DNA of 64,000 bases, taken from the NCBI RefSeq assembly GCF_003977615.1, contig NZ_RYZR01000007.1, forward strand, positions 620,001 through 684,000. The letters run 5' to 3'. Numbering within the stretch: the stretch's first letter is position 1; each line of letters begins with the position of its first letter. Of this stretch, positions 1 to 64,000 are shown piece after piece. A program made the translations under genes and the position numbers. This DNA is from Dyella dinghuensis (GTDB lineage: Bacteria; Pseudomonadota; Gammaproteobacteria; Xanthomonadales; Rhodanobacteraceae). The notes below the pieces were generated by a model. That model did not search any database and was not told the DNA's origin. It worked only from the letters and a program-made list of their open reading frames with translations.

Positions 1-1
1 G

Positions 2-1600
2 GAAGGCGAGATTGTCGTGCGTCCGGCGCGAACGGGCGAACCGCTCGCGTTGCTAGACGGTCGCACCGTCGAGTTGGATGACGACTTCCTCGTGGTCTCC
101 GATAGCCAGGGCGGCAGGGGTGCACGTGCCGTTGCGCTCGGCGGGATCATGGGTGGATCGGATACGCGCGTCACCGACGACACGCGCAACGTGTTTCTGG
201 AAGCCGCCCACTGGATTCCGTCGGCGATCATCGGCCGTAGCCGCAAGCTGGGCATGCATACCGATGCCGGGCATCGCTTCGAACGCGGCGTCGATCCGCA
301 ACTGCCTGGCATCGCCGTCGAATACGCGACGCGACTGATCCTCGACATCGCCGGTGGTGTTCCCGGTCCGCTGTTGGATGTCACCTTGCCGGAACACCTG
401 CAGTCGCCGAAGCCGATCCTGCTGCGCCGTGCGCGACTGGCGCGCGTGCTTGGCCTGACCGTTGCCGATGCTGAGGTCGTGCGCATCTTCACCGCGCTTG
501 GCATGAAGGTCGAAGCATTGGCCGATGGCTGGTCCGTCACCGCGCCAAGCCGCCGCTTCGACATCGAGCGCGAGGAGGACCTCATCGAAGAGGTTGCGCG
601 CATCCACGGCTATGAAAACATTCCTACGCACACGCCGGCTGGCGCGCTGACGCTCGCCGCCGAGCCCGAGGCGCGTCTCAATGAGCTGGCGGTGCGCGAA
701 CAACTGGCGGCGCGCGACTACTACGAAGCGGTGAACCTCGCCTTCATCGGCAACGATGTACTCCAGCGTTGGGGCATGACCGAGCAGCTGGTGCCGCTGG
801 CCAATCCGCTGTCGGCCGACCTCGCTGTGATGCGCCCCTCGCTGTTGCCAGGTCTGATCGTCGCGCTCTCGCACAATCGTGCCCGCCAGCAGGAGCGGGT
901 GCGCCTGTTCGAGCTGGGTCGCACGTTCCACATTGGCGAAGCTGCTGTTGCTCGCAAGGACGCGCCGACCGAGACTCCCACACTGGCCATCGTGGCCTGC
1001 GGGGCTGCGCAAGCCGAACAATGGGGCGAGACCGCCCGTCCACTGGACTTCTACGACCTCAAGGGCGACCTGGATGCCCTGATCGCCTGGGGCGGCGAGC
1101 CGCAGCGTTGGACCGTCCATGCCGACAGCCTGCCGGGGTGGCTGCATCCCGGGCGCAGTGCTCGCGTGGCGCGTGATGGCCACACCGTCGGCTACCTCGG
1201 TGCCCTGCATCCGCAACTGGCCAAGGCGCTGGATCTGGGGCCCGACGTCCACGTCCTGGAGCTGGCCCTCGATCCCTTGCTCGACCGCCGCCTGCCCAAA
1301 GCCCAGGCGGTGCCGCGCTTCCCGGCGGTCCGTCGCGACATCGCCGTTGATGTTCCTGAACAGGTAAGCTGGTCACAAATTGAACACGCCGTTCGGGGCA
1401 GCCTAGGAACCGCCCTCGTAGCGCTGCGTTTGTTTGACCGATACAGTGGAAAAGGGGTCGAAGCGGGCCGAAAGAGTCTCGCTATGGGCTTGATTTTGCA
1501 GGACGCTTCACGCACGCTTACCGACGACGACGCGGATCGCTGCGTTCGAAATGCAGTGGCTGCGTTGGAGGTTTCATGCGAGGCAAAATTGCGAGGGTAA
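2..1600 (+). CDS. pheT: Phenylalanine--tRNA ligase beta subunit, 5'-truncated by window edge
   Basis: This is the beta chain of the alpha2-beta2 phenylalanyl-tRNA synthetase, which charges tRNA-Phe in the cytoplasm. The frame is open from base 2, so the gene starts outside the window. About 530 C-terminal residues remain of a protein that is usually near 790, so the N-terminal tRNA-binding OB domain is missing. What remains includes the end of the B3/B4 editing region ([19 protein letters not shown]), a B5 domain ([20 protein letters not shown]) and the C-terminal ferredoxin-fold anticodon-binding domain ([15 protein letters not shown]). The stop is one base before ihfA, the classic pheST-ihfA arrangement in gammaproteobacteria, so the two are probably co-transcribed. 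Confidence 0.97.
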
Positions 1601-1601
1601 G

Positions 1602-1904
1602 ATGGCGGCGCTGACAAAGGCGGAGATGGCCGAGCGCCTCTTCCTCGAGGTGGGCCTTAACAAACGTGAAGCAAAAGAATTCGTGGACGCCTATTTCGAG
1701 GTGGTCCGCGAAGCGTTGGAAAGGGGCGAACAGGTCAAGCTGTCGGGATTTGGCAACTTCGACCTGCGGAAGAAGAACCAGCGACCCGGGCGTAATCCCA
1801 AGACGGGCGAGGAGATTCCGATCTCCGCCCGCCGCGTGGTGACGTTCCGGCCAGGACAGAAACTCAAGGTGCGAGTTGAGGGCTATGCTGGATCAGGGGA
1901 ATAA
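1602..1904 (+). CDS. ihfA: Integration host factor subunit alpha
   Basis: This is a 100-residue DNA-bending protein of the HU/IHF family. With IhfB it binds and sharply bends specific sites, which supports sigma-54 transcription, recombination and nucleoid structure. Typical features are the N-terminal helices ([23 protein letters not shown]), the core [20 protein letters not shown] with the minor-groove-inserting proline arm, and FRPGQKLK at the C-terminus. The ATG at 1602 matches the family length; a longer upstream reading would run into pheT. The 3' end overlaps the next gene by 20 bp, which suggests translational coupling. Confidence 0.97.
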
Positions 1905-2241
1905 CACCGAACTGCCCGCCATACCGGCGAAGCGTTACTTCACCATCGGTGAGGTCAGCGATCTTTGCGGTGTGAAGCCGCACGTGCTTCGTTACTGGGA
2001 GCAGGAATTTCCTGCGCTGAACCCGGTCAAGCGCCGCGGCAATCGCCGGTATTACCAGCGCCACGACGTGCTGATGATCCGTCAGATCCGCTCCCTGCTG
2101 TACGACGAGGGTTTCACCATCACGGGCGCCCGCGCCCGTCTGGAAGGCCCGCAGGCTCGTATGGAAGCCAGCATGTCCCATCAGATCGTGCGTCAGGTAC
2201 GCATGGAGCTGGAAGAAGTGCTGGCACTGCTGCGCCGCTGA
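1885..2241 (+). CDS. MerR-family transcriptional regulator
   Basis: This is a 118-residue regulator. Residues about 14-80 form a MerR winged helix-turn-helix ([23 protein letters not shown], then [20 protein letters not shown]), followed by a short C-terminal helix likely to form the dimer coiled coil. There are no effector-domain cysteines, so it does not look like a metal-sensing MerR. The ATG at 1885 lies inside the end of ihfA. A MerR-like gene in this position is common in Pseudomonas and Xanthomonas, where it is usually of unknown function. The stop is 54 bp before the tRNA-Pro gene. Confidence 0.9.
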
Positions 2242-2269
2242 ACCCTACCGGCGGCAACATCCGAACTGC

Positions 2270-2275
2270 TACAAT
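2270..2275 (+). promoter_or_regulatory. Candidate -10 element of tRNA-Pro
   Basis: TACAAT lies 20 bp upstream of the mature tRNA 5' end. No good -35 box is visible at 16-18 bp, so this is a weak call. Confidence 0.35.
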
Positions 2276-2295
2276 TTCTTTCTTTGCCGAACAGT

Positions 2296-2372
2296 CGGGG
2301 CGTAGCGCAGCCTGGTAGCGCATTTGCCTGGGGGGCAAAGGGTCGTGGGTTCGAATCCCGCCGCCCCGACCA
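2296..2372 (+). tRNA. tRNA-Pro (anticodon GGG)
   Basis: This 77-nt gene has a perfect 7-bp acceptor stem (CGGGGCG/CGCCCCG), discriminator A and an encoded CCA at 2370-2372. The anticodon arm TTTGC-CTGGGGG-GCAAA carries anticodon GGG. The T arm contains GTTCGAATC. It reads proline codon CCC and probably CCU. It sits between a MerR gene and a hypothetical gene. No integrase or repeated tRNA 3' end is seen nearby, so there is no sign that it has been used as an attachment site. Confidence 0.97.
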
Positions 2373-2386
2373 ATTCGGAAAAGTGC

Positions 2387-2412
2387 AAAACGGCGCCTTG
2401 GCGCCGTTTTTT
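2387..2412 (+). terminator. Rho-independent terminator after tRNA-Pro (first copy)
   Basis: The stem AAAACGGCGCC/GGCGCCGTTTT with a 2-nt loop is followed by a T run, 15 bp after the tRNA end. Confidence 0.85.
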
Positions 2413-2424
2413 ATTTCAGGTGTT

Positions 2425-2446
2425 CGGCGCCTCGGCGCCGTTTTTC
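2425..2446 (+). terminator. Second tandem terminator after tRNA-Pro
   Basis: CGGCGCC-TC-GGCGCCG followed by TTTTT. It repeats the stem of the terminator just upstream (2387-2412), so it looks like a tandem duplication. Confidence 0.75.
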
Positions 2447-2540
2447 GTTTCCGCTGTTCGTCAAACGGACATGTACCTGTGGCACCAACGCGCTAGTCTC
2501 AACGGCACTGCTTCTTACCGTGCCGATAGGAGATCCGCTG

Positions 2541-3275
2541 ATGCCGTCGAACACCTGTCACCCGAATGCCCCGCACAAGAAACTGAAAGCGCCGGACTGG
2601 TACATCTCCTCGCTGATGCTCGATCGCGCGCTCGACGCCATCCTGCGCCGCGTCAAGAAGCTCGATCGCGATCATGACATCCCGTATCTCGCCGGCTACA
2701 GCCAGGACGGCAAGACGATCTACATCGATCGCCATCTGCCCAAGACATTCACCTTCCGCGGCCGCACCATCGAAGTGGATCGCTTTCTGATCCTGCACGA
2801 AGAAGTCGAGAAAACGCTGATCGACCAGCTTGGATTGCACTATCTGCATGCGCATCAGATCGCCACGCGCGCAGAAGAAGCTGCGGTGCACGCGCAGAAA
2901 ATCACATGGGAAGCGTATGACCGCTTCATGCAGAAGTACGTCAAGGCGATCGGCGATGAGCGGTTGACCAAGGTACCTGTCGACCTGGACCTGAAACCGT
3001 ACCGCGACTATCACGATTACGATTTGCTGCGGCAGATGGAAAAACACATCGAGCGTGTCGCTGGCACAAGCACGAAGCAGAAAACGGAATTGAAGAGCTA
3101 CGCTGACGCCTTCCGCGAGGAATTGCGTATCCAGCAACGCCACGCCTTGCATGCTCCCGAATCCGCAGATAAACACCGTAAGCCCGCCGCGAAGAAATCG
3201 ACTGGACCGAAGGCGAAGCCGGCCAAGACGGCTAAAACGACAAAGCGCCGTGTGGCAACCAAGAAAGCAAAATAA
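2541..3275 (+). CDS. Conserved hypothetical protein with lysine-rich C-terminal tail
   Basis: This is a 244-residue cytoplasmic protein whose family I do not recognise. The ATG at 2541 is preceded by AGGAG at suitable spacing. Residues about 1-200 look globular, charged and largely helical, with a conserved-looking central stretch (EVDRFLILHEEVEK, then LHYLHAHQIATRAEEAAVHA). That stretch is rich in His and Glu but has no HEXXH zinc motif. The last ~45 residues are a disordered Lys/Ala/Pro/Thr tail (AAKKSTGPKAKPAK, then TTKRRVATKKAK) like bacterial histone-H1-like or AlgP tails, so nucleic-acid binding is possible but not shown. It stands alone between tRNA-Pro and a convergent chemoreceptor gene. 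Confidence 0.8.
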   Translation: MPSNTCHPNAPHKKLKAPDWYISSLMLDRALDAILRRVKKLDRDHDIPYLAGYSQDGKTIYIDRHLPKTFTFRGRTIEVDRFLILHEEVEKTLIDQLGLHYLHAHQIATRAEEAAVHAQKITWEAYDRFMQKYVKAIGDERLTKVPVDLDLKPYRDYHDYDLLRQMEKHIERVAGTSTKQKTELKSYADAFREELRIQQRHALHAPESADKHRKPAAKKSTGPKAKPAKTAKTTKRRVATKKAK

Positions 3276-3285
3276 GAGGTGCTTA

Positions 3286-3319
3286 ACCGATCATCCCGGT
3301 GCGAGTCGGGATGATCGGT
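3286..3319. terminator. Hairpin between convergent genes
   Basis: ACCGATCATCCCG, a 7-8 nt loop, then CGGGATGATCGGT: a perfect 13-bp stem between the hypothetical gene (+) and the chemoreceptor gene (-). There is no strong T tract on either side, so terminator function is only probable. Confidence 0.55.
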
Positions 3320-3328
3320 GCAGATGCC

Positions 3329-4939
3329 TCATGCGGCTTTGGCCATGCTCGTGTCGGCTTGGACGTCATCGACTTTGAAGAACTGCACGCTGTCCACCAA
3401 CGAACGCGCACGCACTTGCACGGTATCGGCGGCGGCTGCGGCTTCCTCGACCAACGCAGCGTTGCTCTGCGTCACTTCATCCATCTGGCGAACGGCGCGG
3501 TTGACCTGTTGAATGCCGGCAGCCTGTTCGTGACTTTGCGTGGCGATAGAGCTGACGGTCTCCGCGACGTTATCGACGCTTTCGGACAACTTGCTGACCA
3601 TCCACTCCGCGCGGCCGATCATCTGCGTGCCGCTTTCGATGATAGTCACCGACTCTTCAATCAGCGTGCGGATCTCGCGCGACGCGGTGCGTGAACTACG
3701 AGCCAGCGACTGGACTTCCGCGGCCACGACATTGAAACCTTTACCGGCTTCGCCTGCGCGCGCGGCTTCCACGGATGCGTTCAGTGCCAGGATATGTGTC
3801 TGCGTCGCAATGCGATCCATGGTTTCGGTAATTTCGGTAATGCGCGATGCGACGTTTTGAACTTGCGTCATCGCACCAACCGCTTCCGTCATCGCCGTAC
3901 TGCTCTGACGTGCGATGGTCGATGCCGATTCGGCCAGCGAGCTTGCTTCGTGAGCGCGGCGCGCGTTGGCATTCACGCTATCGGTGAACTCCTGCATGGA
4001 CGCCGCCGTTTCTTCCAGCGCAGCGGCCTGTTCGCTGGTGCGTGCGGAAAGATCCTGGTTGCCGCTGGCGATTTGTTTCGTCGACGTCGAGATTTCGGTC
4101 GAACCGACACGAATCGTGTTGACCACGTCGCGCAGCTGGCCATTCATCACACCGAGCGCTGTCAGTAACTTGCCCGTTTCATCACGGCTGTCGACAATGA
4201 CTTCCGTGGAGAGATTTCCTTCCGCTACGGCCTGCGCCACTTTCACGGCGCGACTGATCGGCGCGGTGATGCTGTACGCCAGCAACCAGATGAAAATGCC
4301 GCCGGTGACGAGCGCGCAAAGCGCGACGCTGACAAGCAGTACGCAAGCATCATGGAATGCCTGCACACTTTCATCATCGATGCGTTTCGACGCCGCGGCA
4401 GCATCTTTCTTCATGTTCGCGACGAGGCCGTCGATCGCGGTTGTTGGCGCACGATCGATGCCTGCTACCAGGCCATCGACGACATGCACGCTCTTCTCGT
4501 CTTTTGCATCGTAATGCTGAATGGCGTCGAGATATTTCGTTCCAAGTTCGGCGTGTGTAGCCATCGCGGCATCGGCATCTTTGGTATCGATGCCGAGCGC
4601 ACTCATTTGCCCTTTCAGGTTCGCCAGATCGGTATTCACCGCGTTGCTTTGTTCAACGAAGGCATCGTGATATTTCTTGAAGCTATCCGGATCGGCACCG
4701 CGCAGCAGAAGGTCTTTCCACTCCTGTACCTGCTTTTTGAAATCGACCTGCGCAACACGCGCCGTGTCGACGGCGGAAGCATAAGCAGACGAGGTTGCGG
4801 TAGAGCGCACTTGAAGATCATGCGTGCGTGAAAGTCCGCGCCAGCCGCCGTAACCCACGGTCACGGTTGCGGCGAGCATCAACACACCCAGCAGTGCCAG
4901 GCGAAAAGCAATACGTAAGTCGCGAAATCGAAAAGTCAT
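3329..4939 (-). CDS. Methyl-accepting chemotaxis protein
   Basis: This is a 536-residue chemoreceptor. After N-terminal transmembrane helix 1 comes a periplasmic ligand domain of about 155 residues, helical in appearance (four-helix-bundle type), with transmembrane helix 2 near residues 190-215. A HAMP region ([19 protein letters not shown]) precedes the long coiled-coil signalling domain. The hairpin tip is [20 protein letters not shown] followed by [21 protein letters not shown], the CheA/CheW contact region. There is no NWETF-type CheR tether. The ATG at 4939 is preferred over a start at 4978 because the latter falls inside a candidate sigma-28 -10 element (4979-4986). The ligand cannot be inferred. 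Confidence 0.93.
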
Positions 4940-4978
4940 GGAGTTGCCGTAATAAAAAAGCCGACATAGGTAGGTCAT

Positions 4979-5006
4979 CTATCGGCAATAAAACGGGTTC
5001 GCTTGA
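4979..5006 (-). promoter_or_regulatory. Candidate sigma-28 (FliA) promoter of the chemoreceptor gene
   Basis: On the minus strand GCCGATAG (7/8 to GCCGATAA) lies 12 bp downstream of TCAAGCGA (4/8 to TAAAGTTT). A start point near 4972 would give a leader of about 33 nt before the ATG at 4939. The -10 is good and the -35 weak. Confidence 0.45.
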
Positions 5007-5016
5007 ATATGACAGC

Positions 5017-5045
5017 AAAAAACCCGCCTTTTCGGCGGGTTTTTG
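5017..5045 (-). terminator. Terminator of serA
   Basis: Read on the minus strand, ACCCGCC-GAAAA-GGCGGGT is followed by TTTTTTG. It is A/T-flanked on both sides, so it may work in both directions. It separates serA from the chemoreceptor gene. Confidence 0.85.
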
Positions 5046-5100
5046 AGTCTTTCGATTTGTTAAATGGTGCGCGTATCAGCCCGCGAAGAGATTGGCTCGA

Positions 5101-6333
5101 TCAATAAAGCACGCGCGTGCGCAGGGTGCCGGGGATAGCCGCTAGCTTGTCTCGCAGAGAGCCCGCCTGATTTTCATCGGCCGAAACATCGATAACGACA
5201 TAGCCCACTTCGGCATTCGTCTGCAGGAACTGCGCATCGATGTTCATGTTGCCGGCCGAGAACAATTCGTTGATGCGGGAAAGCACGCCCGGCACGTTGC
5301 GGTGAATATGCAGCAGGCGACGACTGCGCGGATGCTCGGGCAATGTCACTTCCGGGAAGTTCACTGCCGAAAGCGTCGAGCCGTTATCGCTGTAGCGCAC
5401 CAGCTTGCTGGCGACTTCGATGCCGATGTTGTCCTGCGCTTCCAGCGTGCTGCCGCCGATGTGCGGCGTAAGGATGACGTTATCCATGCCGATCAGCGGT
5501 GAAACGAACGGATCGTCGTTGCCCTGGGGTTCGACCGGGAACACGTCGATCGCGGCGCCAGCGATGTGCTCTTTGCGCAGCGCTTCCGCCAATGCGTCGA
5601 TGTCGACGACCGTACCACGCGATGCATTGATGAGCACCGCACCTTTCTGCATCTTTGCCAGCTCGCTCTGTCCCATCATCAATTTGGTGGAAGGGGTTTC
5701 TGGGACATGCAACGTGACAACATCGGCACGCTCAAGCAAATCGTCAAGGCTCGACGCCGCGCGAGCATTGCCGAGCGAAAGCTTCGATTCGATATCGTGG
5801 AAAATCACGCGCATGCCCAGACCTTCGGCAAGCAGGCCCACCTGCGTGCCAATGTGACCGTAGCCAACGATACCGATGATTTTGTCGCGCACTTCAAAAC
5901 TGCCCGAAGCGGACTTTGTCCAGCCGCCGCGATGACACAACGCGTTTTTGGAAGGAATGCCACGCAGCAGCATGATGGCTTCGGCAATCACCAGCTCCGC
6001 CACGCTGCGGGTGTTGGAGTAGGGCGCATTGAAGACGGGAATGCCAGCGCGTTGTGCCGAGGCAAGATCCACCTGATTGGTGCCGATGCAGTAACACCCG
6101 ATCGCGATAAGACGCTTGGCGTGTTCCAGCACGTCAGCGGTCAGATGAGTGCGCGAGCGGATACCGATGATATGTGCGTCAGCGATGCGCGCTTTCAACT
6201 CGTCGTCCGGCAAGGATTTGGTGTGATAGTCGATCTGGCTATAACCCGCGCGCTGAAAGGTATCCACAGCGGTACGACTGACGCCTTCGAGCAACAGCAC
6301 CTTGATGTCTTGCTTGGGGTACGAGGTTTTCAT
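5101..6333 (-). CDS. serA: D-3-phosphoglycerate dehydrogenase
   Basis: This cytoplasmic enzyme carries out the first step of serine synthesis, 3-phosphoglycerate + NAD+ to 3-phosphohydroxypyruvate. Starting at the ATG at 6333 gives 410 residues, the same length as E. coli SerA; the longer reading adds an atypical N-terminus. The Rossmann domain has GYGHIGTQVG near residue 155. The catalytic region shows INASRGTVVDI (Arg), DVFPVEP (Glu) and LTPHIGGST (His). A C-terminal ACT domain (about residues 335-410) is the usual serine-feedback site. It is divergent from a D-2-hydroxyglutarate-dehydrogenase-like flavoenzyme. SerA-type enzymes are known also to reduce 2-oxoglutarate to D-2-hydroxyglutarate, so the pairing makes biochemical sense. 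Confidence 0.96.
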   Translation of the reverse strand: MKTSYPKQDIKVLLLEGVSRTAVDTFQRAGYSQIDYHTKSLPDDELKARIADAHIIGIRSRTHLTADVLEHAKRLIAIGCYCIGTNQVDLASAQRAGIPVFNAPYSNTRSVAELVIAEAIMLLRGIPSKNALCHRGGWTKSASGSFEVRDKIIGIVGYGHIGTQVGLLAEGLGMRVIFHDIESKLSLGNARAASSLDDLLERADVVTLHVPETPSTKLMMGQSELAKMQKGAVLINASRGTVVDIDALAEALRKEHIAGAAIDVFPVEPQGNDDPFVSPLIGMDNVILTPHIGGSTLEAQDNIGIEVASKLVRYSDNGSTLSAVNFPEVTLPEHPRSRRLLHIHRNVPGVLSRINELFSAGNMNIDAQFLQTNAEVGYVVIDVSADENQAGSLRDKLAAIPGTLRTRVLY

Positions 6334-6442
6334 GGGGGCCGGGTATTTGGATGTCCAAACACTATGCCAGATTTTGCCGCGATGCAGCACTAGACGTTTA
6401 CGCCATGCGCTGGCAGGCTGGGAGCTTCACCACGGAGCTGTC

Positions 6443-7828
6443 ATGACCGATCACGCCATCGTCGATCTCGCCCGCCGTTTACCCCAGTTGCGCCTGCTTT
6501 CCGAGCCCGGCGATCTGGAGCATTACGGCCGCGACTGGACCCGGCGCTGGACACCTGCCCCACGGGCCATCGCGCTACCGGCGTCCAGCGACGAGGTGCA
6601 GGGCATCGTGCGCTGGGCCAACGAGCACAACGTCGCCATCGTGCCGTCGGGCGGCCGTACAGGGTTGTCGGGCGGGGCGGTGGCCGCCAATGGCGAGCTG
6701 GTGCTCAGTCTGGAGCGCATGAATCGCGTGCTGGGTTTCGACGCCGTGGATCGCACGCTGACGGTGCAGCCCGGCATCGCGCTGGAAGCGGTGCATGGTG
6801 CTGCACGCGAACATGGCCTGCTCTATCCGGTGGACTTCGCGGCGCGTGGTTCCTGTTCGATCGGCGGCAATATCGCCACCAATGCCGGCGGCATTCGTGT
6901 GATCCGTTATGGCAACACGCGCGAGTGGATCGCGGGTCTGAAAGTGGTGGCGGGCAACGGCGAGTTACTCGATCTCAATCGCGGCCTGATCAAAAACTCC
7001 AGCGGCTACGATTTGCGTCAACTGATGATTGGTTCGGAAGGCACGCTGGGCATTGTGGTGGAAGCGACGTTGCGATTGACCGATCCGCCCCCCACATCGC
7101 AAGTGATGTTGCTGGCATTGCCGACGATGGATGCGCTGATGGATGTCTTCGCACTGTTTCGTTCGCGACTGTCGTTGCAGGCTTTCGAGTTTTTTACCGA
7201 TGTTGCCTTGAAGCATGTGCTGGCGCACGGCGCGCAGCGCGCTATCGATGGCGATCATCCGTATTACGTGGTGACCGAATTCGAATCGCCCGATGAAAAA
7301 ACGCAGGACGCTGCACTGGCCGCGTTCGAGCACGGCGTGGAACAGGGTTGGATCAGCGACGGGGTGCTTGCGCAAAGCGATGCACAGGCGGCCGCGTTAT
7401 GGCGTTTGCGCGAAGGTATTACCGAAAGCCTGGCGCCTCACAAGCCCTACAAGAACGATGTCTCTGTGCGTATCGGTGCACTGCCGGTATTTCTTCACGA
7501 TATCCAGACGTTGCTCGCGCGCGAATATCCGCATATCGACGTCGTGTGGTTTGGTCATATCGGCGACGGCAACCTGCACATCAACGTGCTGAAGCCGGAG
7601 TCGCTGTCCGATGCGGATTTCATCGCGCAGTGCGAGCACGTCACCAAACTGCTGGCGGACACCTTGCATAAACATGGCGGCAGTATTTCAGCCGAGCACG
7701 GCATCGGTCTGGTCAAGCGCGCCTATTTGGAGAGCACGCGCAGCCCGGCGGAAATTGCGTTGATGCGAGGGATTCGTCAGGTTTTCGACCCACTGGGCAT
7801 TCTCAATCCGGGGAAGCTCTTCGCTTAA
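6443..7828 (+). CDS. FAD-linked oxidase, D-2-hydroxyglutarate / D-lactate dehydrogenase type
   Basis: This is a 461-residue flavoprotein of the GlcD/D2HGDH family. An N-terminal PCMH FAD-binding domain carries VPSGGRTGLSGGAV (about residues 70-83) and ARGSCSIGGNIATNAGGIRV. The C-terminal FAD-oxidase domain has the family signature HIGDGNLHINVL and ends in SAEHGIGLVKR and FDPLGILNPGKLF. The start used is the ATG at 6443, which gives a typical N-terminus. It is divergent from serA. D2HGDH is known in Pseudomonas to remove the D-2-hydroxyglutarate made by SerA and pull serine synthesis forward. That role is inferred from context; glycolate or D-lactate oxidation cannot be excluded by motif alone. 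Confidence 0.88.
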   Translation: MTDHAIVDLARRLPQLRLLSEPGDLEHYGRDWTRRWTPAPRAIALPASSDEVQGIVRWANEHNVAIVPSGGRTGLSGGAVAANGELVLSLERMNRVLGFDAVDRTLTVQPGIALEAVHGAAREHGLLYPVDFAARGSCSIGGNIATNAGGIRVIRYGNTREWIAGLKVVAGNGELLDLNRGLIKNSSGYDLRQLMIGSEGTLGIVVEATLRLTDPPPTSQVMLLALPTMDALMDVFALFRSRLSLQAFEFFTDVALKHVLAHGAQRAIDGDHPYYVVTEFESPDEKTQDAALAAFEHGVEQGWISDGVLAQSDAQAAALWRLREGITESLAPHKPYKNDVSVRIGALPVFLHDIQTLLAREYPHIDVVWFGHIGDGNLHINVLKPESLSDADFIAQCEHVTKLLADTLHKHGGSISAEHGIGLVKRAYLESTRSPAEIALMRGIRQVFDPLGILNPGKLFA

Positions 7829-8881
<1,053 letters not shown>

Positions 8882-8890
8882 TCAGATTCC

Positions 8891-9050
8891 CCTCGCCGTC
8901 ATTCCGGCGAAGGCCGGAATCCAGTGTCGTCGGTATAGAACCGAGCCTTATCGCCGGGCGATGCACCTTCACAACGGGCGCCCGGGTGATGAGGTGTTGC
9001 TTTAGCGATAACGCCACTGGATTCCGGCCTTCGCCGGAATGACGGTGAGG
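8891..9050. repeat. REPIN-like palindromic repeat, copy 1
   Basis: The two ~36-bp ends are inverted copies of each other, CGTCATTCCGGCGAAGGCCG... on the left and ...CGGCCTTCGCCGGAATGACG on the right. Each arm is itself a hairpin (ATTCCGGC-4 nt-GCCGGAAT). The interior contains CCTTATCGCCG, shared with the second copy at 35834-35987. There is no coding capacity. The structure (two inverted REP-like hairpins around a short spacer) fits a REPIN or small non-autonomous element. Confidence 0.8.
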
Positions 9051-9083
9051 CGATTGGGGGTGTTTTGGCGGAAGTGCTGTGTC

Positions 9084-9728
9084 TCAATCTGCGGCAGGCA
9101 ACTGCTTTGTGCCAAATATCTTGTCACCCGCGTCGCCAAGGCCAGGCAAAATGTAGCCGTGCTCATTGAGCCGCTCATCGATCGACGCGGTATAGATCTC
9201 AACATCCGGATGCGCCGCCTCAATCCGTTTGAGACCTTCCGGCGCCGCAACCAGAAATAGACCCTTGATCCGTTTGCACCCAGCGGCCTTGAGCATATCC
9301 ACCGTCGCAACCAACGTCCCCGCCGTCGCCAGCATCGGATCAACAATCAGCGCAATGCGTTCATCCATGCGCCCCGTCAGCTTTTCGTAGTACGTCATTG
9401 GCTCAAGCGTTTGCTCGTTGCGCTGCAAGCCAACGACGCTGACCTTCGCCGCCGGTATCAACTCAAGCACACCCGGCAACATGCCCAATCCTGCACGCAG
9501 AATCGGTACGATCGTGATCTTCTTGCCCTTGATCTGCTGCACGCGCACAGGCCCCGCCCAACCTTCGATCTGTGCTTCGACGGTCTCCAGATCCTTGGTT
9601 GCTTCGTAAGTCAGTAGTGATCCCACTTCGGATGCCAGCTCACGAAATTCCTTCGTGCTGATGCCGGCGCGGCGCATCAGGCCGAGTTTGTGCTGAATCA
9701 GCGGATGACGAACTTCGACGATCTTCAT
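9084..9728 (-). CDS. upp: Uracil phosphoribosyltransferase
   Basis: This 214-residue cytoplasmic salvage enzyme converts uracil and PRPP to UMP. It shows the family start [19 protein letters not shown], the PRPP-binding loop [17 protein letters not shown] (about residues 125-141) and the uracil-binding C-terminus [17 protein letters not shown]. Length is normal (E. coli 208). There is no uraA permease beside it. It appears to be a single-gene unit running toward the REPIN-like element. Confidence 0.96.
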
Positions 9729-9774
9729 GGGAAGCGCGCTTGGTGGGGATGTCGCGCAAGCATAGCCGCAAATG

Positions 9775-9806
9775 AAAAGGGCGCCGCCTATGATGGCGAC
9801 GCCCTG
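9775..9806 (-). terminator. Terminator of the psiF-like gene
   Basis: On the minus strand AGGGCGTCGCC-ATCATA-GGCGGCGCCCT is followed by TTTC. The stem has one mismatch and lies 25 bp after the stop of the psiF-like gene. Confidence 0.75.
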
Positions 9807-9829
9807 GAACCTCTAGCGTACAGCGACCC

Positions 9830-10171
9830 TTATGGGCTCTTCATGCACGAGCTGACGGCACTCTTGTAGTCGGCGCCGGTTTTGCCCTTCGCGGCGTGGC
9901 TGCAATCAGCCATCTTCTGCTGCGAGGGGGTGAGCTTTTTGCCGCTCGATGACGTATCAGCCGCGGCGCTGCTGGACGTGCCATTCATGCAGTTGCTGAC
10001 GGCGGTCTTGTAGTCAGCACCCGTCTTGCCCGCGTTCGCATGGCTGCATTGACCCAGCTTGGTGGAATGACCCGTGCTGGATGTGCTGCTGCTCTGCGGT
10101 GCGGCGAAGGCGGCGGTGGTGGCGAGGGCCAGAACAGCGCTGGCGGCGAACAGGCTAAGACGCATGGACAT
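9830..10171 (-). CDS. PsiF-repeat secreted protein
   Basis: This is a small exported protein of 113 residues. A clear signal peptide ends near AAFA-AP (residue ~24). Two PsiF-type repeats follow, each with a Cys pair: QCSHANAGKTGADYKTAVSNC and DCSHAAKGKTGADYKSAVSS-C, separated by a Ser/Thr-rich linker. The paired cysteines suggest disulfides in the periplasm. The E. coli psiF gene responds to phosphate starvation, but no Pho box was identified here and function is unknown. The first ATG (10171) is chosen because AGGAGG lies 7 bp upstream. Confidence 0.88.
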   Translation of the reverse strand: MSMRLSLFAASAVLALATTAAFAAPQSSSTSSTGHSTKLGQCSHANAGKTGADYKTAVSNCMNGTSSSAAADTSSSGKKLTPSQQKMADCSHAAKGKTGADYKSAVSSCMKSP

Positions 10172-10283
10172 GATGCTTCCTCCTGAAGATATGACCGGTG
10201 GTTACCGGCGGAGCAAGTCTATGCCTACACGATGACGGGGCGGTAGCTGTCCCGCTACCAATTCGACAACTTACGTGTAAAAC

Positions 10284-10310
10284 ATCACGGCCGGATTGCC
10301 CGGCCGTGAT
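10284..10310 (-). terminator. Terminator of the class III aminotransferase gene
   Basis: A perfect 11-bp stem (ATCACGGCCGG/CCGGCCGTGAT, 5-nt loop), followed on the minus strand by GTTTTAC, 13 bp after the stop codon. Confidence 0.8.
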
Positions 10311-10323
10311 GGGTTATGGCAAC

Positions 10324-11820
10324 TCAGGCTGCCCGGGCTTCGCTTTTGCGGGGGCCTTCCAGCAGGGCGTGGCGCACATGGGCAATGACCATGTCCACTT
10401 CCGTGCTGGTGATATTGAAGTGCGGGGTAAAGCGCAACGAATTGACGCCGCCGTGAATCACGCCGATGCCGCGTTCGCGCAGATACTCTTCGGTGGAACC
10501 TGCGCCGTAGCACTTGAACTGCGGCGCCAGCTCGCACGAGAACAGCAGGCCCGTTCCCTGCACCTTGGTGATCAGGCCACCGAGCTCGTCTTTCAGCGTG
10601 TTGAGCTTGTCGACGAATTCCTTGCCGCGTACGCGAATATTGGCGCGCACGTCGTCCGTCAGCTGATCGAGCGTGGCCAGCGCGACATCGAGAGAACGCG
10701 GGTTCGAGGTCATCGTGTTGCCATAGATGCCCTTGCGGTACAGCGATGCCGTGCGCTCAGTCACTGCAAGCACGGACAGCGGATACTGACCCGCGTTGAG
10801 CGCCTTGGAGAACGTCTCCATATCCGGCGGCGCGAGCTTTTCGAAACTGGGATAATCGATGATCGACAGCACGCCATGCGCGCGCAAGCCGGCCTGGATG
10901 GAGTCGACCAGCATCAGCGAACCGTGCGATTCGGTGAGCTGACGCGCAGCCTGATAGAACGCAGGCGTCACGGCGCGGCCAGGATCGCCTTCGCCCATCA
11001 CCGGTTCGAGGAACAACGCTTCGATAAACCAACCATGCTTGTCGGCATCGGCGAACACGGCTTCAAGCTGCTGAACGTCGTACGGCGCAACCGTCAGCAA
11101 GGTGTCTTCATGACGATAGCTGGCCAGATGCTGTTGATACGTGCGGCGCGACGAATCGGAATAGAGCGCCGGTTTGTCGGTGCGACCATGGAACGCGCCT
11201 TTGACAGCAACACGCTTGATCGTGCGGCCGGCATAGCGGCCACCGGCATCGGTCATCAACTTCGCATTGACGTCTGCGATGCGGCACGCCAGGCCCACGG
11301 ATTCCGAGCCCGAATTCAGGCACAGATAACGCACATACGGATTGCTGTCGCGGTTGCGGCCCAGCTCGCGATTGAGCGCCTGCGTGAAACGCATCTGCGA
11401 CACGCTCGGCGTCATCACATTGGCCATCACCTGCGGACGCGCGAGTGCGGCGTCGATCGCTTCATTGTTGTGACCGAAACCCAGCATGCCGTAGCCGCCG
11501 TTGTCGTGCACGACCGCGCCTTTCAGCGTGACAACCCACGGACCGCGTGCGGTCGCAGGCAAGTACGGATTGATCGCATCGTCAGGATAGAAATTGACGA
11601 AACCGTCCAGCGCGCGTGTCAGCTGTTCCGATTCGTCGAGCTTGAGGAAATCGCCGAATTCGGCGCGCAGTTCATGATGGCGCGTGACCGCTTCAGCAAT
11701 CGCCTTGCCGAGCTGAGGGTCAACAGCGGCCATACGCTCGATAGTGGCGTCGTCCAGGCCGGTGGTCCGCGGCTTGCCGCCAAATTCGCGCAATTCGCGC
11801 AGCTGATCGATCACACCCAT
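10324..11820 (-). CDS. Class III PLP-dependent aminotransferase
   Basis: This is a 498-residue transaminase of the ornithine/lysine/4-aminobutyrate aminotransferase fold. Motifs seen are NSGSESVGLACRIA (phosphate-binding helix), KGAFHGRTDKPA, EPVMGEGDPGR, LMLVDSIQAGLRAHG (Asp for the pyridine nitrogen; the family usually has DEVQ, here DSIQ), and ETFSKALNAGQYP with the Schiff-base lysine. Amino-donor specificity cannot be read from motifs. The extra ~60-residue N-terminus makes it longer than typical GABA aminotransferases (about 425). It is a single gene with its own terminator, divergent from an ABC transporter gene. Confidence 0.88.
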   Translation of the reverse strand: MGVIDQLRELREFGGKPRTTGLDDATIERMAAVDPQLGKAIAEAVTRHHELRAEFGDFLKLDESEQLTRALDGFVNFYPDDAINPYLPATARGPWVVTLKGAVVHDNGGYGMLGFGHNNEAIDAALARPQVMANVMTPSVSQMRFTQALNRELGRNRDSNPYVRYLCLNSGSESVGLACRIADVNAKLMTDAGGRYAGRTIKRVAVKGAFHGRTDKPALYSDSSRRTYQQHLASYRHEDTLLTVAPYDVQQLEAVFADADKHGWFIEALFLEPVMGEGDPGRAVTPAFYQAARQLTESHGSLMLVDSIQAGLRAHGVLSIIDYPSFEKLAPPDMETFSKALNAGQYPLSVLAVTERTASLYRKGIYGNTMTSNPRSLDVALATLDQLTDDVRANIRVRGKEFVDKLNTLKDELGGLITKVQGTGLLFSCELAPQFKCYGAGSTEEYLRERGIGVIHGGVNSLRFTPHFNITSTEVDMVIAHVRHALLEGPRKSEARAA

Positions 11821-12091
11821 GACTACTCTCCTCGAATCTTGTCAGCGCCTCGCACCCAGCGCGAAGCAGGCCGACAGATGTATTGCGTGCGGGAAGGGCA
11901 CCTGAAGGCCCGCGGGCAGCGCCCGGTCGCACTCGCCGCGTGTGGGGAAACCGCTGGCGTCGCCTATCAGGATAACCTGCGGGCAGGGGTCGCCGGTACC
12001 CCCGGATGACGGCTGTCATGCCCGATGCCTGACGAGGTCAACTGGGGGCAAGCCCTTGTATTGCCTACGCTGCAATGCAAGGAGGACCACC

Positions 12092-13009
12092 ATGAACCCT
12101 GCATCTGACGTTGTTGCCCGTTTGTCCGGCGCCGTAAAGCGTTACGGCTCCCTTACCGCCCTGGATGGTGTGGATCTTGTGCTGCGCCGCGGCGAACTCT
12201 TGGCCGTGCTGGGACCCAACGGGGCCGGCAAAAGCACCAGTATCAGCCTGCTGCTGGGCCTGATCCGGCCCGATGGTGGCCGCGCCGAATTGTTCGGTAT
12301 GGACCCCCAGCAGATCGATGCGCGCCGCCGCATTGGCGTCATGCTGCAGTCGGCGATGCTTCCCGTGACGCTGCGCGTGGGCGAACTGCTTCGCCTCGTC
12401 TCCAGCTATTACCCCGACCCACGCCCTCTGGAAGAGAGCGCCGCGCTCGCGGGTGTCGGCGACCTGCTGCTGCGGCCTTACGGCAAGCTGTCAGGCGGCC
12501 AGCAGCGACGCGTGCAATTCGCACTCGCGTTGTGCGGGCGGCCGGAGTTGCTGTTTCTGGATGAACCTACGGTCGGTATGGATATCGACAGCCGCCGCAA
12601 ACTTTGGGCAGCCATGCGTGCGCTCGTTGCCGAAGGTTGTTCGGTGGTGTTGACCACGCATTACCTGGAAGAAGCGGAGGCGCTTGCACAGCGTGTCGTG
12701 GTGATGGGTAAGGGACGCGTGCTGACCGAAGGCAGTGTCGATGCCTTGCGTTCGCATGTTCCGCTGACACGCATTCGTTGCGTCACCGATCTCGATGCCG
12801 GGCTCATCGCGCAATGGCCGAACGTGGCAACCGCCGAACGGGAGGGGTCGCGCATGCATATCAGCACCAGCGCCGCAGAAAACGTTTTGCGCCGCATGTT
12901 GGAAGCAGACACGTCGCTGAGCGAACTGGAAGTGCAGCGTGCCGGACTTGCCGATGCCTTTACCGAACTGACCCGCGAAGACAATTTGATCGAACAGGAG
13001 GCTGCGTGA
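12092..13009 (+). CDS. ABC-2 type transporter, ATP-binding protein
   Basis: This is a 305-residue cytoplasmic ATPase of the DrrA/CcmA class. It has Walker A GPNGAGKST, a Q loop in MLQSAMLP, signature LSGGQQRR, Walker B LLFLDEPTVGMD and the switch His in VLTTHYLEEAEAL. A C-terminal ~80-residue extension is typical of exporters of this type. The ATG at 12092 follows GGAGG at 12081-12085. It overlaps the permease gene by one base and is followed by a DesK/DesR-type pair, an arrangement often seen for envelope- or lipid-stress-controlled exporters. The substrate is unknown. Confidence 0.93.
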   Translation: MNPASDVVARLSGAVKRYGSLTALDGVDLVLRRGELLAVLGPNGAGKSTSISLLLGLIRPDGGRAELFGMDPQQIDARRRIGVMLQSAMLPVTLRVGELLRLVSSYYPDPRPLEESAALAGVGDLLLRPYGKLSGGQQRRVQFALALCGRPELLFLDEPTVGMDIDSRRKLWAAMRALVAEGCSVVLTTHYLEEAEALAQRVVVMGKGRVLTEGSVDALRSHVPLTRIRCVTDLDAGLIAQWPNVATAEREGSRMHISTSAAENVLRRMLEADTSLSELEVQRAGLADAFTELTREDNLIEQEAA

Positions 13010-13806
13010 TGAACGCCGTATCGATCCCTGCAACATCCAGCGTCGCCACGCCCAAAGTCATGAGCACGCGCCGAGTGTTCGGTGCCTACCTGGCCGAAGC
13101 GCGTAGCGAATGCCTGCGTTATCTGCGCAACCCCGGTTTCATGTTGCCGATCATGCTGTTCCCGACGATGTTCTATCTGCTGTTCGGCATCGTCATGGCG
13201 AAGCACGAAGGAGCGGATGTTGCGCGTTATCTGCTTGCCAGTTACGGCGTGTTCGGCCTGATGAGTCCGGGCCTGTTTGGCTTCGGCATATCGCTCGCAC
13301 TGGAACGCGACGGCGGTCTGCTCACTTACAAGCGCGCATTGCCGATGCCGCCCGGTGCTTATCTGCTCGGCAAGATGCTGATGGCGATGCTCGCTGCTGC
13401 GGTGGTTATCGTATTGCTGCTCATCATGAGCGTGACGATGGCGCACGTAGCGCTGACAGCGCAGCAAGCGGGTATGTTGTTGCTGACCGGGGTGCTGGGT
13501 GTACTGCCGTTCTGTGCGCTGGGCATGCTGGTGGGTACGCTGATCAAGGGGCAGGGCGCGCCGGGCTTGCTCAACCTGGTCTATCTGCCGATGTCCTTCC
13601 TGTCAGGGCTATGGGTGCCGATGAATCAACTGCCCGGTGCGTTACAGCAGATCGCACCGATCTGGCCGAGCTATCACCTGCACCGCGTCGCCTTGGCCGC
13701 GCTGAATATGGATCAAGGGCCGGTTATGGGCGATATAGCCGTGTTGATCGGCTTTGCGCTGGTGTGCTTTTTCATCGCAGCGCGTCGCCTGCGTCGCGTA
13801 GGTTGA
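13009..13806 (+). CDS. ABC-2 type transporter, permease
   Basis: This is a 265-residue inner-membrane protein with about six transmembrane helices, including LPIMLFPTMFYLLFGIVM (near residues 44-61), LMAMLAAAVVIVLLLIMSV, GMLLLTGVLGVLPFCALGML and IAVLIGFALVCFFIAARR. LVYLPMSFLSGLWVP is the typical ABC-2 membrane-domain pattern. TGATG overlap with the ATPase gene indicates translational coupling and a two-component exporter. The ATG at 13009 gives a soluble N-terminus of ~25 residues, normal for the family. Substrate unknown. Confidence 0.92.
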   Translation: MNAVSIPATSSVATPKVMSTRRVFGAYLAEARSECLRYLRNPGFMLPIMLFPTMFYLLFGIVMAKHEGADVARYLLASYGVFGLMSPGLFGFGISLALERDGGLLTYKRALPMPPGAYLLGKMLMAMLAAAVVIVLLLIMSVTMAHVALTAQQAGMLLLTGVLGVLPFCALGMLVGTLIKGQGAPGLLNLVYLPMSFLSGLWVPMNQLPGALQQIAPIWPSYHLHRVALAALNMDQGPVMGDIAVLIGFALVCFFIAARRLRRVG

Positions 13807-13812
13807 CGTACG

Positions 13813-15057
13813 ATGGCATCTGTCCGGATCCGGTGGGGTGTCCAAACCATGTCTTTCTCGCTACCCGTGCCCGCATGGCTAAAGCCGACACCGGATTCGG
13901 AAGCCGCCGAGAATATCCGCAAAGGGCACAACCCCTGGACCGATGCCATTCACCTGTTGTGGTCGGTATGGATCTTTTTTGATCCGCTGTTCGACAAGGG
14001 GTTCACGCAGAGGTGGTTCGTCACCGTCGGGATTTCGTATCCCATCTTTCTGCTTCTCTATGCGTCATGCATCGTTCGCCCACAGCGGTCTGTTTACCTC
14101 TATGCGTGGTGTATTGCGCTGCTCGGTTTCGTGATGTTGCCGTTCAACGCCGGAGCCGGGTGCTGTTATTTCGTCTTTGGCACGGTCATGGTTCGTGCTT
14201 GTACGCGGGGTTGGCAGTTCTATCTGGCGAACGTGATCGCGATGAGCGCGATCTTCGCAGCGGCGGCGGCTTCCAATCATCTGCCCTGGCAGATGATCCT
14301 CTATCTGCTTGTCATGGTCGCCATCATCAATGGCGTGATTACCGTTGGCATCAATAGTTCCAAGAAAAACGCAGCACTGAAATTGTCACAAGACGAGGTG
14401 CGGCGCCTTGCAGCGACCGCCGAGCGCGAGCGAATTGGCCGCGACCTGCACGATCTTCTCGGGCACACACTCTCGTTGATTACGCTCAAGCTCGAGTTGT
14501 CGCGCAAGTTATTCGATCGCGATTCCGAAAGCGCACTTCGTGAACTCACCGAGGCGGAAAACGTCGCGCGTCACGCGCTGGCCGAAGTTCGGTCGGCGGT
14601 GACCGGCATTCGCGCCACGGATCTGGCGGCGGAATTGGCATCGGCACGCCTGCTGCTGGAATCGTCTGCCGTGCATCTGGATTACGGTGCGTTGCCGGTG
14701 TCGTTGCCTGTGGATGTCGAGCGCGGTCTGGCACTCGTCATCCGCGAAGCCGTGACGAACATCCATCGTCATGCAGGTGCCACACAGGCATCTGTGCGAT
14801 TTGAATCAACACCGGAAAAGCTAACCATGCAGATTTGCGACAACGGACGCGGTGGGCAAGGCACGGAAGGAAACGGCATCAGCGGCATGCGTGAGCGCAT
14901 CTGCGCGCTGGGTGGAACGCTTTCCATTGAATCGCCGCCCAAGCGCGGAACAAAGCTCAACGTTAGCGTTCCGCTTGGCGCAAAACGTCGACTGCAACAG
15001 GATGTCGCCGCAGCAGCGGACCCAGCACCGGATGATCTCGCGCGAGGTGCCGCATGA
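13813..15057 (+). CDS. Sensor histidine kinase, DesK/NarX-like (HisKA_3)
   Basis: This is a 414-residue inner-membrane kinase. The N-terminal sensor has about five transmembrane helices (residues ~45-185, e.g. AIHLLWSVWIFFDPLF, MILYLLVMVAIINGVITVGI) and no large periplasmic domain, as in the membrane-fluidity sensor DesK. A short coiled coil leads to the HisKA_3 motif RERIGRDLHDLLGHTLSLI with the phospho-acceptor His. The ATPase domain shows REAVTNIHRHA and CDNGRG, then GNGISGMRERICALGG. An in-frame ATG at 13849 is an alternative start. It overlaps the regulator gene by 4 bp, and the adjacent ABC exporter is the likely target. Confidence 0.92.
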   Translation: MASVRIRWGVQTMSFSLPVPAWLKPTPDSEAAENIRKGHNPWTDAIHLLWSVWIFFDPLFDKGFTQRWFVTVGISYPIFLLLYASCIVRPQRSVYLYAWCIALLGFVMLPFNAGAGCCYFVFGTVMVRACTRGWQFYLANVIAMSAIFAAAAASNHLPWQMILYLLVMVAIINGVITVGINSSKKNAALKLSQDEVRRLAATAERERIGRDLHDLLGHTLSLITLKLELSRKLFDRDSESALRELTEAENVARHALAEVRSAVTGIRATDLAAELASARLLLESSAVHLDYGALPVSLPVDVERGLALVIREAVTNIHRHAGATQASVRFESTPEKLTMQICDNGRGGQGTEGNGISGMRERICALGGTLSIESPPKRGTKLNVSVPLGAKRRLQQDVAAAADPAPDDLARGAA

Positions 15058-15656
15058 TTCGGGTGCTGTTGGCCGAAGATCAGGCAATGGTACGTGGCGC
15101 GTTGTCGGCATTGCTCAATCTCGAGTCAGATATCGAAGTTTTGGGCACCGCATCCGACGGCGAGGCAGCGTGGCGCGAAGTGCAACGGTTGAAGCCGGAT
15201 GTACTTGTGACGGATATCGAAATGCCCGGCATCACGGGACTTGAACTGGTGCAGCGTATCCAGCGCTACGAATTGCCGGTGAAGTCCATCATTGTCACGA
15301 CGTTTGCACGTCCCGGTTTCCTGCGCCGCGCACTTGATTCGGGTGTCTCCGGTTATCTGCTCAAAGATGCGCCCGCCGAAAATCTTGCAGAAGCACTACG
15401 CACCGTGCATCGCGGCGGACGCTCCATCGATCCACAGCTGGCACTGGAAGCGTGGTCCGAAGCCGATCCCCTCAACGACCGCGAACGCCAAGTGCTGCGC
15501 CTCGCTGGCGAAGGTCAATCCGCCAGCGACATCGCCACGAAACTCAACCTCTCCCACGGCACGGTGCGCAACTATCTTTCCGAAGCCATCGGAAAACTGG
15601 GTGCGGCTAATCGTATCGAGGCCTATCGGCTGGCGCGCCAGAAGGGCTGGCTCTAA
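15054..15656 (+). CDS. NarL/DesR-family response regulator
   Basis: This is a 200-residue regulator. The receiver domain has acidic AEDQ at residues 7-10, phospho-acceptor Asp54 in LVTDIEMPG, Thr near 81 (IVTTF) and the Lys of YLLKDAP. The C-terminal LuxR-type helix-turn-helix reads LNDRERQVLRLAGEGQSASD followed by LSHGTVRNYLSEAIGKL. The ATGA overlap with the kinase gene supports a cognate pair, probably controlling the upstream exporter. The order ABC ATPase-permease-kinase-regulator in one direction suggests one operon. Confidence 0.94.
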   Translation: MIRVLLAEDQAMVRGALSALLNLESDIEVLGTASDGEAAWREVQRLKPDVLVTDIEMPGITGLELVQRIQRYELPVKSIIVTTFARPGFLRRALDSGVSGYLLKDAPAENLAEALRTVHRGGRSIDPQLALEAWSEADPLNDRERQVLRLAGEGQSASDIATKLNLSHGTVRNYLSEAIGKLGAANRIEAYRLARQKGWL

Positions 15657-15728
15657 ATCATCCGTACAGGTGGCTAGCTCAAAGAATGCGATAATGACCG
15701 GTGTTATACCCGTCACGAAGCGCGTACT

Positions 15729-17910
<2,182 letters not shown>

Positions 17911-18072
17911 GCCGTTGTGCGCTTGCAACAGCCGGCCCCGGCCCCAATCAAGCGGCTGGGAGGGGAAGGCCTGCCCGTGTGCAGAGCACTGGGGCGCATG
18001 GCATAATCCAAGGTCTTTTATTGGGCACGCAGCGAAAACTCCTGCTGCGGCCATAACTTGCGGAACGGGCTA

Positions 18073-18402
18073 ATGAATTTTCCGACGACTTTTGTGCTGG
18101 CACAGGCGGCACCGGGCGGTGCGCAAAATGGCACCTTCATGCTGATCCTGTTGATCGTCATGTTCGGTTTTATGTATTTCACGATGATCCGGCCGCAGTC
18201 GAAGCGGCAGAAGGAGCATCGCGACCTGATCGCGGGCCTGTCCAAGGGCGACGAAGTGGTCACCAACGGCGGTATTGCGGGCCGCATCGACGAGGTGGGC
18301 GAGAACTTCGTGACCGTTGAGATCGCGCCGAACGTCAAGATCAAGGTTCAGAGAAGCGCTGTCCAACAAGTGTTGCCGAAGGGCACGTTGAAGTCGTCTT
18401 GA
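18073..18402 (+). CDS. yajC: Sec translocon accessory protein YajC
   Basis: This 109-residue single-pass inner-membrane protein associates with SecDF. After a short N-terminus it has one transmembrane helix (MLILLIVMFGFMYFTMI, about residues 23-39), then the family motif RPQSKRQKEHRDLIAGLSKG and the small beta domain GDEVVTNGGIAGRIDEVGEN. The ATG at 18073 is preferred over an upstream TTG at 18058. It lies between tgt and secD in the conserved order. Confidence 0.95.
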   Translation: MNFPTTFVLAQAAPGGAQNGTFMLILLIVMFGFMYFTMIRPQSKRQKEHRDLIAGLSKGDEVVTNGGIAGRIDEVGENFVTVEIAPNVKIKVQRSAVQQVLPKGTLKSS

Positions 18403-18481
18403 GCGCTCCGCTCGCCGGATCGGTTTTCCTATTAATTCACGCTACCGCGGCCGGGCGCCGCGGCTTTTATGGATGCAAGGC

Positions 18482-20377
18482 ATGAGTGATTTTCCACGCT
18501 GGAGATACTACCTGGTCGCCGTCGTACTGGTGCTGGGCATCCTTTATGCGCTACCGAATCTGTACAAGCCGCTGCAAGCGGTACAGGTCTCGGCCGCGCA
18601 AAGCGGTGCCACGCTCGATCCGACGGTGCAGCAGAAAATCACCTCGGCGCTGCAGGCCGCCAAGATTCCTTACGTCGATGAAAGTCTGAAGCACGACACC
18701 AATCGCGGTGATTACGTGCTGATCGGCTTCGACAACGGCGACTTGCAGAAGAGCGCGGCCGACGCACTGAAGACCGCACTGGGCGACAATTACACCATCG
18801 CGTTCAACCTCGAATCGACCGTGCCGGGCTGGCTCAGGGCGATCGGCGGCCGTCCGATGCCGCTGGGTCTGGACTTGCAGGGTGGTGTGCGCTTCCTGAT
18901 GGCAGTCGATCAGGACGATGTCATCGACAAGCAGGAAAATCGTTATACGCAGGACATCACGGCGCTGCTCAAGGACAAGAAGATTCAATTTGTCTCGGTG
19001 TCGCGCAATGCGGTGCGCGGCCAGGGCGTGATCGTTGTGCTGGGCTCCGCGGCGGATCGCTCCGCTGCCAGCGATGCCATTGCCAACGAGTACACCGATC
19101 TTGCTGTGACGGACGGCACCAATACCGGCGATCGCTATGTTCTCAATGCGGTGATCAAGCCGGACAAGCTGCGCGATCTGCAAACCAACGCTATTCGTCA
19201 GAACCTGGCCACGCTAGGCAATCGCATCAATGCGCTGGGCGTGTCCGAGCCGGTTATCCAGGCGCAGGGCCAAGACCATATTTCGGTCGAGCTCGCCGGT
19301 GTGCAGGATCCGGCCGAAGCAAAGAAAGTCATTGGCGCTACGGCGACGCTGGAATACGTCGCGGGCCTTGGCGATGTGCGCGATCCCGCCGTGCAAGATG
19401 CGGCGAAGACAGGCAACGTCCCGCCGGATGCACACTTGTACTACGGTCCGGAAGGGCAGCCCTATTTGGTCAGCAAGAACATCATCGCCAGCGGTGATGA
19501 GCTGGTCGATGCGTCTTCAGGCACGGATTCGCAGTCGGGTACGCCAAGCGTAAATGTCACGCTGAATTCGGCTGCCGCCGCGAAGATGCTGGATTTCACC
19601 AGCAATAACGTCGGCAAGCCGATGGCCGTGGTGTACGTGGAGACCACCACCGACACCAAGATCGTCGATGGCAAGGAAGTACGTACGCCAAAGACCACCT
19701 ATAAGGTCATCAACTACGCCACCATCCAGGGCGTCTTCAGCAACCACTTCCAGACCACGGGCCTCGGAACCGCGAAGGCCGCGTCCGACCTTGCGTTGAT
19801 GCTCAAGGGCGGTTCGCTCGCAGCGCGCATGGATATCGTGCAGGAAGGCGTGATCGGCCCGAGCCTCGGTCAGGACAACATCGACAAGGGTCTGAAGGCC
19901 GTGTTGCTGGGTCTGGGCCTTGTGCTGCTCGCCGCTGCGATCTACTACAAGCTCTTTGGCCTGGTCGCCGACGTCGCGCTGTTCTTCAACCTGGTGATCC
20001 TGGTTGCGGTGATGTCGCTGATCGGTGTGACGCTGACGATGCCCGGCATCGCCGGTATCGTGCTGACGCTGGGTATGGCGATCGACGCGAACGTGCTGAT
20101 CTGCGAACGCGTGCGTGAAGAATTGCGCAATGGTTCCACGCCGCTGGCGGCTATCCGCGCCGGCTACGAAAAAGCCTGGGCGACGATTCTCGACGCCAAC
20201 GTTACCCACCTTATCGCCGCGCTGGCACTGACCACGATGGGCTCGGGCCCGATCAAGGGCTTCGGTGTCACGCTGCTCATCGGTATTCTGACCTCGATGT
20301 TCACCTCGGTCACGGTCACTCACGCGATCACCGCACTGATTCACGGCGGCCGCAAGCTCAAGACGCTGTCGGTGTAA
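18482..20377 (+). CDS. secD: Protein translocase subunit SecD
   Basis: This inner-membrane RND-type protein uses proton motive force to assist late stages of Sec export. It has about 631 residues, with an N-terminal transmembrane helix, a large periplasmic P1 domain, and five C-terminal helices. The motif GLDLQGGVRFLM precedes P1. The C-terminal channel half shows GIAGIVLTLGMAIDANVLIC followed by ERVREEL, containing the conserved Asp of the proton path. An in-frame ATG at 18473 is the alternative start. secF follows after 12 bp. Confidence 0.96.
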   Translation: MSDFPRWRYYLVAVVLVLGILYALPNLYKPLQAVQVSAAQSGATLDPTVQQKITSALQAAKIPYVDESLKHDTNRGDYVLIGFDNGDLQKSAADALKTALGDNYTIAFNLESTVPGWLRAIGGRPMPLGLDLQGGVRFLMAVDQDDVIDKQENRYTQDITALLKDKKIQFVSVSRNAVRGQGVIVVLGSAADRSAASDAIANEYTDLAVTDGTNTGDRYVLNAVIKPDKLRDLQTNAIRQNLATLGNRINALGVSEPVIQAQGQDHISVELAGVQDPAEAKKVIGATATLEYVAGLGDVRDPAVQDAAKTGNVPPDAHLYYGPEGQPYLVSKNIIASGDELVDASSGTDSQSGTPSVNVTLNSAAAAKMLDFTSNNVGKPMAVVYVETTTDTKIVDGKEVRTPKTTYKVINYATIQGVFSNHFQTTGLGTAKAASDLALMLKGGSLAARMDIVQEGVIGPSLGQDNIDKGLKAVLLGLGLVLLAAAIYYKLFGLVADVALFFNLVILVAVMSLIGVTLTMPGIAGIVLTLGMAIDANVLICERVREELRNGSTPLAAIRAGYEKAWATILDANVTHLIAALALTTMGSGPIKGFGVTLLIGILTSMFTSVTVTHAITALIHGGRKLKTLSV

Positions 20378-20389
20378 TCGGGGAACGAC

Positions 20390-21355
20390 ATGGAAATTTT
20401 CAATCACAACAGCAATATCCACTTCCTCCGAATCCGCAAGTTCAGCGTCGGCATCGCGATTCTTTTGATGGTCGCATCCATCGCGCTGCTTGCCACGCGC
20501 AGCCTGAATTACGGTCTGGATTTCACGGGCGGTGTGCGCATCGGCGTCACCTACGACAAGCCGGTGTCGACGGAAGATGTGCGTTCGGCACTAACCGCCG
20601 GTGGCATCGACAATGCCGTGGTGCAGAGTGTCGGCGGCACGCGTGAGGTGGACATCCGCTTTCAGCCCAAGGACGACAAGAAATACGCTGGCCCGGAAGG
20701 TAAGGCGCCCAACCTGGATCTGATTGCCAGCGACGTCGCCAAGGCCCTGCAGGTGTCGCGTCCCGACGCAAAGATCGGTAGCCGCGACTACGTCGGCCCG
20801 CAGGTCGGTGAGCAGCTGCGCAGCGACGGTGTCACCGCCGCGATCTTCGTGATCATCGGCATCGGCATTTACTTGTGGATTCGTTTCGAACGCCGCTTCG
20901 CCATCGCCGCACTCGCCACGGAAGTGCACGACGTGCTGGTGACGCTGGGCGTGATCTCGCTGGTGCAGCGCGAGTTCGACCTGACTGTGCTTGCCTCGGT
21001 ACTGGCCGTGATCGGTTATTCGATCAACGACAAGGTGGTGGTATTCGACCGTATTCGCGAACTGTTCCGTTCGTCGCGCAAGGCCGATCCGGAAGAGATT
21101 CTCAACCGCTCGATCAACAGCACGCTGTCGCGAACCATCATCACGTCGCTGTTCACGGGCATCGCGATGGCTGCGTTGTTCTTCTTCGGCGGCCCGACCG
21201 TGCACGGTTTTGCGATCACCATGCTGATCGGCATTCTGGTCGGTACGCTCTCGTCGATCTTCGTCGCCAGCCCGATCCTGCTGTGGCTGGGCGTGTCGAA
21301 GAAGGATCTGATGCCGGTGACCAAAGAGAATCCGGAATTGGCGCGCCGCCCCTAA
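20390..21355 (+). CDS. secF: Protein translocase subunit SecF
   Basis: This is the 321-residue partner of SecD with six transmembrane helices. Seen are the N-terminal helix (VGIAILLMVASIALLA), the SecF motif GLDFTGGVRIGV, a periplasmic domain, and the channel half with VIGYSINDKVVVFDRIRE (conserved Asp) and SRTIITSLFTGIAMAALFFFGG. Length matches E. coli SecF (323). It is the last gene of queA-tgt-yajC-secDF, with a terminator about 25 bp beyond the stop. Confidence 0.96.
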   Translation: MEIFNHNSNIHFLRIRKFSVGIAILLMVASIALLATRSLNYGLDFTGGVRIGVTYDKPVSTEDVRSALTAGGIDNAVVQSVGGTREVDIRFQPKDDKKYAGPEGKAPNLDLIASDVAKALQVSRPDAKIGSRDYVGPQVGEQLRSDGVTAAIFVIIGIGIYLWIRFERRFAIAALATEVHDVLVTLGVISLVQREFDLTVLASVLAVIGYSINDKVVVFDRIRELFRSSRKADPEEILNRSINSTLSRTIITSLFTGIAMAALFFFGGPTVHGFAITMLIGILVGTLSSIFVASPILLWLGVSKKDLMPVTKENPELARRP

Positions 21356-21380
21356 GCGATTTGTGACATACGCGTTTCTC

Positions 21381-21414
21381 AACGGCCCGGTTATCCGGGC
21401 CGTTCGCGTTTTAA
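21381..21414 (+). terminator. Terminator after secF
   Basis: A perfect 10-bp stem (AACGGCCCGG/CCGGGCCGTT, TTAT loop) followed by CGCGTTTT. It closes the sec operon before motA. Confidence 0.8.
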
Positions 21415-21450
21415 TGTGTGCAACATCACATTCCCGCAATAAGTGACCTC

Positions 21451-21491
21451 ACGCGTCACATTCGTATGAAAAGACGGCGCGTGTGACGCGT
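21451..21491. promoter_or_regulatory. Inverted repeat upstream of motA, candidate operator
   Basis: ACGCGTCACA at 21451-21460 and TGTGACGCGT at 21482-21491 form a perfect 10-bp dyad with a 21-bp spacer. The arms are 31 bp apart centre to centre, close to three helical turns, and the dyad ends 24 bp upstream of the sigma-28-like promoter. The binding protein is unknown; the TGTGA half resembles Crp/Clp half-sites but the spacing does not fit. Confidence 0.4.
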
Positions 21492-21514
21492 TGATACGTA
21501 TGAATTTTTCTTGC

Positions 21515-21541
21515 TTAACTTCGAGGGCCAGCGGTCGATAA
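21515..21541 (+). promoter_or_regulatory. Candidate sigma-28 (FliA) promoter of motAB
   Basis: TTAACTTC (5/8 to TAAAGTTT), exactly 11 bp, then GTCGATAA (7/8 to GCCGATAA). The -10 ends 37 bp before the motA ATG. motAB are class-3 FliA-dependent genes in enteric bacteria, which fits. Confidence 0.65.
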
Positions 21542-21578
21542 GCATGAGTAGGACTATGGCGTCCTGGATGGAGTCCCC

Positions 21579-22448
21579 ATGCTTGTTCTAGTCGGTTCAT
21601 TGGTGGTGATCTCGTGCGTACTGGGCGGTTATCTGCTCTCGCACGGGCACATCCTCGCGCTTTGGCAACCCTACGAACTGATGATCATCGGTGGTGGGTC
21701 GCTCGGCGCATTCCTGTCCGCCAATCCACCCAAGATCGTGAAAGAAGCGCTGAGTGGCATGGCGGGCCTCATCAAAGGTCCCAAGTATCGCAAGCAGGAT
21801 TACGTCGACTTGCTCGCGTTGCTGTACGACATCTTCAGTCTCATGCGCAAATCGGGTTTGCTTGCGCTGGAACCGCATATCGAAGATCCGCAAACGAGTT
21901 CTGTGTTCGCAGCGTACCCGCGGCTCATCAAGGAACATCACCTGATCGAATTCATCACCGACTGCTTGCGTCTGATTGTCGGCGGCAACATGAATCCGCA
22001 TGAGCTGGAGCAGTTGCTGGAAGTGGAACTGGAAACGCATCACCAGGAAGCCGAAGCACCCGCAGCGGCGGTGATGAAGATGGCGGATGCGCTTCCCGGT
22101 TTCGGCATTGTTGCGGCCGTGCTTGGTATCGTTACCACTATGTCGCAGCTCGGTGGCGACACGTCGCAGATTGGCGAACACATTGCGGGCGCATTGGTCG
22201 GCACCTTTCTTGGCATTCTGCTTTGCTATGGCTTCGTGGGTCCGCTCGCGGCCGCGATGGAAAGCCGGGTGCATGAAGACGGCAGGGCGTTCGAATGCGT
22301 GAAGGTGGCACTGCTATCTTCGCTGCGTGGTTACAACCCCAAGGTGTCGGTCGAATTTGCACGCAAGACCTTATCGGCACACATGAGGCCGAACTTCCAG
22401 GACTTTGAAGAACACCTCAAGGGAGCGCGAGCCGGAGCCCCGGCATGA
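21579..22448 (+). CDS. motA: Flagellar motor stator protein MotA
   Basis: This 289-residue inner-membrane subunit is half of the proton-driven stator. It has four transmembrane helices: two at the N-terminus (LVLVGSLVVISCVLGGYLL, then YELMIIGGGSLGAFLSAN) and two near residues 170-225 (ALPGFGIVAAVLGIVTTM, IAGALVGTFLGILLCYGFVG). The large cytoplasmic loop between helices 2 and 3 contacts FliG and carries charged residues. A candidate sigma-28 promoter lies upstream. The 3' end overlaps motB by 4 bp. Confidence 0.96.
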   Translation: MLVLVGSLVVISCVLGGYLLSHGHILALWQPYELMIIGGGSLGAFLSANPPKIVKEALSGMAGLIKGPKYRKQDYVDLLALLYDIFSLMRKSGLLALEPHIEDPQTSSVFAAYPRLIKEHHLIEFITDCLRLIVGGNMNPHELEQLLEVELETHHQEAEAPAAAVMKMADALPGFGIVAAVLGIVTTMSQLGGDTSQIGEHIAGALVGTFLGILLCYGFVGPLAAAMESRVHEDGRAFECVKVALLSSLRGYNPKVSVEFARKTLSAHMRPNFQDFEEHLKGARAGAPA

Positions 22449-23413
22449 GCGAGGAGGGCGGCGAACAGTTAATCATCGTGCGCCGCGCACGGCGCAAGAA
22501 GCACGGCCATCATGGTGGTGCGTGGAAAGTCGCGTACGCCGACTTCGTGACCGCGATGATGGCGTTCTTTCTTGTGATGTGGCTGATCGGCGTGGGCACG
22601 CGAGAGCAGCGTGCTGCGATTTCCGAATACTTCAAGAATCCGAGCATGGTCCAAGGCAATGCCACGGTCGCGCCGCCAGGCAAGATGGGGCCGGGCGGAG
22701 CGAGCGACAGCGCCATCAAACTGGGTGGTGCGATGGATATGGCGCACGGTCCCGGCAAAGATCGTCGCGCCGCGCAGAAGGCCGAAGTGCCGAAGGACGT
22801 GGAGAAGCTCGCGCGCGACAAGGAAAAGCAGCGGCTGGAAGATCTGATGGAGCAACTGCACGCCGCGATTGATAAAAGTCAGGCGCTGGAGCCGTTCAAG
22901 GATCAGCTATTGCTCGATATTACGCCGGAAGGTCTTCGCATCCAGATCGTGGATAAGCAGAACCGCCCGATGTTCGACACCGGCAGCGCGACGTTGAAGC
23001 CTTACACCACGGCCATTCTTCACGAGCTGGCGACCTTTATCGATGAAGCACCCAACAAGATAAGCATCACCGGGCATACGGACGACGCGCAGTACATCGG
23101 AGATCAGGGCTATAGCAACTGGGAGCTTTCTGCCGATCGCGCAAACGCGGCGCGTCGCGCGTTGCTGAGCGGCGGTCTGGTTTCCGACAAAATTGCGCGT
23201 GTGGTGGGACTTGCCGCATCCGTGCCTTTCGACAAAGGCGATCCGAGCGATCCGATCAATCGCCGCATCAGCATCATCATGATGACCAAGCAGGCGCAGG
23301 ACGCGGCGCTGTCGCAGGAAGAAGGCGAAACAATGGTGACGCCGCCAACTCCCGCTGTACCGCCCGTCAACGCTGCGATGCATGCAACACCGGTTGCGCC
23401 CAGTGCGCCCTGA
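22445..23413 (+). CDS. motB: Flagellar motor stator protein MotB
   Basis: This 322-residue partner of MotA anchors the stator to peptidoglycan. A basic cytoplasmic N-terminus (RRARRKKHGHHG) leads into the single transmembrane helix. It contains the proton-binding Asp33 in YADFVTAMMAFFLVMWLIG. A plug/linker region follows, then a C-terminal OmpA-like peptidoglycan-binding domain with ISITGHTDDAQY and NWELSADRANAARRAL. The ATGA overlap with motA indicates coupling. The C-terminal ~30 residues are Pro/Ala-rich and dispensable-looking. Confidence 0.96.
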   Translation: MSEEGGEQLIIVRRARRKKHGHHGGAWKVAYADFVTAMMAFFLVMWLIGVGTREQRAAISEYFKNPSMVQGNATVAPPGKMGPGGASDSAIKLGGAMDMAHGPGKDRRAAQKAEVPKDVEKLARDKEKQRLEDLMEQLHAAIDKSQALEPFKDQLLLDITPEGLRIQIVDKQNRPMFDTGSATLKPYTTAILHELATFIDEAPNKISITGHTDDAQYIGDQGYSNWELSADRANAARRALLSGGLVSDKIARVVGLAASVPFDKGDPSDPINRRISIIMMTKQAQDAALSQEEGETMVTPPTPAVPPVNAAMHATPVAPSAP

Positions 23414-23424
23414 GCAGACTGCAA

Positions 23425-24123
23425 TCAGGTCGCTGTGTTGAGTGCTGCAAGCCGTTCGGGTGTGCCGACGTCTGTCCAGGCCCCCCGATAGTGCGTACCT
23501 GTGATCGCGCCTTGATCGATCGCCGAACGCAACAGCGGTGCCAGTTTGAAGCGCGGTGGTTTGGCGCTTGCGTCGGGGTTATCGCCGATCACGCCGCGCC
23601 AGTTGTCCAATAGTTCGCGGCGATACACACCTATTCCGCTGAACGTCAGTCGTGCTTCGCCGTCGTTGTGAACGACGCCCTGTTGATCGAGCGCGAAGTC
23701 ACCTTTCGGATGGTGGCCTGGATTGTCGACCAGCAGCAGGTGCGCGAGGCCGCGCGGTTCGACAGGTAATTGGGCGAGGTCGGCGTCGGTCCAGATGTCG
23801 CCATTGATGGCGATAAATGGTTCCGGGCCCAACAGTGGTAACGCATTCAACATGCCGCCGCCGGTTTCCAGCGGAACAGGTCCTTCATACGCATAGCGAA
23901 TACGCAAACCCCAGCGAGAACCATCGCCAAGCACTTCCGAAAATTGATCGGCCAAGTGCGAGGTGTTGATCACGACGTAGTGCACGTCGACAGCCGCCAG
24001 TTTTTCCAGATGCCACACAATCAGCGGCTTGCCACGAACGTCAAGCAATGGCTTGGGCGTGCGATCTGTCAGCGGGCGCATGCGTTCGCCGAGTCCTGCG
24101 GCAAAGATCAGGGCGTGCCTCAT
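23425..24123 (-). CDS. murU: N-acetylmuramate alpha-1-phosphate uridylyltransferase
   Basis: This is a 232-residue nucleotidyltransferase of the GlmU/RmlA fold. It makes UDP-MurNAc from UTP and MurNAc-alpha-1-phosphate in the fosfomycin-bypassing cell-wall recycling route known from Pseudomonas. The signature loop is FAAGLGERMRPLTDRTPKPL; metal-binding Asp lies in FIAINGDIWTD, and RGAWTDVGTPERL is at the C-terminus. The assignment to MurU rather than another sugar nucleotidyltransferase rests on its 4-bp overlap with the kinase gene amgK. It is convergent with motB with only 11 bp between. Confidence 0.9.
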   Translation of the reverse strand: MRHALIFAAGLGERMRPLTDRTPKPLLDVRGKPLIVWHLEKLAAVDVHYVVINTSHLADQFSEVLGDGSRWGLRIRYAYEGPVPLETGGGMLNALPLLGPEPFIAINGDIWTDADLAQLPVEPRGLAHLLLVDNPGHHPKGDFALDQQGVVHNDGEARLTFSGIGVYRRELLDNWRGVIGDNPDASAKPPRFKLAPLLRSAIDQGAITGTHYRGAWTDVGTPERLAALNTAT

Positions 24124-25133
24124 GCGTTTGCCACCTGCGTCAGATCGCGGTTTTGCACATGGCGTTCAAGCAATGCGACGAAGTCCGACAATTCGGGATA
24201 GCTTCGGGCGACAGAAACAACGTAGTGATACACGCGCGGAACATCGGACAGATAACCCGGTTTGCCATCGCGATACCACAGCCGATAAAACTGGCCAAGC
24301 ACGCGGATATGGCGGTGTAATCCCGTCAGGTCGAACCAACGCTGAAACTGAGCGCGATCGACGTCGGCTGCAAGCGCATTCGCATCTCTCAAACGCAATC
24401 GATACGACTCCACCCAGTTCTCTACGCGCTCACGCTTCCACGCGATATATCCGTCGCGCAGCAGTGAGGCGAGATCGTAAGTCATCGGTCCGGCGAGCGC
24501 ACCCTGAAAATCGATGACGCCCGGATTGTTGTGATCGACGATCAGCAGATTGCGGCTGTGAAAATCACGATGGACAAAGCAGCGAGGTTGTTCCATCGCG
24601 TTCTTGATGATGAGTGCAAACGCGTCGTTTAGAACCTTCTGCTCATGCGAATCAGGTGTGTGACCGAGATGTCGCCGGAGAAACCATTCCGGCATGATGT
24701 TCAGGCCGTTGATCAATACAGTTTCATCGAATGGCGGTAGATCGCTGTAGCGCATACGCGTTTGCATATGGAGCAGCGCATCCATTGCATCGCAATAGAG
24801 TGCATCGGCGCTTTCGTCATTCAAGGCCGGCAGATACAAACGGCTGCCAAGGTCTTCGATCAGCAGGAAACCCTGCTCAAGATCCTTGTCGTACACCTTG
24901 GGTACGTGCAAACCAGCCGCGGCGAGCTGTTCGCCGATCTTCAACCACGGGCGCGGATCTTCCTGCGCGGGTGGCGAGTCCATCACGATCACGCTGCGGC
25001 CGTCGTGATGCGTGCGCCAATAGCTGCGGAAACTCGCGTCCGCCGAGGCCGGTTCCAGTATGAGCGAGTTGTCGTGGAGGCTGGCGCGCGTCCAGGCGAG
25101 GCGGGCGGCTGCGCGATCGGTGGCGTGGTCCAT
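24120..25133 (-). CDS. amgK: Anomeric N-acetylmuramate/N-acetylglucosamine kinase
   Basis: This is a 337-residue kinase of the aminoglycoside-phosphotransferase fold that phosphorylates MurNAc (and GlcNAc) at C1. Catalytic elements are FVHRDFHSRNLLIVDHNN (HxD...N) and GVIDFQGALAGPMTYDLASL (metal-binding DFQ). N-terminally, LEPASADASFRSYWR and FLLIEDLGSRLYL match the nucleotide-binding lobe. The ATG at 25133 is used; a GTG at 25154 would add seven residues. Directly coupled to murU, it forms the two-gene recycling module, which is expected in bacteria lacking MurQ. Confidence 0.9.
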   Translation of the reverse strand: MDHATDRAAARLAWTRASLHDNSLILEPASADASFRSYWRTHHDGRSVIVMDSPPAQEDPRPWLKIGEQLAAAGLHVPKVYDKDLEQGFLLIEDLGSRLYLPALNDESADALYCDAMDALLHMQTRMRYSDLPPFDETVLINGLNIMPEWFLRRHLGHTPDSHEQKVLNDAFALIIKNAMEQPRCFVHRDFHSRNLLIVDHNNPGVIDFQGALAGPMTYDLASLLRDGYIAWKRERVENWVESYRLRLRDANALAADVDRAQFQRWFDLTGLHRHIRVLGQFYRLWYRDGKPGYLSDVPRVYHYVVSVARSYPELSDFVALLERHVQNRDLTQVANA

Positions 25134-25167
25134 GGGGCTGTTCGCAGATAACACGCGAACAGCTTAG

Positions 25168-25194
25168 AGCCTGTGCGCCATCGGCGCACAGGCT
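25168..25194 (-). terminator. Inverted repeat after amtB
   Basis: A perfect 12-bp stem (AGCCTGTGCGCC/GGCGCACAGGCT) with a 3-nt loop, about 10 bp after the amtB stop on the minus strand. It has no T run, so it may be a weak terminator or a stabilising hairpin. Confidence 0.5.
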
Positions 25195-25203
25195 GTTCTT
25201 GCC

Positions 25204-26520
25204 TCAGGAAAGGTTGTAGGCGCGTTCTTCGTGCTCGGCGATATCCAGGCCGACCTGTTCCTGCTCGGGACCGACGCGCAAGCCGATGGTTTTTTCGATC
25301 AATTTCAGGATCACCCAGCTCAGCACGGCACTCCAGACAATGGTGAAGCCCACGCCTTTGGCCTGTATCCACAATTGCGCCAACGGCGACGTCACGGTGC
25401 CGAATCCACCGAGCACGGGCGCGGCGAAGATGCCAGTGAGCAGGGCGCCGATGATACCCGCGATGGCGTGCACGCCGAACACATCCAGCGTGTCGTCGTA
25501 GCCAAACTTGTGCTTAAGGCGTGTTGCCGAGAAGAAGCACACCGCGCCGGCGATAAAGCCCAGGATCAACGCGCCACCGGGCCCCGCGGTTCCCGCGGCC
25601 GGAGTGACAGCGACGAGACCCGCCACAGCGCCCGACGCAATGCCCAGCACGCTGGCGCGTTTGTGCACCATCCACTCCATCGCGACCCAGCCAATCGCCG
25701 CCGCAGCCGTGGCGATCTGCGTCACCAGCATCGCCATGCCTGCGCTGCCATTGGCGGCAACCGCCGAACCCGCGTTGAATCCGAACCAGCCCAGCCACAG
25801 AAAACTGGCGCCCATTACGGTGTAGCCAAGATTGTGCGGCGGCATATGCGTATGCGGATAGCCGCGGCGTTTGCCAAGCACAAGACAGGCAACAAGACCG
25901 GCGATACCCGCGTTGATATGCACTACGGTACCGCCCGCGAAATCCAGCACGCCCAGATCGCCCAGCAACGAACCCGGACCGCTCCACACCATGTGCGCAA
26001 TCGGCAGATAGACGAAGGTCAGCCATAGTCCGCTGAACCACAGCATCGCGCTGAATTTCATGCGTTCGGCGTAGGCGCCGACGATCAATACCGGCGTGAT
26101 GATCGCGAACGTCAACTGGAACATGATGTACACGCTTTCCGGCACCGTCTGGTAAAGCGACGACGGTGTGAGTCCGCGCAACAGAAAACGATTCGTATCG
26201 CCAAGAATCGAATGCCAGTTCGTGACACCCGCCGTCATGCCGCCGGTGCCGAACGCAAGCGAATAGCCGTAAACCATCCACAACACAGTGACGAGCGAAG
26301 TGATCGCCATGCATTGCATCATCACCGAAAGCAGATTCTTGGCGCGCACCATGCCGCCGTAGAAAAGCGCGGCGCCAGGAATCGTCATCATCAACACCAG
26401 CGTACCGGCGACGATCATCCATGCGGTGTCGCCACTGTTGAGCGTTGGTGCTGGTGTTGCCTGTGCGAACGCTGGTAGCGCAAAAAAGACAGCGAGTAGC
26501 GCGACGATCGCTCGCATCAT
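25204..26520 (-). CDS. amtB: Ammonium transporter
   Basis: This is a 438-residue ammonium channel. From ATG 26520 there is a cleavable signal peptide (MMRAIVALLAVFFALPAFAQ), as in E. coli AmtB, then eleven transmembrane helices. Recognisable parts are DTAWMIVAGTLVLMMTIPGA followed by LFYGGMVR, the pore Phe and His regions (DFAGGTVVHINAGIAGLV; FGVHAIAGIIGALLTGIFA), and GYDDTLDVFGVHA. The signal peptide decides the start over longer readings that run into glnK. It is transcribed with glnK from a sigma-54-type promoter. Confidence 0.95.
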   Translation of the reverse strand: MMRAIVALLAVFFALPAFAQATPAPTLNSGDTAWMIVAGTLVLMMTIPGAALFYGGMVRAKNLLSVMMQCMAITSLVTVLWMVYGYSLAFGTGGMTAGVTNWHSILGDTNRFLLRGLTPSSLYQTVPESVYIMFQLTFAIITPVLIVGAYAERMKFSAMLWFSGLWLTFVYLPIAHMVWSGPGSLLGDLGVLDFAGGTVVHINAGIAGLVACLVLGKRRGYPHTHMPPHNLGYTVMGASFLWLGWFGFNAGSAVAANGSAGMAMLVTQIATAAAAIGWVAMEWMVHKRASVLGIASGAVAGLVAVTPAAGTAGPGGALILGFIAGAVCFFSATRLKHKFGYDDTLDVFGVHAIAGIIGALLTGIFAAPVLGGFGTVTSPLAQLWIQAKGVGFTIVWSAVLSWVILKLIEKTIGLRVGPEQEQVGLDIAEHEERAYNLS

Positions 26521-26545
26521 GTTGCGTCGCTTTTTAATTCCCGAA

Positions 26546-27019
<474 letters not shown>

Positions 27020-27034
27020 TTATGGTGCGCCATC

Positions 27035-27051
27035 TGCTCCAGGATGGTGCA
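27035..27051 (-). promoter_or_regulatory. NtrC-type enhancer site
   Basis: TGCACC-ATCCT-GGAGCA on the minus strand matches 11 of 12 positions of the NtrC dyad. It is centred about 130 bp upstream of the expected glnK start point, a normal enhancer distance. Confidence 0.7.
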
Positions 27052-27094
27052 AAGCTGCAGCGGCGGCGATAGCTTCAGATTGACCCCAAAGCCG

Positions 27095-27123
27095 TTAATC
27101 AGTACCATTTTAGTCTGGATTAA
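27095..27123. promoter_or_regulatory. Imperfect palindrome upstream of the suf regulator
   Basis: TTAATC-AG at one end and CT-GGATTAA at the other flank an A/T-rich centre, ending 14 bp before the regulator ATG. It is a candidate autoregulatory site for the Rrf2 protein; that is inference only. Confidence 0.4.
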
Positions 27124-27137
27124 CGCGGTGCCTCCCC

Positions 27138-27599
27138 ATGTTCCGTGTCAGCCGACTGACCGACTACGCCACCGTGGTGATGACCTGCATCGCCGCGCAC
27201 CCTGATGACGTCCTCAGCACGGCGCAAATTGCCGAGGAAGCGCATCTGGAATTGCCCACGGTCAGCAAATTGCTGAAGTCGCTTGGGCATGCTGGACTGG
27301 TCGAGTCGTTCCGCGGCGTCAACGGCGGTTATCGTCTCGCGCGTCCGGCCAGCGACATCAGCGTCGCCGACATCGTCGAAGCGATGGAAGGGCCGCTCGG
27401 CATGACCGAATGCAGCATGAGCGACGGCCATTGCGAACGCGAAAAACAATGTGGCGTGCGCGGTAGCTGGCAACGCATCAACAACGTCTTGGATAACGCA
27501 TTGCGCTCGATGAGCTTGGCCGACATGTTGCGCCCCGCTGCGCACGCGCCCGTCGCCACCGTCGCGCTTCCCGAATTGAAAGGCAGGACTGCACCATGA
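27138..27599 (+). CDS. Rrf2-family SUF system regulator
   Basis: This is a 153-residue IscR/SufR-like transcription factor, probably an Fe-S sensor that controls the downstream suf genes. The N-terminal winged helix shows [29 protein letters not shown] and [11 protein letters not shown]. Three cysteines, Cys92, Cys99 and Cys105 (spacing 6 and 5), match the cluster-binding cysteines of the family apart from one extra residue in the first gap. The stop overlaps sufB by 4 bp, so the regulator is made together with the machinery it is expected to control. Confidence 0.92.
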
Positions 27600-29062
27600 C
27601 CATCGAAAACGATAGCCCCGCCGTGCTGCGCGACAACGCAGAAGTCGCCGCCGCGCTCGGCCGTCGCTACGAAGCCGGCTTCATCACCGACATCGAAACC
27701 GACAGCTTGCCGCCGGGTCTGTCGGAAGACATCGTGCGCCAGCTCTCCGCGCTCAAGGGCGAGCCGGAGTGGATGACCGAGTGGCGTCTGAAGGCCTATC
27801 GTCACTGGCTGACGATGCCCACACCGCATTGGGCGAAGCTCAATATCGCACCGATCGATTTTCAGGCGATCAGCTATTACGCCTCGCCGAAGAATCGCCC
27901 GAAGTCGCTCGATGAGGTCGATCCGAAACTGCTTGAAGCCTACGACAAGCTCGGCGTGCCGTTGCATGAGCGCGCGAAGCTCGCGGGTGTCGCGGTCGAT
28001 GCCGTGTTCGACTCCGTTTCCGTCGGCACCACGTTCCGCAAAGAACTTGCCGAAGTCGGCGTGATTTTCTGTTCGATGAGCGAAGCCATCCGCGAATATC
28101 CGGAACTGGTGCAGAAGTACCTCGGGAGTGTCGTACCAACCGGCGACAACTACTTCGCTGCGCTGAACTCGGCCGTGTTCTCCGATGGCTCCTTCGTGTT
28201 CATTCCGAAGGGCGTGCGTTGCCCGATGGAACTGTCTACCTACTTTCGCATCAACGCCGGTCACACCGGCCAGTTCGAGCGCACGCTGATCATCGCGGAA
28301 GAGGGCGCTCAGGTGTCCTATCTCGAAGGCTGCACGGCGCCCATGCGTGATGAAAATCAGCTGCACGCGGCGGTGGTGGAGCTGGTGGCGCTGGAAAAAG
28401 CGAATATCAAATATTCCACGGTGCAGAACTGGTATCCGGGCGACGAAGAAGGTCGCGGCGGTATCTACAACTTCGTGACCAAGCGCGGCGATTGCCGCGG
28501 CGACGATTCGAAGATTTCCTGGACGCAGGTCGAAACGGGTTCTGCGATCACATGGAAATATCCGAGCTGCGTTTTGCGCGGCGACCGTTCAGTGGGCGAG
28601 TTCTACTCCGTCGCGCTGACGCATCATCGCCAGCAAGCCGACACCGGCACCAAGATGATCCACATCGGCAAAGGCACGAAATCCAAGATCGTGTCCAAAG
28701 GCATCAGCGCCGGCCGCAGCTCCAATAGCTACCGCGGTCTGGTGAAAGTGGAGAAGGGTGCCGATGGCGCGCGCAACTACACGCAGTGCGATTCGCTGCT
28801 GATCGGCAAGAAGTGCGGCGCGCATACCTTCCCGTACATGGAAGTGAAAAATCCGAGCGCCATCGTCGAACACGAGGCAACCACATCCAAGATTTCCGAC
28901 GACCAGCTCTTCTACTGCCGCGCACGCGGTATCAGTGAAGAAGACGCGGTCTCGATGATTGTTGACGGCTTCTGCAAGCAGGTGTTCCGCGAGCTGCCGA
29001 TGGAGTTCGCGGTCGAAGCGAAGAAACTCCTTGAAATCTCACTGGAAGGGGCAGTCGGATGA
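27596..29062 (+). CDS. sufB: Fe-S cluster assembly scaffold SufB
   Basis: This is a 488-residue subunit of the SufBC2D scaffold on which Fe-S clusters are assembled in the cytoplasm. Family blocks are [58 protein letters not shown]-like [16 protein letters not shown], and [15 protein letters not shown] with the conserved C-terminal Cys. Length is normal (E. coli 495). It overlaps the regulator at its 5' end and an LprI-like gene at its 3' end. Confidence 0.96.
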
Positions 29063-29532
29063 AACTCTCCACAAAGCTTTGCGTGGCAGTTTTTGCTGTG
29101 GCTTTCGGCGGCATCGCTACCGCCGGTACCGCGCCGGCACCCGCGGCCACAGCGGCGGCTTCGAGCGACAAGTGCATGGACAACGCTCAATCGCAGGCGG
29201 CTATGGACGAGTGCGCATCCAAAAGTCTGGCGGCCGCAGACAAAGAGCTCAATCAGGTCTACCAGCAGGTGCTCGCCAAGTACGCTTCGGACAAAGTGTT
29301 CACCGCAAAACTGCGTACGGCGCAGAAAGCGTGGGTGGCATTTCGTGATGCCGAACTGGAAGCGCGTTATCCCGCTAGCGACAAGGGTCTCCAGTACGGC
29401 AGCGTCTATCCCATGTGCGCCGACAATGAGCTCGAAGCGATGACCCGTAAACGCATCGAAGAACTGCGAGCGTGGCTGAAGGGCACCCAGGAAGGCGACG
29501 TTTGCGCCGGCTCCTATCAAAGCAACAGCTGA
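29059..29532 (+). CDS. LprI-like secreted protein (DUF1311) inside the suf operon
   Basis: This is a 157-residue exported protein. The signal peptide is [20 protein letters not shown] plus TAG, followed by an Ala/Pro-rich linker. The mature domain has the LprI/DUF1311 pattern: two early cysteines ([20 protein letters not shown]), then [14 protein letters not shown] and [17 protein letters not shown], with two more cysteines later (PMCAD, GDVCAG). Family members include the mycobacterial lysozyme inhibitor LprI, but most have no known function. The ATG overlaps the sufB stop by 4 bp and sufC begins 53 bp after, so it is physically part of the operon. A role in Fe-S assembly is doubtful because the product leaves the cytoplasm. 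Confidence 0.88.
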
Positions 29533-29584
29533 AACGGATTAACGAAACGTGGTGGCATCGCGTGATGCCGCAACAGGAAACAAC

Positions 29585-30358
29585 ATGCTGAAGATCGAAA
29601 ACCTGCACGCCCGCGTCGAGGGCAAAGACATTCTCAAGGGACTCACGCTGACCGTGAATCCGGGCGAAGTGCACGCCATTATGGGCCCCAACGGCGCGGG
29701 CAAATCCACGCTGGGCAACGTGCTTTCCGGCCGTGACGGCTACGAAGTGACCGAAGGCTCGGTGATCTTCGAAGGCCGCGATCTGCTCACCCTGGAACCG
29801 GAAGAGCGTGCCGCGGCGGGCTTGTTTCTGGCGTTCCAGTATCCGGTCGAAATTCCAGGTGTGAACAACACCTACTTCCTGCGTGCAGCGCTGAATGCGC
29901 AGCGTAAGCAGCGCGGTGAGCCGGAACTCGATTCCATGCAGTTCCTCAAGCTCGTGCGCGAGAAGTTGAAGATCATGCAGATCTCCGACGAGCTGCTGCA
30001 TCGCGCCGTGAACGAAGGTTTCTCCGGTGGTGAGAAAAAGCGTAACGAGATTTTCCAGATGGCGGTGCTTGAGCCGAAGCTGGCGATCCTCGACGAAACC
30101 GACTCGGGCCTGGATATCGATGCGCTCAAACAGGTGGCACAAGGTGTCAACGCGCTGCGCTCGCCCGATCGCGCCTTCCTTGTCATCACTCATTACCAGC
30201 GCCTGCTCGATTACATCGAGCCGGATTTTGTGCATGTCCTGTCCGATGGCCGCATCGTCGAAAGTGGCGACAAGACGCTGGCGCTGAAGCTTGAAGAACA
30301 CGGCTACGCCTGGATTGCCGATCGCGATCCAGCGCTCGCTTCCGAGGCGCGTGTATGA
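29585..30358 (+). CDS. sufC: Fe-S cluster assembly ATPase SufC
   Basis: This is a 257-residue soluble ABC-type ATPase that drives conformational change in SufBC2D. Walker A is GPNGAGKST, signature FSGGEKKRNEI, Walker B LAILDETDSGLDID, switch His in FLVITHYQRLL. The ATG at 29585 follows AGGAAAC; an in-frame GTG 36 bp upstream is unlikely. It overlaps sufD by 4 bp. Confidence 0.96.
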   Translation: MLKIENLHARVEGKDILKGLTLTVNPGEVHAIMGPNGAGKSTLGNVLSGRDGYEVTEGSVIFEGRDLLTLEPEERAAAGLFLAFQYPVEIPGVNNTYFLRAALNAQRKQRGEPELDSMQFLKLVREKLKIMQISDELLHRAVNEGFSGGEKKRNEIFQMAVLEPKLAILDETDSGLDIDALKQVAQGVNALRSPDRAFLVITHYQRLLDYIEPDFVHVLSDGRIVESGDKTLALKLEEHGYAWIADRDPALASEARV

Positions 30359-31668
30359 GTCCGACGCCGGCACCGGTTCCGTTTATCGACGGCCTGCGTG
30401 ACATTGACAGCGTGCGTTTGGCCGGCAGCGGGCACGCGTGGCTGGATACGGCGCGTCGTGAAAATCTCGAAGCATTCATCGCGGCGGGTTTGCCCGATAC
30501 GCGTGCCGAGGCGTGGAAATACACGGCCCTGCGTGCGCTGGGTCAACGGCGGTTTACGCATGGCGATCCCGGCGCACCGACGCGCAACGTTGATCCAAAG
30601 GAACTCGTGCTTCCGGGTGTCGATGGTCCGCGGCTGGTTTTCGTCAACGGTGCTTTCCGTGCGGATCTTTCACGTCTTGAAGCGCTTCCTGCCGGTTTGA
30701 CGTTGCAGCCGCTTTCAATGGTGCTGAGCAAGGACCCTGAGCCGCTGCGTTTTGCGTTGAGCCGTCACTATCGCGAAACGAGCGATGCCTTCGCACGCCT
30801 CAATGCGGCGCTGGCCGGCGATGGCGTCGTGCTGCGCGTTGCACCGGGCACACGCGTCGGCAAACCCGTGCAGCTGTGCTTTGTCGGCACACCAGCAGAA
30901 GGCGATCTTGCATGGCATCTGCGGAATGTCATTGAGCTGGGTGAGGGTGCCGAGCTCGATCTCGTCGAGCATCATGTGTCCAACATCGCACACAAGCATC
31001 TTGGCACCGTGGTCACCGATATCGTTGTGCACGACGGTGCGCGCCTCCAGCACGCGCTGCTCCAGAACGCAGCCGAAGAAAGTACCTTGATTCGTCGCGG
31101 CAGCTTGCATCTCGGCGCCAAGGCGCACGCGGCACTGCACGTGCTGGAACTCGGCGGTGCGCTGGTGCGTCACGATCTGCATGCCGAACTTCGTGGCGAT
31201 GAAGCGCGTCTGGACACGCGCGGTGTATTCGTATTGCGCGGCCGTCAGCACGTCGACACGCAGCTGTCGATCCGTCATCAGGCACTCAATACCGCGTCGG
31301 AATCGACGTGGCGTGGTGTCGCCGACGAGCGCGCCCACGGCGTGTTCCGTGGCGCCATCGTCGTTGCGCAAGGGGCGGACGGCAGCGACGCGAACCTCAG
31401 CAACAAGAACCTGCTGCTTTCCGGTCTGGCGGAAATCGATACCAAGCCGGAACTCGAAATCTATGCGGACGAAGTGAAAGCCGCGCATGGCGCCACGATC
31501 GGTCAGCTCGACGAGCGCGCGCTGTTCTACCTGCGCTCGCGTGGCCTGCCATACGCCGAAGCGCGCGCGTTGCTTACGGCAGCGTTCTGCCGTTCGGTCT
31601 TCGCATCGCTGCCCAATGAATCCCTGCGCGAACACTTCTCCGAAGCGCTGCTCGCACACTTGCCGTAA
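30355..31668 (+). CDS. sufD: Fe-S cluster assembly protein SufD
   Basis: This 437-residue paralogue of SufB forms the SufB-SufD interface where clusters assemble. The N-terminal helical region contains RAEAWKYTALRALGQRRF. The beta-helix core follows, with ADEVKAAHGATIGQLDERAL holding His378, the position equivalent to the functional SufD His of E. coli. The C-terminus is FYLRSRGLPYAEARALLTAA. Overlap with sufC (ATGA) and an 11-bp gap to sufS mark a single operon. Confidence 0.95.
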   Translation: MSPTPAPVPFIDGLRDIDSVRLAGSGHAWLDTARRENLEAFIAAGLPDTRAEAWKYTALRALGQRRFTHGDPGAPTRNVDPKELVLPGVDGPRLVFVNGAFRADLSRLEALPAGLTLQPLSMVLSKDPEPLRFALSRHYRETSDAFARLNAALAGDGVVLRVAPGTRVGKPVQLCFVGTPAEGDLAWHLRNVIELGEGAELDLVEHHVSNIAHKHLGTVVTDIVVHDGARLQHALLQNAAEESTLIRRGSLHLGAKAHAALHVLELGGALVRHDLHAELRGDEARLDTRGVFVLRGRQHVDTQLSIRHQALNTASESTWRGVADERAHGVFRGAIVVAQGADGSDANLSNKNLLLSGLAEIDTKPELEIYADEVKAAHGATIGQLDERALFYLRSRGLPYAEARALLTAAFCRSVFASLPNESLREHFSEALLAHLP

Positions 31669-31679
31669 ATCGATCCCCT

Positions 31680-32924
31680 ATGAACGCCAAGCCCAATCAG
31701 CCTCTCGACTTCGACGTCCAGCGCATCCGCACGGATTTTCCGCTGCTTGGCCGCAAGGTGCATGGCAAGCCGCTGGTGTACTTCGACAACGCCAATACCA
31801 GCCAGAAACCGCTGCAGGTAATCGAAGCGGTCGATCGTCACTATCGCGAGCACAATGCGAATGTGGCGCGCGCCGTTCATCAGTTGGGTGAAGAGGCGAC
31901 GGCAGCATACGAAGGCGCGCGCGACAAACTCGCAGCATGGATCAACGCCGCTTCGCGCAACGACATCGTGCTTACGTCGGGCACGACGCAGTCGATGAAT
32001 ACAGTGGCTTACAGTTTCGCGCTGCCGCGCTTGAAGCCGGGCGATGCAATTCTCACGACGGTGATGGAGCATCACGCCAACATCGTGCCGTGGCAGCTTG
32101 TGGCGGCGCGTGCAGGCGCCACCGTGAAAGCTGCGCCGATCAATGAACGCGGCGAGCTTATCCTTGAAAAGTTTTTCGAAATGCTCACGCCGGAAGTGAA
32201 ACTGGCTTGCGTGACGCATGTTTCCAACGTGCTCGGTACGGTCAATCCCGTGCGCGAGATTGCACGCGAATGCCGTCGACGCGGTATTCCGTTGCTAGTG
32301 GATGGTTCACAAGCGCTGCCGCATCGGCCTGTCGATGTGCAGGCACTTGGTTGCGACTTTTATGCGTTTACCGGCCACAAAATGCTGGCACCGACCGGCA
32401 CGGGCGGCTTATGGGCCAAGCGTGAGCATCTGCAATCCATGCCGCCGTTCTTTGGTGGCGGCGAGATGATTCGCGAAGTGCGTTTTGACGGCACCACCTT
32501 TGCCGAGCCACCGCACAAATTCGAGGCCGGTACACCGAACATCGCCGGCTTCGCCGGTGTGGGTGCGGCTATCGACTACGTGCAATCGATTGGCTTCGAT
32601 GCCATCCGGGCTTGGGAACACGAGTTGCTGGCGTATGCCACCGAACGCCTGCGTGAGATTCCGGGGCTGCGCATTTTTGGCGAGGCCGCGGAAAAGGAGC
32701 CGGTTATTTCCTTCCTCATCGAAGGTGCACAGGCGACTGACATGGCCACCTTGCTCGATCTTGAAGGCGTGGCCGTTCGCTCAGGCCACCACTGTGCGCA
32801 TCCGCTGATGCAGTTCTACGGTGTCCCCGCCACGCTGCGCGCATCGCTCGCGTTCTACAACACGCGCGAAGAAGTCGACGTTTTCATCGCGGCGCTGCTT
32901 AAGGTCCGCAAGCTGCTGATGTGA
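31680..32924 (+). CDS. sufS: Cysteine desulfurase SufS
   Basis: This 414-residue PLP enzyme releases sulfur from cysteine for cluster assembly. Group II features are YFDNANTSQKP, VVT-type TTVMEHHANIVPW, the PLP-lysine region FYAFTGHKMLAPTGTGGLW and active-site Cys372 in VRSGHHCAHPL. Length matches SufS (E. coli 406). No sufE or sufU partner is visible next to it. It is convergent with the anti-sigma gene, with 14 bp between stops. Confidence 0.96.
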   Translation: MNAKPNQPLDFDVQRIRTDFPLLGRKVHGKPLVYFDNANTSQKPLQVIEAVDRHYREHNANVARAVHQLGEEATAAYEGARDKLAAWINAASRNDIVLTSGTTQSMNTVAYSFALPRLKPGDAILTTVMEHHANIVPWQLVAARAGATVKAAPINERGELILEKFFEMLTPEVKLACVTHVSNVLGTVNPVREIARECRRRGIPLLVDGSQALPHRPVDVQALGCDFYAFTGHKMLAPTGTGGLWAKREHLQSMPPFFGGGEMIREVRFDGTTFAEPPHKFEAGTPNIAGFAGVGAAIDYVQSIGFDAIRAWEHELLAYATERLREIPGLRIFGEAAEKEPVISFLIEGAQATDMATLLDLEGVAVRSGHHCAHPLMQFYGVPATLRASLAFYNTREEVDVFIAALLKVRKLLM

Positions 32925-32938
32925 TAAATGGTAACTGT

Positions 32939-33385
32939 TCAGTGCGCTGCTCGCCCACGCACATCGAGCAGCTTACTGATGAGATTGAATACGAGCAGGC
33001 AAGCGATGAGTGCCACGATCCATTCATTCGCTATGGCTCTTAGGGGTAAGTTGGATTGAGCAAGCTTCAGCCAACCTGCACCGAAATACATGACCAAGCC
33101 TCCCAGCATTAGCACCAACACACCGCAAAGTGTCAAGCTGAGCACCAGCTCGAAGTACATATTGATGGAAGCACGTTGCCGCGCCCGATTCGCAACGTGA
33201 CGGGCAAAGTCAGTCGGAAGGTTTTCATTCAATGGTTGGCGCAATGCGTGCGCGATCGCGTCATAAGACGTCGGTGTCGCATCATCCGGCTGCGCTTCAA
33301 TCCGTCCGGCTTCGGCAGCCCTTTCCTGCATCAGCCATTCGCGTTCTTCGGCTTCGTTGCGTGGCGGTTGCGGTGTGTGGTTCAT
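32939..33385 (-). CDS. Putative anti-sigma factor, two-helix membrane protein
   Basis: This is a 148-residue protein. The cytoplasmic N-terminus (about 1-85) is acidic (NEAEEREWLMQERAAEAGRI), then two transmembrane helices follow: YFELVLSLTLCGVLVLMLGG with LVMYFGAG, and EWIVALIACLLVFNLISKLL. It has no zinc-binding HXXXCXXC motif. Its gene overlaps the sigma gene by 4 bp (ATGA at 33382-33385), the usual arrangement for a sigma/anti-sigma pair. The function is inferred from this coupling and topology; no sequence family is recognised with certainty. Confidence 0.75.
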   Translation of the reverse strand: MNHTPQPPRNEAEEREWLMQERAAEAGRIEAQPDDATPTSYDAIAHALRQPLNENLPTDFARHVANRARQRASINMYFELVLSLTLCGVLVLMLGGLVMYFGAGWLKLAQSNLPLRAIANEWIVALIACLLVFNLISKLLDVRGRAAH

Positions 33386-33954
33386 GGCAGGACTCCATGT
33401 GCGGATTCGAGCACTCCGCGCAAATGCAGGCGTGTGCGAAACAGGTGACTTTTGATCGTGCCGATGGCGAGACCGGTAATGGCGGCGATATCGCCGATCG
33501 GCAATTCGTCCAGATGATAGAGCGTGAGCACGGTGCGTTGCAGCGGGGGTAGCGTTTCGATCGCTGCATGCAGACGTGTGGCCATGTCCTGATCGGCGTA
33601 GGCCGCTTCCAGGTCGAAGCCGTCGCTCACGTTCTCGACCAGGGGAGGCAGATCGTCGTCCTGGACGGCGTCGAAAACGACGATGCGCTTGCGCTCCAAA
33701 TAACGCAAGGCGATGTTGTAGGCAATGCGTCCAATCCACGACTTCAGCGCGCTTTCGTAGCGGTACTGATGCAGGGTGCGATGTACGCGCAGGAATGTGT
33801 CCTGGCACAGGTCGCGCGCATCCTCCGGGTGACGAACCATGCGATAGATGATGTGCCAGCACAGATCCTGGTGCTCGCGCACGAGCCGCTCGAACGCGCC
33901 GGGCGCATTCGCCAGGACGGCTTCAACCAATGGACGGTCCGTGGATGGGCTCAT
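33382..33954 (-). CDS. ECF RNA polymerase sigma factor
   Basis: This is a 190-residue sigma-70 group IV factor. Region 2 is FERLVREHQDLCWHIIYRMV, ARDLCQDTFLRVHRTLHQY and SWIGRIAYNIALRYLERKR. Region 4 is LPPLQRTVLTLYHLDELPIG and GLAIGTIKSHLFRTRLHLR. An acidic linker (DAVQDDDLPPLVENVSDG) joins them. The ATG at 33954 is used; upstream codons in the frame run into the promoter. It is coupled to the membrane anti-sigma candidate and divergent from a small membrane-protein gene with a matching promoter, so it probably controls itself and that gene. Confidence 0.93.
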   Translation of the reverse strand: MSPSTDRPLVEAVLANAPGAFERLVREHQDLCWHIIYRMVRHPEDARDLCQDTFLRVHRTLHQYRYESALKSWIGRIAYNIALRYLERKRIVVFDAVQDDDLPPLVENVSDGFDLEAAYADQDMATRLHAAIETLPPLQRTVLTLYHLDELPIGDIAAITGLAIGTIKSHLFRTRLHLRGVLESAHGVLP

Positions 33955-33981
33955 GCGGCATCGGGTTCCCTGATACCTTAC

Positions 33982-34008
33982 AGATACAGGCAAGACGAAT
34001 TCGGTTGC
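33982..34008 (-). promoter_or_regulatory. ECF-type promoter of the sigma/anti-sigma genes
   Basis: On the minus strand GCAACC (-35) and GTATCT (-10) are separated by 15 bp. The -10 ends 27 bp before the sigma-factor ATG. The same two hexamers at the same spacing occur on the other strand at 34021-34047. Confidence 0.7.
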
Positions 34009-34020
34009 AATGGGGTAGCT

Positions 34021-34047
34021 GCAACCGGGGGAGTGGTAACTGTATCT
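34021..34047 (+). promoter_or_regulatory. ECF-type promoter of the divergent membrane-protein gene
   Basis: GCAACC, 15 bp, GTATCT. It is identical in both boxes and spacing to the promoter on the opposite strand; the two -35 boxes are 12 bp apart. The -10 ends 49 bp before the ATG at 34097. Confidence 0.7.
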
Positions 34048-34096
34048 ATATCCCTGCAAGCGCCAAGACCGGCGCATCCTGAGTCGGGAGAAGTCG

Positions 34097-34438
34097 ATGG
34101 ATAAGGGAACAGTTGTCCCGGTGTTGTTGTTTCTATGCGTAACGTACGGTGTGACCTATGTGATCAAATTGCTGGTGGACGCCCGTATGCGTATCAAGAT
34201 GTTGCAAGCATCCGAGTCGAAGGAACTCATCGAATCGGTGATACGCGGTGACGACCACCGCGGCCGCATGAGCTCGCTGCGTTGGGGGCTGCTGCTGCTG
34301 CTTGGGGGGCTCGGCTTCGCGATCATTCAATGGGCCGGTTGGACTGACATCACTCCCGGAGCGCTTGCGGTGCTGCTCGTCGCGTTTGGATTGAGCAACC
34401 TCATTTATTTCTTCGCCGCGCGACGCATCACACCCTAG
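34097..34438 (+). CDS. Small membrane protein, probable ECF target
   Basis: This is a 113-residue protein with three predicted transmembrane helices: VVPVLLFLCVTYGVTYVIKL (about 6-25), RWGLLLLLGGLGFAIIQWAG (about 62-81) and ALAVLLVAFGLSNLIYFFAA (about 89-108). The charged cytoplasmic loop between helices 1 and 2 (DARMRIKMLQASESKELIES) resembles the DUF6249-type membrane proteins often found beside ECF genes in Xanthomonadales. It has no enzymatic motif. Its ECF-type promoter suggests that it belongs to the regulon; a sensing or stress role is inference. Confidence 0.82.
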   Translation: MDKGTVVPVLLFLCVTYGVTYVIKLLVDARMRIKMLQASESKELIESVIRGDDHRGRMSSLRWGLLLLLGGLGFAIIQWAGWTDITPGALAVLLVAFGLSNLIYFFAARRITP

Positions 34439-34451
34439 TAACGCGTCTGCT

Positions 34452-34475
34452 GCCCGGCGTGTTCGCCGGGCTTTT
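34452..34475 (+). terminator. Terminator after the small membrane-protein gene
   Basis: GCCCGGCG-TGTT-CGCCGGGC followed by TTTT, 13 bp after the stop codon. Confidence 0.85.
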
Positions 34476-34558
34476 CCCCGCATTGTCGAGTCAGGCAACA
34501 ACGGTGGCATGTCGCCATGCCGCCCGGGGCTTTCTGCGCTCTTTTTCTGGAGAACGCT

Positions 34559-34921
34559 ATGCATCTGCGATGGATAACCATGGGTTTGCTGTGCATTCCA
34601 TGTCTTGCGATGGCGCAATCGGTCCATCGCTTCAAACTCTTTAACGACATGCCAAGCGAGATTGTGTCGTTTACCGTATCGCAAGCCGGCGGCGAGTCCT
34701 CGGCTAAGCTGGTTTTCGACGACCCAGACCGGCCATTCAAATACGGTGCGGCCACGATGATTGATGTGCACGGTGGTAACGGTTGCTTGTTTGATCTCCA
34801 GACGCGACTTTCGACCGGGGAGCGGGTCACGACGCGTAATGTCGATCTATGCGCCATCCGCGTTTACCGGCCGGGTTTGCGTATCGATGCCGTGCATTTT
34901 GGCTCGCCTTGGGCGCCATAG
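34559..34921 (+). CDS. Secreted hypothetical protein
   Basis: This is a 120-residue protein. The signal peptide MHLRWITMGLLCIPCLAMA precedes a small mature domain of about 100 residues with beta-rich character (HRFKLFNDMPSEIVSFTVS, FKYGAATMIDVHGGNGCLFD, RNVDLCAIRVYRPG). Two cysteines could form one disulfide in the periplasm. The ATG at 34559 follows GGAG at suitable spacing. I do not recognise the family. It lies between the ECF module terminator and the GNAT gene. Confidence 0.75.
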   Translation: MHLRWITMGLLCIPCLAMAQSVHRFKLFNDMPSEIVSFTVSQAGGESSAKLVFDDPDRPFKYGAATMIDVHGGNGCLFDLQTRLSTGERVTTRNVDLCAIRVYRPGLRIDAVHFGSPWAP

Positions 34922-34957
34922 CCGGACAACGCACAGGTTGCGGATTATCATTGGCGA

Positions 34958-35509
34958 ATGACTGCCGCCATCGCTCCTGTGTTCCGTATTGCCGCGCAAG
35001 CCGACGTCGACGCCGTGGTTGCGCTGGTAGAGTCTGCCTATCGCGGCGAATCCGGACGCCGCGGCTGGACCACCGAATCCGATCTCCTGGACGGTCGTCG
35101 AACCGATGCTCGGCTGGTGGCCGAGTTGCTGGTCTCGCCGGACGATGGCGTGATCCTGCTGGCGATCGTGGATGGTGTGCTACGTGCGTGCTGTCATCTT
35201 GAGCGCCATGATGATTCGGCCTATTTCGGCATGTTTGCCGTCGATCCATCCTGTCAGGGTGACGGACTTGGAAAATACGTTTTGGCTGAAGCAGAGCGCA
35301 TCGCTCGCGAGACATGGCGGTGCCGCGCCATGCACATGGCGGTGATCGACCTGCGCAGCGAATTGATCGCATGGTACGAGCGGCGCGGCTATCGCCGTAC
35401 CGGCGAATACAAACCGTTTCCTTATGGTGATGAACGCGTTGGCATTCCGCGTCGCGACGATTTGCGATTTGAATTGCTGATCAAGGAATTTTCAGGAGTG
35501 GCGCCGTGA
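34958..35509 (+). CDS. GNAT-family N-acetyltransferase
   Basis: This is a 183-residue acetyltransferase fold. It shows RIAAQADVDAVVALVESAY at the N-terminus. The acetyl-CoA loop is FGMFAVDPSCQGDGLGKYVL (motif A; the usual QXXGXG/A appears as QGDGLG), followed by AEAERIARE, and ELIAWYERRGYRRTGEY is motif B. The substrate is unknown. It overlaps the Rieske gene by 4 bp. In related genomes a GNAT-Rieske pair often follows sufS; here the ECF module lies between. Confidence 0.88.
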   Translation: MTAAIAPVFRIAAQADVDAVVALVESAYRGESGRRGWTTESDLLDGRRTDARLVAELLVSPDDGVILLAIVDGVLRACCHLERHDDSAYFGMFAVDPSCQGDGLGKYVLAEAERIARETWRCRAMHMAVIDLRSELIAWYERRGYRRTGEYKPFPYGDERVGIPRRDDLRFELLIKEFSGVAP

Positions 35510-35823
35510 GCGAGGTATGGGTGGAAGTGGGTACGCGTTCGGAATTGCTGCCCGGCGAATTCAAAGTGGTCTGGGACGGCGATACGGCCATTGCGGTGTT
35601 CAATGTCGATGGTGATCTGTACGCGGTGGAAGATATCTGCACGCACGATGGCGGCGAACTGGCGGGCGGCGAAATTATCGGCGTCGAAGTGGAATGCCCG
35701 CGCCATGGGGCGCGATTCGATCTTCGCACCGGCATGCCGACGTGTCCGCCGGCATATGAGCCGATTGCGCGTTTTCCCGTTATGGAGAAGGACGGATTGA
35801 TCTGGACGCGCGACGATCGTTGA
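35506..35823 (+). CDS. Rieske-type [2Fe-2S] ferredoxin
   Basis: This is a 105-residue soluble Rieske protein of the non-heme-oxygenase ferredoxin type. Ligands are in ICTHDGGEL (C-X-H) and CPRHGARFD (C-X2-H), 16-18 residues apart. There is no transmembrane anchor, so it is a cytoplasmic electron carrier and not a bc1 Rieske protein. The start is GTG at 35506, overlapping the GNAT stop and preceded by CAGGAG. No oxygenase partner is present; its place downstream of the suf genes suggests a link to Fe-S biogenesis. Confidence 0.92.
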   Translation: MSEVWVEVGTRSELLPGEFKVVWDGDTAIAVFNVDGDLYAVEDICTHDGGELAGGEIIGVEVECPRHGARFDLRTGMPTCPPAYEPIARFPVMEKDGLIWTRDDR

Positions 35824-35833
35824 GTTTTTAACC

Positions 35834-35987
35834 GCTCGTCATTCCGGCGAAGGCCGGAATCCAGTGGCGTCACCGCTGAATACCTGCCTTATCGCCGAGA
35901 TGTCTGCTACGAAAGCGAGTCACGTGGCCACGAGGCCTGATTCGACACCGACGTCACTGGATTCCGGCCTTCGCCGGAATGACGAGC
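35834..35987. repeat. REPIN-like palindromic repeat, copy 2
   Basis: The inverted terminal arms GCTCGTCATTCCGGCGAAGG... and ...CCTTCGCCGGAATGACGAGC are each hairpin-forming, around a ~95-bp interior that contains CCTTATCGCCG as in copy 1 (8891-9050). It sits between the convergent ends of the Rieske gene and the efflux adaptor gene. Confidence 0.8.
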
Positions 35988-36013
35988 AAAAAGGCGCGTG
36001 CTAGTGACGCCCG

Positions 36014-36916
36014 TTACTTCGGATCAAACTTCACCAACACACGCTGACCAATGCGCAACGACGTCGCCGGCACCTGATCAAACGTCAGTACGCATTCAAC
36101 CGAACGCGTATTGGCGCGTACCTGCGGATCGTCTTCCAGCGTGCTGGCGCCAAACACATTGCCAATGCGCAGCACGTGCGCCTTCAGCGGTGCCAGGCCG
36201 CTGCCGCTGTCGTCATCCACTTCGGCCGCCATGCCGTCATGCACGACACCGACGAAGGATTCGTTGAGTTCGGCGCGCACAATGCGCGGAGAGTCGGGCA
36301 GAAACACAAAAATGGGGCCGCTCGCAGGCGACACCGAAGCGCCGGGTTGAACCATGCGTTGCACGATCTGTCCATCGACAGGCGCACGCAACGTATGCAG
36401 ATCGAGTTGATAACGAGACGCGGCGACTTTCTGCGACGCGAGCGCGGCGGAAGCACGTGCGTTATCCAGCTGCGCTTTCACCTGTTGCGCATTTTCGCGA
36501 GCGTCATCCGCGCTCTGCATGTCGCCTGCACCAGCATGCGCCGCTTGTTCCAAGCGTGAGGCACGCAGTTCGGCGGACTTCACGCGTTCTTCCAGCGCCG
36601 ATGCCTGAGCACTGGCTTGCTGCTGTTCGGCGACCGCCGAATCCAAGGCGAGCTTTGCAGGTTCAAGATCGAGCTGCGCAAGCACCTGGCCTTTCTGCAC
36701 ATGCTGGCCTTCGTGGACAGTCACGCTTTGCACGATGCCTTCGCTGGGCATCGTCAGCTTGAGCAATCCGCCTTCGATATCGATGCGCCCGCGCGCAACG
36801 GCGACATAGGCCGGCGTTGTTGCCTGGGACGTCGCCGGCGCTTCATCGTGCGAGCAACCGGCCATCAGCACAGTGGCAAGCAGAGCAAGCGGAAGGCGAG
36901 GGTGGCGCAGATTCAT
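36014..36916 (-). CDS. Efflux periplasmic adaptor (MacA/HlyD-like lipoprotein)
   Basis: This is a 300-residue membrane-fusion protein. A lipobox (LMAGC, Cys21) predicts an inner-membrane-anchored periplasmic lipoprotein. Next come the biotinyl-lipoyl half (LTMPSEGIVQSVTVHEGQHV, QKGQVLAQLDLEPA), an alpha-helical hairpin (about 85-170, rich in Ala/Gln/Glu), the second lipoyl half (LHTLRAPVDGQIVQRMVQPG) and a beta-barrel (VRAELNESFVGVVHDGM). The start is the ATG at 36916. Last gene of a four-gene minus-strand operon, overlapping the ATPase gene by 4 bp. Confidence 0.92.
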   Translation of the reverse strand: MNLRHPRLPLALLATVLMAGCSHDEAPATSQATTPAYVAVARGRIDIEGGLLKLTMPSEGIVQSVTVHEGQHVQKGQVLAQLDLEPAKLALDSAVAEQQQASAQASALEERVKSAELRASRLEQAAHAGAGDMQSADDARENAQQVKAQLDNARASAALASQKVAASRYQLDLHTLRAPVDGQIVQRMVQPGASVSPASGPIFVFLPDSPRIVRAELNESFVGVVHDGMAAEVDDDSGSGLAPLKAHVLRIGNVFGASTLEDDPQVRANTRSVECVLTFDQVPATSLRIGQRVLVKFDPK

Positions 36917-37668
36917 GCAGAAGGCTCCTTGGCCTCGGGTGCTTTGGATGGCGCAGGCGGGACATGGTCGCTCAGAATTCGGCCGTCTTCCATCGCCAGC
37001 ACGCGGTCGGCGTGGCCGACGAGGCGAGGGTCGTGGCTGACGCACAGCACTGTGGTGCCGTGATTGCGCGCAATGCGGTGCAGTATGTCGATGATGATCT
37101 GACCGTTATCCGAATCCAGCGCACTGGTCGGCTCGTCGGCGAAAAGCAGTTCGGGTTGTTTGGCGAGCGCGCGCGCAATGGCCACGCGTTGCTTTTCGCC
37201 ACCGGAAAGTTCGGTGGGACGAAGACGCATGCGCGACCCGAGGCCGACTTCTTCCAGCGACTCCACCGCGCGCTTTCGCGCCATGCCCTTGGGAAGGCCC
37301 ATATAACTCAGCGGCAATTCCACCTGCTCCAGCGCGGTGAGCGCGGGAAACAGGTTGAAGCCCTGAAACACGAAACCAGTGTGTTGCAGGCGAAAGTATT
37401 CCAGGTCGTTGATGCTCAAGCCGCTTAGTTCTTGCCCCAATGCGCGCACGCTGCCGCCATCGGCAGGTTGCAGACCGCTGAGAATGGCGAGCAGTGTGCT
37501 TTTGCCACAGCCGGATGGGCCGGAAATAAGCGTCAACTCGCTGCCGCGCACGTCGAGTGTGAGGTTCTGCAAGACGGTGCTTTGAACGCGGCCGGAAACA
37601 AACGATTTGCTGACGCTGCTGGCCTGCAGTGTCACGTTCGCGTTGGGAGTGATGTGAGGTGTCGACAT
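36913..37668 (-). CDS. MacB/LolD-type ABC transporter ATP-binding protein
   Basis: This is a 251-residue ATPase. Walker [11 protein letters not shown] loop [11 protein letters not shown], signature [15 protein letters not shown], Walker [13 protein letters not shown] and the H loop VSHDPRL are all intact. The pattern is that of LolD/MacB ATPases that pair with FtsX-like permeases for mechanotransmission. The ATG at 37668 is used; longer readings of the frame are unsupported. It lies between permease and adaptor genes in a tripartite export operon. Confidence 0.93.
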
Positions 37669-37670
37669 GG

Positions 37671-38804
37671 TCACCTCAACAGGCTTGCCGGATCGGCGCG
37701 ACGCAGAATCCGCATTGCCGCCAGCCCTGACACAATCGCCAAAGCCATGCTCAATGCAAGGCATATCGCAGCGGTGAAGGGATGCAGCTCCATCGGCACG
37801 CTCCGGTTGCGCGCGACGATCAACAAGACGATGCCGACGACGACGCTGCAGATCATGCCCAGCGCGCCCACCCAGAACGCCTGCTCCATGATCACCTTGC
37901 GCAATGCGCCGCGGCCCACGCCCAGTGCGTTTAACGTGGCGTATTCGCGGATCGAGCCGATCACGGCGGCAATCAGCGTTTGGCTGGTAATGATTGCGCC
38001 CACCAGGAACACAATGCCCGCGAGAAACAGCACGCCGGCGCCGGCGCCGGTATCGAGCATCCAGTAGATTTGCGATTGCCGTGCAAACTCTTTGGCCGTC
38101 CAAACGTTGTAGGGGCCGAATGCAGCCGATCCGTTCAACCGCCTGGCGACCATCCTGGCCTTGGACGGATCGCGCAGTTTCGCGACGAAGTATGTCATCA
38201 TGCCGGCATCTACAGGATCGATATCCAGCACGCGCGCCGTTTCCAGCGACGAAACGATGTTTACGCCACCCAATGCACGCAATCCGCTGCTTACGCCGAC
38301 CACACGGACGCGCTGACCGTTGATCGCTGCGGTATCGCCGATGTTGACGCCAAGGCTGTCGAGGTCAGCCTTGTCGACGATCACGGCGCCGGGCTCGTTC
38401 AATCGGGCACGCAATGCGGGCGGCAATGCGTGTGAAAACATCATGCCATCAGGGCGCGAGTCGATACCGGACACAAACACGGATACGCCGCCTGTATCGC
38501 GAGGCCCACGCCAATCGGCGTCGACCCAGCGGAACGGCTCGACCTTGGTGACGTCCGGGTCCATGCGAAGCCGCATGGCAATATCTTCATTGATCGGGCG
38601 TCCAAGATTGACGCTCTGCGTGCCGGGGTAACCGGCCCACAAGTCGGCCGACGAGCCAGTGATGTAAACGCTCGCGCTACCGAAAATGCCCAGCACCAGC
38701 GCCGCCTGCAGCAATTGCAGAAGACTTGCGAATCCGACAGCGAGAATCGCCGGCAGAAACCGTCGCCATTCATAGACGAGCGTCTTGCGCGCGAGAGCGA
38801 CCAT
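37671..38804 (-). CDS. FtsX-like ABC transporter permease
   Basis: This is a 377-residue permease with four transmembrane helices: one N-terminal (FLPAILAVGFASLLQLLQAA) and three C-terminal (GVLFLAGIVFLVGAIITSQT; AFWVGALGMICSVVVGIVLL; FTAAICLALSMALAIVSGLA). A ~200-residue periplasmic MacB_PCD-like domain lies between them. GSIREYATLNALGVGRGALR is the cytoplasmic coupling motif. It ends with RRADPASLLR, as in MacB/DevC permeases. It overlaps the upstream outer-membrane gene by ATGA. Substrate unknown. Confidence 0.92.
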   Translation of the reverse strand: MVALARKTLVYEWRRFLPAILAVGFASLLQLLQAALVLGIFGSASVYITGSSADLWAGYPGTQSVNLGRPINEDIAMRLRMDPDVTKVEPFRWVDADWRGPRDTGGVSVFVSGIDSRPDGMMFSHALPPALRARLNEPGAVIVDKADLDSLGVNIGDTAAINGQRVRVVGVSSGLRALGGVNIVSSLETARVLDIDPVDAGMMTYFVAKLRDPSKARMVARRLNGSAAFGPYNVWTAKEFARQSQIYWMLDTGAGAGVLFLAGIVFLVGAIITSQTLIAAVIGSIREYATLNALGVGRGALRKVIMEQAFWVGALGMICSVVVGIVLLIVARNRSVPMELHPFTAAICLALSMALAIVSGLAAMRILRRADPASLLR

Positions 38805-40330
38805 CAGTCGACACTCTGCTTGACGTTGTTTCTGGCGTTCAATCGAGGGGCATCGTAGTCGGCGGAAACATCCGGCGTCTGGACCGGTGCGCCGCCCAGT
38901 GCCTTGTACAGCGAGACGTAAGCGAGATCGCGTTCGGTGCGCGCGGACACAAGCTCCAGTTGCGCCTGCTGCTGTTGGATCAGTGCGTCCTGCACGTCGA
39001 GCGTGCTGCTGAGTCCTAACTTGCTGCGCTTCTGCAACGCGAGGGTGTTGCTGTCGAGTGATTGCGTCACCTGTTGGGCGGCCGCTTCACGGTCGTGCAG
39101 TATCTGCAAATCGCCCATCGCGGTTTCCGCTTCGGCGACACCTTGCAGAACGGCCTGGCGGTACGCGTAAACGGCCGCAGTGAGCTCGTGGTTCTTCGCG
39201 TGTTCCTGTGCGACGCGCGAACCCCATTCGAACAGCGGCATGTCGATAACGGGGCCCACCGAAAAAATGCCTTCGCTCGAACGGATGTGGTGGTTGTGCG
39301 CAATGTTCAACGACCAATCGAGCGAACTGCCCAGGCCGATATGCGGAAAGATGTCTGCGCGGCTCAAACCGGCTTCGCCCGCGGCACGAAGTACATCCGC
39401 TTCGGCGCTAGCGATTTCCGGACGTGTGCGCAGCATGTCGGCCGGTGCACTGGTCAGCTGCCAGTTGCCGAGCTGCGGTTGTGTGCCGCCGACGAGCCAC
39501 GACGGATCGGGTTCGGGTTGTCCGACTAGTACGGCAAGCTGCTGCGCATTGGCATTGATTACGCGCGCGGGACCGGCAAGTGCTACCTCAGCGCGCGCCA
39601 GTTCCGCTTCGCTGGTAGCGACGTCCGTGGGTGAAATCAGTTTCAGATTGACGCGAACTTGCAGCAGCTGCAGTTTTTCACGGTCCGCATCGCGGACGGC
39701 CGCCAGCAGGCGAGCCTGTTCCTGCGCCGAGCGCAATTCGATCCAGCAGCGTGCGACCTCGGCAACCAACGTCACGTCGGCGCTTTGCAGCTGCGCTTGG
39801 GCGGAGTCCAGTTGACCCGTGGCAAGCCGGCGATTGCTCTTCAGGGCACCAAAGAACGGGATTTCCCAAAGCGCGTCAAAACCGGCGATGAAATACGACG
39901 CACTGGCATCGGGCTCGATCACCTGGTTCGTATCGCCCTTCAGACTGGGTAGATACTTATCGTTGGAGTGGCGATAGAGGGTGCGAACGGCAAGCATGCG
40001 CTCGCGCGCCGCAGCGACGTCCAGGTTGTTGGCCAGGGCGCGCTGGACGAGATCGTTCAAGGCGGGGTCGTTAAAGGCCAGCCACCAGCTATGCAGGTCG
40101 GGTTGTGCGGGGTCTTGCTGCGTCACGGCGCCATTGCGCCAGGTCTGGGGTGCGGGCGGTTTCAGGGCAGGCAAGGGCGCGGCGCTGCAGCCCACCAGCA
40201 GGGCCATGACCACTGCGGGAAGCAGGCGCAGCGGGGCCGTTTGAAGGCGGCTCCTGCGGTTTGTGTTACGCAAGGCAAAATCGTGCACGGAGGGCGGGCC
40301 GTTAAAAGAGAGCGTGCAAACTGTAAGCAT
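38804..40330 (-). CDS. TolC/NodT-type outer-membrane efflux lipoprotein
   Basis: This is an outer-membrane factor of up to 508 residues. The lipobox VGCSAAP near residue 48 predicts lipidation, typical of NodT/OprM proteins. Two OEP repeats are visible, with DPALNDLVQRALANNLDVAA at the start of repeat 1 and SAPADMLRTRPEIASAEADV before repeat 2. The start is uncertain: ATG 40330 gives a long N-terminus before the signal peptide, and a TTG near 40273 would give a normal one. No good Shine-Dalgarno settles it. First gene of the efflux operon, divergent from a HAD phosphatase. Confidence 0.88.
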   Translation of the reverse strand: MLTVCTLSFNGPPSVHDFALRNTNRRSRLQTAPLRLLPAVVMALLVGCSAAPLPALKPPAPQTWRNGAVTQQDPAQPDLHSWWLAFNDPALNDLVQRALANNLDVAAARERMLAVRTLYRHSNDKYLPSLKGDTNQVIEPDASASYFIAGFDALWEIPFFGALKSNRRLATGQLDSAQAQLQSADVTLVAEVARCWIELRSAQEQARLLAAVRDADREKLQLLQVRVNLKLISPTDVATSEAELARAEVALAGPARVINANAQQLAVLVGQPEPDPSWLVGGTQPQLGNWQLTSAPADMLRTRPEIASAEADVLRAAGEAGLSRADIFPHIGLGSSLDWSLNIAHNHHIRSSEGIFSVGPVIDMPLFEWGSRVAQEHAKNHELTAAVYAYRQAVLQGVAEAETAMGDLQILHDREAAAQQVTQSLDSNTLALQKRSKLGLSSTLDVQDALIQQQQAQLELVSARTERDLAYVSLYKALGGAPVQTPDVSADYDAPRLNARNNVKQSVD

Positions 40331-40441
40331 AGCCGGTTAGGCCAAGCTGATGGGCTTGCTTACGCAGGGCTTGCGGGGCCGGAAAGGCGACCGAAAGGGG
40401 GTACTGGCCAAGATGGCAGTCACTTTTGATGGAGTGTCTGC

Positions 40442-41143
40442 GTGACTGCCTGGAACATCCTCTGCGACTTCGACGGCACAATCTCGGTCGAAGACGTGAT
40501 CGACTCGCTGTTGGACCGCTTCGGTCGTCCCGGATGGGAAGCACTGGAGCAGGACTGGCGCGCCGGTCGCATTGGTTCGCGTGAGTGCATGAGTGGGCAG
40601 GTTGCCCTGCTGGACATGAAGCGCGACGAACTCGACACGCATCTGGATGGCCTGTGGATCGACCACGCTTTTCCTGCCTTCGTGGCGCGCGCTGGCGAAT
40701 TGAACACGCCGATCCGGGTCGTTAGCGACGGCCTCGATTACGCCATTCATCGCATCCTGGGCCGCTACGGTCTGGATAACCTGCCGCTGGCCGCGAATCA
40801 TCTGGCACCGGCGACACCGCCGCGTCAGTGGCAGTTGACCTCGCCGTTCAAGGCCGAAGGTTGCCGCAGCGGCACCTGCAAATGCGCGTGTGTTGCGCAG
40901 GCGCGCACGGGCGGTGCCAAGACGCTTCTGATTGGCGATGGTGCGTCGGATTTCTGCGCTGCCGATCGCGTCGATTTCGTGTTTGCCAAGCATCGTCTGA
41001 TTGAGCATTGCCGTTCGGCAGGTATTCCGTACGTGCCGATTACCGGCTTCGAGGATGCGCTCGAACTGCTGCCCCGTTTGCTCGACGGCACCTTGCTGGC
41101 CGAGCACGAACCGCACGCATTGCCTGCTGTTTCCAACTTCTGA
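40442..41143 (+). CDS. HAD-superfamily phosphatase (MtnX/PSP-like)
   Basis: This is a 233-residue hydrolase. Motif I ILCDFDGTISVEDVIDSLLD has the nucleophile Asp and acid/base Asp. Motif II is IRVVSDGLDY and motif IV is LLIGDGASDFCAAD. The cap resembles MtnX (2-hydroxy-3-keto-5-methylthiopentenyl-1-phosphate phosphatase) and phosphoserine phosphatase-like proteins. An unusual Cys cluster (GCRSGTCKCAC) occurs mid-protein. The start is GTG at 40442. No methionine-salvage genes are adjacent, so the substrate is open. It is followed 25 bp later by an aminotransferase gene. Confidence 0.85.
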   Translation: MTAWNILCDFDGTISVEDVIDSLLDRFGRPGWEALEQDWRAGRIGSRECMSGQVALLDMKRDELDTHLDGLWIDHAFPAFVARAGELNTPIRVVSDGLDYAIHRILGRYGLDNLPLAANHLAPATPPRQWQLTSPFKAEGCRSGTCKCACVAQARTGGAKTLLIGDGASDFCAADRVDFVFAKHRLIEHCRSAGIPYVPITGFEDALELLPRLLDGTLLAEHEPHALPAVSNF

Positions 41144-41168
41144 TCCATTCCCCTTCTCGGGTTTTCCA

Positions 41169-42578
41169 ATGAACGCTTACGATCCGAACGCCGCAACCGG
41201 CGTGATACCTGATGCGCAGCTGCTTGCAGACGAAGCGCAGTACAGCTCCTTTGGCGATACGGTTCACTACGTCGATCCGCCGAAGATTTTCCGTCATGGT
41301 GAAGGCAGCTGGATGTACGACACCGCTGGCGTGCCGTTCCTCGATCTGCAGATGTGGTACTCGGCCGTCAACTTCGGTTACAGCAACAAGCGCCTCAACG
41401 ACACGCTGAAGCGTCAGATCGATGTGCTGCCGCAGGTAGCCAGCCAGTATCTGCACCAGACACGTATCGAACTGGCCAAGACGATTGCCGTCGATGCGCA
41501 AGAGAAGTTCGGCCTGAAGGGCCGCGTGCACTTCAACGTCGGCGGCGCGCAGGCGGTTGAGGATTCGCTCAAGCTGGTGCGCAACTACAAGAACGGCAAG
41601 AGCCTGATGTTCGCCTTCGAAGGCGGCTATCACGGCCGTACGCTGGGTGCGTCGTCGATTACGTCGAGCTATCGCTATCGCCGCCGCTTCGGCCATTTCG
41701 GCGAACGCGCGATGTTCATTCCGTTTCCGTATCCGTTCCGCCGCCCGAAGGGCATGACGCCGGAAGAATATTCCGATGCGTGCGTGCGTCAGTTCGAGCG
41801 TCTGTTCGAAACCGAATACAACGGCGTGTGGGATCCTAAAGTGGGTCAGGCTGAATATGCCGCGTTCTACGTCGAGCCGATTCAGGGCACCGGCGGTTAC
41901 GTCATTCCGCCGAAGAACTTCTTCAAAGACCTCAAGAAGGTGCTCGACAAGTACGGCATCCTCATGGTGGTCGATGAAATCCAGATGGGTTTCTGGCGTA
42001 CCGGCAAGCTGTGGTCGATCGAGCATTTCGGCGTGACGCCGGACGTGATCGTGTTCGGCAAGGCGCTGACCAACGGTCTCAATCCGCTGTCGGGTCTGTG
42101 GGCGCGCGAAGAGATGATCAATCCGACCATCTTCCCGCCGGGCTCCACGCATTCCACGTTCAATTCGAACCCGCTCGGTACGTCGCTCGGTCTTGAAGTG
42201 ATCAAGATGGGCTACGAGTTGAACTACGAAAAAACCGTGGCAGAGAAGGGTGCACATTTCCTCGACGCGCTGAAAGATCTGCAGAAGCGCCACAAGGAAA
42301 TCGGTGATGTCGACGGTCTGGGTCTGGCGCTGCGCGCCGAGATCTGCACTGACGATGGCTTCACGCCGAACAAGGCACTCTTGGACAAGATGGTCGATAT
42401 CGGCCTGGCTGGGGACCTCGAGCATAACGGCAAGAAGATCGGCCTCGTGCTGGACGTGGGCGGTTGGTACAAGAACGTGATTACGTTCGCTCCGTCGCTG
42501 GATATCACGCACGAAGAGATCGATCTGGCCATTGCCTTGCTCGATCAGCTGCTGACCAAGGCGAAGAAAGCGATGTGA
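41169..42578 (+). CDS. Class III PLP-dependent aminotransferase (GABA/ornithine type)
   Basis: This is a 469-residue transaminase. Motifs: FNVGGAQAVEDSLKLVRNYK (phosphate binding), FEGGYHGRTLGASSITSS, YVEPIQGTGGY, LMVVDEIQMGFWRTGKLW (cofactor Asp and Gln), VIVFGKALTNGLNPLSG (Schiff-base Lys) and GSTHSTFNSNPLG. It is closer to the typical DEIQ/GKAL pattern than the other class III enzyme at 10324-11820. Donor specificity is not predictable here. The ATG at 41169 is chosen; an upstream frame overlaps the phosphatase gene. It has its own terminator downstream. Confidence 0.9.
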   Translation: MNAYDPNAATGVIPDAQLLADEAQYSSFGDTVHYVDPPKIFRHGEGSWMYDTAGVPFLDLQMWYSAVNFGYSNKRLNDTLKRQIDVLPQVASQYLHQTRIELAKTIAVDAQEKFGLKGRVHFNVGGAQAVEDSLKLVRNYKNGKSLMFAFEGGYHGRTLGASSITSSYRYRRRFGHFGERAMFIPFPYPFRRPKGMTPEEYSDACVRQFERLFETEYNGVWDPKVGQAEYAAFYVEPIQGTGGYVIPPKNFFKDLKKVLDKYGILMVVDEIQMGFWRTGKLWSIEHFGVTPDVIVFGKALTNGLNPLSGLWAREEMINPTIFPPGSTHSTFNSNPLGTSLGLEVIKMGYELNYEKTVAEKGAHFLDALKDLQKRHKEIGDVDGLGLALRAEICTDDGFTPNKALLDKMVDIGLAGDLEHNGKKIGLVLDVGGWYKNVITFAPSLDITHEEIDLAIALLDQLLTKAKKAM

Positions 42579-42584
42579 TGTGTT

Positions 42585-42610
42585 GCTACGGACGTCCAGA
42601 CGTCCGTAGC
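42585..42610. repeat. Perfect inverted repeat after the aminotransferase gene
   Basis: GCTACGGACGTC-CA-GACGTCCGTAGC: a 12-bp perfect stem with a 2-nt loop, 6 bp after the stop and 50 bp before the terminator. It lacks a T run. It could be an RNA-stabilising hairpin, a REP-like unit or a protein site. Confidence 0.5.
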
Positions 42611-42660
42611 CGAGTGCGGTTCTTGTCGTAATTTCCCATGCAGGGGAAGCTGGCAAACCC

Positions 42661-42690
42661 GGCGGTGCTCAGGCACCGCCGCTTTTTTAT
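42661..42690 (+). terminator. Terminator of the aminotransferase gene
   Basis: GGCGGTGC-TCAG-GCACCGCC followed by GCTTTTTTAT. The end of the convergent kinase gene starts just inside the T run. Confidence 0.88.
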
Positions 42691-44096
42691 GGCTTTTGCA
42701 TAATCGGGAAAACGATCTCGACGCGCAGGCCGCCCTCGTTGCCAGTCATGTAACGTGCGCGTCCGTCATGCCATTCCGCTATGCGTTGCACGATGGCGAG
42801 CCCGAGACCGCTGCCTGCTTCTTCAGCACCCGGGACGCGGAAGAAGCGTTCGCCTAAACGCTCCAGCCACGCCGGTGGCACGCCTGGGCCGTTGTCTTCG
42901 ACGGCCAGACAGATTTCATTGCCTTCCTGCGCAAGCGATACCGTTATCATGCTGCCGCGTCCGGCGTAACGCAGGCCGTTGTCGATCAGGTTGTCCAGCA
43001 GTTCCTGCAGGCGGTGACGATCGCCGTCGATCCACAACGGACCGGACGGTCCCTCGTAACCCAGATCGACATCGGCAGCGAGTGCTTCGTGCACGCGTTG
43101 TCCAACCAGCTCGGGGATCACGGTGGCCAGATTGAGCGGTTCCGTATCGCCCGCTTCGTGTTCGGTGGTCTGTGCGCGCGTCAGTGCGAGCAACTGGCTG
43201 GACGTGCGGTTAGCGCGCTGGATCAGACGCTCGATATGGTTCAGTGCGTCCCGAATGGTTTCGGGATCGGAGCTGGCTTGCGCACGTTCGGCGTGCACGC
43301 TCAGGCCTGCCAGTGGCGTGCGCAACTGATGCGCGGCATCGGCGATAAAGCGTTCGTGCAAGGCCAGCATGCCGCGTAGACGTCCAAAGAGACCATCGAT
43401 GGTGCGCGTCAACGGAAGAATCTCCGCGGGTACGTTTTCATCGCCGATGGGTGCGAGATCGTGCTCTCGGCTGGCAATTTGCATCGTCAACGGATCGAGC
43501 TGACGAAGCCCCTTGCGAACACCTAGCCACACCAGTACGAAGGCAACAAGCAGCAGCAGCGTTTGCGCGGGAATGCTGAGGAAAAGAATCTGCCGCGCTT
43601 CCTGGTGGCGATCGCGCAGTGTTTCTGCGACGGTGACGAGCAACTGATCGCTGGGGTCACGCGTGTTGGTCATGACCAGGCTGGCGGCGCGCAACGCACG
43701 CTTTTCGATCTGCACATCGTAAAGACGCGGCTGATCGCTGTCGTCGCCATCGGGAAATAACTTGCCTGGCGGTTGCAGTACGGGATTGCCGGCGATGAAG
43801 CCACGCTTGGCGCTGAAGACGCTGAAGTAGTTGTGTCCGCCCGGTTCGTATTCCAGCAAAAACTGAGCCTGTGGCGAGACACCGCCATCTGGACTCTCGG
43901 TCGCCATCATTTGCACGAGGGTCAGCGTATCGTTGAGCAGGCTCTCGTCGTGAACGTGATTCGCGTAGATCAGTGCGCCGAAATAGGTGATCAGGCTGTT
44001 GAAGATCAACAGTCCCGTCAGCGGCACGAGCAGCGTGGTCAGCAGGCGTTTGCGCAGGCTTTGACGCCCTTCGCGCAACAGCGTGCGGTGGTTCAT
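42687..44096 (-). CDS. Sensor histidine kinase, QseC/TctE-like
   Basis: This is a 469-residue membrane kinase. Helix 1 is LLVPLTGLLIFNSLITYFGA; a ~130-residue periplasmic domain follows with LVQMMATESPDGGVSPQAQF and FLLEYEPGGHNYFSVFS (2CSK_N type), then helix 2 (SIPAQTLLLLVAFVLVWLGV). A linker leads to the H box FIADAAHQLRTPLAGLSVHA, N box LLDNLIDNGLRYA, G boxes VEDNGPGVPP and GSGLGLAIVQRI. It overlaps its regulator gene by 4 bp. The stimulus is not evident; TctE relatives sense tricarboxylates. Confidence 0.93.
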   Translation of the reverse strand: MNHRTLLREGRQSLRKRLLTTLLVPLTGLLIFNSLITYFGALIYANHVHDESLLNDTLTLVQMMATESPDGGVSPQAQFLLEYEPGGHNYFSVFSAKRGFIAGNPVLQPPGKLFPDGDDSDQPRLYDVQIEKRALRAASLVMTNTRDPSDQLLVTVAETLRDRHQEARQILFLSIPAQTLLLLVAFVLVWLGVRKGLRQLDPLTMQIASREHDLAPIGDENVPAEILPLTRTIDGLFGRLRGMLALHERFIADAAHQLRTPLAGLSVHAERAQASSDPETIRDALNHIERLIQRANRTSSQLLALTRAQTTEHEAGDTEPLNLATVIPELVGQRVHEALAADVDLGYEGPSGPLWIDGDRHRLQELLDNLIDNGLRYAGRGSMITVSLAQEGNEICLAVEDNGPGVPPAWLERLGERFFRVPGAEEAGSGLGLAIVQRIAEWHDGRARYMTGNEGGLRVEIVFPIMQKP

Positions 44097-44767
44097 GCCT
44101 GCTTGACCTCTTCCAGCAGGTAACCCAGTCCGCGAATGGTGCGCACCTGTGTGCCGGAATCGGTGAGTTTGCGGCGTAACCGGTAGATGGCAATGTCCAG
44201 TCCGTTGTCGGTGAGTTCCTCGTCCCAACTGCACAGCGCTTCGATCAATTGCGCGCGGCTGGTGACGCGATCGGGCCGTGCAGCAAGCGCTTCGAGCAAG
44301 CCGAATTCGCGCGCAGTGAGTTCGAGCGGGGTCTCGTCGACCCATGCGCGATGACCGGGAAGATCAAGCCGCAGACGGCCGAGCGTCAACTCCGGTGCAC
44401 CTTGCGTGGTGTAGCGGCGAAGCAATGCGCGCACGCGTGCTTCGAACTCGGCCAGCGCGAACGGTTTGACGAGGTAGTCGTCGGCACCCAGATCCAGCAC
44501 GCGCACACGCTCGCGCAAACCTTCGCGTGCGGTGATCACCAGCACAGGCAATCCACTTCCACGCTTGCGCACGCGTTGCAGCACTTCGCTGCCATCCAGC
44601 GCAGGCAGGCCAAGATCCAGCACGAGTAGATCGTAAGGTGTGTCTTTCAGTGCGGCATCGGCGCGTGCGCCGTCGGATACGTGATCCACGGCATGCCCAC
44701 CCTGGCGCAGCGCAGCGCTTACGCCTGCGGCGATGGAGGGGTCGTCTTCGGCGATCAGGATACGCAT
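44093..44767 (-). CDS. OmpR-family response regulator, QseB/TctD-like
   Basis: This is a 224-residue regulator. The receiver has EDDP at 7-10, phospho-acceptor Asp51 (LLVLDLGLP), Thr in LVITAREG and Lys in DDYLVKPFAL. The C-terminal winged helix includes LTAREFGLLEALAARPDRVT and NGLDIAIYRLRRKLTDSGTQ followed by VRTIRGLGYLL. First gene of the two-gene operon. It is divergent from the M1 peptidase gene across a 321-bp region and may control it, but no binding site was identified. Confidence 0.94.
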   Translation of the reverse strand: MRILIAEDDPSIAAGVSAALRQGGHAVDHVSDGARADAALKDTPYDLLVLDLGLPALDGSEVLQRVRKRGSGLPVLVITAREGLRERVRVLDLGADDYLVKPFALAEFEARVRALLRRYTTQGAPELTLGRLRLDLPGHRAWVDETPLELTAREFGLLEALAARPDRVTSRAQLIEALCSWDEELTDNGLDIAIYRLRRKLTDSGTQVRTIRGLGYLLEEVKQA

Positions 44768-45088
44768 GAGTTACTGGGCTCCGTCAGGCCTGGTCTACTA
44801 AAGCGGGGTATTTCCATGGATTTCAGTATCTTCCAACGTTGTGCATGAACACTGCATGCCCGGATGCGCGCAGCTTAGCGCCTGCCGTGAAATGAGCACA
44901 GCCGTGCCCTCGTTGAGATAAGGGCGGCGACCGGACGAGTCAAATGCGTTGGACCGATGAAACAGCCGCTTGTTCTTGCACGAAGCTGTGCAGAAAGCGG
45001 CTTGGGTCAGGTAGTGTGTGACCTTTGGCCGATGCCGCTTTCGGTATGCTTGGCGCAGTCTCGGCGAATATCTCGAGGGAGAGGGGCA
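44768..45088. other. Intergenic region between qseB-like gene and M1 peptidase gene
   Basis: A 321-bp divergent region without a credible gene. It contains a long imperfect hairpin at 44964-45002 (AGCCGCTT/AAGCGGCT outer stem, TGCAC/GTGCA inner stem). No clear promoter hexamers or repeated dyads could be assigned. Confidence 0.5.
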
Positions 45089-47317
45089 ATGAAGTCTGCT
45101 ATCGGTAGGGGTGGGCCCTGGCTCGCCGCGTTGGTGGTGATGTGGGCATGTCAGGCTGGCGCACAGGGGGCGACGCATGCCGCCAAGCCGCAACCTGCGG
45201 CGTCGTCGAGTGTTGCGGTGCCAACAGACATACCGTTTGCGCCCGCACACGACACGATCATTACCCAGCAAAGTTCACCGAACGCTTGGGGTGGCGAGCG
45301 TACCGGCAACGAGCCGACGCTTTCCGATCGCGTGGTGAGTTACACGATCAATGCCGATCTGGATGCAGCGAAGCATGCGGTCACCGGCAAGGAACATATG
45401 ACCTGGCGCAATCGCAGCGATCGCGACGTCAGCAGTGTTTACTTCCATCTGTATCTCAATGCGTTCCAGAACGAAGGCAGCACGTTCTTTACCGAGCGCC
45501 GAGTGCTTACGGCGCATGGTTCGTCGCGTGGTGCCGCGGTGCTGGAAAAAGGGCAGTGGGGCGGGATTCGGCTGCAAAACGTGCAGCAGGACGGCGCGCC
45601 GGTGAAATGGACTTTCGTGCATCCAGACGGCGGTCCGGATACGGATCAGACCGTGGTGCGTATCGATCTTGCCCGGCCGGTTCCGGCGGGCGGCACGCTT
45701 GCGCTGGATATCGATTTCATCAGCCAATTGCCGCGCGTGGTGGAGCGCACGGGCTGGTTTGGCAATTTCAATCTGATCGGCCAGTGGTTCCCCAAGATCG
45801 GCGTGCTGGAATTGCCCGGTGAACGCGGTGCCACACAGGTGCGCTGGAACGTGCATGAGTTCCACTTCGAAAGCGAGTTCTATGCGGACTTCGGCTTGTT
45901 CGATGTGCATATGACGGTGCCAAGCGATTACACCGTCGGTGCGGTCGGTCAGATGCAAGGCACGCCGGAACAGAAAGACGGCAAGACCACCTATCACTTC
46001 GTGCAGGGCGATGTGCACGATTTCGCATGGGTGGCTGCCAAGGATTACAAAACGCTCGATGGTACGTACACGGGTCCTGGTAGCCCGAAGGTCGCCGTCA
46101 GGGTGATCTATCCGGCGGAATACGAACCGTCTGCGGCGCCGACGCTCAAGTCGACCATCGACGCGGTGGCCTATTTCTCCAAGACATTGGGGGCGTATCC
46201 GTACAACACGGTGACGGCGGTTATTCCGCCGTATAACGCCGAAGAAGCGGGTGGCATGGAATATCCCACCTTCTTCACGTCCGAAGGGTACACGTACGTG
46301 GAGCCGGACACGGCAACGCAAATGGCCAGCGACTTCGTGAACATCCACGAATTCGGTCATGGTTATTTCTACGGTTTGATTGCGTCGAATGAATTCGAAG
46401 AACCCATGCTCGATGAAGGGCTCAACGAGTTCTGGGACAACCGCATGTTGCGCGAGCGCAATCAGGATGCGGTGCTTGCCAATCGCTTCACCAAATGGCT
46501 TGGCGTTACACCGCATATCGGCGGTTTCGATTTTGAGCGTGCGACGGCAACGCTGGACGAGCCGGCAGATCCGCTTGCGCAGAACAGCTGGGATCGTTTG
46601 TCGGGTACCAGCTACGGTACGGTCTACTCGCGTACGACAACGGCCATGCACGATCTGGAAGCGCGTCTTGGCACACCGGTACTGGAGCGCGCGTTCCGCC
46701 TCTATTACCAGCGGTGGCGTTTCCGTCATCCGTCGGTGGCCGATTTCCGCGCGGCGCTGATTGATAGCTCGGGCAATGCGCGCGATGTCGATGCGATTTT
46801 CAGCGAATACGTCTACGGCACCGGCAAGATGGACGATCGCGTGGATGCCATCGACACCTACGAAGTGCTGCCCGAAGCGGGCGTGACGTGGAAGGATGGC
46901 AAAGCGACCGAAGTTGTTGCGTCGGATCTGGACAAACAGATCGATAAGCAACGCGACGACTGGAAAAAGGCGCATCCGGATGCCAAACCCGGCGCGCCGG
47001 GTCCGTTCCCGTGGCATAACACGGTGACGGTCATTCGTGACGGCGTTGCCGCGCCGGAAGTATTGCGTGTGACGTATGAAGACGGCACGCACGAAGACAT
47101 CACGTGGAACGACGATCGTCGCTGGGTGCGCTTCGATTTCATCAAGCCGGGCAAAGTGGTTTCCGCCGAACTCGATCCGGATAAGCACAATCTTCTGGAC
47201 CACAACCGCCTCAACAACAGCCTGACGACCGAACCGAACGGAGCCGCCTCGCGGCGCTGGACCGCCGACGTCGCTGCTGTCGTGCAGACTTTCTACTCCC
47301 TGCTGGAGACACTGTAA
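45089..47317 (+). CDS. M1-family zinc metallopeptidase, exported
   Basis: This is a 742-residue aminopeptidase-fold protein. From the ATG at 45089 there is a signal peptide (GPWLAALVVMWACQAGAQ). The N-terminal beta domain carries the aminopeptidase-N-like start VVSYTINADLDAAKHAVTGK. The catalytic domain has EEAGGMEYPTFF in place of the canonical GXMEN, and zinc ligands His420, His424 (HEFGH) and Glu443 (DEGLNEF), exactly 19 residues after the second His. A C-terminal ~120-residue beta domain ends the protein. It is probably periplasmic. The TAATG junction with the next gene suggests a functional pair with a membrane protein. Confidence 0.9.
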   Translation: MKSAIGRGGPWLAALVVMWACQAGAQGATHAAKPQPAASSSVAVPTDIPFAPAHDTIITQQSSPNAWGGERTGNEPTLSDRVVSYTINADLDAAKHAVTGKEHMTWRNRSDRDVSSVYFHLYLNAFQNEGSTFFTERRVLTAHGSSRGAAVLEKGQWGGIRLQNVQQDGAPVKWTFVHPDGGPDTDQTVVRIDLARPVPAGGTLALDIDFISQLPRVVERTGWFGNFNLIGQWFPKIGVLELPGERGATQVRWNVHEFHFESEFYADFGLFDVHMTVPSDYTVGAVGQMQGTPEQKDGKTTYHFVQGDVHDFAWVAAKDYKTLDGTYTGPGSPKVAVRVIYPAEYEPSAAPTLKSTIDAVAYFSKTLGAYPYNTVTAVIPPYNAEEAGGMEYPTFFTSEGYTYVEPDTATQMASDFVNIHEFGHGYFYGLIASNEFEEPMLDEGLNEFWDNRMLRERNQDAVLANRFTKWLGVTPHIGGFDFERATATLDEPADPLAQNSWDRLSGTSYGTVYSRTTTAMHDLEARLGTPVLERAFRLYYQRWRFRHPSVADFRAALIDSSGNARDVDAIFSEYVYGTGKMDDRVDAIDTYEVLPEAGVTWKDGKATEVVASDLDKQIDKQRDDWKKAHPDAKPGAPGPFPWHNTVTVIRDGVAAPEVLRVTYEDGTHEDITWNDDRRWVRFDFIKPGKVVSAELDPDKHNLLDHNRLNNSLTTEPNGAASRRWTADVAAVVQTFYSLLETL

Positions 47318-48225
47318 TGGCCTCCAACAACGCTCGTTCGACCGGGTTTGGTTCTGTGCTGTCTGCCATGGCGTCTGCCGTGCAGTGGCGTCTGCTGCTG
47401 CTTTGGCTGGTCATCATGCTTATTCCGGCAACCATCGTCGCGTTGCCGCTGCGGCATATGCTTGGCGGTTTGCTGGATAACTCCATCCATGCAGACGACT
47501 GGGCGCAAAACTTTAACGCCACGATGTTTAACGACACGATTGCGTCGCTGATGAAACATCCCGGCTGGCTTGGCGCGACGGCAACCATCGGCGTGCTAAC
47601 GACATTGCTGCTATCGCCGTTTCTCAACGGCATGATCGTGGGCAGTGGCCGTGCGGGACGCGCGCTTGGTTTCGGTGCGTTGCTGCAGAGCGGTTTTGTC
47701 GAGTACGGCCGCATGTTCCGCGTCATGCTTTGGTCCTTGTTGCCGTATGCCGTCGTGCTGGGCGTGGCTTCGGTCGCCATGCATATGGTCGACAAGCATT
47801 CCGAACAAGCCGTGCTGGAATCACAGGTCGATACGTATCACAGCATCGCTCACTGGGTTCTACTGATTGTGTTTGTGCTGGCGCAACTCATTGTGGAATC
47901 GGCGCGTGCGGCATTCATTGCCGACACGGGACTGCGTTCCGCCACGCGTGCATTGGGGCGCGGTTTTAGACAGGTGTTCCGGCGGCCGCTATGGACGGTG
48001 GTGTTTTACCTGGTCGTGACGCTGATCGGCTTGCTGATTGCTGCAGTGTTTAGCATGGCGCGTATTCACGTCACCGCATTCGGTGCGCTCGGGTTTCTGT
48101 TCGCCCTCGTGCTGAGCCAGCTTATCGTCCTCGCGATTGGCTGGATGCGTACGGCGCGTCTGTTTGCATTGGCCGACGTGGCGCGGTCTATCGTGGTCGC
48201 CAAACCGCAAGCGGAATATCGATAA
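47317..48225 (+). CDS. Integral membrane protein paired with M1 peptidase
   Basis: This is a 302-residue protein with about six transmembrane helices (e.g. WRLLLLWLVIMLIPATIVAL, GWLGATATIGVLTTLLLSPF, MLWSLLPYAVVLGVASVAMH, WVLLIVFVLAQLIVESARAA, FYLVVTLIGLLIAAVFSMAR, GFLFALVLSQLIVLAIGW). A cytoplasmic segment SATRALGRGFRQVFRRPLW resembles that of uncharacterised multi-pass proteins. It has no catalytic motif. Its ATG overlaps the TAA of the peptidase gene, so the two are co-translated. The function is unknown; anchoring or regulating the peptidase is possible. Confidence 0.82.
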   Translation: MASNNARSTGFGSVLSAMASAVQWRLLLLWLVIMLIPATIVALPLRHMLGGLLDNSIHADDWAQNFNATMFNDTIASLMKHPGWLGATATIGVLTTLLLSPFLNGMIVGSGRAGRALGFGALLQSGFVEYGRMFRVMLWSLLPYAVVLGVASVAMHMVDKHSEQAVLESQVDTYHSIAHWVLLIVFVLAQLIVESARAAFIADTGLRSATRALGRGFRQVFRRPLWTVVFYLVVTLIGLLIAAVFSMARIHVTAFGALGFLFALVLSQLIVLAIGWMRTARLFALADVARSIVVAKPQAEYR

Positions 48226-48228
48226 ACG

Positions 48229-48801
48229 TCAATGCGTGATGGCGAGTTGGACCAGCACCAACTCGCCAGCGCCTTCGATCCGTACGCGCTCGCCAGGCAG
48301 CGCATCGATCCAGATACTGTCGGTCGGTTCCAGCGCTTCGCGGCCATCGTCCACACGCACATCCGCACGGCCGGCAAGCAAGTGGGCGAACCAGCACGAT
48401 TGCTCGCGCACCGGCAACCACATGCTGCCGTTGAGCGGCCGCGCAATCACTTCACCGTGCGCACCACCGCGCAACATCACATTAAAGGCGCGCGTGGCAC
48501 CTTCCGGTAGCGAGGCCTTCGGTGTATCGGCGCCATCAAAGTGCGTGCCGGACAAACGCAGCAGTTCGACGTTGCGGCCATCGCTGAAATGCAGAGTCAG
48601 TGGCGCATCCAGCGCGACGATCTGGCGTCGCGTGCCCGGGTAAGCGGAGAACGTACAGTCCTGGGTGATGTCGGCGATGCTCAGCCGCCATTGCCAGTTC
48701 GTCTCATGCGGTCCGCTGGCGATGACGGTCGTCGTGCCTGCGCCATTGGCCCACGCTTCGGTGCGCAACGATGCGACCGGCACGGGGCGCAGCCTGTTCA
48801 T
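48229..48801 (-). CDS. HutD/Ves-family cupin protein
   Basis: This is a 190-residue protein of the HutD/Ves family. The N-terminal pattern is RTEAWANGAGTTTVIASGP, with NWQWRLSIADITQDCTFSAY PG-type continuation, then a bicupin-like beta fold (LRLSGTHFDGAD, FNVMLRGGAHGEV). HutD is linked to histidine-utilisation loci in pseudomonads and may limit flux or bind formylglutamate; no hut genes are here. It overlaps the GNAT gene upstream by 4 bp. Confidence 0.85.
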   Translation of the reverse strand: MNRLRPVPVASLRTEAWANGAGTTTVIASGPHETNWQWRLSIADITQDCTFSAYPGTRRQIVALDAPLTLHFSDGRNVELLRLSGTHFDGADTPKASLPEGATRAFNVMLRGGAHGEVIARPLNGSMWLPVREQSCWFAHLLAGRADVRVDDGREALEPTDSIWIDALPGERVRIEGAGELVLVQLAITH

Positions 48802-49337
48802 GCAATGGCGCGGCGCGACTGACGATGTGGTGGGTAGTAAGCGAAGACGTGATTTTCGCTGCCGAAGAAGTGAATGTCTTCGATGTGCTCACCGCCGAGG
48901 CGTTCGGCGACGCGATCGGATGCATCGTTGCCCACGCGCACCAGGCTGATGACACGCTGCATGTGCAGGTGTTCCCACGCGTAATCCAGCACAGCGGTGC
49001 CGGCTTCGGTGGCGTAGCCATGGTGACGATGGTCGGGCTTGAGCATCCAGCCCATTTCGACATCGGGCCAGCCTTCCGGATGCAGCAAGCCGGCGCGGCC
49101 GATGAATTCACCTGTGGCCTTCAATTCCAGCGCCCACATGCCGTAACCGCGCAATTGCCAGTGACCAATCAACATGGCCAGCGAACGCCACGCGTTGGTG
49201 CGATCGAGCGGTAAGCCGTCGCCAATCCAGCGGGTGCTGTCCGGGTCAGCCAGCATGGCCGCGTAGTCGTCGAAATGGCGTTCGTTGAGCGCCGTTAGGC
49301 GAAGACGTGATGTTTCGATGGTAGGGATAGTGATCAT
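48798..49337 (-). CDS. RimJ/RimL-type GNAT acetyltransferase
   Basis: This is a 179-residue acetyltransferase. It begins IETSRLRLTALNERHFDDYA and continues with GMWALELKATGEFIGRAGLL, WMLKPDHRHHGYATEAGTAV (acetyl-CoA loop, HHGYAT) and HLHMQRVISLVRVGNDASDR followed by VAERLG. This is the pattern of ribosomal-protein Nalpha-acetyltransferase-like and small-molecule GNATs. The substrate is not predictable. It is coupled to hutD and 6 bp from the SET-domain gene, so three small genes form one minus-strand unit. Confidence 0.9.
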   Translation of the reverse strand: MITIPTIETSRLRLTALNERHFDDYAAMLADPDSTRWIGDGLPLDRTNAWRSLAMLIGHWQLRGYGMWALELKATGEFIGRAGLLHPEGWPDVEMGWMLKPDHRHHGYATEAGTAVLDYAWEHLHMQRVISLVRVGNDASDRVAERLGGEHIEDIHFFGSENHVFAYYPPHRQSRRAIA

Positions 49338-49343
49338 TTCGGA

Positions 49344-49814
49344 TCAGTCAGTGAGGCTTGCGCTATCCAGCACATGGGCCAGTGCGCGAGTGGTCGTCAT
49401 CAGACTCTCGTACCAGGACAGACCTACGATTCTCTCACCCGTGGCGGTATCGATAAAGTCTTCCTCTTGCCCCGGCGGCAGCAGATGCCGGTAGTCCACG
49501 GTGATTTCTGTACCCGTAGGCAAGTCGTGCATGGCAAACACAAAACCCAGATGCCACAAGCCGCTGGGCTCAAAACTGTGGTTGATGTAGCACTCGTCCG
49601 GCCAATCGGGCGAGACGGTGTAACGGTCTTCGAACCAGCGTGCGCTGGCATACATCAAATCCGGCTGCGCAAGGACTTCTTTCAAGCGAAACGTCTTATC
49701 GATGGTGTCAGGCGCCGTGATGATGTGCCCGGCACTCACCGGTTCTTCGAGAAACAGCCCTTTCCCGGCGCCAGTGATTCGTGAAGCATCGATGCGGTAA
49801 CGCGGGACAATCAT
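49344..49814 (-). CDS. SET-domain protein
   Basis: This is a 156-residue protein that is almost entirely a SET domain, the fold of lysine methyltransferases. N-terminal ITGAGKGLFLEEPVSAGHII corresponds to the SET-N GxGLFA region. CYINHSFEPSG matches the NHSxxPN AdoMet-binding motif, with Phe where Cys is common and Ser for the final Asn. GTEITVDYRHLLPP matches the GEELxxDY catalytic motif. There is no post-SET cysteine cluster. Bacterial members may modify small proteins, but the substrate here is unknown. The start is the ATG at 49814. Confidence 0.85.
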   Translation of the reverse strand: MIVPRYRIDASRITGAGKGLFLEEPVSAGHIITAPDTIDKTFRLKEVLAQPDLMYASARWFEDRYTVSPDWPDECYINHSFEPSGLWHLGFVFAMHDLPTGTEITVDYRHLLPPGQEEDFIDTATGERIVGLSWYESLMTTTRALAHVLDSASLTD

Positions 49815-49909
49815 GATGGCGCAGTCTTGCCTGGGCATTGGGGTCCGCGCGGAGTGTATTCGCAAGTGGTACGGCCCGCCATGGGCCGTACCCGTTTGTG
49901 TCGGGCTGC

Positions 49910-50263
49910 TCAGCCCCCGGTTGCATCGGCCGCTGCGGCCTTGGGCTTCTTGGGGTGCTTGGCCTTGGAGGCGGCGGCTTCGGCAGGCGTTGCGCCTTGG
50001 CCGGTGAGCAGGATGGCGTCCTGATTGCGCTTCAGGGTGGCCGCGCCGATGCCCTTGACCTGTGTCAGATCGTCAACGTTCTTGAACGGACCGTGTTCTT
50101 CGCGGAAAGCCACAATGGCCTTCGCCTTGGACAGGCCGATGCCATCCAGCGCGCTGGCGATGGTGGCCGCGTCGGCGGTATTGATGTTGACGGGTGTTGC
50201 GGCAAAAGCGGGCAGGGCAAGCGTGAAGGCCAATACGGCAGCAACGAGGATCTTCTTGAACAT
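49910..50263 (-). CDS. ComEA-like helix-hairpin-helix protein
   Basis: This is a 117-residue exported protein. The signal peptide MFKKILVAAVLAFTLALPAF ends in AA-T. The mature part starts with VNINTADAATIASALDGIGL followed by SKAKAIVAFREEHGPF, and continues NVDDLTQVKGIGAATLKRN: two HhH motifs that bind double-stranded DNA in ComEA. The tail is Lys/Pro/Ala-rich (KHPKKPKAAAADATGG). It is a candidate periplasmic DNA-binding protein for natural transformation, which would fit the type IV pilin operon further along. Confidence 0.9.
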   Translation of the reverse strand: MFKKILVAAVLAFTLALPAFAATPVNINTADAATIASALDGIGLSKAKAIVAFREEHGPFKNVDDLTQVKGIGAATLKRNQDAILLTGQGATPAEAAASKAKHPKKPKAAAADATGG

Positions 50264-50497
50264 GTCGTGATTTTCCTTGGTCGATGAATGAGCGGCACGT
50301 CCCATGCCGCGCCAGCACTTTGCGCCAGCGCGGTTTTTGCGCGCAGTCGGACGATCACGTTCTTGCGATGACGCAGGCGGCACCGTGCGTCGTCGGCTCA
50401 AGCCGCTGAACGTGTGAGTAAGTGGCCCGCGACACGTAGACAGGCACGAAACGTCAGGCTGGTAGAATCACCCTTTCACTTTGTCGATGGAGTCCCG

Positions 50498-51922
50498 ATG
50501 GATACCCCCCGTCTGACCCGCTACATCAGCGATCTCTGGGACGCTGAAATCGTGCCCCAGCTGATGGACTACATCCGGATTCCGAACAAGTCGCCCATGT
50601 TCGACAAGGACTGGGTCGCGCACGGCCACATGGACGCGGCGGTCAAGCTGATGGAAACGTGGGCGCGCACCAAGCTGCCGGCGTTGCCCGGCGCCACACT
50701 TGAAGTGGTGCGGCTGGAAGGGCGCACACCGCTGATCTACATCGAAGTGCCGGGGCAGAACGACGACACGGTTGTGTTGTACGGTCATCTGGACAAACAA
50801 CCGGAAATGACGGGCTGGTCGGAAGGCCTCGGTCCGTGGATTCCCGTGCTGAAGGGCGACAAGCTTTACGGCCGCGGCGGCGCCGACGACGGATATGCCA
50901 TTTTCGGTTCGCTCGCTGCGCTGCTGGCGCTGCAAGAGCAGGGTATTCCGCACGCACGTTGCGTGATCCTGATCGAAGCGTGCGAAGAATCGGGCAGCTA
51001 CGACTTGCCCTATTACGTGGATCATCTTGCATCGCGTATCGGCAATCCGTCGCTGGTGGTGTGCCTGGATTCCGGTTGCGGCAATTACGAACAGTTGTGG
51101 CTGACAACATCGCTGCGCGGTATGACCGGTGGCGAGTTGACGGTGCAGGTGCTGGAAGAAGGCGTGCACTCTGGCGATGCATCCGGCGTGGTGCCATCGA
51201 GCTTCCGCATTCTGCGCGATTTGCTTTCGCGCCTCGAAGACCCGGAAACCGGCCGCATCAAGCCCAAAGAGCTCTACGCAGAGATTCCGCAGCAGCGTAT
51301 CGATCAGGCGAAAATTTCCGCTGGCGTGCTCGGTAAAGAGATCTACACCAAATTTCCGTTTGTCGAAGGCATGCATCCGGTGACGGATGACCTCACCGAG
51401 CTGGTGCTCAATCGCACCTGGCGCCCGCAGTTGGCCGTCACCGGTGCGGAAGGTATGCCGCCACTGGAAAGTGCCGGCAATGTGTTGCGTCCGAAGACGG
51501 CGGTGAAACTCAGTCTGCGCGTGCCACCTACGCTCAATGGCGCGAAGGCGGGCGAGTTCGTGAAGCAGCTGCTTGAAAAAGATCCGCCATACGGCGCCAA
51601 GGTCAGCTTCAAGCTGGAAAAAGACGGCAGTGGCTGGAATGCACCGCAGCTCTCCCCGTGGCTGGAAAACGCCGTGGCCGACGGGTCGGAGCGCTTCTTC
51701 GGCAAGCCGGCCGCGTATATGGGCGAGGGCGGTTCGATTCCCTTCATGGGGATGCTCGGCAGCAAATTCCCGCAGGCGCAGTTCCTGATTACCGGCGTGC
51801 TGGGCCCTCACTCCAACGCGCACGGTCCGAACGAATTCATCCACATCCCGACCGGCAAGAAGGTCACCATGGTGGTCGCCGACGTGGTGGCGCGTCATTA
51901 CGAACAGGCGGCGAGGGGATGA
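50498..51922 (+). CDS. M20-family dipeptidase
   Basis: This is a 474-residue cytoplasmic zinc peptidase of the M20 (carnosinase/DapE-like) family. Metal-site elements: VLYGHLDKQPEM (His and catalytic Asp), GRGGADDGYA (bridging Asp), EACEESGSYD (catalytic Glu, ligand Glu), CLDSGCGN (Asp) and GPHSNAHGPNEFI (His). A lid/dimerisation domain with EEGVHSGDASGVVPSSFRIL lies in between. The ATG at 50498 gives the usual length. It ends 4 bp before the yggS start codon. Confidence 0.92.
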   Translation: MDTPRLTRYISDLWDAEIVPQLMDYIRIPNKSPMFDKDWVAHGHMDAAVKLMETWARTKLPALPGATLEVVRLEGRTPLIYIEVPGQNDDTVVLYGHLDKQPEMTGWSEGLGPWIPVLKGDKLYGRGGADDGYAIFGSLAALLALQEQGIPHARCVILIEACEESGSYDLPYYVDHLASRIGNPSLVVCLDSGCGNYEQLWLTTSLRGMTGGELTVQVLEEGVHSGDASGVVPSSFRILRDLLSRLEDPETGRIKPKELYAEIPQQRIDQAKISAGVLGKEIYTKFPFVEGMHPVTDDLTELVLNRTWRPQLAVTGAEGMPPLESAGNVLRPKTAVKLSLRVPPTLNGAKAGEFVKQLLEKDPPYGAKVSFKLEKDGSGWNAPQLSPWLENAVADGSERFFGKPAAYMGEGGSIPFMGMLGSKFPQAQFLITGVLGPHSNAHGPNEFIHIPTGKKVTMVVADVVARHYEQAARG

Positions 51923-51926
51923 TGCG

Positions 51927-52616
51927 TTGATCGATACCGCGCAATTGGCGGCCAATTGGGCGGCAGTCCTTGGACGTGTCGACGAAGCCTGTCGTGCGGT
52001 AAAGCGTAATCCGGCAGATGTCACCGTACTGCCGGTGAGCAAGACCTTCGGCGTGGATGTGATCCGTGCCGCGATGTCGATGGGCCTGCGCCGGTTCGGC
52101 GAAAACAAGGTCCAGGAAATCAAGGAAAAGGCCGAGGCGCTGGGTGACGACACGATCGAGTGGGTCGTCATCGGCCACCTGCAGACGAACAAAGCCAAGG
52201 ATGTGGCGAGGCTGGCCAGCGAGGTGCAGTCGCTCGATCGCCTTGAACTGGCGGACGCCTTGCACCGTCGGTTGGAGAGCATCGGCCGCCGCCTGAGCGT
52301 CCTGGTGCAGGTGAAGACCGCCAAAGAGGAATCCAAGTACGGTCTGCCGGGCGCAGAGCTGCCTGCGTTTCTCGACCAGCTCCATGCCTATCCCACCCTG
52401 CGCGTACGCGGCCTGATGACCATGGCGACGCTCTCGGAGGATCCCGACGAGGTGCGCGCCTGCTTCCGTCAACTACGGGAGCTACGGGACCAATGCGAAG
52501 CCAAGGGCCACGTGCTACCCCGGCTTTCGATGGGTATGAGTGGCGATTTTCCGCTGGCAATTGCTGAAGGCGCCACGGAAGTGCGGGTCGGAACAGCTGT
52601 TTTTGGTAAGCGGTAA
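51927..52616 (+). CDS. yggS: PLP homeostasis protein YggS/PLPBP
   Basis: This is a 229-residue PLP-binding protein that balances cellular PLP; it has no known enzymatic activity. The PLP lysine is Lys39 in VTVLPVSKTFG, followed by GLRRFGENKVQEIKEKAEAL, WVVIGHLQTNKAKDV, VQVKTAKEESKYGL and RLSMGMSGDFPLAIAEGATE (phosphate site SMGMS). The start is TTG at 51927, 8 bp after GAGGGG; no ATG or GTG fits the frame. It is linked to the M20 peptidase gene. Confidence 0.94.
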   Translation: MIDTAQLAANWAAVLGRVDEACRAVKRNPADVTVLPVSKTFGVDVIRAAMSMGLRRFGENKVQEIKEKAEALGDDTIEWVVIGHLQTNKAKDVARLASEVQSLDRLELADALHRRLESIGRRLSVLVQVKTAKEESKYGLPGAELPAFLDQLHAYPTLRVRGLMTMATLSEDPDEVRACFRQLRELRDQCEAKGHVLPRLSMGMSGDFPLAIAEGATEVRVGTAVFGKR

Positions 52617-52747
52617 CCCCACTGAAATGTGCGCCACGTCGAAATTTCAGCGTAAAAATCACGAAAAATTCTGAACGCCATACGCTCGCGAATTTTTTAG
52701 GTGCGCATTTTATTTAATTAATTCATGGTGTTATGTTGCATCCTTAA

Positions 52748-52877
52748 GCCGTGACGAATTCTAGAACGATGGGGTTTAGTTAACTTCATCCGAACATGCT
52801 GGGCGGAGTGCTTTGTTACCTTCACTCCTTAGTCACGGCCGCCGCAGGGGGCGACGGTCGGACAAGTAACCGCCCAG
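52748..52877 (+). promoter_or_regulatory. Structured 5' leader of the NlpC/P60 gene, possible regulatory RNA
   Basis: Two perfect 8-bp complementarities cross each other. GCCGTGAC (52748-52755) can pair with GTCACGGC (52832-52839), and CTGGGCGG (52799-52806) with CCGCCCAG (52870-52877). A smaller hairpin GAGTG/CACTC (52806-52827) lies inside. They either form a pseudoknot or are alternatives, and the second one ends 13 nt before the ATG, where it could mask ribosome entry. It matches no riboswitch consensus I know. Confidence 0.4.
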
Positions 52878-52890
52878 AGATTCAACCCAC

Positions 52891-53601
52891 ATGCCAAAAA
52901 CGCGACTTGTACTCGCCGCGCTAGCCTCGGCTATGTGCTTTTCCACACCAGCCCTGGCTGCCACAGTCGACAGTGGTCTCCAGGCTCAAGTGTCCGCAAA
53001 GATCTCTTCGTCGTTGCTGAGTCCGCTTAACGCCTTCACGCCCGCTTCCACCATCGCCCAAGCCGCACTGCCCACGCAGCTGCCGATTGGTGCATTGGCG
53101 ACTGCCAAGGCCGACACCGCTGATACCGCCGACAAGACTGCCGCTACCGATGTTTCCAGCGACACCCAGCTGGCGCGCGATCTGCGCGACACGCTGATCG
53201 GTCTGGCGATGGATCTGCGCCACACGCGCTACGTGCGCGGTGGCCACGATCCGTCCACTGGTTTCGATTGCAGCGGTTTCGTGCGTTACGTCTTCGAGCA
53301 CGCCATTGGTTTGCAGCTGCCAACCAATTCGGCATCGCAGTTCATGATTGGTCATACCGTTGCCCGCAATGACATGCAGCCGGGTGATCTGGTGTTCTTC
53401 CGCACCGCAGGTCGTCATGGCAAGGGCCGTGTGTCACACGTCGGCATTTACCTGAGCGATGGTCATTTCATCCATTCGCCGCGTCGTGGTGAATCGGTGC
53501 GCGTGGACAGCCTCGCCGACAGCTACTGGTCGCAGCGCTTCGCCGGTGCACGCCGCCCGGCAGCTATGGCTTCGATTGATTCGGGTACGCACAACGGTTG
53601 A
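52891..53601 (+). CDS. NlpC/P60-family peptidoglycan hydrolase
   Basis: This is a 236-residue exported endopeptidase, probably cutting peptide stems of peptidoglycan. Signal peptide (LVLAALASAMCFSTPALA, ending near residue 23), then a low-complexity Ala/Thr/Asp linker (TAKADTADTADKTAATD) to about residue 90. The C-terminal NlpC/P60 domain follows, with catalytic Cys127 (TGFDCSGFVRYV), His183 (VSHVGIYL) and a third polar residue His195 (FIHSPRRG). The start lies after a long A/T-rich region with a structured leader; the Shine-Dalgarno is weak. Confidence 0.93.
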   Translation: MPKTRLVLAALASAMCFSTPALAATVDSGLQAQVSAKISSSLLSPLNAFTPASTIAQAALPTQLPIGALATAKADTADTADKTAATDVSSDTQLARDLRDTLIGLAMDLRHTRYVRGGHDPSTGFDCSGFVRYVFEHAIGLQLPTNSASQFMIGHTVARNDMQPGDLVFFRTAGRHGKGRVSHVGIYLSDGHFIHSPRRGESVRVDSLADSYWSQRFAGARRPAAMASIDSGTHNG

Positions 53602-53626
53602 TTCATCGCCGTTGCGAAGCGACATG

Positions 53627-53655
53627 AAAGGCCACCCACGCGGTGGCCTTTTTGT
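53627..53655 (+). terminator. Terminator of the NlpC/P60 gene
   Basis: A perfect 10-bp stem AAAGGCCACC/GGTGGCCTTT with a 5-nt loop followed by TTG. Confidence 0.88.
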
Positions 53656-53702
53656 TAGGCAGCGCGTCATCGATACTACGCATATCCCTTGGTGAGGTTT
53701 CC

Positions 53703-54356
53703 ATGCCCACGCGCCTGCCGCCCGTTACGCTTTACTTGCTGATCGCCAACATTGCTGTATTCCTGCTGCAGCAGGTGATGAACGGACCGTTGATCCAGCA
53801 TTTTGCGCTGTGGCCGTTGGGGCCTGATCACGTTTTTCAGGGCGACGACGGCAGCGCGATATCGGTTGGATTCCGGCCTTGGCAACTGGTCACCTATGCG
53901 TTCATGCATGGCGGGTTTCAGCACATTTTTTTCAACATGTTTGCGCTCTACATGTTCGGCGGCACGATTGAGCAGACGTTCGGTTCGCGCAATTTCACCA
54001 TCTACTACTTCGTTTGCTCGATCTTCGCGGCGCTGGCCCAGCTCGTGGTGGTGGAATACTTCACTCACGGCTTTGCACCCACACTGGGTGCGTCCGGCGC
54101 CATCTTCGGGCTTCTGCTCGCTTTCGGCATGCTGTATCCGCGCGAAAAGCTGATGCTGATGTTCCTGCCCATTCCGATACCGGCGTGGCTATTCGTGATT
54201 GGCTACGGCGCGATCGAACTGGTGCTGGGCGTGACCGGCCGTCAGGCCGATGTCGCCCACTTCGCCCATCTTGGCGGCATGTTGGGCGGGTTCCTGATGA
54301 TCGAATATTGGCGCGGAAAATTTCCGATCAAACCCAAGCGCCGTTTGCTGCGTTGA
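53703..54356 (+). CDS. Rhomboid-family intramembrane serine protease
   Basis: This is a 217-residue protein with six transmembrane helices. The catalytic dyad is Ser131 in GASGAIFG and His189 in AHLGG. The oxyanion-side motif HGGFQHIFFNMFAL with its HxxxN-type pattern is present in helix 2. The start is the ATG at 53703; a longer reading would overlap the upstream terminator. Substrates are unknown. The gene is convergent with rapA. Confidence 0.93.
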   Translation: MPTRLPPVTLYLLIANIAVFLLQQVMNGPLIQHFALWPLGPDHVFQGDDGSAISVGFRPWQLVTYAFMHGGFQHIFFNMFALYMFGGTIEQTFGSRNFTIYYFVCSIFAALAQLVVVEYFTHGFAPTLGASGAIFGLLLAFGMLYPREKLMLMFLPIPIPAWLFVIGYGAIELVLGVTGRQADVAHFAHLGGMLGGFLMIEYWRGKFPIKPKRRLLR

Positions 54357-54360
54357 CGCG

Positions 54361-54386
54361 CCTTCTCTCCGGCTAAGGAGAGAAGG
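54361..54386. terminator. Bidirectional hairpin between rhomboid gene and rapA
   Basis: CCTTCTCTCC-GGCTAA-GGAGAGAAGG: a perfect 10-bp stem between two convergent genes. No T tract. Confidence 0.6.
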
Positions 54387-54400
54387 TCATCCATGGTTGC

Positions 54401-57241
54401 TCAACGCAACGCGAGGAAATCTGCGCTGACGACAAAGCGCACGGCATCCAGTCGCAGGCGCGCTTGCGGCAAAGCGCCAAGCAAAGCCGACCGCTCGTGT
54501 TCGGCACCAGCGATCTCACCCTCGCTGATCGATGGATTCACCGCGCGCAACGCGTGCAAACGTGCCACTTCGGCGTCGAGTGTTTCCCTTGCTTCGTTGA
54601 TCGCATCGGCAATGCTGCTCTGCGCACGCAATGCCGCCGCCGCTTCTGCTTTCTCAAGCATGGGCGGCACAAGCTTGGCGAGGAATTTGCGATAGCGCGG
54701 CACTTCGATATTGCGATCGGCCGCGCGGCGTAGCGATGCATCGCTAGGTTGAAAGCTTGCGCGTTCGGCGAGTTTAGTGTCGATCGTCGCGAGAATGGGC
54801 TGAGTCGGCAGGAACCGCTCTGCATCGAGGCTACGATCTGCTACGCATTCCAGCACGTAGACCGCTTGCAGCAGGGCGCTGCGTGGTGGCAGTCCGTCAT
54901 CCACCATGAAAGCGGCGTTACCGCGCTCGCTGGAGAGTGCCAGGTCGAGCGCGCCGATGATCATCGGATGATCGATTCGCAATAGCGGGAGATCTTCCCG
55001 TGCCAGTGCGACATCGCGCGCAAAGGTCACGGATACCGGGCCTTCGGCAAAGCCGGGCAGGGCATCCGTCGAGAGGTATTGCGGATCGAGCAATATTACC
55101 TTGCCGCCGAGTTCTTCGGCGTGGATGCCGAACGATTCGAGCAGGCGCTGCAGGAATGCATCGCGTGAGGGATCGTCTTCCTCACGGCGAAACGCCTGCG
55201 CCAGGTCGTCGGCGTGCAAATCGCGGCTGGATGCCAGTTCGAGCAGGTGATCGCGGCCTGCGCGAATCAGCTCGGCCATCTGTTCGTGAGCGCTGCGCGT
55301 TTCGGCGAGCAGCACGTCCAGTTCCTGATCGCGTTGATCGTCGCCGCGTGCGTGCTCGTCGGCGAGGCGCGACAGCGTGTCGCCAAAGCGGCGCAGCAAT
55401 TCGCGCCCATCGGCGGGACTGGTGCGAAATGCATCCACACCTTCGTCATACCAGCGCGCCAACACGTGCTGTGCACTGTCGGTTGCGGCGATGATGTGAA
55501 TGCTGATGTCATGCTGCTGGCCGATGCGATCGAGGCGGCCGATGCGCTGTTCGAGCAGGTCCGGATCGAGCGGCAAGTCCCACAGCACAAGGCGATGTGC
55601 GAACTGGAAGTTGCGTCCTTCCGAACCAATCTCCGAACAGATCAGCAAGCGCGCACCATCGGGCTGTGCGAAATACGCAGCATTGCGATCGCGCTGGATG
55701 ATGCCAAGGCCTTCGTGGAAGCGCGCGATACCGGCACCCGTGCGCGTGCGCAAGGCTTCTTCAAGCGCAAGCACTTTCGCCTGGCTACGGCAGATCAGCA
55801 GAAACTTGTCTTGCGGATGGCGTTCCAGCAATGCGACCAGCGTGTCGATGCGCGGATCGCTGGCGTAGTCGAGTTCCATCACGGGCGTGGGCTGCTGGAT
55901 ATCGGCGTGAAATTCCGCGAGCAGCGCCTGACGCGTGCTCTCATCCAAATGGTCCGCTTCGATCAATTCCCACTGCGGCAGACGCTTGGGAAAACCGCCG
56001 ATACCTGCACGGCGATTACGGAACATCGAGCGCCCGGTGCCGTGACGATCGATCAAGGCAGCGAGCAATTCGCGGCTGTGTTCGGGCTTGGTCGTATCGG
56101 CGAGGCACGCTTGCAGTGACGCATCGCCTTCAAAGGCCTGCTTGAGCTGTTCGAGCTCGGTGTTGTCGAGCGACTGGCGCTCCAGCAGCTTGTCGGCAAC
56201 GCGTGAGAGCGCCTGGAACTGTTCGGACTCGGCAAGATACGTGTCGAGGTTGTGATAACGTTGCGGATCGAGCAGACGCAGACGCGCGAAATGCCCGCTA
56301 CGGCCCAACTGCTCAGGTGTTGCCGTGAGCAGGATGACCCCCGGCGTGATCGCCGCAAGCTTTTCGACGAGCGTGTAGCGGGGGCTGGCGGCTTCCGGCG
56401 TCCACGCCAGATGATGCGCTTCATCGACCACCAGCAGATCCCAGCGCGCGTCCAGCAATTGCGCGGCGTGTTTCGGGCTGTGCTCGAGGAAGCTGAAATC
56501 GGCGATGACAAGCTGCTCGTCATCGAAGGGGTTATGCGAGGGATCGGACAGCTCAAGCGCTTCGCAGCGTTCTTCGTCGTAAATGGCGAAGCTGAGGTTG
56601 AAGCGCCGCAATAGCTCGACGAACCATTGATAAACCAGCGTATCGGGCAACAGCACGAGCACGCGCGACGCGCGTCCGGTGGCAATCTGGCGAGCGATGA
56701 CCATGCCCGCCTCGATGGTTTTACCCAGCCCCACTTCATCGGCAAGCAAAACGCGCGGTGGATGACGTGATGCCGCAATCCCCGCCACGCGCAGCTGATG
56801 CGGCACCAGGCCGATGCGCGAGGCGCCGAGGCCCCAGCTAGGCGAGCGACGCGCGTCCGCACGGCGCTTGAGGCCTTCCAGGCGCAACTCGAAGTGCTGC
56901 ACGGCGTCGGTGCGGCCGCCGATCAGCCGATCATCGGCCTGACTGACGCTCTGCTCGTCATCCAGCTGCCCTTCATGCAGCTCGCGACCCTCGCCGCGGT
57001 AGACCAGCAGGCCTTCACGTTCCTCAATGCGCTCCACAAGGAAGGCGATGCCCTTGCCGGCAATGCGCTGCCCCGCGCGGAATTCCGCACGCACAAGAGG
57101 GGCCGAATCCACCGCATAAGGGCGCAGGACGCCCGATTTGGCGAACAACACCTGCACGCCACGTCCTTCGACGCGTAGCACGGTGCCCAGACCAAGCTCC
57201 GGCTCGGCAGTGGATATCCAGCGTTGACCCGGTACGAACAT
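54401..57241 (-). CDS. rapA: RNA polymerase-associated ATPase RapA (HepA)
   Basis: This is a 946-residue Swi2/Snf2 ATPase that recycles RNA polymerase after transcription. The N-terminal Tudor-like domains (about 1-110) begin FVPGQRWISTAEPELGLGTV. Helicase core: VLLADEVGLGKTIEAGMV (Walker A), LLVVDEAHHLAW (DEAH), LLTATPEQL (motif III), then LLICSEIGSEGRNFQFA and EQRIGRLDRIGQ (motifs V and VI). The C-terminal ~350 residues carry the RapA-specific domains. Length is close to E. coli RapA (968). No obvious truncation. Confidence 0.95.
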   Translation of the reverse strand: MFVPGQRWISTAEPELGLGTVLRVEGRGVQVLFAKSGVLRPYAVDSAPLVRAEFRAGQRIAGKGIAFLVERIEEREGLLVYRGEGRELHEGQLDDEQSVSQADDRLIGGRTDAVQHFELRLEGLKRRADARRSPSWGLGASRIGLVPHQLRVAGIAASRHPPRVLLADEVGLGKTIEAGMVIARQIATGRASRVLVLLPDTLVYQWFVELLRRFNLSFAIYDEERCEALELSDPSHNPFDDEQLVIADFSFLEHSPKHAAQLLDARWDLLVVDEAHHLAWTPEAASPRYTLVEKLAAITPGVILLTATPEQLGRSGHFARLRLLDPQRYHNLDTYLAESEQFQALSRVADKLLERQSLDNTELEQLKQAFEGDASLQACLADTTKPEHSRELLAALIDRHGTGRSMFRNRRAGIGGFPKRLPQWELIEADHLDESTRQALLAEFHADIQQPTPVMELDYASDPRIDTLVALLERHPQDKFLLICRSQAKVLALEEALRTRTGAGIARFHEGLGIIQRDRNAAYFAQPDGARLLICSEIGSEGRNFQFAHRLVLWDLPLDPDLLEQRIGRLDRIGQQHDISIHIIAATDSAQHVLARWYDEGVDAFRTSPADGRELLRRFGDTLSRLADEHARGDDQRDQELDVLLAETRSAHEQMAELIRAGRDHLLELASSRDLHADDLAQAFRREEDDPSRDAFLQRLLESFGIHAEELGGKVILLDPQYLSTDALPGFAEGPVSVTFARDVALAREDLPLLRIDHPMIIGALDLALSSERGNAAFMVDDGLPPRSALLQAVYVLECVADRSLDAERFLPTQPILATIDTKLAERASFQPSDASLRRAADRNIEVPRYRKFLAKLVPPMLEKAEAAAALRAQSSIADAINEARETLDAEVARLHALRAVNPSISEGEIAGAEHERSALLGALPQARLRLDAVRFVVSADFLALR

Positions 57242-57360
57242 TGCACAGCCGCGTAGGTTTCGAGGGCTGTCGATTATCCGCGCAATAGCGGTGGCTGGCT
57301 ATGGTCCCTGGTTTGTGGATGTCTTGTGAGGAATTTCTGTCCCGTGGCCGCGCCAGCTCC

Positions 57361-57395
57361 CGAAAAACAAAACGCCACCAATTAGGTGGCGTCTG
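57361..57395 (-). terminator. Terminator of the minor-pilin operon
   Basis: On the minus strand ACGCCACC-TAATT-GGTGGCGT is followed by TTTGTTTTT, about 75 bp after the pilE stop. Confidence 0.88.
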
Positions 57396-57466
57396 TTGTT
57401 TGGGCGTCGAGCGAATGCCTGTACTTCTGGGACCGATGGTTCACGCCACCGAGGTTCGGGAAAAAC

Positions 57467-57997
57467 TTACCAGCAGCCGGTGTTCGGTGTGACGCTATTT
57501 CCTTGAATGCCCGTGTCGGTGATGGTGAAGTTTCCGCACGCATCCGTTTTCTGAGTGCTGTTTGAGATCGGTGTGGCCGTTGCCGTGAAGTTGGCGTTCG
57601 CGTTGGCCATCGTGACCGTAATGGTGTAGTAATCCGAGGACGGCGTATTGTTAGGCACAGTGAAGCTTGTGCCACCGCCTGGATAACCCAGCGAGTCCAG
57701 GTTTGATGTGTAAGCGTTGTTGGTCGAAAAATATCGTTCTTCACGACTGGCCAGGTCGAGCAACCCCGTTCTCGCCGCCGTGCGCCGCGATTCCTGCACC
57801 TGCTTTTGATAGATAGGAATCGCAATGGCCGCGAGGATGGCGATGATCACCACGACGATCATTATTTCTATCAGCGTAAAGCCGGCATTGCCGTTTGCAC
57901 GCACGTGGTGATGGCGTGCAAAAAACGGTTGCGTGCGAATGTTCGTTCCCATGGTGCGTATCGTTCCTGGGTTGTAAGCCGTCTTCATCGTCGACAT
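57467..57997 (-). CDS. pilE: Type IV pilin, PilE-like
   Basis: This is a 176-residue prepilin. The prepilin-peptidase site is NAG-FTLIEIMIVV, with the conserved Glu5 and a hydrophobic helix to about AIPIYQKQV. The globular part has ARTGLLDLASREERYFSTNN and a C-terminal Cys pair in DACGNF...TGCW that would close the D-region loop. The leader before the cleavage site is long and basic (ARHHHVRANGNAG). The start is uncertain: ATG 57997 has AAGGA 7 bp upstream, ATG 58012 overlaps the pilY1 stop, and ATG 57952 gives the shortest leader. Last gene of the operon, as in fimU-pilVWXY1E clusters. Confidence 0.9.
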   Translation of the reverse strand: MSTMKTAYNPGTIRTMGTNIRTQPFFARHHHVRANGNAGFTLIEIMIVVVIIAILAAIAIPIYQKQVQESRRTAARTGLLDLASREERYFSTNNAYTSNLDSLGYPGGGTSFTVPNNTPSSDYYTITVTMANANANFTATATPISNSTQKTDACGNFTITDTGIQGNSVTPNTGCW

Positions 57998-58011
57998 TGC
58001 CATGTCCTTCA

Positions 58012-61000
58012 TCAATGCAGCTGAATCCAGGTAACGCGCGAACCGTTGGCAGTCTGTTGCGGATTCACCTCTTGGCTGCCGCCACTACCACTACCGCCAC
58101 CGCTACCACTGCCGTTCATGTAGACGAGATTCGCCTGACTACCCACCGACAAGATGCTGGCGCTACCTGTTGCATTGAGCGCCACACCGGCAACCGATGC
58201 GCCGTTGACTTGCGTGAACGTACCCGCCGGTGCTTCGAAGAACGATTCGGTGAACGCACCGCCTTCGGCCGGATTGAGCGCCATCGTCCAACCCTGTGCC
58301 GTCAGTGCCGAGCAAGTGAGCGGCGAATTGTTGGCCGGAATGGTGGTATCCACGATAAAGGCGCCGTCGAGTTCGACCGGGTTGTAGATCACCTGTTCGG
58401 TTTGAGTCGGCACACCCGTTGTCGTGTTGACGCCGACCTGTGGCACGCCCGTAAACCCGGGCAGGTTCATATACCAACCGTATTGAGTGCCGGCCGTGGT
58501 TGAGCAGGTCATGCCGACGAAGCAGATCGTATTCTGCGTGACCGTACGGTAGCCCTGCACCGTTGTGTTGCTCGATGTGTATGAGCCCGCAGCCAGTGTC
58601 GTGGCGACCTGTTGTTCAAGAGTAGTTAGAGTGATCGGCGTACTGGCGCCTGGTGCGGAGGTTCCAGTCAGTCCCGCATAGGTCGTTCCCGGCGTACCCG
58701 CTGCGCCGCCTTGCTTCCAATCCCAGATGCCATAGAGCGCTTGCTGGCCGGCTGAATAAGAAATGGCGGTCGTCGATGTTTGCGGTTGTACGGAGCCTGT
58801 GCCGAACTCGAGCATCACGTAGTACTTGCCGTTGGTGACGGGCTCGGTAGCCAGCGCAAGCACCTGAGTGGTGATCGGCTGATACGTCGTGGCATTGACG
58901 GTGTTGCCGTTAACGCGTGTGGAGTACGACGTTTGCGGCGTGCTGAACAACGCGCCGTTGGTGGTGTTGGGATATCTCGTCACCGCCCAGCTGGCGGGGG
59001 TGGCGCTCGTCAGGTCGAAGCGCCAGAGGTTGCCATAGACATCCCCCGCGTAGACGTAATCCGTAATGTGGTCGCCATCCAGATCTGCAGCCGTGACATA
59101 CGCAATACCGTTGGGACCTTCCGCGTTACTGGAGCCGGCCGGAGCGCCAACACCCGTGCTCAGGAAGTACACGGTATCAACGCCACCGGAACTGTTGATC
59201 GTCATCACGTAGATGCCGGCAACACCGGTGGAACTGTTCAGTCCGTTACCGAAAATGACACCCCATTCGCCATTGTGCAGGCGACGAATCTGCGGAGTGC
59301 CGTAGGTCTGGCCGAGATTGGTCATGCACTGGCTGGTCGTCGTATCCGTGCCGCAAACCAATGGACTGTTGGCGGAGTTGGACCACTCGCCAATCACATT
59401 GCCTGCGCCCAGCGTGCTGCTACCCGGGCCGCCTGCGGGAACACCTGCCGTAATGGCGGTTGGATTGGTGACATCCAGGGCGAAGATCGCATTGCCGCCG
59501 GCACCCAGACCGCTCACCAGCCATGTGTGCCACACGCCGCCGTAATAGAGATCGCCTGTTCCGGGTGTCGAGTCGACGTAGTAGTTGTGCGCGTAATGGG
59601 TGGAGGAATAATCCAGAGTGTTATCGCTGGTGTTATGGATGGTTTGCAGGACGGCTTGCGGCATGTAGCCGATCATTTCGTAACCGTCGTTATACGTACC
59701 GGTAAACACGCCGTTCGAGGTCGTGCCGACGTAGTTGCCGCTCGCGTTGTAGTAACCAGTCTCGAAGCCGTGCATGAAGCCGTCGTTCGCACCTTCGTAC
59801 ACCACGTTGATACGGGAGGCGTAATTCGTCATGAACGTCGAATAAGTTTGTCCCGAATTTTCCGAGGCTACCTGGGTAGGATGGAGGAGATCCTGCCAGC
59901 TGTTTGGGTAATCGGTGGACGGCGGTCCCACCCACGTCGGGCTCGAATCGATGATGTCGCCCAGCACGCTCGTGCGAGCGCGGAAGATGCCGGTGCCGCC
60001 AGTCGTTACCTCGTTGGTACGATCGCCTTGCAGATAAGCGGTTCGATTGGCGCCTTGGCTGTCATTGTTCAGCCACCCCTGTTCTGTGGACGTGAGGCGT
60101 CCCCAGGTGAGGGGAATTCCGGCCGTGCCGCTCCACGTAACAAGATTGCGCGAACCCGTTCCTTGCGCGGTTATGCCGGTTGCACCTGTCGATGGGCACG
60201 AACCGCCGGTGAGAACGCACGAAGCGTCCCAGTTGGGTGTGTTGCCCAGCGTTATCGAGCCATCGCTATTGGCGTAGACCTCGACCGACTGCAGCTGGCC
60301 CCACCAGTTGTTGGTGTGATAGAAGCCGAGGTAAATCTGCGTACCGGTATCGACCTGTGAGGTCTCCTGCACGTTGATACCGACTGAGCTCGCTGCCTGT
60401 GTTGCCGGCGTTGCCTGGAAGCAGGTGATTTCATGCACGTTGTCGCTACCACCGGTCGAACCACCGAAACCGAACAGGAAGCTGCCCGGCATCGTGCCGT
60501 TCGAGGACGCAATGCTTTGGCTGGTGAGTACCGGAATGTAGTTGCCGCCGTTCCAGCTATACCAAAGGCTCAACAAGCCGTCCTGCGTAATCTGAAGCTT
60601 GTACGACACAGGCGTTGCCGTGGCGCGCGACGTTGCCGTCTCATTGGCGAGAGGAGTAGTCGAAGGCAAATTAACATAACCATTCGGAATTGCCGCATAG
60701 TCGGCGAACGTCGTCGTCGACATAATGGGTGTGGAAATCTGACTCGACGTTATAGTGATAGGAACATAGCTGCTGCCATGAAGCCCGTATGGATTACCCG
60801 TGCCGGTATAGCCATCAGAGGTCGTCGATGTCGTACCCGCTGCTGTGTAGCTAACGGTGCCATTCTTGCTGGTGGTTTGCTGATAAAGGGTACCTGAGTA
60901 GCTCACCGCGCTGCCGCTGCCTGAGATGCGTGTATACGCCCATTGAGTGGACGTATTCGTCCCAGACTGATATGTATATGTACCGCCATTGCTGCAGACC

Positions 61001-61848
61001 GTTTGAACGTTGCTCGTTGTCGCACTCGGATTGACAGCTTGCAGCGATATCAGATTGATGTTGCCGTAGCCGCGCAAACCAATACGACCTGGTTGATATT
61101 CAGGGCCGCCGCCACCGGTCGTTCCGGAGTAAGGGCCGCTTTGCACGCCTGTACCACTCGCTGCATTCGCTGCGTTGAGAGCACCCGTGCCCGTGTTGTC
61201 GCCTGCATTGAGGAAGTTACCGAATTCGTCCATGCCCAGGCCGATGTACGCATCGGTCATGCCCGGATAAGGACTGTTCGTGTTGGAGCAGCTGTAGCCC
61301 AAGCTACCGCCCCATGAACCGAGGGTCCAGGTATTCGTGCCACCCGTGTTGCTGGGGTTGGCGGCAGCAGCGGTTACTTTGGCGGCGTCGGCACCATTCA
61401 ATAGATAGAAACCGATACCGTCAGCACCGTGGCCACCGGAATTGTCGCCACCGTAGGTGTACGTGGTGAACGTGACCTGGATACCTTCGGCGGATGAGAA
61501 GGGCGTTTCAGAAATAATCGCGCCGTTCTGATCGTAGTAGCACGTACCGCTGTGGCAACCATTCGTAAGGCGCAGAGCGCCGTTAGGGGCCGTGTCCGCA
61601 TTGCTGGTCAGGCCCGTCTGCACCTGGCTGCCGTAATAAGCAAGCTGACTGCAGGTGGGAACGGAGCCGGTAGCAGGAACGGCACCGGCAGTCAGGCACG
61701 CGCCATTGAACGACGCCCACTGCAGGTTGGCTGCCGTGCCGGTGAAGGTGTCGGAAACGACGTTGGATGTCTGCGCGAGCGTGAGAGGCGCGTGGGTCCA
61801 CAGGGCGATCAACGCCGCTCCAATGGCAACAAATCGGATCGCTTTCAT
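58012..61848 (-). CDS. pilY1: PilY1-like type IV pilus tip adhesin with lectin-like N-terminus
   Basis: This is a 1278-residue exported protein (signal peptide 1-26). The C-terminal half is the PilY1 beta-propeller: RARTSVLGDIIDSSPTWVG, INVVYEGANDGFMHGFETGY, GTPQIRRLHNGEWGVIFGNG, and the EF-like calcium loop DLDGDHITDYVYAGDVYGNL near residue 925. The N-terminal half has no von Willebrand A domain. It instead looks like an L-type lectin: DTFTGTAANLQWASF near residue 33, GADGIGFYLLNG at 141-152 and YIGLGMDEFGNFLNAGDN near 201. The linker is Ser/Thr/Gly-rich and the tail has a GSGSGGGSGSGGS stretch. It likely sits at the pilus tip with the minor pilins. Confidence 0.9.
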   Translation of the reverse strand: MKAIRFVAIGAALIALWTHAPLTLAQTSNVVSDTFTGTAANLQWASFNGACLTAGAVPATGSVPTCSQLAYYGSQVQTGLTSNADTAPNGALRLTNGCHSGTCYYDQNGAIISETPFSSAEGIQVTFTTYTYGGDNSGGHGADGIGFYLLNGADAAKVTAAAANPSNTGGTNTWTLGSWGGSLGYSCSNTNSPYPGMTDAYIGLGMDEFGNFLNAGDNTGTGALNAANAASGTGVQSGPYSGTTGGGGPEYQPGRIGLRGYGNINLISLQAVNPSATTSNVQTVCSNGGTYTYQSGTNTSTQWAYTRISGSGSAVSYSGTLYQQTTSKNGTVSYTAAGTTSTTSDGYTGTGNPYGLHGSSYVPITITSSQISTPIMSTTTFADYAAIPNGYVNLPSTTPLANETATSRATATPVSYKLQITQDGLLSLWYSWNGGNYIPVLTSQSIASSNGTMPGSFLFGFGGSTGGSDNVHEITCFQATPATQAASSVGINVQETSQVDTGTQIYLGFYHTNNWWGQLQSVEVYANSDGSITLGNTPNWDASCVLTGGSCPSTGATGITAQGTGSRNLVTWSGTAGIPLTWGRLTSTEQGWLNNDSQGANRTAYLQGDRTNEVTTGGTGIFRARTSVLGDIIDSSPTWVGPPSTDYPNSWQDLLHPTQVASENSGQTYSTFMTNYASRINVVYEGANDGFMHGFETGYYNASGNYVGTTSNGVFTGTYNDGYEMIGYMPQAVLQTIHNTSDNTLDYSSTHYAHNYYVDSTPGTGDLYYGGVWHTWLVSGLGAGGNAIFALDVTNPTAITAGVPAGGPGSSTLGAGNVIGEWSNSANSPLVCGTDTTTSQCMTNLGQTYGTPQIRRLHNGEWGVIFGNGLNSSTGVAGIYVMTINSSGGVDTVYFLSTGVGAPAGSSNAEGPNGIAYVTAADLDGDHITDYVYAGDVYGNLWRFDLTSATPASWAVTRYPNTTNGALFSTPQTSYSTRVNGNTVNATTYQPITTQVLALATEPVTNGKYYVMLEFGTGSVQPQTSTTAISYSAGQQALYGIWDWKQGGAAGTPGTTYAGLTGTSAPGASTPITLTTLEQQVATTLAAGSYTSSNTTVQGYRTVTQNTICFVGMTCSTTAGTQYGWYMNLPGFTGVPQVGVNTTTGVPTQTEQVIYNPVELDGAFIVDTTIPANNSPLTCSALTAQGWTMALNPAEGGAFTESFFEAPAGTFTQVNGASVAGVALNATGSASILSVGSQANLVYMNGSGSGGGSGSGGSQEVNPQQTANGSRVTWIQLH

Positions 61849-62456
61849 TAGGGCCCCCCCAAGTTGCAGACGGTAGGTAAGAGTTGATAAGTGCTTTGAA
61901 CCATGGCGACCGTGTTGGGCGACGCGCCAAAGGCAAGCGCGGTCACTTCGTACAACGCAGGTTTCGAAGTGGGGCAGGTGGTTGCCGTGGTTGTGCCCAG
62001 GTATTGCACGTAGTACTCCGGTTCCCGGTAGTACGTGTTTTGTCCTGGGGTTGTGCTGATGGCGACGGACGTGTCCTGGTTATCCGGGTTATAGGTCATG
62101 GCGTTTGTGAGCGACCACTCCGGATTGCCAGATGATGGCGGCACTATGACTACGTGCTCCGTGGAGAGAGAGCCGCAGACGGTGAACGTGCTCGATGGCG
62201 AGGGTGGCGCAGTACAGGTCGTCGGAAAGATGCCCAACCCGCGGGTCAGCAACTGATATTCGGCGTACTGCAGCGTGCTCTGCGCCATCTGGAAAGCGCG
62301 GCCTTTCTCTTTGGTGTTGGCCGTCATGTTCTGTTGCGTCGTGAAGCTGTGATACATGGCGACCGCCATGAAGGTAAGCACGACCAGCATCAGCATGCTG
62401 GCGATGAGCACAAAGCCGCGCTGCTTAACATGGTGGAATGGGATTGAGCGTCTCAT
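61848..62456 (-). CDS. pilX: Minor pilin PilX
   Basis: This is a 202-residue pseudopilin of the pilus-tip complex. Prepilin site QRG-FVLIASMLMLVVLTFMAV: residue +5 is Ala rather than Glu. The rest has NMTANTKEKGRAFQMAQSTL near the start of the globular domain and Cys residues in TTCTAP, TVCGS, ATTCPT and TVCNL. It overlaps pilY1 by one base. Identity rests on position between pilW and pilY1 and on the N-terminus. Confidence 0.88.
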   Translation of the reverse strand: MRRSIPFHHVKQRGFVLIASMLMLVVLTFMAVAMYHSFTTQQNMTANTKEKGRAFQMAQSTLQYAEYQLLTRGLGIFPTTCTAPPSPSSTFTVCGSLSTEHVVIVPPSSGNPEWSLTNAMTYNPDNQDTSVAISTTPGQNTYYREPEYYVQYLGTTTATTCPTSKPALYEVTALAFGASPNTVAMVQSTYQLLPTVCNLGGP

Positions 62457-62486
62457 AGGCGTATTCGATATCGCTTAAGGGCAAGG

Positions 62487-63257
62487 CTAGAGTGACGTCG
62501 TCGTCTGCGTGACGGCGACGATGCGCTCAATCATCGGCAATTCTGCATTTTGTCCGGCCTGGCCGGACAAAGGATTGGGAAAGGTCAGTTGAAGCTTGAC
62601 GGAGCGGACGTTAGACCAATAGCTGGCTGAGGCCACTTCCGTAGCGGTCATGTATTCGGTGGCCGAACCCGTATTGCCGGGATCGACACCGTAGTACGCC
62701 GTAAACAGCGAAACGCCGCTTACCACGGGCATGGCCTGAGTCGTTGTAGTGGTACCGCCGGACGTTGTCGCCGTCACCGCGCACGTTAGATTGCCCGCGG
62801 TGCTTACGGTGTAAGTATTGGTGACGACTACCAGGTTAGGCTGAAGCTGTCCGAGGCAATCGAGTGCGTTACCGTCCGACATATAGCGCACCGCAACGGT
62901 GTCGCTCGTAGTACCGCCACCATATGTTCCCGTTATGTATTGTCCGGCCGTAAACGAATAAGTGGACGAAGTGCTGGCGGGAAAAGCATTCGTTGACGTC
63001 AACGTTGGGCTGGGCGGACTCGTCCCATAATTTTCTGCAATGGGGTAATAGCCGCTGTCTTGGACGGTATTGGCCATCACGGTAAGCGCCATGCGCTCAT
63101 TGTCCTGCAATTGCGCCAACGATCCTTGTGCATTGAGTGTGTTGCGCGTTTGAAGCCACAACGTGAATAGGCCGGCGAGCAGGAACGCGCCGATCGTCAG
63201 CGCGATCATCAGCGAGATCAGACTCATACCGTGTTGCTTGGCTCGTGTCGTCATCAT
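62487..63257 (-). CDS. pilW: Minor pilin PilW
   Basis: This is a 256-residue pseudopilin. Prepilin site KQHG-MSLISLMIALTIGAFLL, where +5 is Ser instead of Glu, then LFTLWLQTRNTLNAQGSLAQ and DNERMALTVMANTVQDSGYY, the usual PilW block. The globular domain is long and Thr/Ser-rich. Two adjacent ATGs (63257, 63254) are possible starts, 5-8 bp after the pilV stop. In Pseudomonas, PilVWX and FimU form the priming complex below PilY1. Confidence 0.9.
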   Translation of the reverse strand: MMTTRAKQHGMSLISLMIALTIGAFLLAGLFTLWLQTRNTLNAQGSLAQLQDNERMALTVMANTVQDSGYYPIAENYGTSPPSPTLTSTNAFPASTSSTYSFTAGQYITGTYGGGTTSDTVAVRYMSDGNALDCLGQLQPNLVVVTNTYTVSTAGNLTCAVTATTSGGTTTTTQAMPVVSGVSLFTAYYGVDPGNTGSATEYMTATEVASASYWSNVRSVKLQLTFPNPLSGQAGQNAELPMIERIVAVTQTTTSL

Positions 63258-63262
63258 GGCTT

Positions 63263-63835
63263 TTAAAGTTCGTTGACAAGCGTGTAAGACACGGTGGTCG
63301 CCGTCGCCGGTGAGCTGCTGGTAGATGTGGTAGCAGCATTGATCGCGACGGATTTCTTCTGCGACCAGTTCAACTGGATCGTGCACACCGGTGGCGTGCT
63401 CGCGGTAAGACAGGAGATCACCGCATTGGACTTCGGAGCTTGCGCGAAATAATTTGCTGCCCAATCTCTGACGTCATACACCGCCATGTTCGCCGCAGAG
63501 CAAGCGCTGTCCAGGCAGCTAGTCGAGCCTGTAAATGTTCCGGCCGAGGCACCGCTAAAGGTGACGGATGTGCCACTTGATGCTGGCGACACGATGACCG
63601 ACGAAGGTGCGGCTGCACTGGCCCAGAATGCGCTATTCGCCAGCATGGCATCAGCGAGGCTACGCGCCTGCAGCGCAACCAGCGATTCGGTTTGCGAAGT
63701 GTGCGTTCCGGATAAGGCCGTGGCTTGCATCGCCGCAATGCCAAGCACCCCGATCGAAATGACGACCAAGGCCACCAGTACTTCCAAAAGGCTGAAGCCG
63801 CGATGCCGGATCAAGGAAACGTTGATTATGGACAT
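63263..63835 (-). CDS. pilV: Minor pilin PilV
   Basis: This is a 190-residue pseudopilin. Prepilin site RHRG-FSLLEVLVALVVISIGVLGIAAMQ, with Glu5 intact and the PilV-type continuation GVLGIAAMQATAL. The globular part contains LVALQARSLADAMLANSAFW and several Cys (TSCLDSACSA, ISCLT, PPVCTI). It overlaps the upstream FimU/FimT-like gene by 10 bp. Length is normal for PilV. Confidence 0.92.
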   Translation of the reverse strand: MSIINVSLIRHRGFSLLEVLVALVVISIGVLGIAAMQATALSGTHTSQTESLVALQARSLADAMLANSAFWASAAAPSSVIVSPASSGTSVTFSGASAGTFTGSTSCLDSACSAANMAVYDVRDWAANYFAQAPKSNAVISCLTASTPPVCTIQLNWSQKKSVAINAATTSTSSSPATATTVSYTLVNEL

Positions 63836-63999
63836 GGTGGAGGATTCTTGGATGCGGTTTGTGGCGATGTGACCGTGATGGCTCCCACTTCCGAGATCGT
63901 CAGGCAGCGGAGCGTGCTTGCGTCGAAGTTCGCATCGTTGAGAGTCAGCGCGCCAATATTCGGAGCCGCGGTTTCATTGGCGCCGAACGAGGCCGTGCC
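63826..63999 (-). CDS. fimU: FimU/FimT-like minor pilin, C-terminal fragment cut by window end
   Basis: The minus strand is open from 63999 to TAA at 63826-63828, giving about 57 residues: GTASFGANETAAPNIGALTL near the window edge, then TLRCLTISEVGAITVTSP and the end NPPPCP. Two cysteines and a beta-rich pattern with a CLTISEVGAI-type strand match the C-terminus of GspH/FimT-type pseudopilins. The N-terminal half with the prepilin site lies outside. The assignment depends mainly on its place directly before pilV. Confidence 0.75.
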   Translation of the reverse strand, partial: GTASFGANETAAPNIGALTLNDANFDASTLRCLTISEVGAITVTSPQTASKNPPPCP

Positions 64000-64000
64000 G

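Follow-up and report, generated by a model that had tools for sequence, protein, structure and literature searches.

Two mirrored promoters as the predicted autoregulatory element of an ECF sigma/anti-sigma factor pair in Dyella dinghuensis

The region between the divergent genes for an ECF sigma factor and a DUF6249 membrane protein in Dyella dinghuensis is very probably the autoregulatory control element of an ECF sigma/anti-sigma pair whose sigma factor reads two back-to-back promoters (Table 1). The sites have the look of promoters for this locally encoded sigma factor, which we infer to read their shared motif. We propose that the released sigma factor reads both of these identical promoters: from one it would give rise to itself and the anti-sigma factor, and from the other to the DUF6249 membrane protein, so that it would amplify itself, its inhibitor, and DUF6249. 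Until a signal comes, the protein encoded just after the sigma factor presumably holds the sigma factor at the membrane. The sigma factor is also predicted to read one distant promoter in this genome, before a gene for a secreted DUF4440 protein. With less confidence, we propose that the two back-to-back promoters do not act independently. Throughout, the window is the whole 64,000-nucleotide stretch of DNA that was analysed, which is part of a 4.2-Mb genome.

Table 1. Positions in the window of the predicted control element and of the genes around it
Feature	Position	Strand	Details
Predicted anti-sigma factor gene (P0002), 148 aa	32939..33385	−	start overlaps the sigma factor stop by 4 bp
ECF sigma factor gene (P0001), 190 aa	33382..33954	−	Sigma70_r2 and Sigma70_r4_2
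Predicted sigma-side promoter, TGCAACC (−35)-N15-GTATCT (−10)	33982..34009	−	27 bp to the sigma factor ATG
Gap between the −35 7-mers, 10 bp	34010..34019		
Predicted DUF6249-side promoter, TGCAACC-N15-GTATCT	34020..34047	+	49 bp to the DUF6249 ATG
DUF6249 small membrane protein gene (P0003), 113 aa	34097..34438	+	three predicted helices

The preliminary description of this DNA had placed GCAACC-N15-GTATCT on both strands, with −35 hexamers that are 12 bp apart, and had given the distance from each −10 to its gene start. The positions and distances are all correct, and both −35 boxes extend to TGCAACC, with the 7-mers 10 bp apart. This pair accounts for both of the window's exact matches to the 28-base pattern, and 100 dinucleotide shuffles gave a mean of 0.00. 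From base composition, about 6 × 10−7 exact mirror pairs with any gap of 0–60 bp are expected per 4.2 Mb. A scan of the genome with GCAACC-N14..16-GTATCT, as the description had proposed, did recover the mirror pair but gave no further promoters: there were four sites, versus two for the reversed pattern, and we rejected the two besides the pair as promoters because both lie within genes (one pncB-like and, with N14, one thioredoxin-reductase-like; names by eye).

Could the motif be a chance match? With mismatches allowed, it is no rarer than expected: a shorter motif with two mismatches was found four times in the window, versus 3.69 expected, and a one-mismatch search of the genome gave 12 sites, versus 12 for the reversed pattern. 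As these searches do no better than chance, the significance of the motif rests on its exactness, its mirror arrangement, and its conservation. The count of exact patterns in the window, the presence of the motif at all 35 of the gene-pair loci described below, and the controls for mirror pairs, which were zero, leave a negligible probability of a chance match, which conservation had already refuted.

The sigma factor has regions 2 and 4 only and 190 amino acids, as is typical of ECF factors (about 160–200 amino acids). Both of its Pfam domains score above cut-off, TIGR02937 matches at 99.9 bits, and its matches in the PDB are SigE, SigH, SigW, and RpoE. Its closest relatives are the sigma factors of named Dyella species. 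The match of P0003 to DUF6249 (PF19762, E = 9 × 10−8) scores 32.5 bits, versus a Pfam cut-off of 33, and relatives in the same position score 34.0 and 35.3 bits. The structure model of the DUF6249 protein has three helices, at modest confidence. DUF6249 matches are also found in control genomes (Caulobacter vibrioides, Bacteroides ihuae, and Haloferax volcanii). Downstream of the DUF6249 gene, at 34559–34921 on the plus strand, lies a gene for a small secreted-looking protein, which had no Pfam or NCBIfam match when scanned from an upstream start at 34517. At the other end of the locus, sufC-, sufD-, and sufS-like genes (Fe-S cluster assembly, by eye; 29549–32924, plus strand) are convergent with the anti-sigma gene.

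We compared the locus across 61 genomes (our own and 60 relatives). Relatives of the sigma factor (E = 2 × 10−33 or better) are present in 33 of them and relatives of the DUF6249 protein in the identical 33, and the two genes are adjacent in all 33, with 35 gene-pair loci in total. (Weaker sigma hits in G034, G041, G049, G053, and G058, with E from 10−21 to 3 × 10−21, were classed as other ECF factors.) This exact co-occurrence bears out the earlier suggestion that the DUF6249 gene is a core member of the regulon. The description had also put the protein forward, tentatively, as part of the sensing circuit. Allowing up to two mismatches, the motif lies upstream of each transcription unit at 35 of 35 loci. 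The boxes are kept, then, wherever the gene pair is kept, which was the test that the preliminary description had set for itself, and the sigma factor's own operon always has the conserved bipartite promoter that is expected of an ECF factor. The loci have two layouts: 25 are divergent, with one site facing each gene, and 10 are tandem, with a single DUF6249-sigma-anti-sigma operon that has a single site at its front and no internal site between the genes at two or fewer mismatches. At every one of the 35 loci, the best site has a spacer of 15 (14–16 were permitted). The 60 sites comprise 48 that are exact, 8 with one mismatch, and 4 with two mismatches (both sites of G013 and the DUF6249 sides of the first copy in G039 and of G050). 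Exact TGCAACC-N15-GTATCY sites number 65 in the 61 genomes, versus 9 for the reversed pattern, and 48 of these 65 are at the sigma locus.

In broader sets of genomes, 78 of 398 genomes from the order and 69 of 395 from a sister family (the two sets overlap) contain exact mirror pairs with a gap of 0–60 bp; the reversed control gave 0 in each set. Also, in two Bacteroidota loci (L039 and L048), GCAAC-N16-TGTCT precedes related sigma genes, with no mirror site marked. These single sites suggest that motifs of this class arose before the mirror pair did.

The earlier proposal that the sigma factor drives its own promoter gains support both from the motif at all 35 loci and from matched changes in the boxes of the two promoters. 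The second copy of the locus in G015 has TGCAACT on both sides, G013 has GGACTCC on both sides, and a Rhodanobacter locus (L025) has CCGGTCT and CCGATCT. In the Zixibacteria (L029 and L031), CTGTC is found on both sides. Changes on one side only are also present (e.g., in G005, G020, and G050). Across 45 loci, comparing the paired promoters of each locus gives 20 box mismatches, versus 62.5 expected when partners are shuffled (P = 5 × 10−5), and the 39 Xanthomonadales loci alone give 9 mismatches, versus 19.6 for shuffled partners (P = 5 × 10−5); this test treats the loci as unrelated, ignoring kinship, and excludes 4 of 49 regions (L047, whose boxes overlap, and L041, L042, and L045, which have no recognisable sigma-side box). 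We also viewed the alignment of the sigma factors for residues that track the box variants, which led nowhere.

The signature that had been put forward for this ECF group can be refined, using 268 promoters chosen by their exact boxes (so that the search pattern fixes the boxes), to TGCAACCG-N13-CGTATC[CT]. Within the 15-bp spacers and the gaps of these promoters, there is strong consensus only at the bases that adjoin the boxes. About 9–10 nt past the −10, a C and then a purine are preferred, which is a plausible transcription start. The −10 here is CGTATC, and the remark that a 15-bp spacer is short was fair: the spacer to the GT is one base shorter than in the Zixibacteria relatives.

For P0002, the protein encoded after the sigma factor, the most likely identity is a class I anti-sigma factor without its former zinc ligands. 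As expected of a gene for such a factor, its gene directly follows and overlaps the sigma gene, in the window as well as in relatives: of 29 loci of Xanthomonadales type or from Kangiella that were read, 28 have a P0002-type gene that begins with an ATG at offset −4 and continues for at least 135 codons. (The exception, L030, has no such ATG at offset −4 behind its sigma gene.) P0002 has a cytoplasmic N-terminal part and then long membrane-type helices, and it has no hit in Pfam or NCBIfam. We divided the proteins after the sigma factor into family A1, from the Xanthomonadales and Kangiella (leaving out L035), and family A2, with 9 sequences from Zixibacteria, Calditrichia, and other loci (leaving out L044, which is without cysteines, and with L049 unused). 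In A2, H5, H29, C33, and C36 are invariant across the 9 sequences, and zf-HC2 was matched by four of the six members that were scanned, one of them over the cut-off. These H-x3-C-x2-C ligands are not among the conserved columns of A1 and are absent from P0002. We read P0002 as an anti-sigma factor because a profile comparison joins its family to this zinc-motif family (67 columns, 95%, E = 2 × 10−8); the match begins after the zinc motif and extends into the membrane segment. The passages of PMC7406223 on class I anti-sigma factors state that the H-x3-C-x2-C ligands are not obligatory and that zinc and non-zinc members are mixed within groups. The same mix is seen here, as the ligands are missing from the Xanthomonadales-Kangiella family and mostly retained in the one from Zixibacteria and Calditrichia. 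Unlike the class I domains in those passages (PMC7406223), many members of the family after the sigma factor have two predicted membrane segments, and the structure model has no match to a solved structure (Foldseek gave a single match, with E = 4.7).

The gap between the two −35 boxes ranges from −4 to 175 bp in relatives, and it tends to change by whole helical turns. Among 137 distinct exact pairs, a gap of 10 bp is the commonest (35 pairs), none has a gap of 14–19 or 35–37 bp, and one has a gap of 25–28 bp (26 bp, in Kangiella). Of these pairs, 134 lie between divergent sigma and DUF6249 genes. (L034, L171, and L290 were dropped because tblastn missed one gene.) Four clusters, which were named after the data were seen, hold 124 of the 134 loci: 67 have gaps of 8–13 bp, 22 of 20–24 bp, 28 of 29–34 bp, and 7 of 38–44 bp, so that successive clusters are spaced by about 10.5 bp. 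The remaining gaps are 1 bp (in three species), 5, 49, 53, 53, 72, 115, and 164 bp. Gaps that are off phase include −4 (overlapping boxes, in L047), 5, 49, 72, 164, and 175 bp, about 28 bp in G045, and, outside of the Xanthomonadales, 16 and 26 bp in Kangiella and 18 and 25 bp in distant phyla. The two Kangiella gaps (26 bp in L034 and 16 bp in L038) are about one turn apart, but out of step with the Xanthomonadales gaps by roughly half a turn.

One explanation for the phasing is that it merely follows from shared inheritance, or from a mutational preference for insertions of about 10 bp, and that the two promoters are autoregulated but independent. Half of the loci do share a gap of 8–13 bp, and close relatives often share gaps. 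As a control for ancestry, we used a FastTree tree of both proteins and picked path-disjoint pairs of loci greedily, nearest first, leaving out the three of the 134 loci with gaps above 70 bp. The period persists in these comparisons: the 24 with a difference of at least 5 bp favor multiples of 10.5 bp (mean cosine 0.48, P = 4.5 × 10−4, V-test), with differences of 7 and 17 bp among them. Using a limit of 4 bp instead gives 25 comparisons and P = 2.3 × 10−3, and a period scan on the gap differences peaks at 10–10.5 bp. In contrast, the period is absent from the leader lengths when they are put through the same tree procedure (mean cosines of −0.21 and −0.34; gaps versus leaders, P = 2 × 10−5 by resampling and P = 10−5 by two-sample permutation), with the leaders being a noisy control whose starts were estimated from the ends of tblastn hits. 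So, a general tendency of the region towards such indels does not seem to account for the phasing, and we consider the by-product explanation unlikely. With ancestry allowed for, the gaps still cluster at intervals of about 10.5 bp, with the exceptions noted above, which suggests that the two promoters are physically coupled on one face of the DNA.

A second possibility is that the inverted repeat, GGTTGCA-N-TGCAACC, is the operator of a separate dimeric regulator, so that the 7-mers would be phased half-sites and not −35 boxes. The two 7-mers do form a perfect inverted repeat, and their gaps are mostly phased. However, single TGCAACC-N15-GTATC sites precede DUF4440 genes, PF00144 genes, other genes, and the tandem operons, several of these in genomes for which no second exact site is listed (G001, G002, G004, G009, G011, and G014). 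Also, the distance to GTATC has stayed fixed at 15 bp while the gap varied, and all 33 genomes that have the system also have the sigma gene. An operator of this kind seems very unlikely.

Third, the preliminary description had proposed a steric switch: with the −35 boxes too close together, only one polymerase could bind, and the choice of direction would be a control point. This would fit the gaps of 9–12 bp in the window and in many relatives. Furthermore, two polymerases can hardly fit at a gap of 1 bp, which is found in three species, or bind together in Tahibacter soli (L047), where the −35 boxes overlap (a gap of −4 bp) as GGTTGCAACC, just upstream of the sigma gene. But gaps of 20–175 bp are common in relatives that retain both promoters. 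At 10 of the 35 loci, there is one promoter and one operon, so the two outputs are made together. Finally, helical phasing would not be expected from exclusion by itself. Given the range of gaps, the single-promoter operons, and the phasing, mutual exclusion is not supported as a conserved control point, and we consider it improbable as the explanation for the element. Steric exclusion may hold at the shortest gaps, yet it is not the conserved feature. By the same token, occupancy of both promoters at once is not essential everywhere, as loci with 1-bp or overlapping boxes would hardly hold two polymerases.

Returning to physical coupling, the tendency of the gap to change by whole helical turns makes it probable that the bound partners are in contact along the same DNA face. 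These partners could be two bound polymerases, or a polymerase and something at the other −35 box. Counting from the start site predicted above, the centre of the partner −35 box falls near −41, −50.5, −61, −71.5, −82, or −92.5. Class I and class II activator-dependent promoters have helical spacing rules (CRP binds at −41.5, −61.5, −71.5, and so on), and class II and class I activators occupy positions close to those of the partner −35 box. So, the neighboring polymerase may act as an activator. As with CRP-type activation, the promoter has an upstream site whose distance is mostly phased; unlike with CRP, this site is the −35 of the opposite promoter, and the putative helper would be a second polymerase or its sigma factor.

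Each polymerase might help to recruit the other via the alpha C-terminal domains, which could naturally make their contacts at A/T runs. Runs of at least four A/T are present in 24 of 50 gaps of 20–34 bp, versus 8 of 100 flanks of equal length, with about equal A+T content overall and with the loci treated as unrelated (ignoring kinship). More specifically, two holoenzymes with the same sigma factor might recruit each other in a phase-dependent way, via contacts of the alpha C-terminal domain or of sigma region 4; we offer this tentatively, as a possible but doubtful mechanism. If it is true, then mutual recruitment would let the locus regulate itself cooperatively, in the manner of a switch. 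Its geometry would evolve in steps of full helical turns, and among its products would be a membrane protein and secreted serine hydrolases. More broadly, a mirror pair that is mostly phased over 134 loci suggests that the geometry of the DNA can couple the functions of neighboring polymerases, which is relevant to the mutual influence of divergent promoters in bacteria.

Away from the sigma locus, motif counts are barely above the control (17 versus 9 reversed sites in the 61 genomes), so the argument for a wider regulon rests on which genes are hit. A wider scan for exact sites gave 92 sites in all, versus 41 for the reversed pattern (a hand count of tables), and the GTATCR variant gave 11 sites, versus 9 for the control (also counted by hand), with 5 of the 11 being DUF4440 sites. 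The predicted further targets are a secreted DUF4440 protein, in D. dinghuensis as well, and secreted PF00144 serine hydrolases in relatives.

In our own genome, there is one further convincing site: a GTATCA site (one mismatch) that lies 36 bp before a gene for a secreted-looking DUF4440 protein (C10:328590). Relatives of this protein are found in 10 of the 16 genomes of the genus, with 11 copies. Nine copies are off-locus, and six of these (in G000, G005, G008, G009, G010, and G012) have a site with GTATC[AC] at 36 to about 267 bp before the start. Two more (in G006 and G013) have a site with two mismatches. The copy in G007, a genome without the sigma and DUF6249 genes, has no site at two or fewer mismatches. 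The two further DUF4440 copies are directly behind DUF6249 genes, in G013 (after a trypsin-like gene) and in G015. In Lysobacter niastensis (L019, 1798–2439), a DUF4440 frame lies between the promoter pair and the sigma gene and looks interrupted, with two overlapping frames.

By reading the open reading frames, we sorted 30 exact off-locus GTATCY sites into those in promoter position and those inside genes. Nineteen are in genomes with the sigma factor, and 13 of these are 24–111 bp before a start codon (for three of the 13, this codon is a downstream ATG within a longer frame); the other 6 are inside genes. Of the 13, 7 precede genes for PF00144 serine hydrolases whose N-termini resemble secretion signals by eye (L097, L098, L122, L125, L131, L132, and L160). 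The others precede S41, S33, DUF4440, HlyD, ABC permease (by eye), and DUF2855 genes. The remaining 11 of the 30 sites are in genomes where no sigma factor was found (G055 and G060) or none was sought (9), and 2 of the 11 are in promoter position. Also, in G045, a site that faces away from the DUF6249-sigma operon is predicted to serve a PF00144 gene. From the kinds of genes that carry off-locus sites, the response looks like a secreted-hydrolase type. In our own genome, control of the six PF00144 genes by the motif is not supported, as none has a correctly oriented site nearby at one mismatch. A candidate with two mismatches and a spacer of 16 (L176, 1397–1425), just before the start of a PF00144 domain, was left uncounted. 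Overall, the motif suggests that this uncharacterised sigma factor controls a very small regulon, and it links DUF6249, DUF4440, and secreted PF00144 serine hydrolases within a single response.

Autoregulated ECF promoters are common. The RpoE-RseA, SigW-RsiW, and SigH-RshA operons, with their known promoters and pairings, are autoregulated systems of an ECF sigma factor and a class I anti-sigma factor. The system described here has the same two-domain sigma factor, an anti-sigma-type gene that overlaps the 3′ end of the sigma gene, and a bipartite promoter with an AAC-containing −35 before its own operon. Unlike in systems of the RpoE-RseA type, the operon promoter here is mirrored by an identical promoter for DUF6249, at a mostly phased distance. 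Among the literature matches listed, we found neither the sigma-DUF6249 system nor phased divergent ECF promoters, nor a link between DUF6249, DUF4440, and PF00144; DUF6249 is named in one paper among these matches, on plant kinases. The parts of the system are of known kinds, and the phase-locked mirror pair was not found in the literature matches listed.

There is also a small repeat next to the sigma-side promoter. A second GTATCA lies 11 bp downstream of the sigma-side −10 (GTATCTGTAAGGTATCA, 33971–33987, minus strand). No TGCAACC box was seen at the proper distance for it. A similar repeat beside the sigma-side −10 is present at another Dyella locus (L008).
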